Of a DNA stretch of 64,000 nt, positions 1-64,000 are shown in pieces (position 1 is the first letter of the stretch; each line of letters opens with the position of its first letter). The notes under the pieces were generated by a model. That model saw nothing but the letters and a program-made list of their open reading frames with translations, did no database searches and was not told the origin of the DNA. Position numbers and translations under genes: made by a program. Origin of the DNA: Hyunsoonleella aquatilis (GTDB lineage Bacteria > Bacteroidota > Bacteroidia > Flavobacteriales > Flavobacteriaceae); assembly GCF_014270105.1 (NCBI RefSeq), contig NZ_JACNMF010000006.1:1-64000 (forward strand), read 5' to 3'.

Positions 1-55
1 TACCCAAAAAACACAAAAGCTGTAATTTAGCACAAAACCTTTGCAAACACCCTGT

Positions 56-174
56 GCGTTAGGGATTGAACGGCATGTTTGAAATCCCCGACGAAGGAGG
101 GATTGAGTAGTGAAAGCCTGACCCGAGGACGGGGGTTTCATAAAACGCTCTAAGGTGGCATCGAGGGGAACGCC
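56..174 (+). repeat. Dispersed structured repeat, copy 1
   Basis: Copy 1 of a repeat also found at 17697, 33167, 34710 and 53465 (reverse). It opens with GCGTTAGGGATTGAACGG and closes with GGGGAACGCC, so the ends can pair (GCGTT 56-60 with AACGC 169-173). Internally AATCCC (83-88) can pair with GGGATT (99-104). A conserved stretch GAGTAGTGAAAGCCTGACCC follows. This copy has a longer 3' arm (125-165) than the others. It lies just downstream of pyk. Function unknown; it could be a miniature mobile element or a structured RNA. Confidence 0.8.
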
Positions 175-237
175 CTAATCATAATCTTTCAACGACTACT
201 GCTCTGGCATAATCCTCTTTAAAAAGTAAGATCAAAA

Positions 238-1680
238 CTAGAAACTACAAGTCTCAATCTCAGTAACCCTCAACGTATTCACCATCCCTTTTGCTTGGAT
301 CGGCATTGCCGCCAAACTTACCAACATATCGCCAACATCTAAATAGCCCTTTTTACAGGCAATGGAGTTTACATCCTCAATAGTTTCATCAGTACTAACA
401 AATTTATCGTAGAAAAAGGCACGTACGCCCCACAAGAGGCTTAAACGTGTCAAAATCCGCTTGTTTGAGGTGAAGACCAAAATATGACAGGAGGGTCTCC
501 AAGCGGAAATTTGAAAAGCTGTGTACCCACTATTGGTTAGTGTAGAAATAGCCTTTGCGTTGATTTCGTTTGCCATTAACGCGGCATGATAGCAAACTGA
601 TTTTGTGATATAGCGATTGGTTCGGATATGCGGTGGTAATTCTGGTACTTTTATCAAAGGGGAATTCTCCACCCCTTTTAAGATATCACTCATTTGCCGA
701 ATCACCTGTACGGGATATTGCCCCACCGAAGTTTCCCCCGAGAGCATTACGGCATCAGCGCCATCCATTACGGAATTGGCCACATCGTTTACCTCCGCTC
801 GGGTTGGAGTTAAGCTGGAAATCATAGTTTCCATCATCTGTGTGGCAATAATTACAGGGATTCTTGCTTTTTTGGCTCGTAGTACTAACTGCTTTTGAAT
901 CAATGGCACTTCTTCTGCAGGTACCTCAACACCCAAATCGCCCCGGGCTACCATGATACCGTCACATTGAGTGACGATTTTATCAATATTTTCAACAGCT
1001 TCGGGTTTTTCGATTTTTGCAACAATCGGGATTTTATAATCGCTGTGCTCCTTTATCAAATCGCGAAGTTGCATCAAATCTTCCGCATGGCGTACAAAGG
1101 ACAATGCAATCCAATCCACGTCCTGACTTACTGCAAAAATAGCATCTTCAATATCCTTCTCTGTCAGTGCTGGCTGCGATATATCCGTATTTGGAAGGTT
1201 TACTCCCTTCTTAGATTTTAAAGGGCCACCTTGGATAACTCTTGCTTTTACCTCAGATTTTTTATCAGTGGACACTACTTCAAAAATCAATTTTCCATCA
1301 TCTAATAGGATACGCTCTCCTGCTTTTGCATCCTGCGGAAAATTATCGTATGTCATGTACACGCGCTCCTTGGTACCTTCAAAACGCTTTCCTGTGGCAA
1401 AAATAATTTCATCACCTGGATTTACAATCACTTCTTCCTTCATTACACCAACGCGAAGTTTTGGCCCCTGTAAATCGGCTAAAATCGCGGCGTTATAACC
1501 GAACTCCTCATTCAACTCCCTAATCATGCCAATGCGCTCCTTAACGTCCTCGTAATTGGCATGCGAAAAATTTATCCGGAATACATTAGCACCTTCGTCC
1601 AGCATCCCCTTCAATACTTCCTTCGTACTGGTTGCTGGACCTAATGTTGCAACTATTTTGGTTTTTTTTGTCTGCGCCAT
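238..1680 (-). CDS. pyk: Pyruvate kinase
   Basis: The 480-residue product matches the usual length of bacterial pyruvate kinase, the cytoplasmic enzyme that transfers phosphate from phosphoenolpyruvate to ADP in the last step of glycolysis. The N-terminal TKIVATLGPAT motif, the catalytic lysine segment AKIEKPEAVENID near residue 220, and the segment running from MMETMISS through ADAVMLSGET are all present. It is the last gene of a minus-strand run acpP-fabF-rnc-IPExxxVDY-pyk. Its ATG overlaps the stop of the preceding gene by one base (TAATG), which suggests translational coupling. Dispersed repeat copy 1 lies downstream. Confidence 0.97.
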   Translation of the reverse strand: MAQTKKTKIVATLGPATSTKEVLKGMLDEGANVFRINFSHANYEDVKERIGMIRELNEEFGYNAAILADLQGPKLRVGVMKEEVIVNPGDEIIFATGKRFEGTKERVYMTYDNFPQDAKAGERILLDDGKLIFEVVSTDKKSEVKARVIQGGPLKSKKGVNLPNTDISQPALTEKDIEDAIFAVSQDVDWIALSFVRHAEDLMQLRDLIKEHSDYKIPIVAKIEKPEAVENIDKIVTQCDGIMVARGDLGVEVPAEEVPLIQKQLVLRAKKARIPVIIATQMMETMISSLTPTRAEVNDVANSVMDGADAVMLSGETSVGQYPVQVIRQMSDILKGVENSPLIKVPELPPHIRTNRYITKSVCYHAALMANEINAKAISTLTNSGYTAFQISAWRPSCHILVFTSNKRILTRLSLLWGVRAFFYDKFVSTDETIEDVNSIACKKGYLDVGDMLVSLAAMPIQAKGMVNTLRVTEIETCSF

Positions 1681-2165
1681 TAATCAAAAATTAAATTCTC
1701 CTTAGATTTCAATCGGTTTACATCAATAGCATACGCCATGGCTATATGCGAAATCTTAAGAAGGTTATTTATAAAATACTTTTCCTTGTTACCGTTAAAC
1801 TCACTGTCTATCTTCAAAAAATAATTCACCTTCCTATATTCGGGAATCAAATGATAGGTTTTGATGATTTTTTGTTGCGTATTAAACAAGGTTTGGTAAT
1901 CCATTTCTACCTCGGTTTCCGTTTTACAAATATTGGAAACCAAATTCCAGGTCATGAGTTGCTTTTTATCCTCCCATTCGTAAATGGAATACTTGCTCAT
2001 GCCTTTGTTGAAATCTAAATCTTCGGCTTTTCTCGTTAAATTAATACTTAGATTTTTATTTAAAAGATAGGCCAAACGATAGTCTTCGATAGTACAGTGC
2101 AAAGCAATCAACGTACACGAAATATCTTCAAAAATATCATCTAAAATAAGTTTGTGTACTGCCAT
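1680..2165 (-). CDS. IPExxxVDY family protein
   Basis: The 161-residue product belongs to the Bacteroidota IPExxxVDY family, recognised by IPEYRKVNY at about residues 104-112; asparagine stands where the family name has aspartate. No signal peptide or membrane segment is visible, so it is probably cytoplasmic. Function is unknown to me. The stop codon overlaps the pyk start (TAATG), and the gene follows rnc after a 112-bp gap. Its constant position before pyk, as I recall it from related genomes, suggests coupled expression rather than a specific role. Confidence 0.85.
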   Translation of the reverse strand: MAVHKLILDDIFEDISCTLIALHCTIEDYRLAYLLNKNLSINLTRKAEDLDFNKGMSKYSIYEWEDKKQLMTWNLVSNICKTETEVEMDYQTLFNTQQKIIKTYHLIPEYRKVNYFLKIDSEFNGNKEKYFINNLLKISHIAMAYAIDVNRLKSKENLIFD

Positions 2166-2277
2166 AACCTGACTTATTCGCGTGTAAATATAGTGCTATT
2201 TCTATTTAGAAGTAAACCGATTTACCGTTTCTTAATATGAAAAATGAACTAAAACGTTATAGTTGCGTTCCTTTTGC

Positions 2278-3018
2278 TTATATCATTTTAGACATTTTAC
2301 TTTGAAACGCAAAAAATGCACGTTTTGATGCCTTTTCCTCTGCTTTTTTCTTGGAGGTAGCTCTTGCTTTGGCAACAATTTTGTCGTCTATGGACAATTT
2401 TACCGAAAAATGTCTTACGTCATCATTTCCGGTGTCCTCATAAACATTATATCCAAACAACTTTTTTTCCTTTTGGCACCATTCAATCAATAAGCTCTTA
2501 TAGCTGATGACCTTACCTTCCAATTGTTCGATATCCACATGGGGATCTATAATGCGCTTGTAGATAAATTTTTCACAGTACTTATACCCTCTATCGAGAA
2601 AAATGGCTCCAACCAAAGCTTCAAATAAATTGCCATGAATATTATCACCAAACTGTCCGGCAGGAATTTTACTTTCTACGAGTTCAATCAAATTGAGCTC
2701 TTTTCCCAGTTCATTGAGGTGTTCGCGACTAACTACTTTTGAGCGCATTTTAGTCAAATAGCCCTCATCTCCCCCCGGTACTTCCTGAAATAAATGTGAA
2801 GCTATAACGGCACTAAGCATGGCATCCCCGAGAAATTCCATGCGCTCATAATTGATGGCGTTTCCCATTTTGTCCCTTATGTTCATAGAACGGTGGGTAA
2901 AAGCCGTCTGGTAAATTTCTATCTTCTTGGGTTTATAGCCTAAAATCTTAGTTAATCGCACAAAAAAATTCCCGTTTCGCTTGGAACGGGAATTTAATAT
3001 GTTACGAATGTTTTTCAT
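2278..3018 (-). CDS. rnc: Ribonuclease III
   Basis: The 246-residue product is RNase III, which cleaves double-stranded RNA during rRNA maturation and mRNA turnover. The catalytic-domain signature ERMEFLGDAML starts near residue 57, with the second acidic cluster in GNLFEALVGAIFLD around residues 128-141. A double-stranded RNA-binding domain begins at about residue 168 (SYKSLLIEWCQKE) and ends in the Ala/Lys-rich KKKAEEKASKRAF helix. It lies 94 bp after fabF in the acpP-fabF-rnc order typical of Bacteroidota. The N-terminal extension before the nuclease domain is basic and may be partly disordered. Confidence 0.96.
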   Translation of the reverse strand: MKNIRNILNSRSKRNGNFFVRLTKILGYKPKKIEIYQTAFTHRSMNIRDKMGNAINYERMEFLGDAMLSAVIASHLFQEVPGGDEGYLTKMRSKVVSREHLNELGKELNLIELVESKIPAGQFGDNIHGNLFEALVGAIFLDRGYKYCEKFIYKRIIDPHVDIEQLEGKVISYKSLLIEWCQKEKKLFGYNVYEDTGNDDVRHFSVKLSIDDKIVAKARATSKKKAEEKASKRAFFAFQSKMSKMI

Positions 3019-3112
3019 CTGATTTGCAATAGTTTAGCTTAATGTCAGATGTAATAAACCAAGTTTCATATGTAAAAATTAATTTATCGTTATGGTTTAT
3101 TGCACTCGGGAT

Positions 3113-4363
3113 TTAATCTGTTTTCTTGAATACTACACAGGCGTTATGACCGCCAAATCCGAAGGTATTACTCATGGCAACCTTTACATCTCTTTTTTGT
3201 GCCTTGTTCAATGTTAAATTCAACTCTGGATCGATATTCTCGTCAACGGTTGTATGATTAATTGTTGGAGGTACAATCCCATTTTCTATTGCCAAAATAC
3301 TGGAAATAGCTTCAATAGCTCCGGCTGCTCCCAAAAGATGCCCGGTCATTGATTTGGTTGAATTTATATTGATGTTTTTGGCATGGTCCCCAAACACTTT
3401 GGAAATCGCCTTTAACTCGGCTACATCGCCTAACGGTGTTGAAGTGCCATGTGTGTTTATATGATCTACATCTTCAGGTTTTAAACCTGCGTTCTCTAAA
3501 CAATTTTTCATGACTTCAACTACACCAATGCCCTCTGGATGAGGTGCAGTCATATGATAAGCGTCAGAGGATAAACCACCCCCTGCTACTTCGGCATATA
3601 TTTTTGCCCCTCTTGCCTTGGCATGCTCGTACTCCTCTAGAACAAGTGCTCCAGCACCTTCTCCCAAAACAAAGCCATCCCTTGTTGCGTCAAAAGGACG
3701 AGATGCCGTTTCTGGGCTTTCATTTCTAGTGGACAGGGCATGCATGGCATTAAAACCACCCATACCGGCAATGGTTACTGCTGCTTCACTTCCTCCTGTT
3801 ACAATCACATCGCAATGACCCAAACGTATCATGTTCAAGGCATCGAACAATGCATTTGCCGAAGAGGCACAGGCAGAAACCGTGGTATAATTAGGCCCCA
3901 TAAAACCATATTTTATGGAGATGTTTGCAGGTGCTATATCTGCAATCATTTTAGGAATAAAGAAAGGATTAAATCTCGGGGTACCATCGCCTCCAGCAAA
4001 GTTCAAAACTTCTTGCTGAAAGGTTTCAAGGCCTCCAATACCCGCTCCCCATATTACACCAACGCGCAATTTATCTACCGCATCAACGTCCAGTTTGGCA
4101 TCTGCAATAGCTTCGTCCGAAGCTACCATAGCATATTGCGCAAACTTATCCATTTTGCGAGCTTCTTTTCTGTCGATAAACTCGGTCGCATCAAAATTCT
4201 TGACCTCGCAAGCGAATTTGGTCTTGAATTTTTCGGTGTCATAATATGTTATAGGCGCAGCACCGCTTTTACCACCAATTAAGCCTTGCCAATATTCGTC
4301 CTTGGTATTGCCAATCGGGGTTAAAGCTCCTAATCCTGTGACTACAACGCGCTTTAGTTCCAT
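3113..4363 (-). CDS. fabF: Beta-ketoacyl-ACP synthase II
   Basis: The 416-residue product is KAS II, which condenses malonyl-ACP with acyl-ACP in fatty acid elongation. The Cys-His-His triad is visible: Cys near residue 164 in VSACASSANAL, His near 305 in NTHGTSTPLGD, and His near 342 in MTGHLLGAAGA. The C-terminal NTFGFGGHNACVVF motif is also present. The length is normal. It sits 12 bp downstream of acpP and is almost certainly co-transcribed with it, placing carrier protein and condensing enzyme in one unit. Confidence 0.97.
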   Translation of the reverse strand: MELKRVVVTGLGALTPIGNTKDEYWQGLIGGKSGAAPITYYDTEKFKTKFACEVKNFDATEFIDRKEARKMDKFAQYAMVASDEAIADAKLDVDAVDKLRVGVIWGAGIGGLETFQQEVLNFAGGDGTPRFNPFFIPKMIADIAPANISIKYGFMGPNYTTVSACASSANALFDALNMIRLGHCDVIVTGGSEAAVTIAGMGGFNAMHALSTRNESPETASRPFDATRDGFVLGEGAGALVLEEYEHAKARGAKIYAEVAGGGLSSDAYHMTAPHPEGIGVVEVMKNCLENAGLKPEDVDHINTHGTSTPLGDVAELKAISKVFGDHAKNININSTKSMTGHLLGAAGAIEAISSILAIENGIVPPTINHTTVDENIDPELNLTLNKAQKRDVKVAMSNTFGFGGHNACVVFKKTD

Positions 4364-4375
4364 AAAATGTTATGC

Positions 4376-4609
4376 TTATTTTGCTTCTTCTATATAAGAG
4401 ATAGCTTGACCAACTGTAGCAATGTTCTCAGCTTGATCATCCGGAATTTGAATATCGAATTCTTTCTCAAACTCCATAATTAATTCTACAGTGTCTAAAG
4501 AGTCTGCTCCCAAATCGTTAGTGAAGCTAGCTTCAGCAACTACTTCGTTTTCATCTACTCCTAACTTGTCTACAATAATCGCTTTAACTCTTGATGCAAT
4601 GTCTGACAT
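4376..4609 (-). CDS. acpP: Acyl carrier protein
   Basis: The 77-residue acidic product is acyl carrier protein. The phosphopantetheine attachment serine is Ser37 within the DSL motif of [19 protein letters not shown]. The protein shuttles acyl chains between fatty acid synthesis enzymes in the cytoplasm. It is the first gene of the minus-strand operon, 12 bp before fabF, and has a TATTTTTG -10-like box 32 bp upstream of its ATG. It is transcribed divergently from purN. Confidence 0.97.
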
Positions 4610-4641
4610 AATCTTGTAATTTTAATGGTTTAATTAGTTGG

Positions 4642-4649
4642 CAAAAATA
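4642..4649 (-). promoter_or_regulatory. Putative -10 box of acpP operon
   Basis: On the minus strand this reads TATTTTTG, an exact match to the Bacteroidota TAnnTTTG -10 consensus, 32 bp upstream of the acpP ATG. I see no clear -33 TTTG at the expected distance. Confidence 0.5.
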
Positions 4650-4955
4650 AAAAACTTTATTTTAATCCGTGCTTTTACGTTAAAAATGTGTTCGTAATTT
4701 ACGAAAAATTCGAATTAAGTAATTATGAATTACCAGCTAATTGTTAATAATTATTCTCTGAACTGGCTTAAACTTTTTTTAATTGGCTCCAAAATGCTCT
4801 TTTTCACCCACTTTTTGCCTTTTTATCATTCCATAGCGAAACTATGCAATTCAAAAAAGTCTTCAATTGAGCAAAAAATCCCTATTTTTCGCGCCAATAA
4901 AAAAGCCCAAACCAGTTCTTTTTGTTTGAACAATCTTTAACACTATAGTCTGTAA
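4650..4955. other. Divergent intergenic region acpP/purN
   Basis: About 305 bp of AT-rich DNA between two divergent genes. It must hold the purN promoter and the upstream part of the acpP promoter. A 71-codon open frame on the plus strand (4725-4940) has no recognisable features and looks like noise. I see no strong hairpin, repeat or convincing purN -10 box. Confidence 0.5.
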
Positions 4956-5543
4956 ATGAAACGTATTGTAATTTTTGCGTCCGGAAGTGGTACTAATGCT
5001 GAAAATTTAATCAGGTTTTTTCACAACAGCGATAATGCATCTGTTATTCAAGTACTGACCAACAATCCCCGTGCCAAAGTTTTGGAACGTGCCAAAAATT
5101 TAAAAGTTAGCGCACTATCATTCAACAGGATAGCCTTTTCAAAATCAGATGATGTGTTAAATATCTTAAAGGCATCCCAACCAGATTTAATTGTTTTGGC
5201 GGGTTTTTTATGGAAGTTTCCTGAGTTTATTTTAAATGAGTTTCCCAATAAAGTGATCAATGTACATCCCGCATTATTGCCCAAGTTTGGAGGAAAGGGA
5301 ATGTACGGGATGCACGTCCACGAGGCCGTTGTCGCCAATGGCGAAACTGAAACGGGCATCACTATTCATTACGTAAATGAAAATTATGACGAGGGCGCAA
5401 TTATTTTTCAGGCGAAATGTAATGTTTCTAAAGATGATACAGCTGAAGATGTTGCTGAAAAGATTCATGAGTTGGAGATGGCACACTTTCCTAAGGTGGT
5501 TGCTCGGCTTTTGGGCGCTGAGGCTCTCGAAGTGCCATCTTAA
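4956..5543 (+). CDS. purN: Phosphoribosylglycinamide formyltransferase
   Basis: The 195-residue product is GAR transformylase, which transfers a formyl group from 10-formyltetrahydrofolate to GAR in de novo purine synthesis. The N-terminal IVIFASGSGTNAENL motif binds the substrate phosphate. The catalytic Asn/His pair lies in INVHPALLP near residues 102-107, and the catalytic Asp in ENYDEGAIIF near residue 144. Length is typical. It is divergent from acpP and starts a plus-strand series that ends with a second purine-type enzyme at 7292. Confidence 0.96.
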   Translation: MKRIVIFASGSGTNAENLIRFFHNSDNASVIQVLTNNPRAKVLERAKNLKVSALSFNRIAFSKSDDVLNILKASQPDLIVLAGFLWKFPEFILNEFPNKVINVHPALLPKFGGKGMYGMHVHEAVVANGETETGITIHYVNENYDEGAIIFQAKCNVSKDDTAEDVAEKIHELEMAHFPKVVARLLGAEALEVPS

Positions 5544-5584
5544 GAAAAATAATTGTGGCTTCGAGAACCTCAGCCACCATCAAA

Positions 5585-6226
5585 ATGAGCAAGAAAAAAA
5601 AGAAATACTACACTGTTTGGAAAGGCCACCACACCGGGGTTTTTGAAACCTGGGAGGACTGCAAAGCCCAAGTCACAAATTTTGAGGGTGCTGTCTATAA
5701 ATCCTTTGCTACATTTGAAGCTGCCAAAAAAGCTCTGAAAGGTAACTACAAAGATTACATTGGAAAAAACAAAACCTTTAAGAGTGAACTTTCAGAAGAA
5801 CAATTGAAAAAAATTGGCCAACCCAATTACAATTCCATTGCAGTGGATGCCGCGTCTTCGGGAAACCCAGGCAAAATGGAATACCGCGGTGTGGACACTA
5901 AAACCAAAAAGCAACTGTTTATCCAAGGCCCATTTGAGGAAGGCACTAATAATATTGGCGAGTTTTTAGCCATCGTTCACGCCCTTGCCCTATTGAAAAA
6001 AAAGAAAAGTGATCGTATTGTTTACACAGATTCCAGGACTGCAATAAGTTGGGTAAAAAAGAAAAAATGCAATACCAAGCTGGCAAGAAGCGAAAAGAAC
6101 AAGCCTGTTTTTGAGTTGGTGGACCGAGCTGTAGATTGGCTCAAAAACAATACTTACACCACTACAATCGTTAAATGGGAAACCAAAGCTTGGGGTGAGA
6201 TCCCTGCTGATTTTGGGCGAAAATAG
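5585..6226 (+). CDS. Ribonuclease H with N-terminal viroplasmin domain
   Basis: The 213-residue product joins an N-terminal RNase H1-type hybrid-binding (viroplasmin) domain (residues 1-45, KKYYTVWKGHHTGVFETWED) to an RNase H catalytic domain. The acidic residues are visible in SIAVDAASSGNPG, NNIGEFLAIVHAL, VYTDSRTAISW and PADFGRK. It should cleave the RNA strand of RNA-DNA hybrids. I chose the ATG at 5585 because the domain begins directly after it; an upstream frame start at 5555 would add ten residues unlike the family. It follows purN by 41 bp. Confidence 0.93.
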   Translation: MSKKKKKYYTVWKGHHTGVFETWEDCKAQVTNFEGAVYKSFATFEAAKKALKGNYKDYIGKNKTFKSELSEEQLKKIGQPNYNSIAVDAASSGNPGKMEYRGVDTKTKKQLFIQGPFEEGTNNIGEFLAIVHALALLKKKKSDRIVYTDSRTAISWVKKKKCNTKLARSEKNKPVFELVDRAVDWLKNNTYTTTIVKWETKAWGEIPADFGRK

Positions 6227-6286
6227 CGTTAGTTTTAGTGCCCATCTCTGTTCAAAAAATAATATGGTTTAAGCATTTAAATAACT

Positions 6287-6294
6287 TATATTTG
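6287..6294 (+). promoter_or_regulatory. Putative -10 box of PfkB gene
   Basis: TATATTTG matches TAnnTTTG exactly, 22 bp before the ATG at 6317. This implies a very short 5' leader and a separate promoter for the kinase gene. Confidence 0.55.
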
Positions 6295-6316
6295 CAAAAA
6301 ATCAGGATTCCTCTTC

Positions 6317-7243
6317 ATGGGCAAATTAGTAATTGTTGGCACCGTAGCATTTGATGCTATTGAAACGCCATTCGGTAAAACCGATAAAATCCTTGGTGGT
6401 GCTGCAACCTTTATTGGCCTTTCTGCTTCAAATTTTAATGTGGATGCCACTTTGGTATCTGTGGTTGGTGGCGATTTCCCACAGGAATATTTAGACCTGT
6501 TATCGAATAAAAACCTTGATATCTCGGGAATCGAAATCGTGAAGGAGGGCAAAACATTTTTTTGGAGTGGTCGGTATCATAATGACATGAATACAAGGGA
6601 CACTCTAATAACGGAGCTAAATACACTTGCCGATTTTAAACCTGTTGTTCCAGAAGACTACAAGGATGCCGAAGTAGTGATGTTAGGAAACCTGCATCCA
6701 CTCGTCCAAAGCAGTATATTGGACCAAATGAAGAAAAGGCCAAAGTTGACAATTTTGGATACCATGAATTTTTGGATGGACAATGCTTGGGACGATTTAA
6801 TCAATGTAATAAAACGAATTGACGTTATTACCATTAATGATGAAGAAGCCCGTCAGCTAACTGGGGAGTACTCGCTAGTGGTTGCCGCAAGAAAAATTCA
6901 TGAAATGGGCCCAAAATATGTAGTGATAAAAAAAGGTGAGCACGGCGCATTGTTATTTCACAATGGTGAAGTATTTTATGCCCCGGCATTACCGCTAGAA
7001 GAAGTATTTGACCCTACTGGGGCTGGAGATACATTTGCCGGTGGATTTGCGGGATATTTGGCCAAAACCAATGACTATTCATTTGACAACATGAAAAACG
7101 CAGTCATTCTTGGTTCAACATTGGCATCGTTCTGTGTTGAAAAATTTGGCACCGAGCGGATGCAAAATTTAACCCCCCGAGAGGTGGAAAAACGATTATT
7201 GCAGTTTAAACAACTGACGCAGTTTGAAATTGAATTAACATAA
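6317..7243 (+). CDS. PfkB family sugar/nucleoside kinase
   Basis: The 308-residue product is a ribokinase-fold (PfkB) kinase. The C-terminal signature DPTGAGDTFAGGFAGY near residue 231 carries the anion hole and catalytic base, and the N-terminal GG motif appears in KILGGAATFIGL. The substrate is a sugar or nucleoside, probably in purine or ribose metabolism given the neighbouring purN and amidophosphoribosyltransferase-like genes; that link is inference. A rho-independent terminator follows directly. Length is normal for the family. Confidence 0.9.
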   Translation: MGKLVIVGTVAFDAIETPFGKTDKILGGAATFIGLSASNFNVDATLVSVVGGDFPQEYLDLLSNKNLDISGIEIVKEGKTFFWSGRYHNDMNTRDTLITELNTLADFKPVVPEDYKDAEVVMLGNLHPLVQSSILDQMKKRPKLTILDTMNFWMDNAWDDLINVIKRIDVITINDEEARQLTGEYSLVVAARKIHEMGPKYVVIKKGEHGALLFHNGEVFYAPALPLEEVFDPTGAGDTFAGGFAGYLAKTNDYSFDNMKNAVILGSTLASFCVEKFGTERMQNLTPREVEKRLLQFKQLTQFEIELT

Positions 7244-7248
7244 TGTAT

Positions 7249-7272
7249 CGCACTCTAAACGAGTGCGTTTTT
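7249..7272 (+). terminator. Terminator after PfkB gene
   Basis: Perfect 7-bp stem CGCACTC/GAGTGCG with a 5-nt loop, followed by five T. It separates the kinase gene from the next gene. Confidence 0.85.
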
Positions 7273-7291
7273 ATTTGATATAATTATTGAT

Positions 7292-9190
7292 ATGAGTGAC
7301 GCCATTAAACACGAATGCGGCATTGCAATGATAAGGTTGTTAAAACCTTTGGAGTATTACAAGGAAAAATACGGCAGTGCATTTTATGGGGTAAACAAAA
7401 TGTACCTCATGATGGAAAAACAGCACAATCGTGGGCAGGACGGTGCTGGGTTTGCCAGTATTAAACTGGATGTTAAACCTGGGCAACGTTATATTAGCCG
7501 GATTAGGTCTGTTGCTCAACAGCCGATTCAGGATATTTTTGACCAAATAAATGAAAGGGTGAACACAGCCTTTAAGGAGCACCCTGAATATCATGATGAT
7601 GTTGCGCTTCAAAAAAGAAATATCCCCTACATTGGTGAGCTGCTTTTAGGTCATGTGCGCTACGGTACGTTTGGAAAAAATAGTGTGGAGAGCGTACATC
7701 CATTTTTAAGACAGAACAACTGGATGCACCGAAACCTGATTATGGCGGGAAACTTTAATATGACCAATGTTAAGGAGCTTTTCCAAAATTTAATTGAATT
7801 GGGCCAGCATCCAAAGGAATATACGGACACCATTACTGTAATGGAAAAAATCGGGCATTTTCTAGATGATGCTGTCAGCAAAATCTATAAGGACCTCAAA
7901 AAGGAAGGTTACAACAAACAGGAAGCTTCCCCGCTAATTGCCGAACGGCTTAAAGTGGGCAAAATACTAAAGCGCGCGGCAAAAAACTGGGATGGGGGCT
8001 ATGCTATGGCCGGACTAATTGGGCATGGCGATTCCTTTGTATTAAGAGACCCTGCAGGCATCAGGCCTTGTTATTATTACACGGACGACGAAATCATTGT
8101 TGTGGCATCCGAGCGACCAGTTATTCAAACTGTTTTCAATGTAAAGTTTGATGACGTAAACGAACTTCCTCCAGGGCATGCGATTATCACTAAAAAGTCC
8201 GGTGAATTTTCGATAAAACAAATTTTAGAGCCTTTGGAAAGGAAGGCCTGTTCATTTGAGCGCATCTATTTTTCCAGAGGAAGCGATGCCGAAATTTACC
8301 AAGAACGAAAAATGTTGGGCAAATTATTAATGCCAAAGGTTTTGGAAGCCATTGACAATGATCTTAAAAACTCTGTGTTTTCGTATATTCCAAACACTGC
8401 TGAGACTTCCTTTTTTGGTATGATTGAAACGGCGGAATCGGAATTGAACAAAGAGAAAACCTCATATATATTAAAAGGCAAACGAAGTATTTCTTCCGAA
8501 AAAGTAACTCAAATCCTTTCTGAGCGGATCCGTGTAGAGAAGATTGCCATAAAAGACGTAAAGCTAAGAACTTTTATTACCGAAGATAGCAGTCGGGATG
8601 ATTTGGTAGCTCATGTTTATGATGTTACTTACGGCGTTATTAAACCTAACGATAACTTGGTGATTATTGACGACAGTATCGTACGGGGAACCACTTTGAA
8701 AAAAAGTATCCTAAAAATGCTGGACCGCTTAAATCCTAAACGTATTGTGGTTGTCTCTTCAGCTCCACAAATTCGCTATCCGGATTGCTATGGTATCGAT
8801 ATGGCTAAATTGGAAGACTTGGTGGCTTTTAGGGCAACCCTTGCGCTTTTAAAAGAAAGGGGTATCTACAATATTATTGAGGAGGTTTATAAAAAATGTA
8901 AGGCCCAGGAAAATTTGGAGGACAAGAATGTTCAAAACTTTGTAAAGGAAGTGTATGCGCCTTTCACTGACGATGAAATTTCGAATAAAATATCGGAATT
9001 GCTAAGTGACGGCACCGTTAATGCCGAAGTAAAGATTCTTTTTCAGCCGGTTGCGAATTTACACAAGGCCTGTCCGGAGCACTTGGGCGACTGGTATTTT
9101 ACTGGTGACTATCCTACCGACGGTGGCAACCGTGTTGTGAATCGTGCGTTTATTAATTTTTATGAAGGAAATAACGAACGTGCCTATTAA
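7292..9190 (+). CDS. Amidophosphoribosyltransferase-like protein (PurF family, long form)
   Basis: The 632-residue product has an N-terminal class II glutamine amidotransferase domain whose nucleophile would be Cys9 (AIKHECGIAMIRL), implying removal of an eight-residue propeptide as in B. subtilis-type PurF. The phosphoribosyltransferase domain carries the PRPP loop LVIIDDSIVRGTTLKKS near residue 458. The enzyme would make phosphoribosylamine from PRPP and glutamine. It is clearly longer than the roughly 470-510 residues of classical PurF. Whether it is the main PurF or a paralogue cannot be decided from this window. It lies 48 bp after the PfkB gene, behind a terminator. Confidence 0.88.
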   Translation: MSDAIKHECGIAMIRLLKPLEYYKEKYGSAFYGVNKMYLMMEKQHNRGQDGAGFASIKLDVKPGQRYISRIRSVAQQPIQDIFDQINERVNTAFKEHPEYHDDVALQKRNIPYIGELLLGHVRYGTFGKNSVESVHPFLRQNNWMHRNLIMAGNFNMTNVKELFQNLIELGQHPKEYTDTITVMEKIGHFLDDAVSKIYKDLKKEGYNKQEASPLIAERLKVGKILKRAAKNWDGGYAMAGLIGHGDSFVLRDPAGIRPCYYYTDDEIIVVASERPVIQTVFNVKFDDVNELPPGHAIITKKSGEFSIKQILEPLERKACSFERIYFSRGSDAEIYQERKMLGKLLMPKVLEAIDNDLKNSVFSYIPNTAETSFFGMIETAESELNKEKTSYILKGKRSISSEKVTQILSERIRVEKIAIKDVKLRTFITEDSSRDDLVAHVYDVTYGVIKPNDNLVIIDDSIVRGTTLKKSILKMLDRLNPKRIVVVSSAPQIRYPDCYGIDMAKLEDLVAFRATLALLKERGIYNIIEEVYKKCKAQENLEDKNVQNFVKEVYAPFTDDEISNKISELLSDGTVNAEVKILFQPVANLHKACPEHLGDWYFTGDYPTDGGNRVVNRAFINFYEGNNERAY

Positions 9191-9325
9191 TTAGCAAATC
9201 GATAAAATTCAACGCTTTAACTGCTAAAAATGCGACTTCAACCATAAAAAATGTATTTTATCCGATAAATACGCTATTCATCTAATAAATATTCTGGTTA
9301 TCTTAAATAGATATAAATTGGTCTC

Positions 9326-9399
9326 ACCATAACATAAGTAGGTTAAGTTCATGGTAGATTTGGGGCAAAAAAAGGTGAACATCTGTTCGCCTTTTTTTA
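9326..9399 (+). ncRNA. Candidate small RNA, copy 1 of tandem pair
   Basis: A 74-nt unit whose first 45 bases (from ACCATAAC) are almost identical to 9556-9600. A -10-like box TAAATTGG (9314-9321) ends 4 bp before it. The 5' part can form a hairpin ACCAT/ATGGT. The 3' end is a terminator, GGTGAAC-ATCT-GTTCGCC plus seven T. There is no ORF. No match to a known RNA family is claimed. Confidence 0.7.
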
Positions 9400-9555
9400 T
9401 TTATACCGCTTTCAATTTAATTTCAGCTTTCTTCTGGAAATCCCCGTACCGTGCAGTTTAACCGTATTTTCTAGCATTACCTCGGTTAAGCCAATTTATC
9501 TAGCACTTTAGCCAAAATATTTTAACAATCTCTACTACCCTTCTATCTTTGAACC

Positions 9556-9626
9556 ACCATAACATAAGTAGGTTAAGTTTATGGTAGATTTGGGGCAAAA
9601 AGGTGGACATCTCGTCCACCTTTTTC
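9556..9626 (+). ncRNA. Candidate small RNA, copy 2 of tandem pair
   Basis: Second copy, 230 bp downstream of the first. An exact TAnnTTTG box (TATCTTTG, 9544-9551) ends 4 bp before ACCATAAC, the same spacing as in copy 1. The 5' hairpin is ACCATAA/TTATGGT. The terminator stem is GGTGGAC/GTCCACC with an ATCTC loop and five T. Relative to copy 1 an A-T pair became G-C, a compensatory change supporting the stem. The 156 bp between copies show no similarity or ORF. Confidence 0.75.
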
Positions 9627-9734
9627 ATTTTATAAAGATTATTCTCCCTAGATAATATGCTCTCAAAATTATTCCAATAAAAAACTGCCTCATAAAATGA
9701 AACAGTTCCTCAATGAGTTATAATCTGCGGTTCC

Positions 9735-9905
9735 TCAATTTTCCTTTGCCACTTCCAACGCTGTTAGCTTGTATTCCAAAATGGATAATTCTTCTCCTTT
9801 TTCTATGACTTGTTCCACAGTTAAATTATCGTTGGAATTTATAAATTCCAAAATGCCATCGATTTTAGTATTGTAATACGCAATGGTTTTGTCAATTTTG
9901 TCCAT
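9735..9905 (-). CDS. Small hypothetical protein, 56 residues
   Basis: A 56-codon ORF starting MDKIDKTIAYYNTKIDGI and ending in LTALEVAKEN. It is hydrophilic, strongly acidic and lysine-rich, with a heptad-like helical look (EKGEELSILEYKLTALE), so it could be a short coiled-coil or helical adaptor. It lies 16 bp downstream of the AraC-type gene on the same strand and is probably co-transcribed. No family recognised. The absence of stops, the natural composition and the tight spacing support it as a real gene. Confidence 0.6.
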   Translation of the reverse strand: MDKIDKTIAYYNTKIDGILEFINSNDNLTVEQVIEKGEELSILEYKLTALEVAKEN

Positions 9906-9921
9906 ACAACTCGTACTTTTA

Positions 9922-10806
9922 CTACTGAATAATATGCTTTATCTCCTTACGGTAATTGGAGGCACTTTTACCAATAATCTCATTAAACTGTTTGTTGAAA
10001 TGCGAAAAGTTATTGAACCCGCACTCGTAACAAATGTCTGCTATACTCATATTACTTTCGTTGAGTAGCTTTGTAGCATGCACCACTCGGTATTCGTTAA
10101 CCAATTGGGTAAATGTCTTTCCAGTAGTTTTCTTGAAATAACGGCAAAATGCAGGTACGGTCATACTTACCTTATCTGCAATTTCCTCCAAAGCAATATG
10201 TTCCTGAAAATTGGCGTTTACGTATTTATAAATAGTTTTGATCTTGTCAGTATCCTGTGGCTCTGTCTCAAAAACCAAGCCTTCGGCATTCAAAATGGTA
10301 TAGTCATCTGTTATGGCCAGATATTGCAAAATCTCAAGTAGTTTTAAAATTCTTTCAAAACCGTCATAATCATTTAATTTTTCAATCTTAGGCCCGACGG
10401 TATTCTTGGCAGTTCTATTAAACTTGATGCCTTTTTTTGCCTTTTCAAACAACGAAATTATGGCACCAGCCTCTTGTACACTTTCAAAGAAGTCCTTGCC
10501 TAAAAAGTCAGGTTTGAACTGAACGGTAGTCTCAATGCCTTCCGCTGTCAATCTATCCGTAAAACCATTGTGGGGTAAATTTGACCCGATCAAAATCAAC
10601 TGACTATTGTTAAAATAGGATAAATGATTGCCTATATGCGTTTTCCCTTGGCCTTGGTTTACATATATAAGTTCCAATTCAGGATGAAAGTGCCAAAACA
10701 TTTCGTTTCTGTCCTGTTTATCCGTGTGCTGATTCACCAATATACTATTGCCAAAGGAAGGGGAAAGCTTTTTAAATGTAGGTTTCTTATTAATCATGGG
10801 CAGCAA
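9922..10806 (-). CDS. AraC family transcriptional regulator
   Basis: The 294-residue product has an N-terminal cupin-type sensor (residues about 20-110, EMFWHFHPELELIYVNQGQG) and a C-terminal double helix-turn-helix of AraC type (residues about 190-290, HIALEEIADKVSMTVPAFCR, then NMSIADICYECGFNNFSHFN). It should be a cytoplasmic DNA-binding regulator responding to a small ligand, probably a sugar or metabolite. The target is not evident: the neighbours are a small ORF downstream and divergent exported-protein genes upstream. Confidence 0.93.
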   Translation of the reverse strand: MLPMINKKPTFKKLSPSFGNSILVNQHTDKQDRNEMFWHFHPELELIYVNQGQGKTHIGNHLSYFNNSQLILIGSNLPHNGFTDRLTAEGIETTVQFKPDFLGKDFFESVQEAGAIISLFEKAKKGIKFNRTAKNTVGPKIEKLNDYDGFERILKLLEILQYLAITDDYTILNAEGLVFETEPQDTDKIKTIYKYVNANFQEHIALEEIADKVSMTVPAFCRYFKKTTGKTFTQLVNEYRVVHATKLLNESNMSIADICYECGFNNFSHFNKQFNEIIGKSASNYRKEIKHIIQ

Positions 10807-10963
10807 TTTTAAAACAAATTTACCATTTATTATGCATACATTATATTCTTAATTATCACAAATGTATGCTAAATTAACTTCACGGTTTATTAACATTGAT
10901 TTAACAGTTAAAATAGCATATAAATATGCCAAAATTGATGTTTTCCAGCACCTATTTGGCCCA

Positions 10964-10971
10964 TATCTTTG
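10964..10971 (+). promoter_or_regulatory. Putative -10 box of truncated exported-protein gene
   Basis: TATCTTTG matches TAnnTTTG exactly, 28 bp before the ATG at 11000. The intact paralogue at 11903 has the equivalent box TACTTTTG at a similar distance. Confidence 0.55.
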
Positions 10972-10999
10972 CAGAGTAAAGCGTGACAAATCCCAAATC

Positions 11000-11269
11000 A
11001 TGAAGAACGTATTTATCAAGTCAAAAAAAGTAATCCTGATTTTAGCAACTGTGGCTACGGTTATGGGTTACGTTTATGACACTGATAAAATCATTTTAAA
11101 AGATGCAAAAAAAGTAGCTTTCGTTCTTTCAAACGTAAAACAAGGTAAACTCCTTTCTAATAAAGATTCTAATGGTTCTATACTTTATAAGGAATCGATC
11201 GAGAAAGACGGAGTATACTATGAAGGATACAACAGCGTTTTTGGACGCTTAGGGATTAGTATTCTTTGA
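11000..11269 (+). pseudogene. Truncated paralogue of the exported protein at 11903
   Basis: An 89-residue ORF starting MKNVFIKSKKVILILATVAT. It aligns with the first ~75 residues of the 202-residue protein at 11903: both have the basic N-terminus, the hydrophobic signal, and a segment of the type LSNVKQGKLLSNKDSNGS followed by ILYKESIEK. After GVYYEGY the similarity ends and a short unrelated tail (NSVFGRLGISIL) runs to a stop. About 145 nt of non-coding DNA then separate the stop from a strong terminator, as expected if the 3' half was deleted or decayed. The start was chosen to match the paralogue. It may still be expressed because promoter and terminator remain. Confidence 0.65.
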
Positions 11270-11414
11270 AAGCATATAGAGTACCTAACACTTGGAGCGT
11301 ATTTACAAACGCTCCAGAAAAGGAAACTTTAAAATAGTTTATTATTCTCAAGAAGAGAATTACAGTATACATTAATAATTAATTTTAATGTCTTATTTAG
11401 TTTAGTTGGTTGAA

Positions 11415-11440
11415 AGTGGGCTGTGGTGGCCCACTTTTTT
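11415..11440 (+). terminator. Terminator after truncated exported-protein gene
   Basis: Stem GTGGGC/GCCCAC extended by A-T pairs, followed by a T-run. It is about 145 nt past the stop codon at 11269. Confidence 0.8.
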
Positions 11441-11867
11441 TATGCCTCATTTTTAAAGAGTGCTTTAGCCTTTAGGGATTTTGATAAAACTCTTTCAAAT
11501 TCGTCCCGAAAGTTTTCGATAGGATGTTGCGCTTAAAATAAGCAAAATTTGCCTGGGTAAAGTATTTTAGTCGTGCAAAGTGTTCTCTAAATAATACTTG
11601 GCGCCCCAAAATTACTTGAACTTCCTTATAATTTTTTGTTTAAAATGCTCACCAGGTTTTATTAATCTTTGTTTTCTGCACATGCATTGTTAAAATTTCA
11701 TTAAGGAAATTAAGCCCAACTCCTGAAAAGCCATCAACTATTACAATTATATCATATTAACCCTACAATATACCATATTAACTTAACCTAAAACTAACAC
11801 AAATTTAACGGGTAATTTTACATATAAATATATCAATATCAATGTTTTACACCCCAAAGGATCATCT
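11441..11867. other. AT-rich gap between the paralogous exported-protein genes
   Basis: No gene is visible. On the minus strand, two short reading frames (about 11480-11685) would join into one ~70-codon frame by inserting one base in an A6 run near 11635. This could be a decayed gene but I recognise no family and it may be chance. The last 130 bp are very AT-rich and lead into the promoter at 11868. Confidence 0.4.
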
Positions 11868-11875
11868 TACTTTTG
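11868..11875 (+). promoter_or_regulatory. Putative -10 box of exported-protein gene
   Basis: TACTTTTG matches TAnnTTTG exactly, 27 bp before the ATG at 11903. Confidence 0.55.
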
Positions 11876-11902
11876 AAGTGTTCAACGTTAAAAACCCAAA
11901 TT

Positions 11903-12511
11903 ATGAAAAACGTGATTAAACATTCAAAAAAAGTATTCTTAATGGTAGCTCTATTTGCCACGGTTATTGGATACGCAAACGAGTCCTTATTCTACGCCTC
12001 AACTAATGAGGACGATAGAATTGTTCTTACTTTAACTAACGTTAAGGAAGGTAACCTTTTTACTATTAAGGATCAAAATGGTGTCATTCTGTATAAAGAG
12101 TCGATTCAGAAATCTGGAAACTATACTAAGGGGTTCGATTTCACCAAACTCCCAAACGGAAGTTACATTGTAGAACTGGATAAAGATGTAGAAATCAATG
12201 TCATTCCTTTAACTGTAAAGGGCCTTGACGTATCATTTGACAAAAGTATGATCCAGACTTTTTATAAGCCTGTAACCCGCATAAAGAGTGATAAGGTTTT
12301 TGTTACCAAGTTAGCCTTGGATAGATCTCCTCTTTCAATAAAGATTTATTTTGAAAACAGTGATTTCGGCTCAACAGAAGAACTGGTATATGCCGAAACT
12401 ATTGAAAACACCAAAGTAATTGAAAGAATTTACAAGCTAACAGGCTTAGAAGAAGGAAATTACAAGATAGTCTATAAATCCAAAGGAAGAACATTTGTAG
12501 AGTATATTTAG
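11903..12511 (+). CDS. Hypothetical exported protein
   Basis: A 202-residue protein starting MKNVIKHSKKVFLMVALFAT with a signal peptide ending near residue 22 (VIGYANE). The mature part is beta-strand-like, alternating hydrophobic and polar residues, with two repeats of similar design: VKEGNLFTIKDQNGVILYKE and the C-terminal GLEEGNYKIVYKSKGRTFVE. A Por-type or Ig-like secreted fold is possible but not proven. I chose the ATG at 11903 because the signal peptide starts there. It has its own -10 box and a terminator 30 bp after its stop. A truncated paralogue lies upstream at 11000. Confidence 0.7.
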   Translation: MKNVIKHSKKVFLMVALFATVIGYANESLFYASTNEDDRIVLTLTNVKEGNLFTIKDQNGVILYKESIQKSGNYTKGFDFTKLPNGSYIVELDKDVEINVIPLTVKGLDVSFDKSMIQTFYKPVTRIKSDKVFVTKLALDRSPLSIKIYFENSDFGSTEELVYAETIENTKVIERIYKLTGLEEGNYKIVYKSKGRTFVEYI

Positions 12512-12540
12512 TCAATTATCTCAATGAATTTATGATGAAG

Positions 12541-12564
12541 AGCGGGCGATTGCCCGCTTTTTTT
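12541..12564 (+). terminator. Terminator after exported-protein gene
   Basis: AGCGGGC-GATT-GCCCGCT followed by a T-run; it lies between convergent genes. Confidence 0.88.
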
Positions 12565-12570
12565 ATAACC

Positions 12571-13698
12571 TTAAAACAGTTTTAGTTGTCCGTCCTTAAA
12601 GGAGTCGTGCAACTCTCCATTCAATCGTGGCATACCTTTATCCTTAAAGTACTTGATTTTCGCCAGTGCCATCATTTTATTGATTTGCTCGGCAATTTTG
12701 CCTTCGCCGTGCATTCTTGTGCCATATCGGGAATCATTCAACGTACCCCCGTGGCAATCTTCAATTTGGTGCAGTACCTTATCGGCTCTATCCGGCATGG
12801 TTTTTTTGATCCAATCTGTAAATATTTGGCCAATCGCACCGTTCAACCTTACAACGGTATGACCAATGGATACTGCTCCGTTATCTGAAGCTGCCTTTGC
12901 TATAGATAAAATTTCATGGCTATTGATTGACGGTATAATTGGGGCAATCATTACATTAACCGGAATACCTTTGTTGCTTAGCAAATTTACGGTTTCCAGG
13001 CGCTTTTTTATTGTTGCTGTTCTTGGCTCCAAAATACGCCTAGTATCTTCTGAAAGGGAAGTAATAGAAATGTTTACACCCACTAAATTGTCTTCTGCCA
13101 GTGCCATCAAAACATCCAAATCCTCCAAAATTCTAGTATTTTTTGTTATAATTCCAACGGGATGCCTGTATTTTAAAAATATTTCCAAACATTGTCTGGT
13201 GATTTTGAATTTTTGTTCTGCAGGCTGATAACAATCCGTATTCCCTGACAGCACAATGGTTTGAGCCTTCCAACTTTTCTTTTTTAGCAGTTGCTCCAGT
13301 AATTTTGGCGCATCTTTTTTTACTAAAATACGACGTTCAAAATCCAACCCAGGACTATAGCCCCAATATTCGTGAGTGTTTCGGGCGTAGCAATAAATAC
13401 AGCCGTGTTCACAACCTTGGTAGGGGTTCATGGAATACCGCATCCCAACATCTGGACTTTCTACTTTGTTGACGATAGTTTTCGGAAATACTTCTAAATA
13501 CTTCGTTTTGTTTTTGTCGGCCACCTCGCCTTCTTTTTGGCAAAATTCAAGAAAATCGTCGCGCATTTCGTGGTGTATTTCGAAAAAACGATTTGGGACG
13601 TTAAGCTGTGCGCCACGTCCTTTTATAACAGACTTGGGGTTCATAAAACTAAAATTTAAAGTGTAAATGGGGACACCTGACTCTTTAAAATTACTCAT
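12571..13698 (-). CDS. PA0069 family radical SAM protein
   Basis: The 375-residue product is a radical SAM enzyme of the PA0069 group, related to spore photoproduct lyase. The iron-sulfur motif CEHGCIYCY (CxxxCxxC) is at about residues 96-104, preceded by SMNPYQGCEHG. Later conserved blocks include IVLSGNTDCYQPAE and GVNISITSL. The reaction is unknown. The start could instead be the internal ATG near 13644 (MNPKSVIKGRGAQLN), because the first 18 residues look unlike the family. It is convergent with the exported-protein gene. Confidence 0.9.
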   Translation of the reverse strand: MSNFKESGVPIYTLNFSFMNPKSVIKGRGAQLNVPNRFFEIHHEMRDDFLEFCQKEGEVADKNKTKYLEVFPKTIVNKVESPDVGMRYSMNPYQGCEHGCIYCYARNTHEYWGYSPGLDFERRILVKKDAPKLLEQLLKKKSWKAQTIVLSGNTDCYQPAEQKFKITRQCLEIFLKYRHPVGIITKNTRILEDLDVLMALAEDNLVGVNISITSLSEDTRRILEPRTATIKKRLETVNLLSNKGIPVNVMIAPIIPSINSHEILSIAKAASDNGAVSIGHTVVRLNGAIGQIFTDWIKKTMPDRADKVLHQIEDCHGGTLNDSRYGTRMHGEGKIAEQINKMMALAKIKYFKDKGMPRLNGELHDSFKDGQLKLF

Positions 13699-13841
13699 AA
13701 ATCACATTCAAAATTGTTAAAACAGAGACAGGTTATCAACAAATCAGGTGAACCCAAGCTGGCTTTGCAAAAAAATCAATTAACTTAGCTTTTCACTATC
13801 GCCCAGCAAATGAATTGTCTAGAAAACAGGCCAAATTTCAT

Positions 13842-15335
13842 ATGAAAAAACTAAAGTTCCCATCAGCACAAACCATTCTTATTTTAATTGCTGTTTTCGT
13901 AGCTGTATTGACTTGGTTAGTGCCTTCTGGAAAATACGATAGCTTGGGTTATGATGTCTCTAGAAATGCGCTTCAGATAAAAAGTTTGGATAAAACCAAG
14001 ATCTTACCAGCTACCCAGAACATTTTGGATTCCCTTGGAGTAAACATTCCCATTGAAAAATTTACCAATGGCGATATTTATAAACCCATTGGTATCCCCA
14101 ACACTTACAAGGAACTGCCTCCCAATCCGCAGGGATGGGCAGAGCTGGCCAAATCTCCCGTCAAAGGCATTATCGCGGCCGCGGATATTATATTTTTGAT
14201 ACTTATCATTGGTGGGCTGATTGGCATAATGAATGCAACGGGAGCATTTGATGCAGGAATTTCGTGGATGGCCAAAACCTTAAAAGGCAGGGAGTTTATT
14301 TTAATAATTTTGGTTACTACTCTAATAGCGGCAGGGGGCACTACATTTGGTCTAGCTGAAGAAACCATGGCGTTTTATCCCATTTTGATTCCCGTATTTC
14401 TTGCTGCTAGGTATGATGCACTTACTGGCTTGGCTTGCGTTTTTCTAGGTTCTGCAATCGGGACTATGTGTTCCACTATAAATCCATTTTCAACGATAAT
14501 TGCTTCGGATGCCGCTGGAATCAGTTGGACCAGTGGGCTTCAAAACAGATTAATTATGCTGATTATCTGTGTTGCCATCACTATTTTTTACATTTTGAGA
14601 TATGCCAAAAAGGTCAAAGCAGACCCTTCTAAATCCTTTGTTTATTCGCAAAAAGAAGAAATTGAAGCCCTTTTTGGAATGAAAACGAATGGCAAGGATG
14701 TAGTATTCACCAATAGGTTAAGGTTAATTACTATGGTGTTTTCACTTTGTTTTATCATTATGATCGTGGGTGTATCTTTTCTCGATTGGTGGTTTGTGGA
14801 AATGACCACCGTATTTTTGATAGGCGCTATCCTCATTGGGTTTATAGGCCAAATCAAGGAACGTATCTTTATTGAAACCTTTGTTAAAGGGGCTGCGGAT
14901 TTGTTGAGCGTAGCTTTTATCGTGGGCATAGCCCGAGGCATCACTATTTTAATGGAAGACGGCCTTATTAGCGATACTATTTTATTCCATGCCAGCACCA
15001 TAACCGAAGGGATGCATAAAGGCGTTTTTGCCAATGTTATGTTGTTTATTTATAGCGGGTTATCCTTTTTTATGCCTTCATCATCCGGTATGGCGGTGTT
15101 GACCATGCCCATTATGTCGCCTTTGGCTGAAACCGTAAATATTGGTAGAGAAATCATTGTAGATGCCTACAATTACGGCATGGGGCTGTTTTTCTTAATT
15201 AACCCTACCGGATTAATTTTAGCTGCCTTGGCCATCGTCAACATTGGATTTGATAAATGGTTGAAATTTATTTTGCCCTTGTTTATTATCTTGACTCTAG
15301 TCACAATGGCTTGGCTGACGTTTTTGGTGTATTAG
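13842..15335 (+). CDS. YfcC family inner-membrane permease
   Basis: A 497-residue integral membrane protein of the YfcC/C4-dicarboxylate carrier type. About ten or more hydrophobic segments are visible, from residue 8 (QTILILIAVFVAVLTWLVP) to the C-terminus. Conserved stretches include GTTFGLAEETMAFYPI and FFMPSSSGMAVLTMPIM. A soluble loop lies at about residues 30-95. The substrate is uncertain: relatives are annotated as carriers of amino acids or dicarboxylates. I chose the ATG at 13842; an upstream TTG at 13815 would add nine polar residues. Confidence 0.88.
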   Translation: MKKLKFPSAQTILILIAVFVAVLTWLVPSGKYDSLGYDVSRNALQIKSLDKTKILPATQNILDSLGVNIPIEKFTNGDIYKPIGIPNTYKELPPNPQGWAELAKSPVKGIIAAADIIFLILIIGGLIGIMNATGAFDAGISWMAKTLKGREFILIILVTTLIAAGGTTFGLAEETMAFYPILIPVFLAARYDALTGLACVFLGSAIGTMCSTINPFSTIIASDAAGISWTSGLQNRLIMLIICVAITIFYILRYAKKVKADPSKSFVYSQKEEIEALFGMKTNGKDVVFTNRLRLITMVFSLCFIIMIVGVSFLDWWFVEMTTVFLIGAILIGFIGQIKERIFIETFVKGAADLLSVAFIVGIARGITILMEDGLISDTILFHASTITEGMHKGVFANVMLFIYSGLSFFMPSSSGMAVLTMPIMSPLAETVNIGREIIVDAYNYGMGLFFLINPTGLILAALAIVNIGFDKWLKFILPLFIILTLVTMAWLTFLVY

Positions 15336-15347
15336 GGAATCAAACAA

Positions 15348-16130
15348 TTATCGCCCAGGGAAATCAGCCTTCCGTTTTTCTAAAAATGCGGTAGTACCCT
15401 CTTCAAAATCTTCGGTACCAAAACAGTTACCAAATTCGGTAATTTCAGTTTGAAAACCATTAACGCCTTTTTTAGTGCTGGCATTAATTGCCCTAACCGC
15501 AGCTCCAATAGCTACGGGTGAATTTTGCAGAATTTTAAGTGCTATTTTATGACACAGCGGCAACAATTCTTCCTGAGACGTCACATGGTTGACAAGACCA
15601 TAATTTAAAGCCTGGTTGGCATCAATCATACTACCCGTCATAATCAGTTCCATTGCGCGCCCTTTGCCTACAAGTTGAGGCAACCGTTGCGTACCCCCAT
15701 AACCCGGAATAAGCCCCAAAGACACTTCGGGCAAGCCCATTTTGGCATTATCACTGGCTACTCTAAAATGGCATGCCATGGCAAGTTCCAATCCGCCGCC
15801 TAATGCAAAACCGTTGACGGCTGCGATAACCGGGGTGGATAAATTCTCCACAAAATCAAAAAGTATTTTTTGACCATTGGTCGCTAAATGCGTGCCTTCT
15901 TCTACGTTGAAATCGGCGAATTCACTAATGTCGGCACCCGCAACAAAAGCCTTTTCTCCACTTCCAGTCACAATTATAACTTTTGTGTCTTTATCTTCAT
16001 CTGTAACATTAAATGCCTCATGTAACTCTTGAATTGTTTCTTGATTTAACGCATTCAACTTTTTAGGTCGATTGATGGTTATTGTTGCAATACCGTCTTC
16101 CGATTGAACTAAAATATTATTATAACCCAT
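15348..16130 (-). CDS. Enoyl-CoA hydratase/isomerase family protein
   Basis: The 260-residue product is a crotonase-fold enzyme. The oxyanion-hole residues lie in AFVAGADISEF and NGFALGGGLELAMACHF, and the catalytic glutamates in GLPEVSLGLIPGYGGTQRL. It should hydrate trans-2-enoyl-CoA, for example in fatty acid or branched-chain amino acid breakdown. It sits 24 bp downstream of the sensor kinase gene on the same strand, so the two may be co-transcribed, although no functional link is obvious. The C-terminal FLEKRKADFPGR is typical. Confidence 0.93.
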   Translation of the reverse strand: MGYNNILVQSEDGIATITINRPKKLNALNQETIQELHEAFNVTDEDKDTKVIIVTGSGEKAFVAGADISEFADFNVEEGTHLATNGQKILFDFVENLSTPVIAAVNGFALGGGLELAMACHFRVASDNAKMGLPEVSLGLIPGYGGTQRLPQLVGKGRAMELIMTGSMIDANQALNYGLVNHVTSQEELLPLCHKIALKILQNSPVAIGAAVRAINASTKKGVNGFQTEITEFGNCFGTEDFEEGTTAFLEKRKADFPGR

Positions 16131-16154
16131 AATTTGAATATATGAAACTAGTAC

Positions 16155-17612
16155 TTATCCTTTTGGAAACACAACTTTAAACACAGTACCCTTACCTTTT
16201 TCAGACTCAAAAGAAATAGTGCCATTATACGTTTCTACTATGTTTTTGACCATAGCCAAACCTAAGCCCATCCCACTGGTTTTTGTAGTAAACTTGGGTT
16301 CGAAAACCTTACTTTTATTCTCCTCTGAAACTCCTGTACCATTGTCCGCAACCGTGATATGCACATCGGTGTCCTTTTCGCTAACGTGCACCACAATTTG
16401 GGGTGTTTTATCATCTGTTGTAGCCTGGATGCCATTCTTCACCAAATTGGTTACCACACGGATTAATTGTGTCCTATCAAATTTAGCAATTATCTCTTTT
16501 TTATCCGAAGTGAATACGATATAATCCTCGTTGAAAATTTCCAGTGCCAGCTTTACAATGTTCACCACATTTAGGGTTTCGTTTTTCTGTGCCGGCATTT
16601 TAGCAAAGTTTGAAAATGCCGAGGCAATCGAGCTCATTGTATCAATCTGCTGAATTAGGGTTTTACTGTATTCATCAACCTTTGTGGTGATATTTTCATC
16701 ATCTGGGTTAAACTTCCTTTGGAAATTTTGTACCGTTAAGCGCATCGGGGTCAAAGGATTTTTAATCTCGTGCGCCACCTGTTTTGCCATTTCACGCCAG
16801 GCCTGTTCGCGTTCGCTCGTCGCCAGTTTTACTGCACTTTCCTCCAATTCGTCAATCATTGAATTATAGGAATTGACTAGCGTTGAAATCTCTTCGCTGG
16901 TATCGTCAATAACGATTTTTTCATTCCGCTTTTCCAACCTAGTAGCATTGATTTTATCACTAATGGTCTTCAAGGATTTGGTAATATAACTGGATAGGAA
17001 AAAGGCAATAGCGATTGCGGCACCCAATATAAACAAGTATGCATAGCCCAAACGCCCTAAAAACTCACTCAGCTCCCGTGCCAGAAAATCATCTTTTTCT
17101 AAATAAGGCAGGTTTAAAATTGCAAGAGGTTTAGACCGGTTATCGTACAAATATGTATAGGAGGATTGATAGGCTTCACCGTTTTCCTCAATTTTATCCA
17201 CAAAGCGATGGGAGGGCCTATTAGAAATAGTATTTAGTATTTCTGTTTCAATACACTTGTCGGCTTCGTTCGGTTTTAGGTCGGCTTTTGAGGTAATCAA
17301 CAAATTACCTTCCAAATCATATAAATTGATTTGCAGCTTATGGATGTCGGCAATATTGCTGATTTGATCCTTAAAAATTAGGGGGATATTCCTTGTTTTT
17401 ACTTCCCAAGTGTTCTGTCTGCCGTTCAACACCCTGCGCAAATGGGTTTTTATATTGTCCTCTTTTCGTTGTAACCGTTGTGTATGATAATCGGTAGTTT
17501 CTTCATTATACTGATAAATGGCCACTGCGGCGATAAGTACCGAAGCGAGTACCACAAGCAGAATCATAACGATAAAAATACGGGTACGTAAGGATGGGGT
17601 TCTTAGTTTCAT
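16155..17612 (-). CDS. Sensor histidine kinase (HAMP, HisKA, HATPase)
   Basis: A 485-residue inner-membrane kinase. TM1 is at residues 12-32, a periplasmic sensor region runs to about 185, TM2 is about 188-208, and a HAMP-like linker follows. The phosphoacceptor His is in QVAHEIKNPLTPMRL near residue 279. The ATP-binding domain shows the N box VTNLVKNGIQATTD, VADNGTGVSEENK and SGMGLGLAMVKNIVE. It resembles NtrY-type kinases. No response regulator gene is adjacent, so it is an orphan here. It precedes the enoyl-CoA hydratase gene by 24 bp. Confidence 0.94.
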   Translation of the reverse strand: MKLRTPSLRTRIFIVMILLVVLASVLIAAVAIYQYNEETTDYHTQRLQRKEDNIKTHLRRVLNGRQNTWEVKTRNIPLIFKDQISNIADIHKLQINLYDLEGNLLITSKADLKPNEADKCIETEILNTISNRPSHRFVDKIEENGEAYQSSYTYLYDNRSKPLAILNLPYLEKDDFLARELSEFLGRLGYAYLFILGAAIAIAFFLSSYITKSLKTISDKINATRLEKRNEKIVIDDTSEEISTLVNSYNSMIDELEESAVKLATSEREQAWREMAKQVAHEIKNPLTPMRLTVQNFQRKFNPDDENITTKVDEYSKTLIQQIDTMSSIASAFSNFAKMPAQKNETLNVVNIVKLALEIFNEDYIVFTSDKKEIIAKFDRTQLIRVVTNLVKNGIQATTDDKTPQIVVHVSEKDTDVHITVADNGTGVSEENKSKVFEPKFTTKTSGMGLGLAMVKNIVETYNGTISFESEKGKGTVFKVVFPKG

Positions 17613-17696
17613 CTATGGTTTCAATGGACTAAATATAGCAATAATCAAACCAAAATATGCCCTTGGTTTTGGAAAACCAAAAAGCTACCGGATAGG

Positions 17697-17873
17697 TTGC
17701 ATTAGGGATTGAACACTTCGACTGCGCTTAGTGCAGGCTAAATATTTGAAATCCCCAATCAGGAGGTTTCGGGACAGGAATTGAATAGTGAAGTATCTAT
17801 ATTCACGATTTCATTAATTTGAAAAATAAACCAATGAGTAAAGCCCGACCCTTGAGTACTCTGGGGTAACGCC
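17697..17873 (+). repeat. Dispersed structured repeat, copy 2 (interrupted)
   Basis: Starts near GCATTAGGGATTGAACA and ends CTGGGGTAACGCC. It keeps TTTGAAATCCCC and ATTGAATAGTGAAG but has at least two insertions. One, 17714-17733, reads CACTTCGACTGCGCTTAGTG, itself a small hairpin sequence. The other, about 17795-17840, splits the conserved GTGAAAGCCCGACC core. This looks like an old, degenerate copy. It lies upstream of the sensor kinase start. Confidence 0.7.
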
Positions 17874-18035
17874 TAAATTATTAATAAATAAAATCCATCC
17901 AATAATGTGAAATAATCGGCTAATGGAAATCAGAGGTTGAATTGTCAAAACAGAAAACACTTAATTCGATTGTGCTAAACAGGTATTAAAATATTTTACA
18001 TGTTTGTAGTGCTACCAACCATTTATTAATGTTCA

Positions 18036-18069
18036 AACCTTGCCCGTATATCCAAACTAGAGCAAGGTT
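18036..18069 (+). other. Hairpin AACCTTGC/GCAAGGTT downstream of ALDH gene
   Basis: Perfect 8-bp inverted repeat with an 18-nt loop, followed by CTTTATTT. Its layout (AACCTTG, a TCCAAA loop motif, CAAGGTT, T-rich tail) resembles the candidate small RNA at 61673. It may be a degenerate relative or a weak terminator. Confidence 0.4.
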
Positions 18070-18075
18070 CTTTAT

Positions 18076-19629
18076 TTACAGATCGAACTTAATCCCTTGC
18101 GCCAAGGGTAATTCAGTTGTATAATTAATCGTATTTGTTTGACGGCGCATGTAGATTTTCCAAGCATCGGAGCCTGACTCTCGGCCTCCGCCTGTTTCTT
18201 TTTCACCTCCAAATGCGCCTCCAATTTCTGCCCCAGAAGTGCCAATATTTACATTGGCAATACCGCAATCTGAACCAGCATGGGATAGAAAACGTTCTGC
18301 CTCTCTCAAATTATTGGTCATTATAGCTGAAGACAATCCTTGGGTTACATTATTCTGAATCTCGATAGCATTTTCCACATCACCAGAATATTTCAAAAGG
18401 TATAAAACAGGTGCAAAAGTTTCGTGTTGTACAATTTCAAAATGAGGTTGGGCTTCGGCAATGGCCGGTTTTACATAGCAACCGCTTTCGTAGCCCTCAC
18501 CAGATAATACACCGCCCTCAACTATTATATTTCCCCCTTCTTCTACTACTTTTTTTAGAGCGTCTTTGTACATTTTTACTGCATCGGTGTCAATCAAGGG
18601 CCCCACATGGTTGTTCTCATCAAGTGGATTTCCAATTTTTAATTGACCATAGGCATCCACAATTGCGTTTCTTACTTTATCATAAATAGACTCATGAATA
18701 ATTAATCGTCGGGTAGACGTACAACGTTGGCCGGCAGTTCCCACTGCCCCAAAAACAGCTCCAATTACGGTCATTTTTATATCGGCCTCAGGCGTTACGA
18801 TGATGGCATTATTCCCCCCTAACTCTAAAAGCGATTTTCCTAAACGTCCTGCCACTTCTTGCGCTACAATTTTACCCATTCGAGTGGAACCAGTAGCAGA
18901 AATCAAGGGGATTCGCGTGTCTTTTGTCATAAATTCACCTACTTTATAATCGCCGTTGATTAAACATGAAATCCCTTCAGGCAAATTATTTTCTTTTAGT
19001 ACTTCGGCTATAATATTTTGACAGGCAACGCCACAAATCGGTGTTTTTTCAGAAGGTTTCCAAACACAAACGTCACCGCAAATCCAAGCCAGCGCAGTAT
19101 TCCAAGACCACACGGCAACTGGGAAATTAAAGGCTGAAATAATGCCGACAACGCCAAGCGGATGATACTGCTCGTACATGCGGTGTCCGGGGCGTTCGGA
19201 ATGCATGGTAAGTCCGTGCAATTGTCTTGATAAGCCCACCGCAAAATCACAGATATCAATCATTTCCTGAACTTCGCCAAGTCCTTCTTGATAGCTTTTA
19301 CCCATTTCGTAGGACACCAATTTACCCAAGGCTTCTTTCTTTTCACGCAGTTTTTCACCAAACTGACGGACAATTTCGCCACGTTGAGGGGCGGGTTTTA
19401 GTCGCCAGGTTTTAAAAGCTTTGACGGCAACTTTCATGGCTGTTTCGTAGTCGGCTTTTGTTGTGGTTTCCACTTTGGCAATTAATTGGCCGTCCACAGG
19501 GGAATAACTTTCCAATATCTTGCCATTTGCAAAATGAAAACTTCCCGTGGAAGTGCCTTCGTTTACAGCTAATACCCCTAAAGTTTTTAATGCTTGATCT
19601 ATACCGAAATCAGTCGCAATTACACTCAT
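18076..19629 (-). CDS. amaB: ALDH7-type aldehyde dehydrogenase (aminoadipate semialdehyde dehydrogenase-like)
   Basis: The 517-residue product is an NAD-dependent aldehyde dehydrogenase of the ALDH7 (antiquitin) branch, which oxidises alpha-aminoadipate semialdehyde in lysine catabolism. The catalytic Cys is in TAGQRCTSTRRLI near residue 300 and the general-base Glu in LLELGGNNAIIV near 266. NAD-binding features include ISAFNFPVAVWSWN and SATGSTRMG. The branch assignment rests on overall resemblance, for example SGAEIGGAFGGEKETGGGRE near the C-terminus. No other lysine genes are adjacent; it appears monocistronic. Confidence 0.88.
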   Translation of the reverse strand: MSVIATDFGIDQALKTLGVLAVNEGTSTGSFHFANGKILESYSPVDGQLIAKVETTTKADYETAMKVAVKAFKTWRLKPAPQRGEIVRQFGEKLREKKEALGKLVSYEMGKSYQEGLGEVQEMIDICDFAVGLSRQLHGLTMHSERPGHRMYEQYHPLGVVGIISAFNFPVAVWSWNTALAWICGDVCVWKPSEKTPICGVACQNIIAEVLKENNLPEGISCLINGDYKVGEFMTKDTRIPLISATGSTRMGKIVAQEVAGRLGKSLLELGGNNAIIVTPEADIKMTVIGAVFGAVGTAGQRCTSTRRLIIHESIYDKVRNAIVDAYGQLKIGNPLDENNHVGPLIDTDAVKMYKDALKKVVEEGGNIIVEGGVLSGEGYESGCYVKPAIAEAQPHFEIVQHETFAPVLYLLKYSGDVENAIEIQNNVTQGLSSAIMTNNLREAERFLSHAGSDCGIANVNIGTSGAEIGGAFGGEKETGGGRESGSDAWKIYMRRQTNTINYTTELPLAQGIKFDL

Positions 19630-19751
19630 ATATTATTGATTTTACAGATATATCTAAATTATTTGCGAATATACTAATTTAAAGTCTGTTTTGTTAAATT
19701 TTATCAATATTAAAATTGATTACCTTTAGAGGCAAATCCATATCAACAGCA

Positions 19752-20801
19752 ATGAAAAACATCCTTTATATTCTAAGTGCTATTATCATTTGTTATTCTT
19801 GTAAAGAAAGCCCAAAGAAAATTGAAGAACACACTCAAAATACAACCAAAAAAGCATCATTTGCCATAGTAATTCATGGAGGCGCAGGCAATATTCAACA
19901 AAAAAACATGTCTGATGCCAAACAAATACAATATCGGCAAATATTAGAGAAAGCCATTCGGGCTGGACACAGTATTTTAAAAAACGGAGGCACTAGTTTG
20001 GATGCAGTGCAACAGGCCATCAATATTTTGGAGGATTCCCCATTATTCAATGCAGGACGGGGTGCTGTTTTGACAAATACTGGGACCTGTGAACATGATG
20101 CCTCAATTATGGATGGTAAAATGTTGAACGCTGGGGCTTCTGCAGGCACCAAAACCGTTAAAAACCCGATTAATTTGGCGCGTGCCGTCATGGAACATTC
20201 ACCCCATGTAATGCTGGCCAGAGATGGAGCGGAAACCTTTGCACAGGAGCAAGGATTGGCTATTGTGGAACCCTCATATTTTTACACTGAAAAAAGCCGA
20301 AAATCCTTAGAGTATATAAAAGCTTTGGAAAAAAACAATGAAGTTTCCTTTTACGATACCGATATAAAAGATTCAAAATTTGGAACCGTAGGTTGCGTCG
20401 CATTGGACAAACATGGGAATTTAGCCTCCGGAACCTCAACCGGAGGCATGACCAACAAACGTTGGGGACGAATCGGGGATTCGCCGATTATCGGAGCAGG
20501 AACATACGCCAACAACAAAACCTGCGCTGTATCCTGTACGGGTTGGGGCGAGTATTTTATCCGTGGGATGGTGGCCCACGATATTTCCGCATTAATGGAA
20601 TACAAAGGCTTATCGCTGGCCGAAGCTTCAAAAGAGGTTATTCAGAATAAATTACCTAAAATTGGTGATGGTGCCGGAGGTGGGGGCATCATTGCTATTG
20701 ATAAAAACGGCATGACGGTAACGGAGTTTAACACCAAAAGCATGTTTCGCGCTAGTATGAACGACAAGGGTGAATTAAATATCGCGATGTTCGGCAAGTG
20801 A
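19752..20801 (+). CDS. Isoaspartyl peptidase/L-asparaginase (Ntn hydrolase), lipoprotein
   Basis: The 349-residue product is a type III asparaginase/isoaspartyl dipeptidase. It is made as a precursor that self-cleaves before Thr212 in FGTVGCVALD. Substrate-binding motifs FAIVIHGGAGNI, LFNAGRGAVLT and TSTGGMTNKRWGRIGDSP are intact. I chose the ATG at 19752 because it gives a lipoprotein signal with cysteine in ICYSCKES; the longer frame from 19716 adds 12 unrelated residues. It should act in the periplasm on beta-aspartyl peptides or asparagine. Apparently monocistronic. Confidence 0.93.
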   Translation: MKNILYILSAIIICYSCKESPKKIEEHTQNTTKKASFAIVIHGGAGNIQQKNMSDAKQIQYRQILEKAIRAGHSILKNGGTSLDAVQQAINILEDSPLFNAGRGAVLTNTGTCEHDASIMDGKMLNAGASAGTKTVKNPINLARAVMEHSPHVMLARDGAETFAQEQGLAIVEPSYFYTEKSRKSLEYIKALEKNNEVSFYDTDIKDSKFGTVGCVALDKHGNLASGTSTGGMTNKRWGRIGDSPIIGAGTYANNKTCAVSCTGWGEYFIRGMVAHDISALMEYKGLSLAEASKEVIQNKLPKIGDGAGGGGIIAIDKNGMTVTEFNTKSMFRASMNDKGELNIAMFGK

Positions 20802-20884
20802 CGTAACAATTTAATATATTTAGTACTTATTAATTAGCCAACCCTCTCTACACTTTTAACTTAGCTAGCTTTTAAGCTTTCCTA

Positions 20885-21607
20885 ATGATAAAATTCTTTA
20901 GGCGCATACGCCAAAAACTCCTTTCTCAAAATAGCTTCAGGAAATATTTACTTTATGCCATAGGCGAAATAATGCTGGTAATTATTGGTATCTTATTAGC
21001 CTTGGCAGTAGCCGATTGGAATGAAAACCGCTTATCCGACCAACGAGAACACGCAAAGCTCCGGCAGGTTAAAAAAGGACTGAAAACCGATTTACATTTT
21101 ATAGACAGTCTTTATACAAGAGATGTCGAAGCCATTGAAAAGGCTTCTTTATTAGATAGCTTGTTAAAATCTCCAAGAACAAAACCAGACGCCTATTATA
21201 ACCCACTTTTTGGAAACATATACGGAATGCGATTTGTAAATATAAATTCTGCATACTATGAAGACCTAAAGTCTTTTGGATACGACAAAATTAAAAATGA
21301 AGCACTGCGACTTCAGCTCATTCAAGTTTTTGAACGAGATTATTTACAAATTCGAGGCTTACTAACCAACGAACAAAGCATTAACCAAGTCAACAGACCT
21401 TATTATCTTAAAAACTTTAATCAATTGGCATTTTGGGATTATGCAGTTCCCAATAATATAGATCAAATCTGGAACGATAGCTATTACCAAAATATTGTTA
21501 ATTACAGATTGATAACATTACGTGCCAACCAAGGCGATATTTATCCCAGGAGCATAAAAAATATACAAATATTATTAGGGATGATTGACGAATATCTGAA
21601 TGAATAA
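20885..21607 (+). CDS. DUF6090 family membrane-anchored protein 1
   Basis: 240 residues. The N-terminus MIKFFRRIRQKLLSQNSF is followed by a single transmembrane helix at about residues 24-42 and a soluble part likely in the periplasm. This copy is the most divergent of five at the N-terminus (AVADWNENRL instead of ALQINNWNE). The soluble part is helical and rich in charged and aromatic residues. It starts the plus-strand tandem array, 12 bp before the next member. Function unknown. Confidence 0.85.
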   Translation: MIKFFRRIRQKLLSQNSFRKYLLYAIGEIMLVIIGILLALAVADWNENRLSDQREHAKLRQVKKGLKTDLHFIDSLYTRDVEAIEKASLLDSLLKSPRTKPDAYYNPLFGNIYGMRFVNINSAYYEDLKSFGYDKIKNEALRLQLIQVFERDYLQIRGLLTNEQSINQVNRPYYLKNFNQLAFWDYAVPNNIDQIWNDSYYQNIVNYRLITLRANQGDIYPRSIKNIQILLGMIDEYLNE

Positions 21608-21619
21608 AGGTGATACACT

Positions 21620-22930
21620 ATGATAAAATTCTTTAGAAAAATACGCCAAAAACTCCTCTCTGAAAATAAGTTTTCAAAGTATCTGTTATACGCTATTGGC
21701 GAAATTGTGCTCGTGGTGATTGGGATTTTGATTGCATTGCAGGTAAACAACTGGAACCAAAATCGCCTTCAAGAAAAAAAACTGAGTCAGACCCTAAAGG
21801 TATTAGCCTCTAATATTGAATCTGACATCAATGCCTTAAAATTATTGAAATTTGCACGAGAAAGAGCAGGCTTACAAGCAGATTCAATCGCGAAATTTTA
21901 TTTCGCAGAAAAAGACGGTGTTGCAGTTTATAATTTAAAAAAAATCTCGCAAGAGCAAGCTAACTTTTTTTCCCTGTCCTTTAAGGAAGTCATAGCTACC
22001 ATTCAACATGAGCCCGACTTAAGTGTCATTGAATCTTTAAAAAGATCGGAAAATTTCAGCAACCTACAAGCAACCGATATTATAAAAATGATTAACGCTT
22101 ATTACGCGGTAAATAAAAACCTTCAGCGTACTGAATTAAAACATAACGACAACATAAATGAACTTTATCAGGAATGGGATAAAACTTTTAGGAACAATTA
22201 TGCGAACCTTTTTTCCAATCCATGGTCATTTAGCAATGCTTCTTTTGAAGAATTGTACCCCAATTATGAAAGGATTGCAAATAATCAATTATCAAAAAAC
22301 CTCTACTACCCCAACGCTAAATTTGAAGCGGATAAAATTATTAAGTTATATGACGCTCTTATACAACTTGGAGATGGTATTGTAAATATGGTATCTAATA
22401 ATCAAAGGTATTTTGATGCTGTCACTAAAGCAAATTTTGAAAACAGAAATGCAATACCTACTAATCCTGCTGTTTTATCCATGTTAGTAGACGGTAAATT
22501 AATCTCAGGTTTTAACTATGATTATGCTTCGTCAGCTCCTATTACAAATAATGTAACTAGCGAAAATGGTTATGCCTCATTTCATTATCCCGATAATACA
22601 TTAGATTGGTTTGCAACCCTAATCAATATTGATGCATTAAACGGAAGAATTTCCTATTTAGATTTTTCTAAATACAGCACACTAACATTAGAGATGAAAG
22701 GCGAAACTGGAGGCGAGACTTTTGAGGTTACAATGAAAGATATAATTGACCCACCAGATGGTTCTGAGAAACGAGCTTTAGTAACCTTAACGGATCAGTG
22801 GCAAACCTATACATTCAATCTAAATGAATTTGAAACAGCAGATAAAAGTATGATTCAGGTGCCCTTGGCAATAGTCTTTCAAGGCCCTAAAGGCATGACT
22901 ATTCATGTAAAAACTATAAAGTTTCGTTAG
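21620..22930 (+). CDS. DUF6090 family protein 2 with C-terminal beta-rich domain
   Basis: 436 residues, about 190 longer than its sisters. The first 50 residues are the family anchor (MIKFFRKIRQKLLSENKF, then a TM helix). Residues 50-290 form the helical DUF6090 body. From about residue 297 (FNYDYASSAPIT) a beta-rich domain follows with DFSKYSTLTLEMKGE, TLTDQWQTYTFNLNEF and MTIHVKTIKF, resembling galactose-binding-like carbohydrate-binding modules. The fusion suggests glycan or cell-wall contact; this is inference. The gene ends 4 bp before the next member. Confidence 0.85.
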   Translation: MIKFFRKIRQKLLSENKFSKYLLYAIGEIVLVVIGILIALQVNNWNQNRLQEKKLSQTLKVLASNIESDINALKLLKFARERAGLQADSIAKFYFAEKDGVAVYNLKKISQEQANFFSLSFKEVIATIQHEPDLSVIESLKRSENFSNLQATDIIKMINAYYAVNKNLQRTELKHNDNINELYQEWDKTFRNNYANLFSNPWSFSNASFEELYPNYERIANNQLSKNLYYPNAKFEADKIIKLYDALIQLGDGIVNMVSNNQRYFDAVTKANFENRNAIPTNPAVLSMLVDGKLISGFNYDYASSAPITNNVTSENGYASFHYPDNTLDWFATLINIDALNGRISYLDFSKYSTLTLEMKGETGGETFEVTMKDIIDPPDGSEKRALVTLTDQWQTYTFNLNEFETADKSMIQVPLAIVFQGPKGMTIHVKTIKFR

Positions 22931-22934
22931 GCTT

Positions 22935-23696
22935 ATGATTAAATTCTTTAGAAAAATTCGTCAAAAACTCCTTTCTGAAAACAAGTTTTCAAAGTATCTG
23001 CTTTATGCCATTGGCGAGATTGTGCTAGTGGTGATTGGGATTTTGATTGCGCTCCAGATTAATAATTTAAACGAAGAAAGAAAACTTCTTAACAAAAGAG
23101 ACAGCTTAATATCCTCACTTATTGAAGATTTTGAATTCAATACGACAGAAATTAAAACCATTTTGTTGCTATCCGAAAAACAGTTAAACACAATGGATAA
23201 TTACTTTAACTTAATCTCTCAAACGAATCAAACGGTTTCTGTAGATTCATTAAGAACCCTAGCTCGTTCTTTTTTTACTTACGAAACATTTATTCCTAAT
23301 ATGACTGCTTATAATGAGGCGGAATCTAGTGGTAATTTAAGCTTACTTAATTATAAATTATTACTACAAGAATTCACAAAACTACAACAAGAAATTGAGT
23401 CTCTACAATTGTATAACAAAGCTGGAATTTACACATTCCATGACGGTTCAAGTTGGGAATTTCGAAAAACCGTAGAACCCGGAACCATATACAACAGTAT
23501 CTACTCTGGTTCAACCGCAAAGGATATTCCGTATTCAGACTATCAACGCATTATGCAATCACCCCTGGCAAAGAATGCCTTACAGAACCAAAACATGATG
23601 ATAGGAAATTGTTATCATATTTTAAAAAGAATGCTTAATCACTCCGAAAATATTCTTGAAATTCTTAACAAAATGAAATCACCCAAAAAAGTTTAA
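22935..23696 (+). CDS. DUF6090 family membrane-anchored protein 3
   Basis: 253 residues. The N-terminal 45 residues, including the TM segment EIVLVVIGILIALQINN, are nearly identical to copies 2, 4 and 5, also at DNA level. The rest has diverged: ESSGNLSLLNYKLLLQEF marks the conserved core around residue 130, where sisters have similar short motifs about an age-like internal repeat of helices. It is followed by copy 4 after 9 bp. Function unknown. Confidence 0.85.
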   Translation: MIKFFRKIRQKLLSENKFSKYLLYAIGEIVLVVIGILIALQINNLNEERKLLNKRDSLISSLIEDFEFNTTEIKTILLLSEKQLNTMDNYFNLISQTNQTVSVDSLRTLARSFFTYETFIPNMTAYNEAESSGNLSLLNYKLLLQEFTKLQQEIESLQLYNKAGIYTFHDGSSWEFRKTVEPGTIYNSIYSGSTAKDIPYSDYQRIMQSPLAKNALQNQNMMIGNCYHILKRMLNHSENILEILNKMKSPKKV

Positions 23697-23705
23697 TAAC
23701 AATAA

Positions 23706-24473
23706 ATGATTAAATTTTTCCGTAAAATCCGCCAAAAACTACTCTCCGAAAACAAGTTTTCAAAGTACCTGCTTTATGCCATTGGCGAAATTGTGCTGGT
23801 GGTGATAGGAATATTAATCGCACTTCAAATAAATAATACGAATGAGCGTAGGTTAGAGCGGTTTGAAGAGATAAAATTATTGGAGAACTTAAAGGTAGAT
23901 TTTCAACAAACTATTCGTGAGTTCCAGGGAATGAATATAAATAGAGATAGTATCCTATTTGCAAATTATTCACTAACGGATTTAAAGACCAAAGGCGACT
24001 TTAATAATGAGCGCAAAATAGATACGCTGTTGGCTACAACATTTATATGTCCAACATTTAATGGGAAGTCTAGTTCGCTAATGATGCTTTTTAACTCCGG
24101 AAAAATTAATATTTTAAAAAACGAAGCCTTAAAAACCCTACTTTTTTCTTGGCCCTCGGAAATTGAGGATATGACTGAAGGTGAAATTGATTCCAAGTTA
24201 ATAACATATAATTTTTACATCCCAATCATAAGGCAATATGTTAACATTTCGTCTATTACTAGAACTACAACTATCTTACCTATAAAAATACGCAACAGAG
24301 ATTCGGCTATTTTAAATGATTATATGGGACTTTTGAATAATAGAGAATTTGAAAATCTTTTATATCAGCTTGAATTATTAACTCTTGACAATATACAGGA
24401 AACCAAAAGTTTGATTAGGATAGCAGAATCGATTATTGAAATAATTAATTCAGAACTAGAACAATATAAATGA
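23706..24473 (+). CDS. DUF6090 family membrane-anchored protein 4
   Basis: 255 residues with the shared anchor (MIKFFRKIRQKLLSENKF and TM helix) and a divergent helical periplasmic body. A motif FNSGKINILKNEALKTLLF near residue 130 corresponds to AESSGNLSLL in copy 3 and KSKGVDIIQNKELRNAI in copy 5, which seems to be the conserved core of the family. Its stop overlaps the next start by 4 bp (ATGA), so translation is probably coupled. Confidence 0.85.
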   Translation: MIKFFRKIRQKLLSENKFSKYLLYAIGEIVLVVIGILIALQINNTNERRLERFEEIKLLENLKVDFQQTIREFQGMNINRDSILFANYSLTDLKTKGDFNNERKIDTLLATTFICPTFNGKSSSLMMLFNSGKINILKNEALKTLLFSWPSEIEDMTEGEIDSKLITYNFYIPIIRQYVNISSITRTTTILPIKIRNRDSAILNDYMGLLNNREFENLLYQLELLTLDNIQETKSLIRIAESIIEIINSELEQYK

Positions 24474-25195
24474 TTAAATTCTTCCGTAATATCCGCCAAA
24501 AACTCCTTTCTGAAAATAAGTTTTCAAAATATCTGCTTTATGCCATTGGTGAAATTGTGCTCGTGGTGATTGGGATTTTGATTGCGCTTCAGATTAATAA
24601 TTGGAATGAATATCAAAAAGAACGTAAAGTTGAAATTGAAATATTAAAAGAAATTCAAAATAACCTCAATCAAGATATCATTAATTTAAATACAAAAATT
24701 GATGAAACCGACAATTCATCAATGGCCAATAAAAAAGTTTTGGAACATCTAAAAAACAAAACACCTCTATCGGATTCTTTAAAAAAGTCTTATGCGCTTT
24801 TAGGTAGCTTCGGCACATTTAGACCAATTACAGCTGGGTATGAAAATTTAAAATCAAAAGGTGTGGATATTATCCAAAATAAGGAATTACGCAATGCCAT
24901 CACGAAACTATACGATTTCCAATATTTTTATTTCGTAGAGGATTTAATTTATGCCATTGATGACTTTCGAAGTGATAAATCATCTTATGTTAACGACAAA
25001 GTCTTTTGGGAAGAAAATGTTAGAAATTATAGTGCTCAGCCTATCAATTTGGAAGCACTTTACAACGATGACACCTTCAAAGGCTATTTGTCGTCATCAA
25101 TCGTTCTACAAAACTGGATGAAAATAAGGCGGAGTGCTGGAATTCAACAAATTAATGAGGTGATTCAACTTATTGAAAATGAGTTAAAAAAATGA
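24470..25195 (+). CDS. DUF6090 family membrane-anchored protein 5
   Basis: 241 residues. The N-terminus is MIKFFRNIRQKLLSENKF, followed by the TM helix and INNWNEYQKERK. The periplasmic body has the core motif YENLKSKGVDIIQNKELR near residue 125. Start and stop overlap neighbours: the start overlaps copy 4 (ATGA) and its TGA overlaps the ATG of a sixth truncated copy at 25192. It is the last intact member of the array. Confidence 0.85.
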   Translation: MIKFFRNIRQKLLSENKFSKYLLYAIGEIVLVVIGILIALQINNWNEYQKERKVEIEILKEIQNNLNQDIINLNTKIDETDNSSMANKKVLEHLKNKTPLSDSLKKSYALLGSFGTFRPITAGYENLKSKGVDIIQNKELRNAITKLYDFQYFYFVEDLIYAIDDFRSDKSSYVNDKVFWEENVRNYSAQPINLEALYNDDTFKGYLSSSIVLQNWMKIRRSAGIQQINEVIQLIENELKK

Positions 25196-25248
25196 TCAAA
25201 TTCTTTAGAAAATCCGCAAAAATCAGGTATTTGCATTTCTCTTCTTAA
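25192..25248 (+). pseudogene. Relic of a sixth DUF6090 gene
   Basis: Starts ATG overlapping the previous TGA, as between copies 4 and 5. The first seven codons give MIKFFRK, identical to the family. A 2-bp loss after AGAAAA then shifts the frame (SAKIRYLHFSS, stop), while the DNA still resembles the family for about 30 bp. It then runs into the 3' end of the convergent CAP gene at 25223, suggesting that a rearrangement truncated the array. Confidence 0.75.
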
Positions 25249-25726
25249 AGAAAAGCTGCGTGTAGTAATAAGTTCCATTGCCATTCTTTACAACCGCAAT
25301 ACCAATATGCGTAAAATCACCTTCAATATTTCTGCGGTGTCCTGAACTGTTTAACCAAGCTTCCATTACGGCTTCTGCATTTCGTTGCCCATAGGCCACA
25401 TTTTCACCAGTTCTTGAAGCGTTTGCTTCCGCGAATAATCTATCCGAACGTTTATCAAAATCATCATGACTAATATCGCGTTGTTCAATCATGTATAAAG
25501 TATGTTCGTAAGCTAAATCATTGGCCAAGGTGTTAAATTCCAAAGGAACTTTTCCAATACTGGCTCTGTGTGCATTTACAATCTGTAAAATTTCATCCAC
25601 CATTGAAAGTGTTTCTGATAATTCAACATCTTCTTCTGAAACATCGTCTTTAGAACAAGATGTAAAAGCTACCATCAAAATAAAACAGCATAGAATTGCG
25701 TAGGTTTTTAAATGAAGTGTTTTCAT
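25223..25726 (-). CDS. CAP (SCP/PR-1) domain lipoprotein
   Basis: 167 residues. A lipoprotein signal ends at cysteine in MVAFTSCSKDD, and the acidic residues after it suggest surface export as in Bacteroidota. The CAP domain covers residues 40-165, with conserved features NAHRASIGKVPLEFN, SHDDFDKRSDR, RTGENVAYGQ and AWLNSSGHRRNIEG. Bacterial CAP proteins are extracellular and of uncertain activity. It is convergent with the DUF6090 array and its end overlaps the sixth relic. Confidence 0.92.
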   Translation of the reverse strand: MKTLHLKTYAILCCFILMVAFTSCSKDDVSEEDVELSETLSMVDEILQIVNAHRASIGKVPLEFNTLANDLAYEHTLYMIEQRDISHDDFDKRSDRLFAEANASRTGENVAYGQRNAEAVMEAWLNSSGHRRNIEGDFTHIGIAVVKNGNGTYYYTQLFFKKRNANT

Positions 25727-25973
25727 AATACAAGTAGATATGGGTACTGAAATATACGAGTATCAACGTTTTAGGGATGGATAAATTTTAGAAAATCGTC
25801 CATTGAACACATAAACATGCCATTCATCGGTGTTTTTACGCTTCAACTAAAACCTTAAGACTAATTTAACATCTGCTAAAAACTAAACTCCAAAATCCCA
25901 ACGTAATTAAATTAACGAGATTCTACCTACGCTTTCGTTTTTTAAGTAATTTGTTCATTTAAATATCACCTTC

Positions 25974-28900
25974 ATGTCATTCAAAAAACTCCTTGCCGTT
26001 GCAATCGTAATTGGACTAGCAACATCTTGTAAAAAGAAAGCTGTAGAAACCGATAATATTTTCAAATTCCGAGATTATGTGAGTTACACGACTTCGGGAA
26101 TGACTTCGGTAGCAAATCCTATTCAAATTAATTTGGCCAACGAAGTTGAAGGTTGGGAAATGGGTGCCGAAATAACCGATAATATAATCGTTATAAAACC
26201 ACATGTTGAAGGTGTGTTAAAGGTTGCCAATAAACACACGCTACTATTTACACCCGATGAATATTTAGAACCAAATACCGAATATACGGTTACCGTAAAA
26301 CTAAAAGACATTTATAAAAATATGCCGAATGGTTTTGAAAATTACACCTTTCAGTTTAAAACCATAACCCCTAGTTTTAATGTGGTTACGAGGAGTTTAC
26401 AATCATACAGCAAAGAGTGGCAATATCTAGAAGGTGTTATAAAATCTGCAGATATTATTACTGTTGAAGACGCCAAAACTTTAGTTGAAGCCTCTCAAAA
26501 CGGAAAAAATTTAGCAATTGTTTTTAATGAATTGAATAAAAGTTCCAAACATTTCGAGTTTAAAATTGATAGTATTAATAGGTTAGTTGATGACAGCAAA
26601 ATTCTTGTAAAATGGAATGGAAAAGCCATTAAAGCTGAGAATAAAGGTGAAAATACCGTCTTAATTCCCGGGAAAAACAACTTCACAATTGTGGATACTG
26701 AAGTTACACAATCCCCTGAACAATTTTTATCCATTAACTTTTCAGACCCTTTAAAAAAACAACAGAATTTTGAGGGTTTAGTCTCTATTCAAAAGGTTAA
26801 AAACCCACGATATATAGTTGAAGGTAATGTACTAAAAGTATATCCAGTAAGTAAACTGGTTGGCAATATTCAGGTGGATGTGTTTCAAGGCATAAAAAAC
26901 ACTGATGGTTATAAATTGAAAAAACCATTTTCTGAAACTATCGCTTTTGAAGATTTAAAACCACAAGTACGATTAATTAGCAACGGCACCATTTTACCAA
27001 ATTCCCAAGAATTAAAATTCAATTTTGAAGCGGTGAATTTAAGTGCTGTTGATGTACGCGTGATTAAAATTTTTGAAGACAATGTCCTTCAGTTTTTACA
27101 AGACAATAATTTAAATAGCAATAACCGATACGATATTAAAAAGGTTGGACGTCGTATTGCAAAACAAACGATACAACTGCAAACCCCTTCTGAAAACACA
27201 GGGAAATGGAAAGCCTACAGTATCGATTTATCAAAGTTTTTTAAAGCCGATGCTGGCGCAATTTATCGCGTTGAATTAAGTTACGAACGTCGCTATTCTT
27301 TATACAATTGTGAAGCCAATGCTGGCGCATCAAATTCAGAAAATGATGACTATGACAACTATTACGAAGGCGTGTATTATGATGAAGAATTTGATGATTT
27401 AGCATCAGAAGACGAAAATTTACGTGAAGAAATGTATTGGGACAATCTGCTGTATCGTTACAAAAATTACCGATACAATTGGCGCGAGGAACAAAACCCT
27501 TGTCACGATGCGTATTATAACGAACGTAAAATTGTATCGCAGAATTTATTGGCTTCAAACTTGGGTGTTATTGCAAAACGAGGTGCCAATAACTCCTATT
27601 ATTTTGCGGTGACGAATATAATAAATACTGAACCTGAAGCGAATGCCAAAGTATCGCTGTACAATTTTCAGCAACAGGAATTAGCTACTAAAACTACGGA
27701 TGCAGAAGGCTTAACCACAATTGATGCCGATAAGCATGCTAATTTTGCTATCGTTTCAAAAGGAAACAATACAACTTACGTAAAACTTCAAGATGGTAAC
27801 TCTTTGTCATTGAGCAAGTTTGATGTTTCAGGACATCGTTTACAGCGCGGACTTAAAGGGTATTTATACGGCGAACGAGGCGTTTGGCGACCGGGAGATA
27901 CTTTGCACTTGACCTTTATGTTGAATGACAATGCGAATCCGTTACCTAAACGTCATCCTATAAAATTGGAGATTACAGACCCTAATGGCAAACTAGTATA
28001 TAAAAATGTAACGTCAGATAACCTCAATAATTTTTACAAGTTTACGGTTCCGACTTCTACCGAAGATAAAACGGGTAATTACAATGCTAAAGTTTCGGTT
28101 GGTGGTGCTACTTTTAATAAGACGCTTAAAATTGAAACGGTAAAGCCTAATCGACTAAAAATTAAAATTGATTTTGATGATGATATACTTTCTAGCAAAA
28201 AGCCTCTTAAAGGCGATTTGGATGTAAAATGGCTTCATGGAGCACCTGGAAAAAACTTAAAAGCTGAAGTAAAAGCAAAATTCAGTGCCTCTTACACCGC
28301 TTTTGAAAATTATAAAAACTACTCCTTTAATGACCCAACCCGAAAATTTCAAACCGAAGAAATTAATGTGTTTGAAGGCAAAGTAAATGAAGAAGGTTTA
28401 GCTAACATCAACAAAAAACTGAATATTGGGAAAAATGCTCCAGGTATGCTAAATGTGCAATTTTTAGTGCGTGCTTTTGAAAATGGGGGTGATTTCTCGA
28501 TGGATGCGTTTACTAAAAAATATGCGCCTTACAGTTCATTTGTGGGCTTGCGTTCTCCTAAAGGAAATGCTTATGGTTCGTTTTTTACAGATGAAAATCA
28601 GACGTTTGATATAGTTGTGGTTGATGAAAACGGCAAACCTGTAAAGCGTAATAACCTTCAAGTTAAAATTTATAAAGTGGAATGGCGCTGGTGGTGGAAC
28701 TCCTCCTATGATGATTTGGCAAACTATGTATCCAGTAGTTATCATCGCCCTTTTAAATCTATGAAAGTCAATACCGATGCCAATGGTAAAGCGAATTTCA
28801 CCATAAATATTCCAGATGAAGACCGTGGTCGTTACCTCATCAGAGTCCTTGATTCTGAAAGTGGACATGCCACAGGAAGAACGGCGTATTTCTATAAAAA

Positions 28901-31544
28901 CTGGTGGCAAAAAGCACCTTCCAGTGATAAAGAAGCCGCGAAAATGTTGGTGTTTTCAGCAGACAAAGAAAATTATAATGTGGGCGAAACCGCTAAAGTG
29001 ACGTTTGCTTCCGGAAGCGAAGGTCGTGCCTTAGTGAGCATTGAAAACGGCACTGAAGTTCTGGATTATAAATGGGTAAAAACAAGTAAAGGCGAAACCG
29101 TTGTTGATGTGCCAATTACTGAGGAAATGGCACCTAATGTGTTCGTGAATATTTCGTTATTACAACCTCATGCTATTACGGCAAACGATTTACCAATCAG
29201 GCTATATGGCGTGATTCCGATAATGGTGGAAAATCCAAAAACCAAATTGCATCCAGAATTACGGATGCCCGATAAACTAAAACCAGAACAAACCTTTGAA
29301 GTAAAAATATCTGAAAAAGATAATAAACCTATGACTTATACAATTGCTATGGTCGAGGAAGGTTTATTGGATTTAACCCGATTTAAAACCCCGAATGCGT
29401 GGAATGAATTTTACAAACGAGAAGCTTTGGGCGTAAAAACTTGGGATGTGTTTGATGATGTTATTGGGGCGTATTCTGGTAGTATTGATCAGGTGTTTGC
29501 CATTGGTGGTGATGGTAGCGCTACAGGTGGGAAAAACAAAAAAGCGAATCGTTTTAAGCCTGTGGTATCATATTTGGGCCCGTTTAAATTAGATGCTGGA
29601 AAAACAAAAACACATCAAATAAAATTACCAAATTATATAGGTTCAGTGAGAACAATGGTTGTGGCTGGAAATAATGATAATGAAACTTATGGAAGCACTG
29701 ATAAAACCGTTCCTGTTAAGAAACCGTTGATGGTATTGGCTACTTTACCTCGAAAGTTAAGCCCCGGTGAAAAAGTAACCCTGCCCGTAACGGTTTTTGC
29801 AATGGAACCTAAAGTGAAAAACGTCAATATCAGTTTGAAACTAAGTGATGGTATTTCAATTGTTGGCGATGCCAAAAAGACCTTAAGTTTTGCAAAACCC
29901 GACGAGCGGATGACGTATTTTGAATTGGATGTGAGTAAAGCCAAAGGCATCAATACTGTTGAAGTGATTGCGACCGGACATGGTGAAAAATCGAGCTATA
30001 AAGTAGAGTTGGATGTGGTGAACACCAATCCGATTACCTCCAAATCCATTGACAAAACCTTGACTACAAATGCCTCTGAAATCTTAAACTTTTCAACCTT
30101 TGGTGTAGCAGGGACAAATTCGGCAACGGTGGAGTTTTCCACCTTGCCTCCAATGGATTTTACAAGACGTTTGGAATACTTAATCCGTTATCCACATGGC
30201 TGTGTGGAACAAACCACATCAAGTGTATTTCCACAGTTATTTTTAGAAGACATTTTTGATTTGACTTTTGAAAAGAAACAAAAAATTCGTGATAATGTTG
30301 AAAAAGGCATCAAACGTTTAGGGCATTTCCAGAGACCACATGGCGGTTTGAGTTATTGGATGGGTGAAAATAGTGCCAACGATTGGGGTACAAGTTATGC
30401 AGGTCATTTTATGATTGAAGCCGAAAAGAAAGGCTACGTATTGCCATTAACTTTTAAAAGCAATTGGTTGAAATATCAAAAACAGGCGGCTAGAAATTGG
30501 CGCCCAAGTTATAGACGTTATAATTCTGACTTGGCACAGGCTTACAGACTATACACACTAGCTTTAGCTGGCAGTCCAGATTTGGCAAGTATGAACCGCT
30601 TGCGTGAATTCAGCGAAATCTCCAATGAGGCCAAATGGCGCTTGGCGGCCGCTTATGCTTTGGCAGGACAAAAAGAAGCCAGCGAGGAACTATCCCAGTC
30701 GGCTAATATTGAGTTTAAATCGTTACGTTATAACTATTATACTTATGGTTCTGTAGATAGAAACCGTGCTATGGCTTTAGAAACTATGGTGTTGACCAAC
30801 AATCCTAAAACCAGAGTATTGGCAGAAACCATTGCCAAGGATTTATCGAGTAACCGCTGGATGAGTACTCAGACAACCGCTTATAGCCTATTGGCGATGG
30901 CCAAAATGGTAACGGCCAATGGAGGCAAATCCTTAAATATCAATTACAGCATCAATGGAAAAACTGAAACTATAACTACTAAAAATGCAATTGCGCAACG
31001 GCCACTTAATATTAAGGACGGCACCAATAGTTTTTTGGTGAACAATACCAAAGACAATGTAGTTTATATTCGCATTTTGAATTCGGGGAAATTACCTTTG
31101 GGCCAGGAATTAGTCGAGCAACGTGGGTTAAGCGTATCCGTGCGCTATAAGGATTTGAGAGGGAATACTATCGATGTTTCCAATTTGCATCAAGGTCAGG
31201 ACTTTGTGGCAACGGTGAGTGTAAGCAACCTTAAAGACAATGCCGTAAAGGATGTAGCACTAACCGAAATATTCCCTTCGGGCTGGGAAATTGTCAATAC
31301 ACGTTTTACAGCTTTTGGAAATTCCACAACCAGTCAGGCTAGACATAGCGATATTCGCGATGACCGTGTGTATTTCTATTTTGATTTGCCAGAAAAAGGA
31401 AAACACGGTACCAAAACCTTTAACGTGATGCTGAATGCGGCTTATTTAGGCACCTATTATTTGCCCGGTATTCAATCGGAAGCGATGTATGATGATGAGT
31501 TTTTGGTGAGGACTAAAGGGCGGTGGGTAACTGTTAGGCAGTAA
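25974..31544 (+). CDS. Bacterial alpha-2-macroglobulin lipoprotein
   Basis: 1856 residues. A lipoprotein signal ends near IGLATSCKKKAVE. The N-terminal region holds macroglobulin-like Ig domains. The A2M block includes RGLKGYLYGERGVWRPGDTL. The thioester motif CVEQ is intact (Cys1410 in YPHGCVEQTTS), followed by the alpha-helical thioester-containing domain and a C-terminal receptor-binding-like domain. Such proteins trap proteases in the periplasm or on the cell surface and are often encoded beside pbpC (penicillin-binding protein 1C). No pbpC is adjacent here. An acidic, tyrosine-rich insert occurs at about residues 455-510. Confidence 0.93.
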   Translation: MSFKKLLAVAIVIGLATSCKKKAVETDNIFKFRDYVSYTTSGMTSVANPIQINLANEVEGWEMGAEITDNIIVIKPHVEGVLKVANKHTLLFTPDEYLEPNTEYTVTVKLKDIYKNMPNGFENYTFQFKTITPSFNVVTRSLQSYSKEWQYLEGVIKSADIITVEDAKTLVEASQNGKNLAIVFNELNKSSKHFEFKIDSINRLVDDSKILVKWNGKAIKAENKGENTVLIPGKNNFTIVDTEVTQSPEQFLSINFSDPLKKQQNFEGLVSIQKVKNPRYIVEGNVLKVYPVSKLVGNIQVDVFQGIKNTDGYKLKKPFSETIAFEDLKPQVRLISNGTILPNSQELKFNFEAVNLSAVDVRVIKIFEDNVLQFLQDNNLNSNNRYDIKKVGRRIAKQTIQLQTPSENTGKWKAYSIDLSKFFKADAGAIYRVELSYERRYSLYNCEANAGASNSENDDYDNYYEGVYYDEEFDDLASEDENLREEMYWDNLLYRYKNYRYNWREEQNPCHDAYYNERKIVSQNLLASNLGVIAKRGANNSYYFAVTNIINTEPEANAKVSLYNFQQQELATKTTDAEGLTTIDADKHANFAIVSKGNNTTYVKLQDGNSLSLSKFDVSGHRLQRGLKGYLYGERGVWRPGDTLHLTFMLNDNANPLPKRHPIKLEITDPNGKLVYKNVTSDNLNNFYKFTVPTSTEDKTGNYNAKVSVGGATFNKTLKIETVKPNRLKIKIDFDDDILSSKKPLKGDLDVKWLHGAPGKNLKAEVKAKFSASYTAFENYKNYSFNDPTRKFQTEEINVFEGKVNEEGLANINKKLNIGKNAPGMLNVQFLVRAFENGGDFSMDAFTKKYAPYSSFVGLRSPKGNAYGSFFTDENQTFDIVVVDENGKPVKRNNLQVKIYKVEWRWWWNSSYDDLANYVSSSYHRPFKSMKVNTDANGKANFTINIPDEDRGRYLIRVLDSESGHATGRTAYFYKNWWQKAPSSDKEAAKMLVFSADKENYNVGETAKVTFASGSEGRALVSIENGTEVLDYKWVKTSKGETVVDVPITEEMAPNVFVNISLLQPHAITANDLPIRLYGVIPIMVENPKTKLHPELRMPDKLKPEQTFEVKISEKDNKPMTYTIAMVEEGLLDLTRFKTPNAWNEFYKREALGVKTWDVFDDVIGAYSGSIDQVFAIGGDGSATGGKNKKANRFKPVVSYLGPFKLDAGKTKTHQIKLPNYIGSVRTMVVAGNNDNETYGSTDKTVPVKKPLMVLATLPRKLSPGEKVTLPVTVFAMEPKVKNVNISLKLSDGISIVGDAKKTLSFAKPDERMTYFELDVSKAKGINTVEVIATGHGEKSSYKVELDVVNTNPITSKSIDKTLTTNASEILNFSTFGVAGTNSATVEFSTLPPMDFTRRLEYLIRYPHGCVEQTTSSVFPQLFLEDIFDLTFEKKQKIRDNVEKGIKRLGHFQRPHGGLSYWMGENSANDWGTSYAGHFMIEAEKKGYVLPLTFKSNWLKYQKQAARNWRPSYRRYNSDLAQAYRLYTLALAGSPDLASMNRLREFSEISNEAKWRLAAAYALAGQKEASEELSQSANIEFKSLRYNYYTYGSVDRNRAMALETMVLTNNPKTRVLAETIAKDLSSNRWMSTQTTAYSLLAMAKMVTANGGKSLNINYSINGKTETITTKNAIAQRPLNIKDGTNSFLVNNTKDNVVYIRILNSGKLPLGQELVEQRGLSVSVRYKDLRGNTIDVSNLHQGQDFVATVSVSNLKDNAVKDVALTEIFPSGWEIVNTRFTAFGNSTTSQARHSDIRDDRVYFYFDLPEKGKHGTKTFNVMLNAAYLGTYYLPGIQSEAMYDDEFLVRTKGRWVTVRQ

Positions 31545-31582
31545 TGACACATTTGACTTTGTCAGAAAAAAATACGAATTTC

Positions 31583-31639
31583 GTTTAATGTCTAACGTAA
31601 GCCATTGAAAGGGCGCATATCCGTGCCAACATTAGCGAC
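31583..31639 (+). repeat. Left inverted repeat of hydrolase/ankyrin unit
   Basis: Contains GTTTAATGTCT (31583-31593) and TTAGCGAC (31632-31639). Both blocks recur, reversed and adjacent, at 33091-33110 beyond the ankyrin gene. The 38 bp between the two blocks on this side have no counterpart on the right. Confidence 0.55.
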
Positions 31640-31660
31640 AAATATCCGACCTTAATTAGG

Positions 31661-32326
31661 ATGAAAAAAATACGAATTTTATCATTATTGATTATTGTAA
31701 TTAGCTCTAAATTGCAAGCTCAGGACACATTGGTAAATATTCAAAATTCAGCTGATAGCTATCTTTTCTATCTTCATGGTGGAGTGGTTCAAGCACAAGG
31801 AATTCCTGCTGTAAGTGAATATTTTGGATCATACGAATACCTGGCGATTCTTGATAGCCTGAGTAATTACCGAACAAATATCATAAGTGAAGTAAGGCCC
31901 AAGGATTCCACGATTGAAGGATATGGCCAAAAAATATTTGTTCAAGTAGACTCTCTTCTCAATATGGGAATCTTACCCGAAAAGATAACAGTGGTTGGTG
32001 CTTCGCTGGGAGCATACATGACAGTAGAGGCTTCTTTGCAAGTGAACAATCCATCTGTAAATTATGTGTTAATTGGACTTTGTAGTGACTCTGCTGTTGA
32101 TCGCTTCAGGAAATACAACAGACAGTTCAAAGGAAGATTCCTTTCCATCTACGAGAGTTCTGATGCAAAAGGATCATGCTCTGTACTATTTGAAGAATTA
32201 TCCCCAGCTTCGAGCTTTGATGAAATAAGACTTAATATGGGTATAGATCATTCATTTCTATTCAAACCCTACGATGACTGGGTTAAGCCTATGATGAAAT
32301 GGATCAAAAAAGCTTATGATGAATAA
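31661..32326 (+). CDS. Exported alpha/beta-hydrolase-like protein
   Basis: 221 residues with a signal peptide (MKKIRILSLLIIVISSKLQA, cut near residue 20). A nucleophile elbow GASLG places Ser115 as the likely nucleophile; His in NMGIDHSFLFKPYDD near residue 202 may complete the triad. An oxyanion-like YLFYLHGGVV follows the signal. It is probably a periplasmic or secreted esterase-like enzyme; substrate unknown. The end overlaps the ankyrin gene by 11 bp, and the pair is bounded by inverted repeats, suggesting that they travel together. Confidence 0.72.
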   Translation: MKKIRILSLLIIVISSKLQAQDTLVNIQNSADSYLFYLHGGVVQAQGIPAVSEYFGSYEYLAILDSLSNYRTNIISEVRPKDSTIEGYGQKIFVQVDSLLNMGILPEKITVVGASLGAYMTVEASLQVNNPSVNYVLIGLCSDSAVDRFRKYNRQFKGRFLSIYESSDAKGSCSVLFEELSPASSFDEIRLNMGIDHSFLFKPYDDWVKPMMKWIKKAYDE

Positions 32327-33077
32327 AGAAATGGATTTGTTAAAGGAAATGGGGCACTACATTGAGCTCCATTCAGTAGATGGAATCAAGAACTGTTTTA
32401 AAAAGGGCTTAAACCCTAATGCCAAATATGAGGGCAAAACTCTTTTTGAACTTCTCACCAGCATGTATACCCGAACTTCCAGGTTTAGGGATTGTGTCCG
32501 TCTTTTTGTGGATTATGGGCTCGAATTTGAAAATCAATCCCTATTGTGCGTTCTTCTGGATGATTCAAGCGGATTAAGTCGACAAATTCAAAAGAACCCT
32601 GAATTGGTCAAACAGAGAATTACAATGAAGTGTGCATATACCTCATTAGAAAGAGCCTCCTTGCTTCATGTCTGCGCTGAATTTAATCACATTCACTGTG
32701 CTCAAGTGTTACTAGATTCGGGAATGGATGTCGATATCAAATCAGGAGTAGATGAAAACGGTTTTGGAGGCCAAACCCCCATATTTCATACAGTTAATCA
32801 AAATATGAATAACTCCAAAGAAATGATGCACCTATTGCTTGAGAATGGCACTGATCTAAAATACAATGTGCAAGGTTTAATTTGGGGTAAGGGTTTTCCG
32901 TGGGAAACGTTTATCCCGTGCATCAATCCTATTAGCTACGCGATGTTTGGACTTTTGCCTCAAATGCATAGAAACGAACACATAATAAATGGTGTCGTGA
33001 AGGAACTGATGAGAAGAGCATTCGGCATGGATTACGAAATTCCAAATATTCCAAATGATTATTTAAGCCAGAACTAA
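32316..33077 (+). CDS. Ankyrin repeat protein
   Basis: 253 residues without a signal peptide, probably cytoplasmic. Ankyrin-like repeats are visible around residues 15-45 (HSVDGIKNCFKKGLNPNAKY), 105-140 (ASLLHVCAEFNHIHCAQVLL) and 145-190 (GGQTPIFHTVNQ, LLLENGTDLKYNV). Start and upstream stop overlap by 11 bp; an ATG at 32331, after the stop, is an alternative start. Pairing a secreted enzyme with a cytoplasmic ankyrin protein resembles some effector/partner arrangements, but that function is speculation. Confidence 0.8.
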   Translation: MMNKEMDLLKEMGHYIELHSVDGIKNCFKKGLNPNAKYEGKTLFELLTSMYTRTSRFRDCVRLFVDYGLEFENQSLLCVLLDDSSGLSRQIQKNPELVKQRITMKCAYTSLERASLLHVCAEFNHIHCAQVLLDSGMDVDIKSGVDENGFGGQTPIFHTVNQNMNNSKEMMHLLLENGTDLKYNVQGLIWGKGFPWETFIPCINPISYAMFGLLPQMHRNEHIINGVVKELMRRAFGMDYEIPNIPNDYLSQN

Positions 33078-33090
33078 AAATTGATTATCA

Positions 33091-33110
33091 GTCGCTAACA
33101 GACGTTAAAC
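33091..33110 (+). repeat. Right inverted repeat of hydrolase/ankyrin unit
   Basis: GTCGCTAACAGACGTTAAAC. Its reverse complement combines the two blocks at 31583 and 31632 with one mismatch in the outer block. It lies 14 bp past the ankyrin gene. Confidence 0.55.
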
Positions 33111-33166
33111 AAACTCCAAAAAAATAGTAGTCCCTGAATTTTGGAATTACTTTGGCAAACACACCC

Positions 33167-33249
33167 GCGTTAGGGATTGAACGGCATGTTGGAGCTCCCG
33201 ACCTAAGGAGGAGCGACTAGTGAAAGCCCGACCCCTTGCGGGGAACGCC
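33167..33249 (+). repeat. Dispersed structured repeat, copy 3 (shortest)
   Basis: 83 bp. The ends GCGTT (33167-33171) and AACGC (33244-33248) pair. The internal stem is GCTCC (33194-33198) with GGAGC (33210-33214), replacing AATCCC/GGGATT of copy 1 and so showing paired changes. The third stem is CCCC-TTGC-GGGG. The conserved linker CTAGTGAAAGCCCGACC is intact. It sits between convergent genes, where it may also act as a terminator. Confidence 0.8.
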
Positions 33250-33257
33250 AAAAAAAC

Positions 33258-34583
33258 CTAAAGTTTTGATTTAACCGTGTACGTTCTTTTTAAACAATTA
33301 TAACCATAGGCAGCTTTGTAATATAAGGTTTCGTTTATAACCGTTTCGCCTAGGGCGTGTCCTTTTTTTATAACCTTTTCTGTGGTTTGAACATACTTGC
33401 CTACGGCGCCATCTATCCATACTTTGTCTGTAATAATTTTACATCCGTTTTTTACAATAATAACGTCTTTGTAGGTTTTAGCAAGCCTTTTTCTATCAAT
33501 ATACATACGGGTTATTTTTGGCTCTTCTAAGAAAATATTTACTCCTGCTAATCCCTTTTTTACTAAGTTGGTTGTTTTTTTAACCCCAGGTCTTTTTAAT
33601 ACTATAGGCTTTTCTTTTGAAATACTTATTTCATAAAAATCTGAATACGAATAACACAAAGCATTATTTAGATTTTGGGAGTTTTCGGCAACTTTTGCCC
33701 TGTAAAAAACTTTAGAGCTTGTAGCAGGCACTTTATAAGTCTCCTTCCTGGCACCCGGAATATCTTCCCAATTTTTGCCATCTTTACTTGTTTGCCATTG
33801 GTAAAAGTGATCGGAAAAAACAGTGTAATCTGGCTTTAACGTTAAAGTGGTTGAAAATGGCAAATAACTTTTGTTAACAGAAATACGCTTTTTGTTGTTT
33901 TTATCTTCAATTACTACGTTATCTCCGCATGGTTTAAACTCAATATCATCTAGTGCTAAATCGTTACCGCAACCACCTTTTCCGTTATTTCGAATTTTTA
34001 AAATGACTGATGTTTCATTAGGCCTAGTTTGAAATACTAGTGCATATTGCCTCCATGTTGGCTTGTTGCCTCCGTATATTGCTCCTGTGCTTCCACTGGC
34101 AAGTAGCGTTTTATTTGATTTATTCCATATTTCAAAAGTAACATCAATGGGAATACCGCGACCACATGCTTTTGTATACTCTCTAGTTAGATTAACTATC
34201 CATGATGAAAATTCATAGGATGTATTTTCACAAAGCCCAGAAACTGGTACTCTAAAAAATTCTCCTGGTTCATAACCAGCATTGACAATAAGCATTCTTC
34301 CGTTTTTATCTCCAGATGTATGATCCCGAAGTTTATACCAATTAAAATGTCTATGCGTGTTTGAAACCACATAACTACCATCTTTTGGCCTGTTTGCTGT
34401 AAACCTGTACGTGGTTGTTCCGAATGGAAGCTTCACATTACCAACCCCACTGCCAAAATCTTCTGTAAAAATAGGATCGCCCGAATTTCCATTACAAAAG
34501 CCTAATTGCGCCTCTACAGTTAAGAGGCATAAAAAAAATAGCAGAATTGTTGTTGTTGTAGTTTTTGATAAAACTAATTGCAT
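33258..34583 (-). CDS. Hypothetical secreted beta-rich protein
   Basis: 441 residues with a signal peptide after a poly-Thr stretch (TTTTTILLFFLCLLTVEA, cut near residue 25). Residues 30-215 (GDPIFTEDFGSGVGNV to LALDDIEFKPCGD) resemble the N-terminal carbohydrate-binding-like domain of large type IX-secreted flavobacterial proteins. An Ig-like segment follows (FYQWQTSKDGKNWEDIPGA). The C-terminus (YGYNCLKRTYTVKSKL) lacks an evident type IX sorting domain. It may be a stand-alone or shortened surface protein. Repeats 3 and 4 flank it on either side. Confidence 0.65.
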   Translation of the reverse strand: MQLVLSKTTTTTILLFFLCLLTVEAQLGFCNGNSGDPIFTEDFGSGVGNVKLPFGTTTYRFTANRPKDGSYVVSNTHRHFNWYKLRDHTSGDKNGRMLIVNAGYEPGEFFRVPVSGLCENTSYEFSSWIVNLTREYTKACGRGIPIDVTFEIWNKSNKTLLASGSTGAIYGGNKPTWRQYALVFQTRPNETSVILKIRNNGKGGCGNDLALDDIEFKPCGDNVVIEDKNNKKRISVNKSYLPFSTTLTLKPDYTVFSDHFYQWQTSKDGKNWEDIPGARKETYKVPATSSKVFYRAKVAENSQNLNNALCYSYSDFYEISISKEKPIVLKRPGVKKTTNLVKKGLAGVNIFLEEPKITRMYIDRKRLAKTYKDVIIVKNGCKIITDKVWIDGAVGKYVQTTEKVIKKGHALGETVINETLYYKAAYGYNCLKRTYTVKSKL

Positions 34584-34709
34584 GATTTTATGTTGATTGA
34601 TGTAAGTTTATTTGTATGTAATTTTTATGGTTGCTTTGTTACAGTTTTAATCTGTTAATTCCAAAAAAACTTCGAAATTTAGTTTTAAGTCCAAGTTGAT
34701 GGATAAGTG

Positions 34710-34817
34710 TACTAGGGATTGAGGTCCCGATAGCCATCGGGATTGAGGCTCCTAGACAGGAGGGAGCCACTCCCGAAAGCCAGACCCTTCCGATAACTAT
34801 CGGTAGTAGGTAACGCC
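34710..34817 (+). repeat. Dispersed structured repeat, copy 4
   Basis: The core starts near ACTAGGGATTGAGG and ends GTAACGCC. A palindrome TCCCGATAGCCATCGGGA (34725-34742) sits in the first arm. The internal stem is GGCTCC (34747-34752) with GGAGCC (34763-34768). A second palindrome CCGATAACTATCGG (34790-34803) forms the third arm. It lies between divergent genes. Confidence 0.75.
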
Positions 34818-34890
34818 CAAAAAATGAAGATTTCAATTTCTAATCTTAAAAAAAAGATGTAGGTTTGCATCACTAAAAAAGAAGCATATT

Positions 34891-35322
34891 ATGTCGTTTT
34901 CAGATTTGTTCGATAGTGGATTTAAAAAGCGTAACGAAAGCCATTTTGCGGCGATTGTTCGCGTGGCTATGGCCGATGGTGTAATCACTGATGATGAAAA
35001 GGCCTTTTTGGATCGATTGGCTCAGAGATTGGAAATTGGGGAGGGTGATTATAAATCCATACTAAAGAATTATAATTCGCACCCGATAAATCCGCCGGTG
35101 TCCTACGACCTGCGTTTGGAACGTCTTTACGATTTAGTGCGCATGATTCATGTGGATACCATTACTGGAGATCCGGAGATGTTATTGTTGAAAAAAATTG
35201 CAGTTGGACTCGGGTTTCATGCGGTAAACGTAAAATATATCATCGATAAGGCACTGACTTTGGTAAGTCATGGTGCTGATTTGGATGATTTTGTGGACCA
35301 AATAAAGAATATGAATAGATAA
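34891..35322 (+). CDS. TerB family protein
   Basis: 143 residues forming a TerB-like helical bundle. Visible landmarks are VAMADGVITDDEKAFLDRLA, the acidic turn with a possible metal site near residues 32-38, and a second half with ALTLVSHGADLDDFVDQIK. TerB proteins belong to tellurite-resistance/stress systems, but no other ter gene is near, so the role here is unclear. A terminator follows. Probably monocistronic. Confidence 0.85.
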   Translation: MSFSDLFDSGFKKRNESHFAAIVRVAMADGVITDDEKAFLDRLAQRLEIGEGDYKSILKNYNSHPINPPVSYDLRLERLYDLVRMIHVDTITGDPEMLLLKKIAVGLGFHAVNVKYIIDKALTLVSHGADLDDFVDQIKNMNR

Positions 35323-35346
35323 AAATTTAGATATTCAATATAATTT

Positions 35347-35379
35347 AAAAGCGTCCAATGTTGGACGCTTTTTTTTTAT
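35347..35379 (+). terminator. Terminator after terB-like gene
   Basis: AAGCGTCCAA/TTGGACGCTT, a 10-bp stem with a 2-4 nt loop, followed by nine T. Confidence 0.9.
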
Positions 35380-35654
35380 GGCCTCACCCGAAACTGGCCA
35401 TAAGCAGTTTCGACCTCCCCGAGGGAGAGGTATCGAGGAAAACGTAAAAAATATTTTGAAAATTTGATAACGAAATTTAAAAACTAAAATACTAGGCCTT
35501 GAAACGTAAGCAACTGGGAGACAAACTTTTGCTATTTAGCGTAAGTATCCGTTGAAAAACGGACGGCCATTTTTATGTTTAAATTTTAACTTAAATAACT
35601 GATTTTCAATAAATTAAATTGAAATTTTATTTGGAAGTTTAAAATATTTCACTT

Positions 35655-35662
35655 TATATTTG
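35655..35662 (+). promoter_or_regulatory. Promoter of leader RNA
   Basis: TATATTTG matches the TAnnTTTG -10 consensus exactly and continues as GCACC. TTTG at 35630-35633 lies 21 bp upstream, in the -33 position. The predicted start is near 35669, about 50 nt before a short leader ORF. Confidence 0.7.
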
Positions 35663-35716
35663 CACCGCAGTTTTGAATGAACGACTGTAAGAAAAAATAA
35701 TTAAAAATTATAAGCC

Positions 35717-35809
35717 ATGTTGAAGCATTATATAGCATTTCAGGATTGGAGTTGTAACCCAGAGTTATGGCTCAGGCTTCGGTTTTTTCTGCCTACCTGC
35801 TTTAAGTAG
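35717..35809 (+). CDS. Putative leader peptide (30 residues)
   Basis: A 30-codon ORF starting MLKHYIAFQDWSCNPE, with two Trp (11 and 18), four Phe and four Leu, ending TAG inside a small hairpin. Its last third (codons 20-25) overlaps the 5' arm of the antiterminator-like hairpin, the arrangement seen in transcription-attenuation leaders. It lies between a strong promoter and a terminator. It could instead be the start of a decayed gene. Confidence 0.45.
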   Translation: MLKHYIAFQDWSCNPELWLRLRFFLPTCFK

Positions 35810-35867
35810 GTAAATTACTTTCCAGAAAAAAATCCGAAGCAATACAAACTGTTTCGGATTTTTTTAT
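35776..35867 (+). promoter_or_regulatory. Putative transcription attenuator
   Basis: Two competing structures. In one, GCTTCGGTTTTTTCTG (35776-35791) pairs with 35823-35840 over 16 bp with a two-base bulge, enclosing a 5-bp hairpin. In the other, AATCCGAA (35831-35838) pairs with TTCGGATT (35853-35860) followed by T, a typical terminator. The segment 35831-35840 is shared, so only one can form. The downstream gene is the TPR gene at 35965. Confidence 0.55.
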
Positions 35868-35952
35868 TCCCACTTTTTGGTGATTATAAATCTGAATCTG
35901 TTTTAGGGTTCACAAATTATTTGTGCACCAGTTAATTAATTATGTATCAAAA

Positions 35953-35963
35953 AGAAAGGAGGT
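35953..35963 (+). promoter_or_regulatory. Extended Shine-Dalgarno-like sequence
   Basis: AGAAAGGAGGT is fully complementary to the canonical 16S rRNA tail ACCUCCUUUCU. Such a match is rare in Bacteroidota genes. It ends one base before the ATG at 35965, closer than a normal Shine-Dalgarno. Confidence 0.6.
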
Positions 35964-35964
35964 T

Positions 35965-36546
35965 ATGGAAGCTAATTTGCACAATATATACTTGTTGAGG
36001 GCCATTGAGGCCTACCCTTACGAATTGGAAAAGGCCGTGGAAGCATTGAACTATGCTTTGGCGTACGATCCAAATAGCGTAATGGCGCTTTGCCTCATGG
36101 CGAGAGTATATGACGAACAACTTGGAGACAAAGCCACAGCAAAAACATACTATGAAAGGGCTATGGCCAGTAATATGGATATTCCGGCAATCTACCCTGA
36201 TTTTATTCGCCTATTGATAAACAATGGCGATTTTGAGGAAGCTCAGAAATTGATAGACTTTGCGATGACAATAAAAGGTATCGATAAAGCCGGAATACTT
36301 TTGAACCAAGCTTACTTGTTTGAAGCTCAAAAGGATTTTAAACGAGCTGCTGAAGTATTGCAGGATGCTAAACTATTTGCATTGAACAACGACTTTATTT
36401 ATTTCGCAGATGAAGTGATAAAACGTGTGGACAAAAAAGCAAAAATGCAAAACAACAAAAATCGAAAGGATGAGGCAGTAACCAAAAAAGAGGCTGAAAA
36501 GCCCAAAGTCAACTGGTTTCAAAATCGATTGAACAATTTGTTGTGA
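35965..36546 (+). CDS. Tetratricopeptide repeat protein
   Basis: 193 residues (MEANLHNIYLLRAIEAYPYE). Four or so TPR-like helical pairs are visible: AVEALNYALAYDPNSVMALC, DKATAKTYYERAMASN, FEEAQKLIDFAMTIKG and FKRAAEVLQDAKLFALN. A lysine-rich tail (KKAKMQNNKNRKDEAVTKKE) follows and ends FQNRLNNLL. It is likely cytoplasmic and a protein-binding adaptor of unknown partner. I chose the ATG at 35965, not the GTG at 35923, because the coding signal starts there. It is preceded by an attenuator-like leader and an extended anti-SD-complementary sequence. Confidence 0.75.
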   Translation: MEANLHNIYLLRAIEAYPYELEKAVEALNYALAYDPNSVMALCLMARVYDEQLGDKATAKTYYERAMASNMDIPAIYPDFIRLLINNGDFEEAQKLIDFAMTIKGIDKAGILLNQAYLFEAQKDFKRAAEVLQDAKLFALNNDFIYFADEVIKRVDKKAKMQNNKNRKDEAVTKKEAEKPKVNWFQNRLNNLL

Positions 36547-36618
36547 TATCAATATCGCTTTTTATATGCGCTAGTAATAATGCTAGCGCATATTTTATTT
36601 TCTACCTTTACCACCCAT

Positions 36619-37566
36619 ATGAACAACCATTTCAAATCCATCATTTTACAAAGTACAGGAGCATCTTCCTTAGTTGAAAAAGAAGTGATTCAAGAGCTAT
36701 GGAGTGGTTATGGTAAAATTATTCGTGTTGCATTACAAAACACCGATTTAGAAAGTGCTGTTGTAAAACATGTGCAACTACCTCGAAACAACAATCACCC
36801 TAGAGGCTGGCATACCAATATTGGGCATCAACGAAAGTTGAAATCCTACGAAGTAGAAGCCGATTGGTATAAGCAGTATAGCAAAAATAGTATGGCACGT
36901 TTACCAAAATGTTTTGCTATTGAAAGTAAGGATGATGAAGTGCTTATAGTCCTTGAAGATTTGGACAATGCAGGTTTTCAATTACGAAAGCACAATGTGA
37001 ATTGGCAAAATATAGATACGTGTTTAGAATGGTTGGCACAATTTCATGCGAGTTATTTGGGCAAGGAACCCAACAAACTTTGGGATGTTGGCACCTATTG
37101 GCATTTGGACACAAGACCTCAAGAATTGGAGGTTTTGGAGGACATCGAATTAAAAAATGCCGCGACCTCAATCGATAAAAAGTTGAATAGTTGCACATTC
37201 AAAACAGTTGTTCACGGCGATGCCAAATTGGCCAACTTTTGTTTTTCTGAAAACGGAGAAGTAGCTGGGGTAGATTTTCAATATGTTGGTGGTGGATGTG
37301 GTATGAAAGATGTAGCCTATTTTGTTGGCAGTTGTCTCAATGAAAGTGATTGCGAACGTTTGGAACTGAAAATACTAGACACCTATTTTTCACATTTGCA
37401 TATGGCTTTAAGTGAAAAAAATGAAGCACTGGAAAACGAATGGCGATTGTTATACCGTGTGGCCTGGGCAGATTTTCATCGGTTTTTAAAAGGCTGGAGT
37501 CCCGGCCATTGGAAAATTAATAGTTATAGCGAACGTATCACTTCGGAAGTCATTAAAAATCTATGA
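36619..37566 (+). CDS. Phosphotransferase-like kinase (APH/EcKinase family)
   Basis: 315 residues with a protein-kinase-like fold of the aminoglycoside/choline phosphotransferase group. The catalytic loop [13 protein letters not shown] lies near residue 199 and the metal-binding [12 protein letters not shown] near residue 215. An ATP-binding lysine is probably in [11 protein letters not shown]. Substrate unknown. I chose the ATG at 36619 because the longer frame from 36580 lies in the upstream noncoding region. The 3' end overlaps the inositol-monophosphatase-like gene by 4 bp, suggesting translational coupling. Confidence 0.85.
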
Positions 37567-38396
37567 TGATGGATTTACAACATTTAGCAAACATAGCCAT
37601 TGAAGCGGCACTTTCAGCTGGGAAAATAATTCAAAAATATATGAAGGAGGATATTGTTGTAGAGACAAAAGAAGGTGGGTCTAACTACGCTTCCGAAGTC
37701 GTGACAAAAGTGGATCGGGAATGTGAGAGCATCATTTTGTCACATTTAAACCCTACTTGTAAAGCATTTGACATTGGTCTATTATCTGAAGAAACAAAAG
37801 ACGACGGTAGCCGGTTTGAAAAGGATTTTTTTTGGAGTATTGATCCTATGGATGGCACACTGGCATTTATCAATAAACAACCCGGATTTTCGGTTGCGAT
37901 TGCTTTAATTTCCAAAGATGGAACACCTGTAATCGGTGTTGTTTTTAATCCAAGTACCCAAACCTTATATCATGCTATTCAAGGTAAAGGTGCTTTCAAA
38001 AACCTAAAACCTTGGTGGGCTAAAAAGACCAACGACTATTTAACTTACACAACCGATAAAAAATTAGAAGATACGCCTCAGGCTAATAAAATTCAAGGCA
38101 TTCTAAATAAACATAAAGCCAATTTGGGGCTAAAAGGCATTACCGAACTATCTGGAAAAGGTGCAGTAATGTGTGCCATTTCAGTTTTGGATAACGGTCC
38201 CGCGTGCTTTTTAAAACTTCCGAAAAAGGATAAAGGTGGCGGAAGCATTTGGGATTATGCGGCTACAGTTTGTATCTATAACGAACTGGGTTTACCAGCA
38301 ACAGCTTTTAATGGCGAACCAATAGATTTAAATAAAAAAAATGGCGCTTTTATGAATGATGAAGGAGTTTACTATTCCAACTTAAATACGGAATAA
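37563..38396 (+). CDS. Inositol monophosphatase/CysQ family phosphatase
   Basis: 277 residues of the FIG superfamily (lithium-sensitive, metal-dependent phosphatases). Metal ligands are visible in [10 protein letters not shown] (Glu near residue 79) and [10 protein letters not shown] (Asp94 region), and the C-terminal metal Asp in [11 protein letters not shown]. Substrates may be inositol phosphate or 3'-phosphoadenosine 5'-phosphate; the exact one cannot be told. It overlaps the kinase gene by 4 bp, so the pair likely acts in the same pathway. Confidence 0.87.
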
Positions 38397-38436
38397 CAAG
38401 AAAAAAAGGGATTTGCATTACGCTGTGCTGAAAAGC

Positions 38437-38468
38437 AAACCCCATCAAAAGAACTTTTGACGGGGTTT
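38437..38468. terminator. Bidirectional terminator
   Basis: AAACCCC and GGGGTTT at the base and CAAAAG/CTTTTG at the top form a long hairpin. It lies between a plus-strand and a minus-strand gene that converge, so it can serve both. Confidence 0.75.
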
Positions 38469-38534
38469 CACATTCAATGTATTGAATTAGTCAATATCTT
38501 GGGAGTAACCCAACATAATTTTGTAGGACGCTGT

Positions 38535-39020
38535 TTAGTCTAAGGCAGGAATGCGCAATACTTGTCCCGGATAAATTTTATCAGGATCGGTAAGCATTGG
38601 CTTGTTCGCTTCAAATATTACTGGATATTTCATGGCATTGCCATAGTATTTTTTTGCTATTTTTCCCAAGGTATCACCGCTTACTACAGTGTGGAATTGG
38701 GCTTCCGGCTCAACATTTTCAACCGTCATTTGGTCATCTACCATTGCGATACCGTTTGAATTCCCGACCACTAAAACTACTTTTTCCTTAGTAGCTTGGT
38801 CGTATGCCATACCACTTACTGTAGCAGTTTCATCATCGATAAATACATTTAGGTTTTCTACCTGTAATTGCAAGTCGTTAATGGTTTCTTCTAATTTTTG
38901 GGCCGCCAATTGCTCCATTTTTAATTCTTTGGCAGCAGCTTCCGCAGCTTCTTCTGCATCCGTCTTTCCAATTCCGAATACTTTGGCACCCGCGTTTTTA
39001 ATGAATGAAAATAATCCCAT
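38535..39020 (-). CDS. BON and LysM domain protein (YgaU/Kbp-like)
   Basis: 161 residues. A short N-terminal stretch (MGLFSFIKNAGAKVFG) and helix precede a BON domain (residues about 45-100, LQLQVENLNVFIDDETATVSG) and a C-terminal LysM domain (FHTVVSGDTLGKIAKKYYG to YPGQVLRIPALD). The E. coli homologue is a potassium-binding stress protein. No signal peptide is visible. It is monocistronic, transcribed towards the bidirectional terminator. Confidence 0.9.
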   Translation of the reverse strand: MGLFSFIKNAGAKVFGIGKTDAEEAAEAAAKELKMEQLAAQKLEETINDLQLQVENLNVFIDDETATVSGMAYDQATKEKVVLVVGNSNGIAMVDDQMTVENVEPEAQFHTVVSGDTLGKIAKKYYGNAMKYPVIFEANKPMLTDPDKIYPGQVLRIPALD

Positions 39021-39135
39021 TTTTAGTCTGTTTTTTAGGGTTAATACTATATTTAATCTATTACAGAATGTGTTCGCCTAGAGCTACACATTTTTTAGAC
39101 ACAGAAATTTAGTAAGGGTCACAATTTTGATCGAA

Positions 39136-39177
39136 AATCCCGCCTTGGGGGCGGGATTATCCCGATAGCTATCGGGA
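39136..39177. repeat. Two adjacent palindromes
   Basis: AATCCCGCC-TTGGG-GGCGGGATT (39136-39158) is followed by the 18-bp palindrome TCCCGATAGCTATCGGGA (39160-39177). The second is identical to the palindrome inside repeat copy 5 and close to those in copy 4 and at 41392. Confidence 0.8.
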
Positions 39178-39225
39178 CAACTTGAACCTTTGAGTGCGCC
39201 CTAAAGGCTTCTCAAAGCTTAGTTT

Positions 39226-39270
39226 CATTAAAAAAGAAACCGCCCAAAGCAAGTTGCTTTAAACGGTTTC
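39226..39270 (-). terminator. Terminator of minus-strand lipoprotein gene
   Basis: Read on the minus strand, GAAACCG-AAAGCAA/TTGCTTT-CGGTTTC forms a long imperfect hairpin followed by CTTTTTT, about 25 nt past the stop at 39296. Confidence 0.8.
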
Positions 39271-39295
39271 TAAACTAAATAACCAACCAAAATTT

Positions 39296-40249
39296 TTATG
39301 TGTTTACCCTTGTATTCTCCCTAGGGTTGTCTTTTCTTTCTTTTTTAAACTTACGTTTCTTCTCTGTTTTAGTAGCCGCAGTTTTTCCTTTTACATTGCC
39401 AATCTTTAAATACTGGATATAACCTCTTCCTTTAAATTCATAAATTGTTTCAGAGGAAGGGTGGAACAACTCTATGGTTCCGTCATCAATAACGCTCAAT
39501 TCAAAGAATTCATTGTCCAACGAATCATAATCTAATGTTAAAGTTTTCAAGTAAAAATTATTTGGAACATCACCCACGCCATAATAGCCTATAAAATCCC
39601 ACTGCAAGTTATTTACACTTGTACCGCTCAAATCCTGTGAACTTCTAAAGGTAGAATCATCGCCACCGGCCAAAAACTGCACATAATTTTCATTATCAAA
39701 TTCATTCAAAACACCCATTTCACTGGTATATGTTTTTTCCCAAGCTTCATATTCCTGAAGGAAATAATGGATGTTGTCATAAAACACAAAATCATAGTCG
39801 AAATTGTTACGCTGATACCCCTCCAAAAAGTAGGAGGTATCGTTATTTGGATTGTACAATTCAATCGTATTGCCATCCACTTGAAACACATCAAACGTAT
39901 GAAACCCATCCAAATCGTGGTTCACGTCCAGAATCATATTATAGGCATCGTATTCGGCCACATCAATCCCAAAACCGTTGCCACTACTACCAATGCCCAC
40001 CAAATTATTGTTGGCGTAAATCACCCCGTTTCTAAAAGAAATCGTAAATGCCTTTTGTAGAAAGGGCGTCTCTCCGTATCCTACCGTTTGGTTAATATCC
40101 ACATACCACAATTCGTGGGAGTTCAATAGTTGATGTATCGAAATACCCGGTGCGCCGTTGTCAAAATCATCTACCACCACTTCAGTATAACAGGAAGTCA
40201 ACATTAGGGATGCCAAAACAGTGCTTAAAAATAATTTTACAGTCCTCAT
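39296..40249 (-). CDS. Hypothetical lipoprotein with basic tail
   Basis: 317 residues with a lipoprotein signal (LASLMLTSCYTEVVVDDFD), whose acidic post-Cys residues fit Bacteroidota surface export. The middle is beta-rich with two similar segments: GNTIELYNPNNDTSYFLEGY and DGTIELFHPSSETIYEFKG. The C-terminal 35 residues are strongly basic (KKRKFKKERKDNPREN). I recall similar flavobacterial proteins annotated only as hypothetical or misnamed as an adenylyltransferase. Function unknown. Confidence 0.7.
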   Translation of the reverse strand: MRTVKLFLSTVLASLMLTSCYTEVVVDDFDNGAPGISIHQLLNSHELWYVDINQTVGYGETPFLQKAFTISFRNGVIYANNNLVGIGSSGNGFGIDVAEYDAYNMILDVNHDLDGFHTFDVFQVDGNTIELYNPNNDTSYFLEGYQRNNFDYDFVFYDNIHYFLQEYEAWEKTYTSEMGVLNEFDNENYVQFLAGGDDSTFRSSQDLSGTSVNNLQWDFIGYYGVGDVPNNFYLKTLTLDYDSLDNEFFELSVIDDGTIELFHPSSETIYEFKGRGYIQYLKIGNVKGKTAATKTEKKRKFKKERKDNPRENTRVNT

Positions 40250-40377
40250 AATTCGTCTTTTTTTGATTTCAATTAGTTAATTTCAAAACGCGTGCCAAAA
40301 ACCGTTTTTATAATTTCTATAGTTCAAAAGTCTTCTTTAAATTCCTTATTTTTGAACATAACTCAGTTGAGAATTCT

Positions 40378-41379
40378 ATGAACAACCCTTTAAAGTACGC
40401 GGTTTTTGGAGCAGGCAGTTGGGCTACGGCCATCGTGAAAATGCTCTGTGAGAATTTGGATGAAGTGGGCTGGTACATGCGAAGCGTTTACACCAAAGAG
40501 CATCTGCTAAGAGAACAGCACAACCCAAATTATCTAAGCTCGGTGGAGTTTCATTTGGAGCAGTTGAAATTGAGCAACGATATTAACGAAATGGCTGAAT
40601 GGGCCGATATTTTGATTTTTGTGATTCCTTCGGCATTTATGCATAGTGAACTGGAAAAATTATCGGTGGATATTTCAATTAAAACCGTTGTGTCCGCAGT
40701 CAAAGGCATTGTTCCTGAAACAGGCTTGCTGGTTGGTGAACATTTCAACGAGCATTACAAAGTCCCGTTTGATAGCATCGCTGTTATTGCGGGTCCTTGC
40801 CATGCCGAGGAGGTAGCTTTGGAGCGCCTGTCCTATCTTACCATTTCCTGTTGGGATGCCAAAAAGGCGCAGCACATTGCCGATAGCCTTTCCAGCGATT
40901 ACATCAAAACGAAAATAAGTGACGATGTGATTGGCGTGGAGTACGGCGTAATGCTGAAAAATATTTACGCTATTGCTGCCGGAATCGCCCACGGTTTAGG
41001 TTATGGGGACAATTTCCAAAGTATTTTGATGAGCAATGCCATTCGTGAGATGAAACGCTATATCAAAAAGGTACATAAAATGAAACGTAACATCAATAAT
41101 TCTGCATACTTGGGCGATTTATTGGTAACGGGTTATTCCACGTTTTCCAGAAACCGCATGTTTGGCAATATGATCGGAAAAGGCTACACCGTAAAGTCTG
41201 CACAAATGGAAATGAGTATGGTAGCTGAGGGTTATTATGCCACAAAAAGTGCGTATCTGATAAATGAAAAAAATGAGAAAAAGGCGGATACCCCCATCAT
41301 CGATGCAGTTTATGAGATACTTTACGAAAACAAAAACCCTAAAAAAGTGTTTCAACGGTTAACTGAGAAGTTGGATTAG
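40378..41379 (+). CDS. gpsA: Glycerol-3-phosphate dehydrogenase [NAD(P)+]
   Basis: 333 residues. The Rossmann motif AVFGAGSWATAIVKML begins the protein; the loop has WATA where the family usually has WGTA. Other conserved blocks are VVSAVKGIVPETG, IAGPCHAEEVALER, and YGVMLKNIYAIAAGIAHG with the catalytic lysine. It makes sn-glycerol 3-phosphate for phospholipid synthesis. A palindrome and T-run follow the stop. Length is normal and the gene appears monocistronic. Confidence 0.94.
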   Translation: MNNPLKYAVFGAGSWATAIVKMLCENLDEVGWYMRSVYTKEHLLREQHNPNYLSSVEFHLEQLKLSNDINEMAEWADILIFVIPSAFMHSELEKLSVDISIKTVVSAVKGIVPETGLLVGEHFNEHYKVPFDSIAVIAGPCHAEEVALERLSYLTISCWDAKKAQHIADSLSSDYIKTKISDDVIGVEYGVMLKNIYAIAAGIAHGLGYGDNFQSILMSNAIREMKRYIKKVHKMKRNINNSAYLGDLLVTGYSTFSRNRMFGNMIGKGYTVKSAQMEMSMVAEGYYATKSAYLINEKNEKKADTPIIDAVYEILYENKNPKKVFQRLTEKLD

Positions 41380-41391
41380 AGGCCTCCTCTA

Positions 41392-41409
41392 TCCCGATAA
41401 CTATCAGGG
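41392..41409. repeat. Degenerate Flavobacteriaceae palindrome
   Basis: TCCCGATAACTATCAGGGT, near-copy of TCCCGATAGCTATCGGGA with two substitutions. It precedes a T-run and may act as the terminator of gpsA. Confidence 0.6.
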
Positions 41410-41486
41410 TTATTTTGGGATTTTTTTTGTTTTTTGTAGTTGCATTAATGAATTCAATCCATAAATACCTTTACAGCCAACCAATT

Positions 41487-41507
41487 CCTTCCCTTTTTAA
41501 GGGAAGG
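41487..41507. repeat. Hairpin upstream of DUF559 gene
   Basis: CCTTCCC-TTTTTAA-GGGAAGG: 7-bp stem, 7-nt loop. It matches the form of the hairpin at 41964 on the other side of the gene. Confidence 0.6.
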
Positions 41508-41563
41508 TGGATTTAATTCTTCTCAATAGAATTAAATTCGGAAGGGTTAAAGCACAATCTTTT

Positions 41564-41926
41564 ATGACAAAAATCCATAACCATAAATATCTGGAAGAAC
41601 GCAGAAAGGAATTACGAAAGAGTTTAACCTCGGCAGAAGCCGCGTTATGGAAATCACTTCAAAGAAAACAATTAAATGGGCGAAAATTTAGAAGACAACA
41701 TAGTATTAAGCACTTCATCGTAGATTTTTATTGTCCAAGTGAAAAACTCATCATTGAATTAGATGGTGCCGTACATTTTGATTTTGCACAAGCCAATTAT
41801 GACCTCGAACGAACTCTCCGTTTAGAGGAACTAGGGTTTAAAGTAATTAGGTTTGAAAACAAATCCGTTTTTGAGAATTTGCCTACTGTACTTAATGAGA
41901 TATCGCTTTGTTTTAAAGATAAATAA
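41564..41926 (+). CDS. DUF559 (restriction-endonuclease-like) protein
   Basis: 120 residues of the DUF559 family, a very-short-patch-repair-like or PD-(D/E)XK-type nuclease fold. Landmarks are RRKELRKSLTSAEAALW, RRQHSIKHFIVDFYCPSEKLIIELDG and LEELGFKVIRFEN. Start chosen at 41564; the longer frame from 41507 would begin in the upstream hairpin. The gene stands alone, bracketed at 41487 and 41964 by two look-alike hairpins. I infer possible mobility. Confidence 0.85.
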   Translation: MTKIHNHKYLEERRKELRKSLTSAEAALWKSLQRKQLNGRKFRRQHSIKHFIVDFYCPSEKLIIELDGAVHFDFAQANYDLERTLRLEELGFKVIRFENKSVFENLPTVLNEISLCFKDK

Positions 41927-41963
41927 ACCACCTCGTCTTTATCCCCTCAATGGGATAAAGCCA

Positions 41964-41984
41964 CTCCTCCTTTTAAAGGAGGAG
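41964..41984. repeat. Hairpin downstream of DUF559 gene
   Basis: CTCCTCC-TTTTAAA-GGAGGAG: 7-bp stem, 7-nt loop, same form as the hairpin at 41487. It could be the gene's terminator. Confidence 0.6.
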
Positions 41985-42165
41985 AGTTATTTTACTTATG
42001 TATTTCAAACTATACAGGCACTTCTAACCAATATCTTCCACTTTTTTAATACCCAGCGACACCCCAAGGAAGGGTCGCACAAACAGCTAGTATTGAGAAC
42101 GGTGGTAACGAGTTTAATCCCTACATATCCATAAGGCAGGACTAATGTACTAATCCGCCAACAAA

Positions 42166-42594
42166 CTACTTCACCAAAACACCTTTTACGTCCATCAATG
42201 GGATAGGTTGTAATGCTTTATTGTTAATCGTGTTCTTTCTAAAAACATAAGTTTTATCAAACATCTGGTTTCCCTCAAAAAAAGACACTTTAAAGCTATT
42301 ATTCAATGCAAATAAATCTTCCTGCATGAGTTCAACTTTGGCATAACTTTTTGAAGGTAATTTGTCAATTCGCTTCCTAAATGTTGCGGTCTTTTTAGTT
42401 TCGGAGTAGCCTTCTGAAACAATAATCACCATTTCTAGTTCTACATCTTTATCGTTTATGATGTAGGCATTCCAGTCTTCCGTTTTATAAATATCATTAT
42501 ATTCATTAACCATGGCCATGTATACGCCTTCTACTTTTGGCACTTCAATATCTTTCTTCACTTTAACACTATTTTGGGTTGCAAAAATAACCAT
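42166..42594 (-). CDS. Hypothetical protein, conserved in appearance
   Basis: 142 residues, no signal peptide or TM segment. It looks beta-strand-rich, with repeated charged beta motifs (YNDIYKTEDWNAYIINDKDV, TATFRKRIDKLPSKSYAKVE). I do not recognise a family. Start at 42594 with MVIFATQNSVKVKKDIEV. It is transcribed divergently from the next gene, 40 bp apart. Confidence 0.65.
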   Translation of the reverse strand: MVIFATQNSVKVKKDIEVPKVEGVYMAMVNEYNDIYKTEDWNAYIINDKDVELEMVIIVSEGYSETKKTATFRKRIDKLPSKSYAKVELMQEDLFALNNSFKVSFFEGNQMFDKTYVFRKNTINNKALQPIPLMDVKGVLVK

Positions 42595-42634
42595 TTAATC
42601 AAGTTTTATGTAACTTCACAGACCAGTAAATACT

Positions 42635-43357
42635 ATGATTATGAAATCAATGTCTCTTTTAAAAAACACCATTTTTACCCTGTTATTTTGTTTGAGCATA
42701 TCAGCACAACAATCAGATGAAAAAGCAATAACAATAGCCAACAAAGTTGTTGATGCCATGGGCGGCATGGAAAATTACAATAACACCCGATTTATAAAAT
42801 GGGATTTCGGAAAACGCATCTTGTTTTGGGATAAATGGAACGGTAATGTTAGGGTGGAAAGCCCAAAGGATTCGATAGTGATTTTGATCAATATCAATAC
42901 ACTTGAAGGAAAGGTTTTTGAAAAAGATAAATTACTTGATGAGCGTTCAGCTAAAAAATGGCTTAAAAAAGGCAAAAACTGGTGGATCAACGATTCGTAT
43001 TGGTTGGTGATGCCCTGGAAACTGCAGGATCCGGGGGTTACGTTGAAACATATTAAAACTGAAAAACTGGAAAAGGGAAATATGGCTGACGTACTGCAAC
43101 TCACCTTTAGCGAAGTGGGTGTTACGCCAGACAATAAATACTATGTTTATGTTGACCAGACCGATCACCTGATTAAACAATGGGCTTTTTTCAAAAATTT
43201 TGAGGATCCGGAACCCAAGTTTATCCATCCTTGGGATAATTACCAAAAAACTGGGGATATTCTACTCTCTTTCGACCGTAGTAAGTTCGGGCCGAAAAAT
43301 GTGGTAGTAAAGCAGGGTTTTAACGAAAAACTGTTTACGGATTTGGTTTATGAATGA
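42635..43357 (+). CDS. Hypothetical exported protein (LolA-like fold possible)
   Basis: 240 residues with a signal peptide ending near CLSISAQQSDEKAI (about residue 24). The mature part is beta-rich, starting IANKVVDAMGGMENYNNTRF, which resembles the start of outer-membrane lipoprotein-sorting-like (LolA/DUF6503-type) proteins. Trp-rich motifs KGKNWWINDSYWLVMPWKLQ follow. Its stop overlaps the next gene's start by 8 bp, indicating coupling with the PNPOx-like gene. Function unknown. Confidence 0.72.
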   Translation: MIMKSMSLLKNTIFTLLFCLSISAQQSDEKAITIANKVVDAMGGMENYNNTRFIKWDFGKRILFWDKWNGNVRVESPKDSIVILININTLEGKVFEKDKLLDERSAKKWLKKGKNWWINDSYWLVMPWKLQDPGVTLKHIKTEKLEKGNMADVLQLTFSEVGVTPDNKYYVYVDQTDHLIKQWAFFKNFEDPEPKFIHPWDNYQKTGDILLSFDRSKFGPKNVVVKQGFNEKLFTDLVYE

Positions 43358-43793
43358 TGACATAAAAAAGTATATCCACCAAAGTGTATTGTGTTGGTTG
43401 GCCACCTCTTCCGCGGATAATATCCCAAATGTTTCACCGAAAGAAATATTCGCTTATTTTGGGGATGCTATCATTATTGCCCATATTGCCTCGCCTCAAT
43501 CTGTTAGAAACATCAAACAAAACCCCAATGTGTGTGTAAGTTTTATCGATATTTTGGTGCAAAAAGGGTTTCAACTAAAGGGGAGAGCCTCAATTCTAAT
43601 AAAAGGAGATAGTGGTTTTTTAGCCATGGAAACCGAGCTTTTAAAACTAACCGAAGGGAAATTTCCCTTTTCAGAAATTATCAAAATCGACATTACCAGT
43701 TCAAAACCTATTATTGCCCCGAAGTATATGTTGTATCCTGAAACTACGGAGGCAGAACAGATTGAGAGTGCTAAACGGGTTTATGGGTTTTAA
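43350..43793 (+). CDS. Pyridoxamine 5'-phosphate oxidase family protein
   Basis: 147 residues, a split-barrel FMN-binding (PNPOx-like) fold. Visible signals are VLCWLATSSADNIPNVSPK, IIIAHIASPQSVRNIKQNPN and VCVSFIDILVQKGFQLKG. Such proteins bind FMN or related cofactors; exact reaction unknown. Start overlaps the previous gene by 8 bp. Confidence 0.85.
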   Translation: MNDDIKKYIHQSVLCWLATSSADNIPNVSPKEIFAYFGDAIIIAHIASPQSVRNIKQNPNVCVSFIDILVQKGFQLKGRASILIKGDSGFLAMETELLKLTEGKFPFSEIIKIDITSSKPIIAPKYMLYPETTEAEQIESAKRVYGF

Positions 43794-43805
43794 AAAAATT
43801 GTCAA

Positions 43806-44354
43806 TTGAAAAATTATATCATAATATCACTTTTATTCTTTTCATGCTTTTTCTTGAATTGTGCGAAAAAGGAAAGAAAACTACCCCCTGGTGAAAACGA
43901 AAATCTATTATCCATTAACCTTGATTCAACTAGATTTTGTGTATTTGAATATAATTCTAGCTATCACTGGATTTTCCCTGAGAACTCGATCAAGTCTGAG
44001 CTAACGAATGAAGACTTAAAAATCGCAGAACAACTTTTGAATCAAGAAATTAAAAAGTTTAACGAAGAAGGGAAAATAAGAAGCGATTACCTCAAGGAGA
44101 AATTTCCTGATCGTCAATTCTACGAGAGACAGTTTTCTATCATTCTAGAGGAGTATCGTAGGCAATATATTATTGCCACTTCTCCAACTGGAGACAAAAT
44201 ACTTCACATCAACTTCTTTTGCGGAACTGAAGGCTTTGAATATTGGAAAGAAGACTACGTTTCAGTGGATGATGGAGGAAATTGTTTTTTCCAAGTCCTC
44301 ATTAACATCAGTAAAATAAAACTTCTGGAATTCAGTGTGAATGGAGTCGCTTAA
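43806..44354 (+). CDS. Hypothetical lipoprotein
   Basis: 182 residues with lipoprotein signal LLFFSCFFLNCAKKERK. It starts at a TTG (43806), read as MKNYIIISLLFFSCF. The mature part is helical near residues 60-110 (NEDLKIAEQLLNQEIKKFNE) and beta-rich after. No family recognised. It lies 12 bp after the PNPOx-like gene and may belong to the same transcript. Function unknown. Confidence 0.65.
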   Translation: MKNYIIISLLFFSCFFLNCAKKERKLPPGENENLLSINLDSTRFCVFEYNSSYHWIFPENSIKSELTNEDLKIAEQLLNQEIKKFNEEGKIRSDYLKEKFPDRQFYERQFSIILEEYRRQYIIATSPTGDKILHINFFCGTEGFEYWKEDYVSVDDGGNCFFQVLINISKIKLLEFSVNGVA

Positions 44355-44372
44355 AACCTACAAATAAATACT

Positions 44373-45392
44373 CTATAAGGCACTCTTAAACTGCTCCAAA
44401 AACCGCACATCGTTTTCACTCAACAGGCGAATATCACTAATTTGATGTAATAACAAAGCAATACGGTCAATCCCCATTCCAAAGGCAAAACCTGAGTATT
44501 CCTTTGAATCTATACCACAGTTTTCCAAAACGTTGGGATCCACCATACCACAGCCCATAATTTCCAGCCAACCTGTGCCTTTGGTCATTTTATAATCCGT
44601 TTCGGTTTCTAAGCCCCAATATACATCCACCTCAGCACTTGGTTCTGTAAATGGAAAGTAACTTGGGCGCAAACGTATTTTACTTTTCCCAAACATTTCG
44701 GTGGTGAAGTGTTGCAAGGTTTGTTTTAAATCGGCAAAACTGACGTCCTTATCAATATATAGGCCTTCCACTTGATGGAAAAAACAGTGCGATCGCGCCG
44801 AAATGGCTTCGTTTCGATACACGCGCCCTGGGGAAATAGTCCTGATTGGCGGTTTGTTATTCTCCATATAGCGTACCTGTACCGAACTGGTGTGCGTACG
44901 CAACAAAATATCGGGATTCGTTTGGATAAAAAAAGTGTCTTGCATATCGCGAGCTGGGTGATGCTCGGGCAAGTTTAAGGCCGTAAAATTATGCCAGTCA
45001 TCCTCAATTTCTGGGCCCTCGCTAACATTAAAACCAATTCTAGAAAATATGTCAATAATTTGATTTTTGACTATCGAAATAGGGTGGCGTGCGCCAATGT
45101 CGATGGGTTGCCCCGGTCGGGACAGGTCGCCGTAAATACCTTTGACTTCTTCCTTGCTTTCCAATTCGGCTTTTAGGGTATTTACCCTTTCTTCGGCAGT
45201 GATTTTCAGTTTGTTAATAATTTGTCCGAACTCCCGTTTCTGGTCGTTTGCCACATTTTTCAACTCACCATAAAACTCCTTTAGCAGGCCTTTGGAGCCC
45301 AAATATTTTATTCTGAACGCTTCAACCTCTTCTTTGGTTTGGGCTTTAAAGGTTTCGGCTTCGGCTATTAATTCCTGGATTTTATCTATCAT
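44373..45392 (-). CDS. pheS: Phenylalanine--tRNA ligase alpha subunit
   Basis: 339 residues. The N-terminal coiled coil (residues 1-85) precedes the class II synthetase core. Motif 2 is around RTHTSSVQVRYMEN and ISARSHCFFHQVEG, and motif 3 is FAFGMGIDRIALLLH near residue 310. It charges tRNA-Phe with the beta subunit PheT, whose gene is not in this window. Length is normal. A terminator separates it from the lipocalin gene upstream. Confidence 0.97.
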   Translation of the reverse strand: MIDKIQELIAEAETFKAQTKEEVEAFRIKYLGSKGLLKEFYGELKNVANDQKREFGQIINKLKITAEERVNTLKAELESKEEVKGIYGDLSRPGQPIDIGARHPISIVKNQIIDIFSRIGFNVSEGPEIEDDWHNFTALNLPEHHPARDMQDTFFIQTNPDILLRTHTSSVQVRYMENNKPPIRTISPGRVYRNEAISARSHCFFHQVEGLYIDKDVSFADLKQTLQHFTTEMFGKSKIRLRPSYFPFTEPSAEVDVYWGLETETDYKMTKGTGWLEIMGCGMVDPNVLENCGIDSKEYSGFAFGMGIDRIALLLHQISDIRLLSENDVRFLEQFKSAL

Positions 45393-45433
45393 GATAGTCT
45401 GAAAGTGATGGCAAATTTAGTAAAATTTAGACA

Positions 45434-45466
45434 TAAAAAAACTCCCTCAAGCTGAAGGAGTTCCGT
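45434..45466 (-). terminator. Terminator between lipocalin-like gene and pheS
   Basis: On the minus strand AACTCC/GGAGTT closes a hairpin over a short loop, followed by T6 or more. Confidence 0.75.
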
Positions 45467-45480
45467 TTTTAGAGAATTTT

Positions 45481-45918
45481 TTACTGCTTTTGGAAAACTT
45501 GAACAACAGTATCACCATCATCCATTACAGTTACGGAAAAAGTATTACCACTAAAGGCAAATGGTGCCGTAAATTCGTCTTCATCCGGAGTTCCTATTTC
45601 AGATGTAATCTTATAAGAACCTCCGCCAACATTTTCCCATCTACCGTTGTCAACCCCATCAGAATCACAACCTCCAGAGCCATTGTCATCAAAAGATTCC
45701 GAAGTGAAGGTACCGTTTGAACTTACAATGATGGTTTCCATCTTTTGGCAGGCATCCAATACTACTAAACTTCCGTTAATAGAACCCGATATAAGCTTCC
45801 AAGTTCCAACAAGAGGATCGCTGCCACCTGATGTATCGCCACCGCCGCCACCATCATCCTCACCACAAGAGGAAAAAGTCAACGCCAGTACACTAAAAAT
45901 TAAGAATAGTTTTTTCAT
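45481..45918 (-). CDS. Lipocalin-like domain lipoprotein
   Basis: 145 residues. Lipoprotein signal SVLALTFSSCGEDDGGGGG, with acidic residues after Cys that fit surface export. The mature part has the lipocalin-like start DPLVGTWKLISGSING and a conserved internal Cys pair (DACQKME, GGCDSDG). It may bind a small hydrophobic ligand or act as a surface stress protein. Confidence 0.83.
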   Translation of the reverse strand: MKKLFLIFSVLALTFSSCGEDDGGGGGDTSGGSDPLVGTWKLISGSINGSLVVLDACQKMETIIVSSNGTFTSESFDDNGSGGCDSDGVDNGRWENVGGGSYKITSEIGTPDEDEFTAPFAFSGNTFSVTVMDDGDTVVQVFQKQ

Positions 45919-46011
45919 GATTTTTTGTTTAGAATTATTGTTGCTTAAATATAACGTTAAATTCTGAAGAAAAAAACGATTAAATATTATAAATAGCTAC
46001 AAAACAGATAA

Positions 46012-46368
46012 TTAATCAATAAATTCCGTTTCCAAAAAGTAATTGACGATAGCCTCTTTCATCAAAACAGATTGCTCGCCCGCTTTTAAAAATGGTAAAG
46101 CCTCTAAAGGCCTATAATGGGGCCACCCATCGTCATCCACAAAATCCAACTCGTAATAACCGTAAGGCGACAACAACTTGCAGATGGCAATATGCATTAA
46201 ATCGATTTTTTGATCCTTTTTAAAGGCTCTGTTAAGTTGTCCCAACTCTTGAACGCCAATGAGGTAAATTATGGCGTCTAAATCCAAGATATCACCATCG
46301 GCAAATTGATTGGACAACTTATTTACCAGCAATTCCCAACGTTCTTTTAATTTTTCGTCTCTGGACAT
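46012..46368 (-). CDS. Hypothetical protein, 118 residues
   Basis: A small, mostly acidic protein (MSRDEKLKERWELLVNKL) with no signal peptide or TM. Helical in first half (YLIGVQELGQLNRAFKKDQ). No family recognised. The start is preceded by a degenerate 7-bp repeat at 46375. It is divergent from CvpA, 100 bp apart. Confidence 0.65.
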   Translation of the reverse strand: MSRDEKLKERWELLVNKLSNQFADGDILDLDAIIYLIGVQELGQLNRAFKKDQKIDLMHIAICKLLSPYGYYELDFVDDDGWPHYRPLEALPFLKAGEQSVLMKEAIVNYFLETEFID

Positions 46369-46374
46369 ACTTTC

Positions 46375-46395
46375 AGTTCAAAGTTCAAAGTTAGT
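46375..46395. repeat. Heptad repeat (AGTTCAA-type)
   Basis: Three 7-bp units, two of them AGTTCAA and the third AGTTAGT, in the divergent gap before CvpA. Same unit length as the repeats in the Bat operon. Confidence 0.6.
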
Positions 46396-46469
46396 AAACG
46401 TTTATCGACTTTTTTGCGTTTTAAATGACAAGGTTAGAATTTGTCTATATTTACAAAAACGAAACAACC

Positions 46470-46988
46470 ATGGCAGTTATCGATATTATCTTAGGCGCCC
46501 TGATTCTTTTCGGTGTAATACGGGGGTTTTCTAAAGGGCTTTTTGTAGAAGTGGCCTCTTTGGTGGCTTTGGTAGCCGGGGTTTACGGTGCTATTCACTT
46601 TAACTATTTTGCATCAGATTTTTTGATGGAAAAAGTGTCCTGGGACGAAAAGTATATCAATATTATCGCATTTGCGATTACCTTTATAGTAATTGTTATA
46701 GCCATTGCCATGGCTGGAAAGGCTTTGACAAAATTAGCCAACTTTGCGGCCTTGGGAATTTTAAACCGACTACTTGGTGCTATTTTTGGAGGTCTGAAAA
46801 TTGGGGTTATTTTGAGTGTTGTCCTAATGGTTTTTGCTAATTTAAACAACACGATTCCATTTGCTAGTGAAGATGATCTGAAAGATTCCGTATTATACGA
46901 ACCGGTGAAATCCCTCGCACCGATGCTGTTCCCAAATCTAATTAAGACCGACAAAACGAAAAATTCCGAAAAAACTCAAAGTGCATAA
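46470..46988 (+). CDS. CvpA family membrane protein
   Basis: 172 residues, four TM segments at about residues 4-20 (IDIILGALILFGVIRGF), 26-45, 60-85 and 100-125. It resembles CvpA/colicin V production protein: GLFVEVASLVALVAGVYGA is typical. Role in envelope homeostasis or colicin V export in other bacteria; here unknown. I chose ATG 46470 because the TM starts right after; an upstream start at 46425 adds 15 polar residues. Confidence 0.9.
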   Translation: MAVIDIILGALILFGVIRGFSKGLFVEVASLVALVAGVYGAIHFNYFASDFLMEKVSWDEKYINIIAFAITFIVIVIAIAMAGKALTKLANFAALGILNRLLGAIFGGLKIGVILSVVLMVFANLNNTIPFASEDDLKDSVLYEPVKSLAPMLFPNLIKTDKTKNSEKTQSA

Positions 46989-46990
46989 AA

Positions 46991-47012
46991 AAAGTCGCCA
47001 ATGGGCGACTTT
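46991..47012. terminator. Bidirectional terminator cvpA/carbonic anhydrase
   Basis: AAAGTCGCC-AAT-GGGCGACTTT, with poly-A before and a T-run after, between convergent genes. Confidence 0.85.
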
Positions 47013-47019
47013 CCGTGTT

Positions 47020-47649
47020 TTATATCATTTCAACCTTTCCCGAAGACAGCATATAAACACCTCCAACAATTTTAATCTCGCCGTCCAGCTCCATTTGCCT
47101 TAAAATAGCACTGCGTTCCCGAATGCGCTCTATGGTAAGTTTCACATTATTTTCGACCGTTTTTGCAACAAAAGTTTTGTTAGTGGAATCATGAGTGCCA
47201 TCCACCTCTTCTTCGCTTTGCTTTACCGCAGGTAGAATGTTATACAATAGCGGGGTAATATTTCCTAACTCCACCCTATCACAAGCCGCTTTTACGGCAC
47301 CACAACTTTCATGTCCCAAAACCATTACCAACTTACTACCAGCCACTTTACAGGAATATTCCATGCTCCCCAAAATATCGGTGTTTTCAAAATTCCCTGC
47401 TACACGGGCTACAAAAATATCACCAATGGCTTGATCCATGACCGTTTCAACAGGCACTCTAGAATCAATACACGATAGCACAACTGCCTTAGGGTACTGC
47501 CCGCTTACGGTTTGTGATACCAAGGCTGAGTGATCAATTTCCTGCATATCATTCTCTACAAATCTTTTGTTGCCTTCCAATAAATCATTCAATACATCTG
47601 CGGGGGTTAAACTACTTTGAATGTCCTTTGTTATTGCTATATTTTTCAT
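47020..47649 (-). CDS. Beta-carbonic anhydrase
   Basis: 209 residues. The zinc ligands are visible: Cys in VLSCIDSRVPVE near residue 60 and His/Cys in VLGHESCGAVKAACD near residues 113-116. It interconverts CO2 and bicarbonate. It lies downstream of the SulP transporter on the same strand, which suggests joint bicarbonate handling. Length is typical. Confidence 0.94.
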   Translation of the reverse strand: MKNIAITKDIQSSLTPADVLNDLLEGNKRFVENDMQEIDHSALVSQTVSGQYPKAVVLSCIDSRVPVETVMDQAIGDIFVARVAGNFENTDILGSMEYSCKVAGSKLVMVLGHESCGAVKAACDRVELGNITPLLYNILPAVKQSEEEVDGTHDSTNKTFVAKTVENNVKLTIERIRERSAILRQMELDGEIKIVGGVYMLSSGKVEMI

Positions 47650-47810
47650 TGTTCTATTTTATCTTAATTAATATTCGTCTTTTACCTTGACCTTTATCCA
47701 TGCTAAACAACCCTTAAATGTATCAAATACATGCTTGTTTGGCACAAAATCCAGAGTAATATCAAGATCAAGTTCCATCAGATCCCTTGGTTGCCGATTC
47801 AAAATCTAAA

Positions 47811-49391
47811 CTATCTGGTAATTTTATCTAATTTGAAAAATTCAATATAACTTTCGGGATTATCGATAGTCCCTCGTTCCGAAACCAATTTGATATCAAT
47901 ATTTCGTTCTTTCGCCTTCACGGCAAAATCTTCAAGAATTTCTATGATATCATTATCCAAATAACGTGTTTTTGTGACATCCAGTTCCAAAAATGAATCT
48001 GGCGGCAATCGATCCAATTCCTTCAAAATAGCACCTTTATTAAAAAAGGTAACCTCTTCCGCCAGTGTCATTTTTATCTTACCGTCATCTACATCCTCGC
48101 CTTCCTTGTGTAGAAAATGCGAATTCTGAAAGCTCTTAATCAAAATGACAATAATCCCTACACCCAGCCCGAGCCCAATGCCGTACAATAAATCCACGAA
48201 CACAATTCCCACAATAGTGACAATAAATGGAATAAACTGCTTCCAACCTAAATTATACATTTTTTTGAACAACATGGGCTTCGCCAATTTATAGCCTACA
48301 ACCAATAAAACGGCTGCTAAAACGGAAAGTGGAATCATATTCAGCAAATTAGGAATCAATATGATGGAAATCAAAAGAAAGAAACCATGGATAATGGCTG
48401 ACATCTTGGATACACCTCCTGATTGAATATTAGCGGAACTACGTACAATTACTTGTGTGATTGGCAGACCACCAATCATACCCGAAATAATATTACCGGT
48501 GCCCTGGGCCAAAAGTTCCCTATTAGTGGGTGTTACGTTTTTATGCGGATCCAACTTATCGGTAGCCTCAACACAAAGTAGGGTTTCCAAACTTGCAACC
48601 AAGGCAATAGTAAATGCAACGACCCAAACCTCACCAGTCCAGATGATATTAAAATTAGGAAAGCTAAATTGCGCTAAAAAAGAGGATGCGTCTTCCGGAA
48701 CTGGCACACTTACCAAATGAGAACTATTGATAGCAAGCGTATTGTGTCCTTTTGTTAATGTATAGAAAATAATACCTACGATTACTGCCACAAGCGGGCC
48801 TTGAACCAACTGAAATATTTTGGCCTTCTTGGTGAGCACCCTTTCCCATAAAATGAGAATTCCTAAACTAACTATTCCAATAACGGCTGAACCAGGTGTA
48901 ATATAATTTAGGGTTTTGATCAGGTCTGAAAATGTGTTTTCGCTATCGACTTGGAAAAATGCAAAATCACCTGTGGGATCAGCATCGTAACCAAAAAAAT
49001 GCGGAATTTGTTTTAAAATGATGATGACACCAATACCTGTTAGCATCCCTTTTATCACGGAAGACGGAAAATAATAGCCGATAATACCCGCCTTTAAAAA
49101 TCCGAATATCAACTGAATCACACCACCCAATACTACAGCAACCAAAAAGTTTTGATAACCTCCTAACGTACCAATGGCGGTTAATACAATGGCTGCCAAT
49201 CCGGCCGCCGGCCCACTTACCCCAATCTTGGAGCCACTTAGGCTACCTACTATAATACCACCGACAATCCCAGCAATCAGGCCTGAAAACAAGGGCGCCC
49301 CACTGGCAAGAGCAATACCCAAACACAAGGGCAATGCCACAAAAAATACGACTATACTTGCTGGCAAGTCATTCTTAAGAGTTTTAAACAT
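47811..49391 (-). CDS. SulP family anion transporter
   Basis: 526 residues with 10-12 TM segments over residues 10-410 (e.g. DLPASIVVFFVALPLCLGIA; GVSGPAAGLAAIVLTAIG) and a C-terminal STAS domain (residues about 435-526, FFNKGAILKELDRLPPD). The family carries sulfate, bicarbonate and similar anions. Linked to carbonic anhydrase (162 bp downstream), so bicarbonate is a plausible substrate; this is inference. Confidence 0.93.
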   Translation of the reverse strand: MFKTLKNDLPASIVVFFVALPLCLGIALASGAPLFSGLIAGIVGGIIVGSLSGSKIGVSGPAAGLAAIVLTAIGTLGGYQNFLVAVVLGGVIQLIFGFLKAGIIGYYFPSSVIKGMLTGIGVIIILKQIPHFFGYDADPTGDFAFFQVDSENTFSDLIKTLNYITPGSAVIGIVSLGILILWERVLTKKAKIFQLVQGPLVAVIVGIIFYTLTKGHNTLAINSSHLVSVPVPEDASSFLAQFSFPNFNIIWTGEVWVVAFTIALVASLETLLCVEATDKLDPHKNVTPTNRELLAQGTGNIISGMIGGLPITQVIVRSSANIQSGGVSKMSAIIHGFFLLISIILIPNLLNMIPLSVLAAVLLVVGYKLAKPMLFKKMYNLGWKQFIPFIVTIVGIVFVDLLYGIGLGLGVGIIVILIKSFQNSHFLHKEGEDVDDGKIKMTLAEEVTFFNKGAILKELDRLPPDSFLELDVTKTRYLDNDIIEILEDFAVKAKERNIDIKLVSERGTIDNPESYIEFFKLDKITR

Positions 49392-49487
49392 TCTAAAATG
49401 AATTGTGCTTTCAAAATCTTTTTTAAAAGCTATTAGTTAAAATAATGTTGTCGGAGATATCAAGAAATCCGTAAAGCTAAATCTAAA

Positions 49488-49793
49488 TTAAAGTGTGAAG
49501 CTTTCCGGAGGTGGGGAAATGATGTTTATGTAAGGCCTCCAATAGCGCTTTAGAAAATACTGCGAATTGTTGTCTTTATCACCTAAATCAAAATCGTATT
49601 CCCCATTTAAAAATGGATTCAATACCAGTATTTTATCAACATCCTTTTCTTGCCCTTTTTTTTCCTCTTCCTCACTGGCTGCATAAAACGCAGACACATC
49701 CGCCGTTTCATCAATCATCATGATGACCGTGGGCGCGGTTAGGAACAAAAGGAATAGTGCCGAAAGCACAATGGCAGTAATACGATTAAGCAT
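49488..49793 (-). CDS. Hypothetical membrane-anchored protein
   Basis: 101 residues. A signal-anchor or single TM at residues 6-26 (AIVLSALFLLFLTAPTVIMMI), then an acidic segment (SEEEEKKGQEKDVDKI) and an aromatic C-terminus (YFLKRYWRPYINIISPPPE). No family recognised. Downstream of batE by 52 bp and may be the last gene of that operon. Confidence 0.6.
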   Translation of the reverse strand: MLNRITAIVLSALFLLFLTAPTVIMMIDETADVSAFYAASEEEEKKGQEKDVDKILVLNPFLNGEYDFDLGDKDNNSQYFLKRYWRPYINIISPPPESFTL

Positions 49794-49844
49794 ATAGATT
49801 TTGTGTTGGTACGCTCAAATATAAGCTTTTCGGGGCAATGTGGG

Positions 49845-50606
49845 TTAATTCTTCGTTAACATTCTTATATCTTCGGCGGGAATCCACCCCGTTTTCCCGT
49901 CCGTTAGCTGTATCTGTTTCCAGTTGTTTACAGTATCCAAAATTTGAACCTTCGTGCCCTCGTGCAACCTAAAGGCTTCCTCACTACGATTATTGGGTTC
50001 TGTTTTTACCTTGGTTTCCTGAGCAAAAACAATAGCGGGGTTATCTTTTTTGTCTATTTCATATTTATTAAAGGCGAATGCCAATGCAATACACATGGCC
50101 AATAAACAGATATTACTGGCGATAAAAGTAATGCGCTTTTTCAATGATGAATGCGAGAAGTAATAAATTAAGAATAAAATCACATAAAGGCATACCATGA
50201 GGACGGCCAAGATTGCCCACGTATCAAAACTGAACGTATTCGTCAAATTTTTAATGAGCTTTGAAAACCCAACCTCCGGCACATTATCAATTGCATCAAT
50301 GGTCATATTTTGAGCAAAACCTAAATTGTTTTTGATGTCCTCATCCTTCGGAGCCAATTGTAAAGCTTTTTCATAATAGAAAACACTTGGCGCCACATTA
50401 TTCAATTTATAGTGGGCATTTGCCAAATTAAAATACAATTCCGGTGAGTGGTGTTCCGTCTCAAGAATGGCCATGTATTTGTCAATAGCTTCGGCATATT
50501 TACCTTCGTTATAAAGCCTATTGGCGTCCTCAAATAGTTGCTGGTTCTGTGCTCCTAAGACCCAACAACTAAACAATATAAAACAAATGCAAAAAACGTG
50601 TTTCAT
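49845..50606 (-). CDS. batE: BatE: TPR and SH3-like domain protein
   Basis: 253 residues. Signal peptide, then TPR repeats at about residues 20-105 (LYNEGKYAEAIDKYMAILE; NNVAPSVFYYEKALQLAP). TM helices at about 128-150 and 160-178, and a C-terminal SH3-type domain (VQILDTVNNWKQIQLTDG). Part of the Bat aerotolerance operon; role in the envelope complex is inferred. Starts 2 bp after batD stop. Confidence 0.88.
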   Translation of the reverse strand: MKHVFCICFILFSCWVLGAQNQQLFEDANRLYNEGKYAEAIDKYMAILETEHHSPELYFNLANAHYKLNNVAPSVFYYEKALQLAPKDEDIKNNLGFAQNMTIDAIDNVPEVGFSKLIKNLTNTFSFDTWAILAVLMVCLYVILFLIYYFSHSSLKKRITFIASNICLLAMCIALAFAFNKYEIDKKDNPAIVFAQETKVKTEPNNRSEEAFRLHEGTKVQILDTVNNWKQIQLTDGKTGWIPAEDIRMLTKN

Positions 50607-50608
50607 AC

Positions 50609-52381
50609 CTATCTCGCCTGTTTATCGATTAATGAAATTGTTTTTGCCGCCTTGTCGTAATCCTCTTGCATGGTAACGTTGGTGATAGGTGTGTATCGCG
50701 CCAGTTCGCAATTTTCAAAAATGGCAATAAAATCACCCACAACATCCGCCTCAACTCCTCGCTCATTCAGCAGGTTTTGGATTCTTTCCTTGCTCAATTC
50801 GCTGGTTTCAATACGAAGTTTGGCTTTCAAATAATTATGCAATGCCTTCTCCAATGCCTCATAAAATGCCTCCTTTTTACCCAATTGCTTTTTGGCGCCC
50901 TTAAGATACTTTCTGGCCAATTTATCAGCCTGGCGTATCCTATTTCCAACCACATCTGCATCCCTGTAAGCCTTTTTCCGTCTGATGACAATTGCCAACG
51001 GAATTGCTAAAAACGGCAATAAAAGTGCGCTCCAAAATATCTTAGACTTAAAGAAATAGGTGTTATTAACAGAAGTGAAATCCGTTTTTGTCTTGATAAA
51101 TGCAAATTGATTGCTCGTATTCAAAACGGGTTGTTTGGTAGTACTAGCCCCTGAAGTATTCGATGTCGAAGTAGAAGCGGTTGGTCCCTCTAAAACATCA
51201 ATAATGATTTCATCCGAAGAGATGCGCTTATAGCTTTCTGTCTTTAAATCGAAATAGGAAAATGAAATACTCGGGATAGGATACTTACCTTTATATTGGG
51301 GGACAACTGTATAACTATCGGAAATACTGCCCTGCATCCCTCTGGAGTTGGTGCTCACATTTTCACTATGCTCTGGTTCATAAACCTCCAATGAGCTAGG
51401 AAGCGAAATCTTTGGCAGTTTAAACAACTTTAAATTGCCCTTGCCCCTTACCTCAACCTTGGCCTGCAGGGATTCAGTGGCGTTCAATTCATTCTTTGTC
51501 GTGGACACCTTAAAGCTAAAATCGCCAACAGCACCTGTGAAATCGGCAGGTTTCCCTTTTTCGGGTAATGGTTTAACATCAATGGTTCTATTACCTGCGG
51601 ATACTGTTTTGTTTACCCGGGTCATTAATCGGCTTCCAAAAATGTCGCGCTTGTTGGTGGGCACTTGTACAGATACATCCAAACTGAGCGGTTCAATATT
51701 TAATTTCCCTGTTCGTTGTGGATACAACACTGTTTTTCTCAAAACTAAAAATCGATAATCTTCACCATTATACGTGCCATTTTGCACGCGTTGTCCTTTG
51801 GTGTCAATACTTTGGCTCCAAAAATCATCATATCTCGGGATATCCATTTCCCGCCAATTGCTCACTCCAGTACCTGGCGCCACGTACAGCTTATAAACCA
51901 CCGTGATAGCTTCGTTTAAATAAGGATTAGCTTTTGAAACCTCAGCTACTAAATGGATGCTTTCGGATGCAACATAATCGGGGTCGTTAGGGTCTTTAGG
52001 TTTGTCAACGGCTGCCGTAATTTCAACTTTTACAGGCGTGGTTTTGTAGGTTTCGCCCTCAATAACAATCGTAGCCTGCCCGATGGTAAAAGTCCCTCTT
52101 TTTTTTGGTGCTAAAAAATAAGTATATGTTTTTTTGTAGGTGTGCTTGCCATTCACCCATGAATTACTAACAGACTGGCTCGGCCCTCCAACCACGGTAA
52201 AGCCCGAAAAACTTGGGGGGCTAAAGTTGTCTCCATCCTTATTCATTTCAAAATTTATCTGAAGCCGTTCGTTGATGCCCAGTTTTTTCTTGCTGAGCTT
52301 CGCCTCAAAGTCCACCTGTGCGGCAACACCTTGGGCCAAAAGGATAAAAATTGATATGTAGAGTAACTTTATAAGTTTCAT
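50609..52381 (-). CDS. batD: BatD family protein
   Basis: 590 residues. Signal peptide to about residue 21 (LLAQGVAAQVDFEAKL), then several Ig-like beta domains to residue 425, a TM helix at about 440-462 (FWSALLLPFLAIPLAIVIRRK), and a cytoplasmic helical tail. Probably a membrane scaffold with the VWA proteins BatA and BatB. Preceded by batC; a 7-bp repeat lies in the gap. Confidence 0.9.
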   Translation of the reverse strand: MKLIKLLYISIFILLAQGVAAQVDFEAKLSKKKLGINERLQINFEMNKDGDNFSPPSFSGFTVVGGPSQSVSNSWVNGKHTYKKTYTYFLAPKKRGTFTIGQATIVIEGETYKTTPVKVEITAAVDKPKDPNDPDYVASESIHLVAEVSKANPYLNEAITVVYKLYVAPGTGVSNWREMDIPRYDDFWSQSIDTKGQRVQNGTYNGEDYRFLVLRKTVLYPQRTGKLNIEPLSLDVSVQVPTNKRDIFGSRLMTRVNKTVSAGNRTIDVKPLPEKGKPADFTGAVGDFSFKVSTTKNELNATESLQAKVEVRGKGNLKLFKLPKISLPSSLEVYEPEHSENVSTNSRGMQGSISDSYTVVPQYKGKYPIPSISFSYFDLKTESYKRISSDEIIIDVLEGPTASTSTSNTSGASTTKQPVLNTSNQFAFIKTKTDFTSVNNTYFFKSKIFWSALLLPFLAIPLAIVIRRKKAYRDADVVGNRIRQADKLARKYLKGAKKQLGKKEAFYEALEKALHNYLKAKLRIETSELSKERIQNLLNERGVEADVVGDFIAIFENCELARYTPITNVTMQEDYDKAAKTISLIDKQAR

Positions 52382-52410
52382 TTTTTCTTTTCTATACTAC
52401 TGCTCATGGT

Positions 52411-52445
52411 ACTTCGCGCTTCTAACCCCAAGCTTCTAACTTTCT
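52411..52445. repeat. Heptad repeat in batC/batD gap
   Basis: Five 7-bp units; GCTTCTA appears twice and ACTTYNN-like units flank them. The run reaches the batC stop codon at 52444-52446. Confidence 0.6.
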
Positions 52446-53394
52446 ACCAATCCTTTTCTGAATAGACACGTTGGCCTTTGGCCTCTTTCATTTTTTCTTC
52501 TTTTACTTTTTCCTGAACCTTTTTCTCTTGATTGTTCATTGCCTCTAAAAGACTTCTAATTTGTTGTGGCGATAATTGTTGTTGTCCGCGTTTTCCTTGG
52601 CTGTCATCACCTTCATTGTCAAAATTTCCGTCCTTCTTTCGCTCTTCATCCTCTTCATTGTTTTTATCATTTTCATCACCTTCAGACTTATCCTCTTTAT
52701 CTTCATCAGAATTTTTCTCTTCATCATTCTTGCCGTCTTCGCCCTCTTTTTCACCTTTATCTTTGTTGGATTCGTCTTCGTTTTGATTCTCCTTGTTTTG
52801 CTCGTCCTCTTTTTTATCCTCGTTTTGTTGGTCCTCGTTTTCTTCGTTTTCTTTGTTTTGTTCTTGTTGGTTGTCCTGATTCTGATCTTGCTTTTCGTTA
52901 TTCTCCTGGTCCTGATTCTTATCCTGCTTGTCGTCGTTTTTCTGCTCCTCGGCACATTTTTGAGCTAAGACCAAATTATAGCGGGTCTCATCATCCGAAG
53001 GGTTGTTTCTCAGCGCATTTTTGTAGGCTTCAACAGCCAGTTTGCACTGCTCATTCTTCATAAAGATATTGCCCATATTGTGAAATGCCTTATGTCTTTC
53101 ACTTTTAGAAGTAGACAATTTTGCAGTTTGCTGGTGGCGATATAAAGCCTCATCCAGATTACCATTATTGTAATAAGAATTCCCCAAATTATAAAGTCCA
53201 GCAATGTTATCCGATTGGCTTGAAAGTGCTTTTCTATAGGCCATTTCGGCCGCAACAAAATCTTCGTCCGCCAAATCGTTGCCCTCATAAACATAGTTGT
53301 TAGCCCTCTTTTGAGCCAATTGTAACTCCTTGTCCTCTTGTGAATAAACGACACAGGATAAACACAATATGATAATTAAAATTAACCGTTTCAT
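52444..53394 (-). CDS. batC: BatC: TPR protein with charged low-complexity domain
   Basis: 316 residues. Signal peptide to about residue 18. TPR units around residues 25-145 (FVAAEMAYRKALSSQSDNIA; CKLAVEAYKNALRNNPSDDE). From about residue 150 to 270 an extremely acidic and polar stretch of D, E, K, N and Q follows. The C-terminal segment (SPQQIRSLLEAMNNQEKKVQ) is conserved. It is encoded in the Bat operon and probably interacts with other Bat proteins. Confidence 0.9.
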   Translation of the reverse strand: MKRLILIIILCLSCVVYSQEDKELQLAQKRANNYVYEGNDLADEDFVAAEMAYRKALSSQSDNIAGLYNLGNSYYNNGNLDEALYRHQQTAKLSTSKSERHKAFHNMGNIFMKNEQCKLAVEAYKNALRNNPSDDETRYNLVLAQKCAEEQKNDDKQDKNQDQENNEKQDQNQDNQQEQNKENEENEDQQNEDKKEDEQNKENQNEDESNKDKGEKEGEDGKNDEEKNSDEDKEDKSEGDENDKNNEEDEERKKDGNFDNEGDDSQGKRGQQQLSPQQIRSLLEAMNNQEKKVQEKVKEEKMKEAKGQRVYSEKDW

Positions 53395-53464
53395 TTTACT
53401 AAAATTCCTTATTCCGAAATTATAAAACCCTGTTTTTAATGGCGTTAAAAAAAATATAAATTTA

Positions 53465-53600
53465 GGCGTTCCCTTCGTTCATACCTACAAGGTTTTCAAA
53501 ACCTTGCAGGATCACTACGGTCGGGCTTTCACTACTCAATCCCTCTCCCGATAGCTATCGGGATCGGGGATTTCAAACATGCCGTTCAATCCCTAACGCA
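53465..53600 (-). repeat. Dispersed structured repeat, copy 5
   Basis: Reverse orientation. GGCGTT (53465-53470) and AACGC (53595-53599) pair. AATCCC (53538-53543) pairs with GGGATT (53567-53572), with the palindrome TCCCGATAGCTATCGGGA (53546-53563) in its loop. The third arm holds an AAGGTTTTCAAAACCTTG hairpin. It lies inside the Bat operon, between batC and batB. Confidence 0.8.
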
Positions 53601-53666
53601 CTTATCTGCCAACCTTTTCAAACCAAAAGGCACTTCTTATCAATTAGCAATACTACTTAATACTAT

Positions 53667-54710
53667 TTAAAAATTCTCATTGAACAAATTCAGCTTCTTT
53701 AGCCAAGCAGTTTTGCGCTCCAAAAGGAAAACATCCACAAATAAAAAGAAAATGGCAAAGCCCAGAAACCATTGGAATTGGTCTTTGAAATCCGAAAATT
53801 CCTTGGCCTCAAATTCAGTTTTATCCATTTTGTTCAAAATCTCCCGGATGCTTTCAACCACCTTATCCGTGTTCTTTCCATTGATATACAACCCGTCTGC
53901 ACTTGATGCGATACCTTCCAAATTTTCAGCATTCAAACGGGTAATCACCGTTTCGCCCTGAGCGTCTTTTTTATAGCTGACCACCACGCCGTTTCGTTTT
54001 ATCGGAATAGGTTTACCCTTTTCCTCACCCACACCAATGGTGAAAATTTTAATGCCTTTTTGCTCACTGGCTTCCTCTGCCGAGCGAATGGCGGCATCGC
54101 CAAAATGGTCTTCACCGTCAGATACGATAATCAATACCCGATTCGTTTGCTCTTCGTTATCAAAGTATGTCTGGGCTAGTTCAATCGCGCCACCGATTGC
54201 GGTACCACTTGAAGGCAACATATCGGTATCCATATTGCCCAAAAACATTTTTGCCGAGGCGTAATCAGTTGTAATGGGCAACTGTGGATAGGCCCTTCCG
54301 GCATAGGCAATAATACCAACACGGTCGCTGGCCAAATTATTGATAATTTGAGTAACAAGCTGTTTGGCCTTTTCTAAACGGTTTGGGGCAATGTCCTCGG
54401 CCAACATACTTTTCGATACGTCTACGGCAAAAACGATATCTACGCCTTCACGTTTTACAGTTTCGAGTTTTGTTCCAATTTTTGGATTCACAAGAGCAAT
54501 GCTCAGGCACAAAAAAGCTAAACATAACACTGCGATCTTCAAAAATGACTTGAAAAACGAACGGTCTGGGCTTAATCTTTTAAGCAAGCCAGAGTCGGCA
54601 AACTTCTTCTGAGCTTTTCTTTTCCAAAGCTGAAGCAATAAAAAGAACAGCACAATTACCGGGATAATTCCCAGTGTCCAAAACCATATTTGCTCTTCTA
54701 ATTGATACAT
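53667..54710 (-). CDS. batB: BatB: VWA domain membrane protein
   Basis: 347 residues. TM segments at about residues 10-27 and 52-72 and at the C-terminus (320-336). A von Willebrand A domain lies between, with the metal-ion site DVSKSMLAEDIAPNR near residue 95 and TIGVGEEKG later. Works with BatA, BatC and BatD, probably as an inner-membrane complex supporting stress tolerance. Confidence 0.92.
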   Translation of the reverse strand: MYQLEEQIWFWTLGIIPVIVLFFLLLQLWKRKAQKKFADSGLLKRLSPDRSFFKSFLKIAVLCLAFLCLSIALVNPKIGTKLETVKREGVDIVFAVDVSKSMLAEDIAPNRLEKAKQLVTQIINNLASDRVGIIAYAGRAYPQLPITTDYASAKMFLGNMDTDMLPSSGTAIGGAIELAQTYFDNEEQTNRVLIIVSDGEDHFGDAAIRSAEEASEQKGIKIFTIGVGEEKGKPIPIKRNGVVVSYKKDAQGETVITRLNAENLEGIASSADGLYINGKNTDKVVESIREILNKMDKTEFEAKEFSDFKDQFQWFLGFAIFFLFVDVFLLERKTAWLKKLNLFNENF

Positions 54711-54714
54711 GTCT

Positions 54715-54742
54715 CAGTTTTCAGTCGCGGTGCGCAGTGGCA
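54715..54742. repeat. Heptad repeat in batA/batB gap
   Basis: Four 7-bp units, CAGTTTT, CAGTCGC, GGTGCGC and AGTGGCA, in the 55-bp gap. Confidence 0.55.
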
Positions 54743-54765
54743 GCACTTCATTTTTATTAATTCTA

Positions 54766-55773
54766 TTAAACAAAACTTCTGAAAATTGTAAATCGCAACA
54801 ACAATTCCAAAAGCAAAAAAATACCGGCCAACCACACTAGCGGACGGAATTTTTCATCGTAATTATAAAATTTAAATTCCTCTATTTCTGTTTTTTCCAG
54901 TTTATTGATTTCTGAATAAATTTCCTCTAGTTTTTTATTGTTGGTGGCCCTAAAATATTTTCCGCCAGTAGCCTCAGCAATTTCTTTTAAAAGGTCCTCA
55001 TCAATTTCAACTTGAACCCGACCATATTGCAAACGCCCGGTTCTACTATCAATTGCAATAGGCGACAGTGCCATCCCATTACTGCCCAACCCAATAGTGT
55101 AGGTTTTTATACCATATTCCACGGCCAGTTCACTGGCTGTCCGTGGATCGATAAAGCCGGTGTTGTTCACCCCATCGGTCAATAAAATAATCACTTTACT
55201 TTTGGCCTTGCTATCTTTTATACGGTTAACCGCAGTGGCTAATCCCATGCCAATTGCAGTACCGCCTTCAATAATAGTGTTGTATTTTATATCGCTTAAA
55301 GAGCGTAACACGATGGATTTGTCACTTGTAATCGGAGTTTTAGTATAGCTTTCCCCAGCATATTCTACAAGACCGATTCTATCGTTAGGACGCCCCAAGA
55401 TAAATTCGGCTGCCACTTCTTTTAGTGCTTCCAGTCTGTTTGGCTTTAAATCTTTAGCAAGCATGCTTGCAGACACGTCAATAGCCATAACAATGTCAAT
55501 TCCTCTTGTAGTTTTGGTTTTGGTTGACACATCCACCGATTGAGGTCTCGCTATGGCCATTATTAACAGGGTTAAAGCCAAAAGTCGAAACACAAACAGT
55601 ATATGCTTCAGTTTAGGCAACCAGGAATTAGTCACCTTGAAGCCTTTTAAACTGGAAATCTTCAGCTCGGCCGTTTGTTTTTTATACTTGAAGACATACC
55701 ATGCTATGGCTATCGGCAAAAGCAAAAGCAACCAAAACAATTCTTTATTTAAAAACTGAATACCTTCTAACAT
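54766..55773 (-). CDS. batA: BatA: VWA domain membrane protein
   Basis: 335 residues with TM segments at about residues 8-27, 55-74 and 305-325, and a VWA domain between with metal site MAIDVSASMLAKDLKPNR near residue 94 and LLTDGVNNTGFIDPRTAS later. Homologous to BatB. Stop and start adjacent to the BatD-like gene (1 bp apart). Confidence 0.92.
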   Translation of the reverse strand: MLEGIQFLNKELFWLLLLLPIAIAWYVFKYKKQTAELKISSLKGFKVTNSWLPKLKHILFVFRLLALTLLIMAIARPQSVDVSTKTKTTRGIDIVMAIDVSASMLAKDLKPNRLEALKEVAAEFILGRPNDRIGLVEYAGESYTKTPITSDKSIVLRSLSDIKYNTIIEGGTAIGMGLATAVNRIKDSKAKSKVIILLTDGVNNTGFIDPRTASELAVEYGIKTYTIGLGSNGMALSPIAIDSRTGRLQYGRVQVEIDEDLLKEIAEATGGKYFRATNNKKLEEIYSEINKLEKTEIEEFKFYNYDEKFRPLVWLAGIFLLLELLLRFTIFRSFV

Positions 55774-57408
55774 TTATTGCGCTTCATTTTGTACTTCAAT
55801 AGAATTTAAAATGCGTTCTATCATCTGTTCAGCATAACTATCATCGGCCTTTCTCGTGAGCATCACTTGCTGAATAACGTTTTTAGCATTAAAAATTATT
55901 ATCACGTAGTTACCCGACTCCTTTTCATCATTGATTAAAGATGGAAAACTACCGGAACCATGAATTTTTAAACCCTTTCCTCCGTTTGGGGTCTCAAACT
56001 CGTCTGTTTTTACCAAAATATTTTCAACGCCTTGGGATTCCATCAATTTGATAGCCTGATCAGAAACCTGTTCCAAATCCACTTTGGCCTGTCCTTTAAT
56101 TTTTGTGGTCGCCACAACAACGCTAAACTTATCCAGCAAACTTCCATAGGCGAACATGCTAATTTCCACTTTTTGTTTGACTTCTTCAGGAATTGGCGCA
56201 GGTGTGCGTTTAAGTACCTTTGGCGTTGTGATCGTAATGGGTGGCGCTCCATATTGACTGGTAACCCATTCGCCCTCCAAAAGTTCTTTGCTTTCATGAC
56301 CAATGATAGTATCTTTTACAAAGTCGAAGCCATATTTTACGGAAAACCCAGTGATCGTCATCAAAAGGAGAAAAATACTTATTCCGACGGTGAGCCATAC
56401 TTTTTTACGTTTCTTTTTACGCTCCTGCTCCTCGCGATATGCTTCATCCAGTAATTTCTCCTCTTCCGTAGGCTCGGGCAGTATTTCTTTAACATGATCG
56501 ATTTCGGCATCGATGGTATTTCTGTCCATTTCGGCCAAAGCGATGTCTGGAGCCGACTTTGCAAATTTCACCAAATCGGCACGCTTCAAAATACTTTCCA
56601 AATTTTTGATCGTTTCAGCACTTAAATCGATTTGATTGCCGTCTTTAAGCAATCTCAATCTTCTAATTAATTCATCCGTTGTGCTTTCCAGCGCATGGTC
56701 ATATACTTTTTCGTCTAAATACTTTCGGATGATGAGGGTCAATTCAGAATAGTAGTCCTTTAATTGTTCGTGTTCCAAATAATGGCTTTCGTCCAGTTTT
56801 TTAAGTGCTAATTTTGCTCTGTCATAAGGTGGCAACAGTGCTATTTTTTCCTCCTCGGTCAATGGCTTTTGCCTCCAAATAAACCACCAAAGAATGGCCG
56901 CTATAATCCCTATCGCCAAAATACCAATTAACAGATATTTCCACCAATTGCCCCCACTTTTCTTGACTTCAATAATGGGTTTGATGTCGTAAAGCTTCTG
57001 TTTTGTGGTATCAACTTCAATGGTATTGACCTCAACCATTAAGGAATCGGTAAAAACCGTTTTACTGTTAATTAGGACTTTCTGTTTTGGAATTATATAG
57101 GTTCCCGAATCAAATTGCGTAAGTCCGTATTTTTTAATCAGGTTGAATTTATCTTTATTCTTGGTGGTATCCACTGGATAGGATTCCACCATTTCAACCG
57201 GCATAAAGGTTTGCCCTTCGGGAAATACGACCAGACTTGTGGTATCGGTTTCTACTTCAATTCTATAAGTGATTTGCTCGCCTATTTTGATGGAGTTGGT
57301 ATCGATTGAAGATGTTACTTGCGAAAAGGAGACAAGAGAAAAAAGAGATAAGAAACAGGAAAAAATGACCGAAGTCGGAAGACCGAAGACGGAACTTTTA
57401 ATTTTCAT
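55774..57408 (-). CDS. BatD-like protein with two TM segments
   Basis: About 544 residues from the start at 57408 (MKIKSSVFGLPTSVIFS). The longer frame from 57429 adds MIYDLRF, which derives from a 7-bp repeat. Signal peptide to about residue 29, an Ig-like beta domain (residues 30-135), TM1 near residues 152-178, a helical cytoplasmic domain (LPPYDRAKLALKKLDESHYL), TM2 near residues 330-350 and a C-terminal beta domain. It fills the usual BatD/DUF4381-like slot before batA. Part of the signal-peptide coding DNA is built of 7-bp units. Confidence 0.8.
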   Translation of the reverse strand: MKIKSSVFGLPTSVIFSCFLSLFSLVSFSQVTSSIDTNSIKIGEQITYRIEVETDTTSLVVFPEGQTFMPVEMVESYPVDTTKNKDKFNLIKKYGLTQFDSGTYIIPKQKVLINSKTVFTDSLMVEVNTIEVDTTKQKLYDIKPIIEVKKSGGNWWKYLLIGILAIGIIAAILWWFIWRQKPLTEEEKIALLPPYDRAKLALKKLDESHYLEHEQLKDYYSELTLIIRKYLDEKVYDHALESTTDELIRRLRLLKDGNQIDLSAETIKNLESILKRADLVKFAKSAPDIALAEMDRNTIDAEIDHVKEILPEPTEEEKLLDEAYREEQERKKKRKKVWLTVGISIFLLLMTITGFSVKYGFDFVKDTIIGHESKELLEGEWVTSQYGAPPITITTPKVLKRTPAPIPEEVKQKVEISMFAYGSLLDKFSVVVATTKIKGQAKVDLEQVSDQAIKLMESQGVENILVKTDEFETPNGGKGLKIHGSGSFPSLINDEKESGNYVIIIFNAKNVIQQVMLTRKADDSYAEQMIERILNSIEVQNEAQ

Positions 57409-57435
57409 AAATCGTAAATCGTAAATCATAAATCG
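57329..57435. repeat. Heptad repeats in signal-peptide coding region and gap
   Basis: Three 7-bp runs: GAGACAA-like units (57329-57356), GACCGAA/GTCGGAA units (57367-57394) and TAAATCG units (57408-57435). The first two lie inside the coding region of the BatD-like protein, the last in its leader. Confidence 0.65.
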
Positions 57436-57443
57436 CGCCTCCC

Positions 57444-58310
57444 TTATCCTCTTCGTTTAAAATACCCCAACAACTTCTTTACATAGCTTTCGTCCACCCG
57501 GCAATTGATAACTCCTGCACCAGAGCGTGAAAAGGTTTCCTGATAATACCTTACTTTATTTCTATAAAACTTTGCATAGTTGTTACGTACTGTTTTTGAA
57601 CTCGTATTCACCAGCATCAGTTCTCCAGTTTCAACATCTAGCATTTGCACTACACCCAAATTTGGAATTTCTTCCTCACGTTTATCATATACCCTGATTC
57701 CTGTAACGTCGTGTTTATTGGATGCAATTTTCATAGTTTGCTCGTAGTCGTCTGCGATGAAATCGGAAAGCACAAAAACAATTGCTTTTTTCTTCATGAC
57801 GTTTTGCATAAACTTTAGAGCTTCCGCCAAATTGGTTTGTTTGCTTTCAGGTTCAAATTCAATTAACTCCCTAATAATCCGTAATACGTGCGAACGTCCC
57901 TTTTTTGGTGGAATATACAATTCCACTTGATCCGAAAATAAAATAAGACCTATTTTGTCGTTGTTTTGGGTAGCCGAAAAAGCCAGTGTTGCCGCAATTT
58001 CGGTAACGACTTCATTCTTGAATTGTTCGTCCGTTCCAAATAATTCCGAACCCGAAATATCCACCATAAGCATCATGGTGAGTTCCCTCTCTTCTTCAAA
58101 AACTTTTACAAAAGGCTCATTGTATCTGGCCGTCACATTCCAATCGATATTCCGCACATCATCCCCAAATTGATACTGCCGCACTTCACTAAAAGTCATA
58201 CCGCGCCCTTTGAAGGTAGAATGGTATTCGCCTCCAAAGATATGATCAGACAACCGACGTGTCTTAATCTCTATTTTACGTACTTTTTTTAGTAATTCCT
58301 TTGTGTCCAT
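57444..58310 (-). CDS. DUF58 domain protein
   Basis: 288 residues, no TM. The DUF58 signature FSEVRQYQFGDDVRNIDWNV is at residues 41-60, followed by a VWA-like region with MLMVDISGSELFGTDEQ. It is typically encoded between moxR and batA. It probably couples the MoxR ATPase to the VWA membrane proteins. Confidence 0.93.
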   Translation of the reverse strand: MDTKELLKKVRKIEIKTRRLSDHIFGGEYHSTFKGRGMTFSEVRQYQFGDDVRNIDWNVTARYNEPFVKVFEEERELTMMLMVDISGSELFGTDEQFKNEVVTEIAATLAFSATQNNDKIGLILFSDQVELYIPPKKGRSHVLRIIRELIEFEPESKQTNLAEALKFMQNVMKKKAIVFVLSDFIADDYEQTMKIASNKHDVTGIRVYDKREEEIPNLGVVQMLDVETGELMLVNTSSKTVRNNYAKFYRNKVRYYQETFSRSGAGVINCRVDESYVKKLLGYFKRRG

Positions 58311-58317
58311 CTTTTCA

Positions 58318-58415
58318 GTTTGCAGTCATCAGTATGCAGTAAGCAGTCTTTATGAGGTATTCAGTGCGCGTTATCAGTTCAACAGTTGACTGCCGACTGA
58401 CCACTGAATACTGCC
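58318..58415. repeat. Heptad repeat with inverted arms in moxR/DUF58 gap
   Basis: Fourteen 7-bp units. The left part has CAGTNNN (58318-58352), the right part NNNACTG or NNNCACTG-like units (58388-58415), so the two arms are inversely related and could form a long hairpin. Confidence 0.7.
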
Positions 58416-58421
58416 AACCAA

Positions 58422-59426
58422 TTAGGGAACTTCGATTTCGTTTACAATCTTGTTGATGATGTCTTCAGAGGTGATGTTTTCGGCTTCGGCTTCATAAGTG
58501 ATCCCAATTCTATGGCGCAACACATCATGAACTACGGCACGAACATCTTCTGGTACCACGTAGCCTCTACGTTTTATAAAGGCATAACACTTAGCGGCAG
58601 TTGCCAAGTTGATACTTCCACGTGGCGAAGCTCCAAATGAGATTAAAGGTTTTAAACTGGTGAGCCTATATTTTTCAGGATATCGGGTAGCGAAAATGAT
58701 ATCCAGAATGTATTTTTCGATTTTTTCATCCATGTAAACACCCCTAACTGCTTCTTGCGCTGTTAAGATTTGCTTTAACGAAACCACAGGGTTTACTTTT
58801 TCAAAGGCACCTTTTAAGTTCGCACGAATGATGAGTTGTTCCTCATCCAATTTTGGGTAATCAATTACCGTTTTCAGCATAAAACGGTCCACCTGTGCTT
58901 CTGGCAAGGGGTATGTTCCTTCCTGTTCCACAGGGTTTTGAGTAGCCATTACCAAAAAAGGTTTGTCTAAAACAAAGGTGTCATCACCAATGGTCACCTG
59001 CTTTTCCTGCATGGCTTCAAGTAACGCCGATTGTACTTTTGCCGGCGCCCTATTAATTTCATCTGCCAAAACGAAATTGGCAAAAATGGGGCCTTTCTTT
59101 ATAGAAAAGTCGTTTACCTTCATATTATAAATCAAGGTACCCGTAACGTCGGCCGGCAATAAGTCCGGAGTAAACTGGATTCTACTAAAACTGCCGTCTA
59201 CCGCCTGAGCCAAGGTGTTAATGGCTAAGGTTTTTGCCAACCCTGGCACGCCCTCCAATAGGATATGCCCCTGACCCAAAAGCCCTATGAGCAACCGCTC
59301 CACCATGTGCTTTTGACCCACAATAACTTTATTCATCTCCAAGGTAAGCAAATCAATAAAAGCACTCTCCTTTTCAATTTTCTCGTTTATCGACTTAATA
59401 TCAATTGTACTCGTTTCTTCCATCAT
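58422..59426 (-). CDS. MoxR family AAA+ ATPase
   Basis: 334 residues. Walker A GVPGLAKTLAI near residue 59, Walker B FVLADEINRAP near residue 120, sensor 1 in MATQNPVEQEGTYPLPEAQ. Conserved arginine finger in RFMLKTVIDYP region. MoxR ATPases act as chaperone-like regulators with VWA proteins. It is first gene of the Bat operon. Alternative start one codon downstream. Confidence 0.95.
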   Translation of the reverse strand: MMEETSTIDIKSINEKIEKESAFIDLLTLEMNKVIVGQKHMVERLLIGLLGQGHILLEGVPGLAKTLAINTLAQAVDGSFSRIQFTPDLLPADVTGTLIYNMKVNDFSIKKGPIFANFVLADEINRAPAKVQSALLEAMQEKQVTIGDDTFVLDKPFLVMATQNPVEQEGTYPLPEAQVDRFMLKTVIDYPKLDEEQLIIRANLKGAFEKVNPVVSLKQILTAQEAVRGVYMDEKIEKYILDIIFATRYPEKYRLTSLKPLISFGASPRGSINLATAAKCYAFIKRRGYVVPEDVRAVVHDVLRHRIGITYEAEAENITSEDIINKIVNEIEVP

Positions 59427-59672
59427 TCTTAAGTTTTTATCGCCCGAATATAGCGTCCTATTTTGAGCAATGCAAATTGTTAAAATTTTTATTTGAAACC
59501 TGTTAAAGATTGGTTAAAAAAATTGGCAATGTTAGATGATGCCTGACTTTAACCTATAATTATCATAAGATTATCTTAAACGCACTAAAATGGTGGATAA
59601 CTATTGATTATTTATTTCATTAGGAAAACTGTTTTAACCATGTTTTGGGTATTTTTAAAGGAAATTTTCCTC

Positions 59673-60425
59673 ATGAAAAAAACAGCATTAATAACCGGAG
59701 CCACCAGTGGTATTGGAGAGGCAACGGCCTATGAATTTGCCAAACAAGGCATTAGACTGATTCTCTGCGGAAGGCGCTTACATAGACTGGAAACTATAAA
59801 GGAAGCCCTAGCCCGATTGACGGATGTGCATATTCTAAATTTTGATGTACGTGACAGACCCGCCGTTTTAAAGACAATAAATGGTTTACCTGAAGATTTT
59901 AAGCAAATCGACATTTTAATTAATAATGCAGGCAATGCCCATGGATTAGACCCCATTCATAAAGGCAATTTGGACGACTGGGACGCCATGATGGATATCA
60001 ATGTGAAAGGCTTGCTGTATGTTAGCAAAGCGATTATCCCCCAAATGACGGCACGGAAATCTGGGCATATCATTAATATTGGTTCCTCTGCAGGAAAAGA
60101 GGTATACCCTAAGGGAAATGTGTATTGTGGAAGTAAGCACGCTGTTTTGGCGATTACGGAAGGCATGCGGGTTGACTTGAATCCGTTTGGTATAAAAGTG
60201 GGTGCTGTAAACCCTGGTTTAGTAGAGACCGAGTTTTCTAAAGTGCGTTTTAAGGGTGGTAAGCAAGCCGATTCCGTCTATACAGGTTTTAAGGCATTAC
60301 AAGCTAAGGATGTTGCCGAGGTGATTTACTTTGCTATATCCAGACCGCCGCATGTAAATATTGCTGATGTTTTGATGTTTTGTACGGCGCAGGCGAACTC
60401 CGTCACAGTGAAAAAGGAAATCTAA
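59673..60425 (+). CDS. SDR family oxidoreductase
   Basis: 250 residues, short-chain dehydrogenase/reductase. The nucleotide-binding ITGATSGIGEA, NNAG at LINNAGNAHG, catalytic Ser in NIGSSAGKEV and Tyr/Lys in VYCGSKHAV are intact. NADP(H) preference is likely because of CGRRLHRL. Substrate unknown. I chose ATG 59673; the upstream frame from 59604 adds 23 hydrophobic residues not typical of SDRs. Confidence 0.93.
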   Translation: MKKTALITGATSGIGEATAYEFAKQGIRLILCGRRLHRLETIKEALARLTDVHILNFDVRDRPAVLKTINGLPEDFKQIDILINNAGNAHGLDPIHKGNLDDWDAMMDINVKGLLYVSKAIIPQMTARKSGHIINIGSSAGKEVYPKGNVYCGSKHAVLAITEGMRVDLNPFGIKVGAVNPGLVETEFSKVRFKGGKQADSVYTGFKALQAKDVAEVIYFAISRPPHVNIADVLMFCTAQANSVTVKKEI

Positions 60426-60435
60426 ACTAAATAAG

Positions 60436-60455
60436 ATTCCTGCCTTCGCAGGAAT
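60436..60455. repeat. Palindromic repeat overlapping an alternative start
   Basis: ATTCCTGCCTTCGCAGGAAT, a widespread type of bacterial intergenic palindrome. The candidate ATG at 60454 is part of it, so the start of the next gene is better placed at 60463. Confidence 0.75.
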
Positions 60456-60462
60456 GACAGAT

Positions 60463-61596
60463 ATGATCAACAAACGCCTACTTATTAAACACCTTTTGGC
60501 CCACAACGACGAGAACAGCTTTTATGACAAAAAGCGAAAAATCGATATTGGGCAAAAGGAAGGTAAGGCTAAGTTTTTAAAGCATATTTGTGCACTTTCT
60601 AACAGTAATCCCAAAAACAATTCTTATATCGTCATCGGGGTGGACGACGCAGACAACAACATTATAGGCGTTGATTTTTTTGACGACAGTAAAATTCAAA
60701 ACCTCATCAATGCCTATTTGACCAATCCGCCCATAGTGCAATATGAAAATATCCCGTTTCCGCATTTGCCCGATGATAAAGTAGTAGGATTGGTAACCAT
60801 AAGGCCTATTGGAAAATTGACCGCATTACGGAAAAACATCTGGAAATACTACGGTGGCTCCGTGTTTTTTAGGGATGGTAGCATCAGTATGCCCAAGGTT
60901 TTTGAAAGCGATATCAAAGATGTGAATTCCAAAATTGTGGAGGCTATTGAAAAAAATGCCCAAAACAATATTGAACACACTTTGGACGGCGTCATTGATT
61001 TTATGGACAAACGAAAGGATTTCAATGCGCAATACAAGGTGTTTAAAGAATATTTTGTGGTGTGCTGGGCGGGGCAGAAAAAAACAGTAAAAAAGGAAGT
61101 GTTTTATTCCAGGGTGGACATTGAACTCATCAACGAGCAGGTACGCCTATTTTTTTCAGCATTGGACGAAGTGGCCATCACAATTACCGATGACACCTTC
61201 CAAATTATCGAATACGTCAACCTAGGTTTTCAAAAAAGTTTTAAATATTATCCTTTGGAGGAAACCATCATTCATTTTCAGGACAATGCCCATTATAATA
61301 TTGAAACCAAATTACTTTTTGAACCTCCACAATTCAATAAAAAAACACTACATCATATTTATAATAGCAATAATGCGCTCCTGGAAAAACTAAAAAAAGG
61401 ACTGGCCCTAACGGAAAATGAAACTTTGGACCTAAAAAATCTGCCATCTGCCTATTTGATTTGTTATCTCAATCTTTTTCATGAGGCATTGGACAAATTG
61501 ATCGAAGCCAAACCTTACTTAAAATCCTATAGCAAGGATATTTATGCCATATACAAGGAAACGATACGCATCCTGAGGAAGGTGAAGTATAATTAA
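60463..61596 (+). CDS. AlbA_2 (Schlafen-type) domain protein
   Basis: 377 residues. The N-terminal AlbA_2 putative DNA/ATP-binding domain runs over residues 10-140 (DKKRKIDIGQKEGKAKFLKH; YIVIGVDDADNNIIGVD; GGSVFFRDGSISMPK). The C-terminal 230 residues are unlike known domains to me. Probable transcription regulator or nucleic-acid-binding protein. Start 60463 chosen over 60454, which lies inside a palindromic repeat. Confidence 0.82.
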   Translation: MINKRLLIKHLLAHNDENSFYDKKRKIDIGQKEGKAKFLKHICALSNSNPKNNSYIVIGVDDADNNIIGVDFFDDSKIQNLINAYLTNPPIVQYENIPFPHLPDDKVVGLVTIRPIGKLTALRKNIWKYYGGSVFFRDGSISMPKVFESDIKDVNSKIVEAIEKNAQNNIEHTLDGVIDFMDKRKDFNAQYKVFKEYFVVCWAGQKKTVKKEVFYSRVDIELINEQVRLFFSALDEVAITITDDTFQIIEYVNLGFQKSFKYYPLEETIIHFQDNAHYNIETKLLFEPPQFNKKTLHHIYNSNNALLEKLKKGLALTENETLDLKNLPSAYLICYLNLFHEALDKLIEAKPYLKSYSKDIYAIYKETIRILRKVKYN

Positions 61597-61672
61597 CATT
61601 TGTTAATAAAGTTAACCATAAATTAACATTAAAATTTTTGGGTTTTACGGAAAAACCGTAGTTTCGCACCGC

Positions 61673-61733
61673 TATTAATCATTTTAATTAAACCTTGTGC
61701 TCCAAATCGAAAACAGAGTCAAGGTTTTTTTAT
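61673..61733 (+). ncRNA. Candidate short RNA with own promoter and terminator
   Basis: TTTG (61637-61640), an 18-bp spacer and TAGTTTCG (61659-61666) form a promoter-like pair. About 20 bp later an AAACCTTG/CAAGGTTT hairpin (61690-61727) with a 22-nt loop ends in seven T. No ORF of note lies in between. A similar hairpin at 18036 may be related. The rest of the 302-bp gap to mscL shows nothing clear. Confidence 0.5.
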
Positions 61734-61898
61734 TTTCCACAATAAAGAATATCTCAATTTCTAAATATTTCTGGTTACAAATCTGAAGATAATCCATTTT
61801 AAATCTTAGGGTTTGAAATTCATTGATAGATATTACCTGTCAGAATATTAGGTTTTTTCAGTATTTTAGCCACTCACTAACTAGAAATTTTAAAAATT

Positions 61899-62300
61899 AT
61901 GTTAAAAGAATTCAAAGAGTTTGCAATGAAGGGCAACCTTGTGGACATTGCAGTTGGTTTCGTTATGGGTGCTGCCTTTAAAGAAGTGGTATCCTCATTT
62001 ACCGGAGGAATTGTATCGCCGTTAATTGGTCTGATATTCGATTCGGATTTTAAAGCATTAAGATATAAATTAAAAGACGGTACATTAAACGACGCAGGCG
62101 AAATGGTAGGAGAAGTGTTTTTAGAATACGGTACATTTATTACCAACGTAATTGACTTTATTATTGTGGCATTTGTGATGTTCCTAGTGGTAAAAGGTGT
62201 TAACAAAATGAAGAAAGAAGAGGAGCCTGCTCCAGAACCGCCAGCAGGACCAACTCAGGAAGAACTATTGATGGAAATCAGAGACGCCTTAAAAAAATAA
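61899..62300 (+). CDS. mscL: Large-conductance mechanosensitive channel
   Basis: 133 residues, MscL family. TM1 contains NLVDIAVGFVMGAAFKEVVSS near residues 11-32, TM2 at about 72-97 (TFITNVIDFIIVAFVMFLVV), and a charged C-terminal helix (TQEELLMEIRDALKK). It opens on membrane tension to release solutes. Monocistronic with a terminator after it. Confidence 0.96.
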   Translation: MLKEFKEFAMKGNLVDIAVGFVMGAAFKEVVSSFTGGIVSPLIGLIFDSDFKALRYKLKDGTLNDAGEMVGEVFLEYGTFITNVIDFIIVAFVMFLVVKGVNKMKKEEEPAPEPPAGPTQEELLMEIRDALKK

Positions 62301-62341
62301 CAAATTGTTAATTAAATAACAGGCTGTTATATGTTGTTAAA

Positions 62342-62376
62342 AAGCCCACACTTCTCAGAAATGTGGGCTTTTTTTA
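62342..62376 (+). terminator. Terminator after mscL
   Basis: AGCCCACA/TGTGGGCT hairpin with a 10-12-nt loop, followed by seven T. Confidence 0.9.
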
Positions 62377-62399
62377 ATTTTATAATTGGAATTAATACT

Positions 62400-62407
62400 T
62401 AGTTTTG
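62400..62407 (+). promoter_or_regulatory. Putative -10 box of asd
   Basis: TAGTTTTG matches TAnnTTTG exactly, 36 bp before the asd ATG. Confidence 0.55.
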
Positions 62408-62443
62408 CACACGCAAATTATTTAAAAACGTAAAAATATACAG

Positions 62444-63433
62444 ATGAAAGTAGCTGTAGTTGGTGCCACTGGAATGGTAGGGGAAGTGATGTTAAGAGTA
62501 CTTGCCGAACGCAATTTTCCCGTTACAGAATTAATCCCTGTAGCGTCTGAGCGCTCGGTAGGCAAAACTATTTCTTATAACGGAAAGGATTATAGCGTAG
62601 TTGGTTTGGAAACAGCAGTTTCCATGCAACCAGATATTGCTTTATTCTCCGCTGGCGGAGGCACTTCCTTGGAGTGGGCCCCAAAATTTGCCGAGGTCGG
62701 CACCACTGTTGTCGACAATTCCTCAGCATGGCGTATGGATCCCACTAAAAAATTAGTAGTGCCAGAGATTAATGCACAAGAATTGACTAAGGAAGATAAG
62801 ATTATTGCAAACCCAAATTGCTCCACTATTCAATTGGTGATGGCCTTAAACCCATTGCACAAAAAATATAAAATGAAGCGTGTTGTGGTTTCAACCTATC
62901 AATCCGTTTCAGGTACTGGGGTAAAAGCGGTACGTCAGTTGGAAAATGAAATTGCAGGAGTAGAGGGTGAAATGGCCTATCCATACCCTATCGGACGCAA
63001 TGCGTTACCACATTGTGATGTGTTTGAAGACAACGGTTATACCAAAGAAGAAATGAAATTGGCCAGAGAACCGCAAAAAATTATGAACGACCGAACATTT
63101 TCCGTATCAGCCACTGCGGTAAGAATCCCAACGGCAGGAGGACATTCGGAATCAGTAAATGTGGAGTTTGAAAACGATTTTGATTTAGCTGAAGTACGCC
63201 AATTATTAAGTGCCACCCCCGGTGTTGTGGTGCAGGATGACACGGCCAATAATAGCTACCCAATGCCTATTTTTGCCCACGATAAAGACGAGGTTTTCGT
63301 AGGCCGTATCCGTAGAGATGAAACACAGCCTAATACGTTAAACATGTGGATTGTTGCTGATAATTTACGCAAAGGCGCGGCAACAAATACCATTCAAATT
63401 GCTGAATATCTAGTTGAAAATAATTTAGTGTAA
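62444..63433 (+). CDS. asd: Aspartate-semialdehyde dehydrogenase
   Basis: 329 residues. Rossmann start VAVVGATGMVGEVMLRVL, catalytic Cys126 in NPNCSTIQLVMAL, and the substrate motif RIPTAGGHSESVNVEF. It makes aspartate semialdehyde for lysine, diaminopimelate, threonine and methionine synthesis. Monocistronic, with own promoter-like box and terminator. Confidence 0.97.
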   Translation: MKVAVVGATGMVGEVMLRVLAERNFPVTELIPVASERSVGKTISYNGKDYSVVGLETAVSMQPDIALFSAGGGTSLEWAPKFAEVGTTVVDNSSAWRMDPTKKLVVPEINAQELTKEDKIIANPNCSTIQLVMALNPLHKKYKMKRVVVSTYQSVSGTGVKAVRQLENEIAGVEGEMAYPYPIGRNALPHCDVFEDNGYTKEEMKLAREPQKIMNDRTFSVSATAVRIPTAGGHSESVNVEFENDFDLAEVRQLLSATPGVVVQDDTANNSYPMPIFAHDKDEVFVGRIRRDETQPNTLNMWIVADNLRKGAATNTIQIAEYLVENNLV

Positions 63434-63456
63434 ATTAGATTTTAAGAGTGTTAATT

Positions 63457-63490
63457 TAAAACTCCTTCCTGTTTTGGAAGGAGTTTTTTT
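63457..63490 (+). terminator. Terminator after asd
   Basis: ACTCCTTCC/GGAAGGAGT hairpin, six-base loop, T-run. Confidence 0.9.
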
Positions 63491-63575
63491 ATGATTTATA
63501 GGCACTCAAAGGGTATTTTAACGATTAAAAGGGCATTGTCGTCCTAATAATTTCTAATTCACCTTAAGTATATAT

Positions 63576-63583
63576 TAGTTTTG
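63576..63583 (+). promoter_or_regulatory. Putative -10 box of glycosyltransferase gene
   Basis: TAGTTTTG matches TAnnTTTG exactly, 20 bp before ATG 63604. Confidence 0.5.
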
Positions 63584-63603
63584 CTTAACCCCAAATTAAA
63601 ACC

Positions 63604-64000
63604 ATGATACCTAAAATAATTCATTTTTGTTGGTTAAGCGGTGACCCATACCCAGAATTGGTAGAGAACTGCATTAGAAGTTGGAAGACCAAACTTCCTG
63701 ATTACGAATTTATGTTGTGGGATACTAATCGTTTTGATATCACTTCCACGATTTGGACCCAACAGGCTTTTGATGCAAAAAAATACGCTTTTGCGGCCGA
63801 TTATATACGGTTGTATGCGCTCTACCATTATGGAGGCATTTATTTGGACACCGATGTTCAAGTATTAAAGTCTTTTGATGATCTTCTCCATCTGCCTTAT
63901 TTCATGGGAAACCAGTTTGATGGATATATGGAAGCAGCTATAATCGGTACTGAAAAACATCAAAAATGGACCATGGACTGTTTAGGCTATTATGCCGATC
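63604..64000 (+). CDS. Glycosyltransferase (GT32-type, DXD sugar-binding), partial
   Basis: The first 132 residues of a protein cut by the window end. The start MIPKIIHFCWLSGDPYPE and the DXD motif in GGIYLDTDVQVLKSF near residue 82 are those of the capsular polysaccharide/GT32-type family (mannosyl- or related transferases). It probably works in surface polysaccharide synthesis. The rest of the gene and its operon lie outside the window. Confidence 0.88.
   Translation, partial: MIPKIIHFCWLSGDPYPELVENCIRSWKTKLPDYEFMLWDTNRFDITSTIWTQQAFDAKKYAFAADYIRLYALYHYGGIYLDTDVQVLKSFDDLLHLPYFMGNQFDGYMEAAIIGTEKHQKWTMDCLGYYAD

Follow-up and report, generated by a model that had tools for sequence, protein, structure and literature searches.

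Background

Polymorphic toxins of the CdiA-CT and Rhs types combine a constant N-terminal part with exchangeable C-terminal cassettes. Genes of the DUF6090 family (PF19578) share with them a constant N-part, a variable C-part and exchange at a fixed joint. They differ in that no toxin domain was recognised in their products and that they occur as rows of complete genes, not as one gene followed by orphan tips. The name DUF6090 was not found in the literature searched.

Homogeneous polyimmunity loci are described, in the sections of the source used here, as tandem, distantly related paralogues in one orientation, with small gaps and no toxin genes between them; their copy number and content vary, and recombinases sometimes lie nearby (PMC3482391). 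The array in our window (the whole 64-kb stretch of DNA analysed) has the same layout, its paralogues standing in tandem on one strand, closely spaced and uninterrupted by a toxin gene, and DUF6090 rows also vary in copy number and type between relatives. Unlike the polyimmunity loci of those sections, DUF6090 rows have one shared membrane anchor and, in some species, occupy numerous loci in a genome, and a scan of 20 neighbours, taken from 69 loci with a candidate, placed no member next to a toxin.

Some DUF6090 genes also resemble integron cassettes as presented in parts of PMC9024848 and PMC8618304, each being a lone ORF with an attC-like site behind it on the same strand, and neighbouring sites having matching ends. 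The row in the window and 342 of 386 DUF6090 genes differ from cassettes in having no same-strand site within 150 bp after the stop codon.

We interpret the family as an anchored repertoire of helical bundles, made of modular genes whose anchors recombine, which are partly supplied by an integron-like system and which may have an immunity-like role; we regard this reading as evenly poised between right and wrong. A related reading, in which a constant anchor docks and recombines, variable bodies circulate partly through the integron-like system and tight rows act as expression sites, is tentative and on the doubtful side.

Gene sample

We collected 412 genes and left out 18 from duplicate loci, 17 that were short or lacked the motif and one identical copy, giving 376. 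Anchor and body statistics used 353 of these, 23 with altered anchor length being left out. The motif filter removed the L117 and L118 genes, which are members of the orthologous set in the kynurenine-type slot discussed below.

The array in the window

Five consecutive DUF6090 ORFs lie on the + strand at 20885-25195, with a decayed sixth start at 25192:

19716..20801, + strand: asparaginase (Asparaginase_2), left flank of the slot, from domain search and slot order
20802..20884, + strand: leader of gene 1; about 45 bp look, by eye, like the leader that G003 has ahead of its array in this slot
20885..21607, + strand: DUF6090 gene 1, 240 aa, the most divergent anchor of the five
21620..22930, + strand: DUF6090 gene 2, 436 aa, with a C-terminal CBM30/CIA30-like region that scores under Pfam cut-offs
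22935..23696, + strand: DUF6090 gene 3, 253 aa, from ORF and Pfam score
23706..24473, + strand: DUF6090 gene 4, 255 aa, structure model pLDDT 86.2
24470..25195, + strand: DUF6090 gene 5, 241 aa, start overlapping the gene 4 stop by 4 bp, pLDDT 94.8
25192..25222, + strand: sixth-anchor stub, broken after about 31 bp and ending at the CAP gene
25223..25726, - strand: CAP-domain protein, right flank of the slot, from domain search and slot order

Beyond the CAP gene, a gene of 1856 aa at 25974 is presumably an A2M. All five ORFs exceed the Pfam gathering cut-off of PF19578 (23.5 bits), with 28.9, 23.9, 39, 35.4 and 45.1 bits for genes 1 to 5, and share the TM helix and helical body of the family. 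The gaps between them are 12, 4, 9 and -4 bp. The preliminary description was thus right about five consecutive DUF6090 genes spaced by 4-12 bp or a 4-bp overlap. A degenerate anchor-start pattern matched six times in the window (at most 2 mismatches; 0.30 expected from shuffles). The sixth of these, at 25192, marks where a further copy, now decayed, once began. The leader could possibly serve as a shared promoter, and the row would be co-expressed; promoter-like matches in this region were not above chance (24 vs 21.6 in shuffles).

PADLOC gave no hit to a known defence family for the five proteins. A phage or plasmid origin was rejected as well: gene 5 was unmatched in 50,697 phage and 72,556 plasmid records. 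Among viral contigs, the A1 query returned 24 stretches that fit a pattern, none of them a relative.

Anchors and bodies of the products

Over 46 codons, the anchors of genes 2-5 are 96-98% identical in amino acids and 79-89% in DNA among themselves, while gene 1 shares 74-78% of amino acids and 66-71% of DNA with them. The claim that the first ~45 codons are almost identical does not apply to all five genes and was overstated at the DNA level. The TM stretch has almost invariant residues, including E28, G35 and A39, and its conservation shows a helical periodicity near 95 degrees. The PF19578 match begins at residue 28, leaving the basic N-terminal helix outside. A likeness of this stretch to pilins was rejected, the only match being ComGC at 13.4 bits (cut-off 75).

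The bodies differ widely in sequence, as had been described. Of the ten pairs in the window, the best (genes 1 and 5) reached only 28.9 bits, with 25% identity over 131 residues, and the other nine stayed at or below 20.8 bits. Gene 2 has a relative at L056:8394-9674; the body of gene 3 has none above 40 bits among the 353 genes. The models of genes 4 and 5 show the same architecture, an elongated helical bundle on one TM helix. They were not assigned to a known fold: neither PDB nor viral models matched at E<=0.001, and the listed matches resemble generic long helices.

Each product would place a short, basic, amphipathic helix in the cytoplasm, cross the membrane by a single TM helix under strong constraint and carry a long bundle of helices in the periplasm. 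Codons 1 to ~42 would make up the anchor, with its core held by purifying selection, and the variable module would run from about codon 41 to the stop.

Such proteins might be paralogous sensors or receptors, the body binding a ligand and the shared anchor signalling to an inner-membrane partner that all copies have in common. Many sensor domains are helical bundles, and the models of genes 4 and 5, the invariant TM residues with their periodicity and the CBM30/CIA30-like end of gene 2 speak for this idea. However, the ~20 cytoplasmic residues contain no known domain, and no common neighbour accompanies the genes. A conserved operon partner was rejected, since 439 of 520 neighbour clusters were singletons (a count that includes unchecked ORFs of at least 70 aa). 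Up to 93 first-look candidates occur in one genome, which would be extreme for sensors without a partner. We consider sensors unlikely.

Separate histories of anchor and body

In the 353 relatives, anchors and bodies have evolved along separate lines. Where two genes from different genomes have related C-parts (442 pairs), the remaining N-terminal part of their bodies is related as well in 96.8% (background 10.1%), whereas anchor codons 7-24 agree no better than in other pairs (0.527 vs 0.527). Agreement of the variable anchor part rises slightly, to 0.563, when only the 127 cross-genome pairs with the strongest body matches are taken. Overall, anchor and body similarity are uncorrelated (Spearman 0.019). 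Within the window, the gene 4 body is 63% identical to that of G035_L053_9416 from another genus, with only 64% identity in the anchor DNA.

Synonymous divergence agrees with this. Anchor dS exceeded body dS in all 11 cross-genome body pairs; in the five closest, body dS was 0.21-0.48 and anchor dS ranged from 0.50 to saturated. The uniform dS that would have argued against conversion plus diversification was thus not what we found. The sharpest case is L086_25 vs G035_L058_5801: identity is 57-70% over nt 0-119, 97% over nt 120-179 and 77-100% from there up to the stop, after which the likeness drops away (body dS 0.46, anchor saturated). This is a recent transfer with a joint near codon 41 and its end at the stop codon.

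Bodies are under purifying selection (dN/dS 0.06-0.28 in the 11 pairs), so positive selection for diversification finds no support.

Anchors, but not bodies, group according to genome and locus. The nearest anchor DNA was in the same genome for 132 of 275 genes, and the nearest body for 14 of 268 (expected 3.4%). Anchor codon identity, in a comparison that left out 8 of 107 genes, was 0.523 for all same-locus pairs (expected 0.441), 0.511 for same-genus pairs from other genomes (0.462) and 0.448 for other-genus pairs (0.435). Since the same-genus pairs already reach 0.511, selection on amino acids and shared ancestry account for most anchor constancy. Within loci, shared codons are in excess by ~0.08 on average over codons 1-42 and ~0.03 thereafter, a drop that does not reach zero. 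In tight rows, anchors agree at 0.704 within a locus and 0.510 across genomes; cassette copies agree at 0.672 and 0.683, and still cluster locally in part (10 of 34 have their closest anchor within their own genome, where 6.6% would be expected), the labels tight and cassette resting on limits of 60 bp and 150 bp. Five anchors in G035 carry the same 30-bp insert and stand before bodies sharing at most 25.8 bits.

The earlier alternatives of anchor gene conversion or strong selection thus both apply: purifying selection acts on the TM core everywhere, together with local homogenisation or body swapping. The near-identity of all five anchors from which that proposal started was not borne out.

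Ordinary tandem duplication, with purifying selection on the anchor, relaxed divergence of the body and no notable recombination, could account for the conserved core with its near-saturated synonymous sites in other-genus pairs, for the low body dN/dS and for the orthologous body that four genomes retain in a single slot. It would also fit the 22 pairs from one locus whose bodies could be aligned, in which codon identity is similar in body (0.555) and anchor (0.564), or 0.475 and 0.537 without the one identical pair. Related bodies carrying unrelated variable anchor parts already contradict it; the clustering of anchors but not bodies, the sharp joint at about nt 120 and the lower body dS in 11 of 11 pairs also speak against it. 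We therefore judge duplication improbable and return to the anchored repertoire.

Turnover of rows

The content of the asparaginase slot turns over: it holds 5, 12, 11 or 0 DUF6090 copies (among 23 loci), and the window and G003 rows share no body match better than 45 bits. The anchors of window genes 2-5 are 85-91% identical in DNA to G003 anchors of this slot, the bodies of those pairs scoring at most 32 bits. In the kynurenine-type slot, in contrast, one orthologous body is kept in 4 of 7 genomes (51-78% identical), behind anchors sharing 64-86% of their DNA in these four, a pattern that, like the shared insert in G035, speaks for anchor conversion. The expectation that copies lack fixed one-to-one orthologues thus held in the first slot and not in the second. 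Adjacent DUF6090 genes are on the same strand in 218 pairs and on opposite strands in none, and half of the 174 close junctions (87) are overlaps of 8, 4 or 1 bp. Distribution is patchy, with anchors in 5 of 12 genus members, and stubs and decayed copies also occur in the family.

Integron-like sites

DUF6090 genes are associated with attC-like sites: 44 of 386 have a same-strand site within 150 bp after the stop (the single gene of L069 lies outside this count and was treated as without attC in the cassette and tight-row comparisons). A strict attC finder returned almost nothing and a second was near control in several loci; a covariance model decided, and 249 of its 266 hits were carried forward after 16 reverse-strand hits and one contig-end piece were dropped. 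The sites have a conserved fold with two paired boxes and an unpaired spacer. In the fold, 98.0% of cells are paired, 9 of 17 pairs show double changes, and covariation is 0.293 vs 0.074 in shuffled alignments. In the two sites that were folded, the bottom strand was the more stable (-27.2 vs -23.2 and -17.8 vs -13.0 kcal/mol), although for the second site its minimum-energy structure is not that of an attC. Neighbouring sites match at 4.40 of 5 end bases, against 1.86 when re-paired, and 105 of 135 match perfectly. The row in the window has no attC, and model R1 had 0 matches in the 64-kb window at E<=0.001. An integron link was not among the expectations of the preliminary description.

Across 100 sampled Flavobacteriaceae genomes, 92 carry such sites, near an IntI-like recombinase. 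Three of these proteins scored 188, 192 and 203 bits with TIGR02249, under its cut-off of 265 bits, which none of 60 relatives and none of 10 further genomes passed. L195:6361-7428, the one protein aligned in detail, matches IntI4 (2a3v) only at 6-214 and 245-319. The IntI-specific insert has its place between these two parts; judging from this alignment, the enzyme is an IntI-like recombinase that differs from IntI in lacking it. The abundance of sites contrasts with the single complete integron, in Salinibacter ruber, named for Bacteroidetes proper in the part of PMC9024848 considered.

Integron copies might form a silent archive feeding tight rows as expression sites within one genome, as in antigenic variation. 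Both forms coexist in G000, which has attC-flanked copies on contigs C20, C16 and C18 besides the attC-free row, and none of the 28 tight rows comes closer than that row to the consensus of cassette anchors (0.89). However, the cassette and tight-row consensuses are the same over codons 7-24, so the row may simply lie close to the consensus of the whole family. Bodies are also rarely shared inside one genome (14 of 268, above), and we set the archive aside as very improbable. Least probable of all are selfish or near-neutral passengers spread by easily recombining anchors, which would suit the patchy distribution, the attC link and the stubs, but not the purifying selection on bodies or the overlapping starts and stops kept at half of the close junctions.

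A modular family

In the anchored repertoire that we favour, anchors inside tight rows would be made alike by recombination between copies. Resident bodies could have their anchors converted by neighbours, or foreign bodies could be fused to resident anchors through recombination within the conserved stretch that codes for the TM helix; both routes would leave similar traces. The flavobacterial integron-like system would move part of the body pool between genera. We suggest that the anchor would dock or oligomerise members in the inner membrane and that each body would recognise or neutralise a different incoming agent. Such a neutralising, immunity-like role would be consistent with polyimmunity loci, though no toxin partner was found among the 20 neighbours.

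DUF6090, which numbers dozens of copies in the genomes of some marine flavobacteria, thus proves to be a modular family: genera share bodies, and in the clearest case the joint is located to within a few codons. This modular pattern is known from conflict systems such as polymorphic toxins and immunity rows, and would point to a changing target.

Composition of the window row and spread of the family

The DUF6090 genes of the Hyunsoonleella aquatilis genome, with the flanks of the window row, are located as follows.

Contig C18, 20885-25195: five tandem DUF6090 genes; the flanking genes are asparaginase and CAP, the latter convergent
Contig C18, beyond the CAP gene in the window: a gene of 1856 aa, which we take to be A2M
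Contig C18, 165162: single anchor gene
Contig C16, 229954: single anchor gene
Small contig C20: three anchor genes, two of them identical

All five window proteins pass the Pfam cut-off for DUF6090 (PF19578). The genome thus listed harbors ten anchor genes; an eleventh listed match has an E of 0.9. Over the first 138 bases, window genes 2-5 are mutually 79-89% identical, gene 1 is 66-71% identical to them, and a broken sixth anchor start at 25192 is intact for only about 31 bp. The second gene (21620-22930) carries a CBM30/CIA30-like C-terminal region scoring under the Pfam cut-offs, as does its relative at 8394-9674 of locus L056.

In the family, 189 of 299 sampled genomes have a PF19578 match and, in the phylum, 44 of 296; anchors were found in 5 of 12 members of the genus. 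One genome gave up to 93 first-look candidates, 10 of which were scored. The most anchor genes in one fetched locus were 20 (L137), 19 (L093) and 12 (genome G003). A literature search, mostly of papers outside subscription, returned no mention of the word DUF6090.

Separate histories of anchors and bodies

DUF6090 genes have modular histories, as seen when the anchor (the shared N-terminus and TM helix, codons 1 to ~42) is compared separately from the periplasmic body. From 412 collected anchor genes (107 + 305) we kept 376, and used the 353 with an ungapped anchor. In groups of at least four, 132 of 275 genes had their nearest anchor DNA within their own genome and 14 of 268 their nearest body, chance being 3.4%. 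Among 442 cross-genome pairs with related C-parts, the first body part was also related in 96.8% (other pairs, 10.1%), and agreement at anchor codons 7-24 was 0.527, the level of other pairs; in same-locus pairs it was 0.693. The 127 strongest body pairs reached 0.563, slightly over the background. The same-locus excess in amino acids peaks at codons 1-24, and that in codons averages ~0.08 at codons 1-42 and ~0.03 at 43-75 (our means). These anchor and body pairs are not independent, and we claim no p-value.

Codon identity was 0.523 for all same-locus anchor pairs (expected 0.441), 0.511 for anchors from the same genus but different genomes (0.462) and 0.462 for different loci within one genome (0.443). 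In 22 same-locus pairs with alignable bodies it was 0.555 in the body and 0.564 in the anchor or, minus one identical pair, 0.475 and 0.537 by our arithmetic. Since same-genus identity is near the same-locus value and alignable bodies are almost as alike as their anchors, the constancy of the anchor is mostly due to amino-acid selection, and its local flavor to recombination.

Joints between anchor and body could be located in single pairs. The genes L086_25 and G035_L058_5801 are 57-70% identical over bases 0-119, 97% over 120-179 and 77-100% from there to the stop codon, after which identity drops; the joint falls within the stretch coding the TM helix end, and dS is 0.46 in the body and saturated in the anchor. 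L087_14646 and L079_3639 shift at the same position, and weaker steps were seen in L144/L141, L130/L054 and L087_16755/L081. Anchor dS exceeded body dS in all 11 tested pairs. Because dS within a genus is 1.2 or more, up to saturation, in neighboring control genes, bodies with dS of 0.21-0.48, including the intergeneric pairs Cellulophaga/Tamlana, Algibacter/Halomarinibacterium and Winogradskyella/Polaribacter, are by this sequence measure recently transferred. Body dN/dS in the 11 pairs (0.06-0.28) is above most controls (0.03-0.16), but still purifying; the bodies are thus under constraint.

In seven genomes, 1-7 DUF6090 genes lie beside the same operon, presumably of kynurenine type (gene names judged from sequence): loci L100, L110, L117, L118, L125, L146 and L147. 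One orthologous body is kept in four of them at 51-78% identity, and the other genomes differ; the motif filter of the main gene set had excluded two of these four genes. This one-to-one orthologue across genera speaks against pure body swapping. The four anchors are 64-86% identical in DNA, and because the kept body sits behind differing anchors, the case favors anchor conversion. So do five anchors of genome G035 that carry the same 30-bp insert before bodies no more than 25.8 bits alike.

Short in-frame repeats, many palindromic, are inserted in the anchor at about codons 15-22 in 20 of the 376 genes. They measure 21, 27, 30 or 63 bp (for example L053:4510, L055:11286, L075:6920, L091:7172).

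Turnover at the asparaginase slot

DUF6090 genes turn over at the chromosomal site of the window row. Our sample of 23 loci comprised 20 of 50 ALDH-neighbor matches, taken regardless of arrays, plus the window, L052 and L131, these last two entering as loci already known to carry rows; of the flanks of L131, only ALDH and A2M were recognized. Rows were present in three loci (5, 12 and 11 genes). The flanks lay close together with zero DUF6090 genes in eight, and the other 12, rearranged or missing one flank, were all DUF6090-free. In empty slots, 44 or 64 bp separate asparaginase from CAP, or the two genes overlap by 4 bp; in some, another gene lies between them or replaces CAP.

The rows of the window and G003, which share this slot, are probably one old row judging from their sequences, since the leader upstream of gene 1 is similar by eye. 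Anchors of window genes 2-5 are 85-91% identical in DNA to those of the G003 row, and the top body match between the rows is 45 bits. G003 and W. eximia have three collinear related bodies in common (116, 239 and 271 bits), whose anchors are 67-75% identical in DNA.

Junctions, stubs and neighbors

Among 174 close junctions, genes overlap by 8 bp in 40, 4 bp in 38 and 1 bp in 9; the anchor start ATGATTAA can provide the TGA or TAA stop of the preceding gene. An anchor stub (at least 13/18) follows 29 of 203 row-ending genes with enough sequence (shuffled sequence, 3), and after several stubs, ahead of the following gene, we noted repeat-like sequence by eye. A similar spacer of anchor start plus repeat-like stretch lies, again by eye, behind DUF6090 genes in four genomes:

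L087, after 18585
L068, before 6056
L054, before 2615
L081, after 9117

At L084:3819-5597 a DUF6090-type anchor start stands ahead of a sulfatase (203 bits to PF00884), in which a cysteine of lipoprotein type was noted by eye; L067:4591-4965 resembles it, with an FGE-like start (by eye). Several neighbors are hydrolases or amidases, among them asparaginase, penicillin amidase, amidohydrolase and serine hydrolase (for example L120:909-3311 and L105:6102-7403).

Association with integron-like systems

Some DUF6090 genes are associated with an integron-like system, the spacers behind them having the appearance of attC recombination sites. In an alignment of thirty attC-like sites, 9 of 17 pairs were changed on both sides (covariation 0.293; shuffled, 0.074). 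The resulting model matched at E<=0.001 136 times in 51 loci and 130 times in 78 loci, some being reverse-strand duplicates, and had zero matches in the window, L052 and L131. At E<=1e-6, 92 of the 100 genomes sampled from the family have sites, as do 16 of the 80 from the phylum (H. aquatilis is in both samples). The five bases outside the core agree between adjacent sites at 4.40 of 5 positions on average (re-paired, 1.86; perfect in 105 of 135), as would be expected of excisable cassettes.

Ten of 12 IntI-like loci, fetched by our own choice, have an attC-like site ~1.5 kb or less from the match, two of them weak or cut by a contig end; the remaining two lie at contig ends. Three recombinases show likeness to IntI, XerA and Xer and score under the integron-integrase cut-off; one, aligned in detail with IntI4, skips the latter's residues 215-244. 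The sites in Flavobacteriaceae, about 140 bp long, neighbor an IntI-like recombinase that lacks the insert characteristic of IntI; they lie upstream of it in some genomes, downstream in others. Examples of the system are:

L195:694-7428
L192:2007-6955
L200:429-19444
L020, whole locus

Two identical DUF6090 genes, at L020:8333-9100 and L020:10150-10917 on one attC-rich H. aquatilis contig, each have attC-like sites on either side.

The phylum or group is listed in an integron context in PMC2426708 and PMC8618304. The main text of PMC8352920 has no word starting Bacteroid or Flavobacter, and IntegronFinder reported zero integrons in a Tenacibaculum genome (PMC10013915). No title or abstract in our search for integrons of flavobacteria, mostly among papers outside subscription, described the present system.

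A same-strand attC-like site lies within 150 bp downstream of 44 of 386 DUF6090 genes, and 39 of these 44 are solitary. Of the genes that lack such a site, 231 stand in tight rows and 111 are solitary. Anchor likeness in tight rows is 0.704 within a locus and 0.510 across genomes; for cassette genes it is 0.672 (42 pairs) and 0.683, and their nearest anchor is in the same genome for 10 of 34. Among 127 intergenomic body pairs above 150 bits, both genes are attC-flanked in 5 of 10 with body codon identity of at least 0.65 and in 3 of the 117 others (Fisher 5e-5, on non-independent pairs). Of 28 tight rows, the window row is closest to the cassette consensus (0.89), but the tight-row consensus is identical to it over codons 7-24. 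We infer that tight rows gather bodies from a cassette-borne pool.

Predicted structure and possible role

Models of window genes 4 (pLDDT 86.2, 7 sequences) and 5 (94.8, 62 sequences) have a helix at 2-14, a single helix at 18-96 continuing from the TM stretch, short helices at ~102-131, a long helix at ~138-177 and a final long helix. Despite the absence of BLAST similarity (13.5 bits), the two bodies have one common predicted architecture. The gene 5 model matched none of the solved and viral structures at E<=0.001. We infer the membrane topology from the basic N-terminus. Conservation of the TM stretch has helical periodicity (peak ~95 degrees), and this, with E28, G35 and A39 invariant in A2, suggests a buried or oligomerising face.

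DUF6090 rows are like homogeneous polyimmunity loci (PMC3482391) in orientation, spacing, toxin absence and variation. Because of this row habit we rank a neutralizing repertoire first among possible roles, tentatively; sensors come second. No toxin genes were found among 20 scanned DUF6090 neighbors (2 of these without a Pfam match), which weighs against the neutralizing role. In a repertoire of this kind, the anchor would dock the members of a row in the inner membrane, and their bodies would encounter varied agents in the periplasm.
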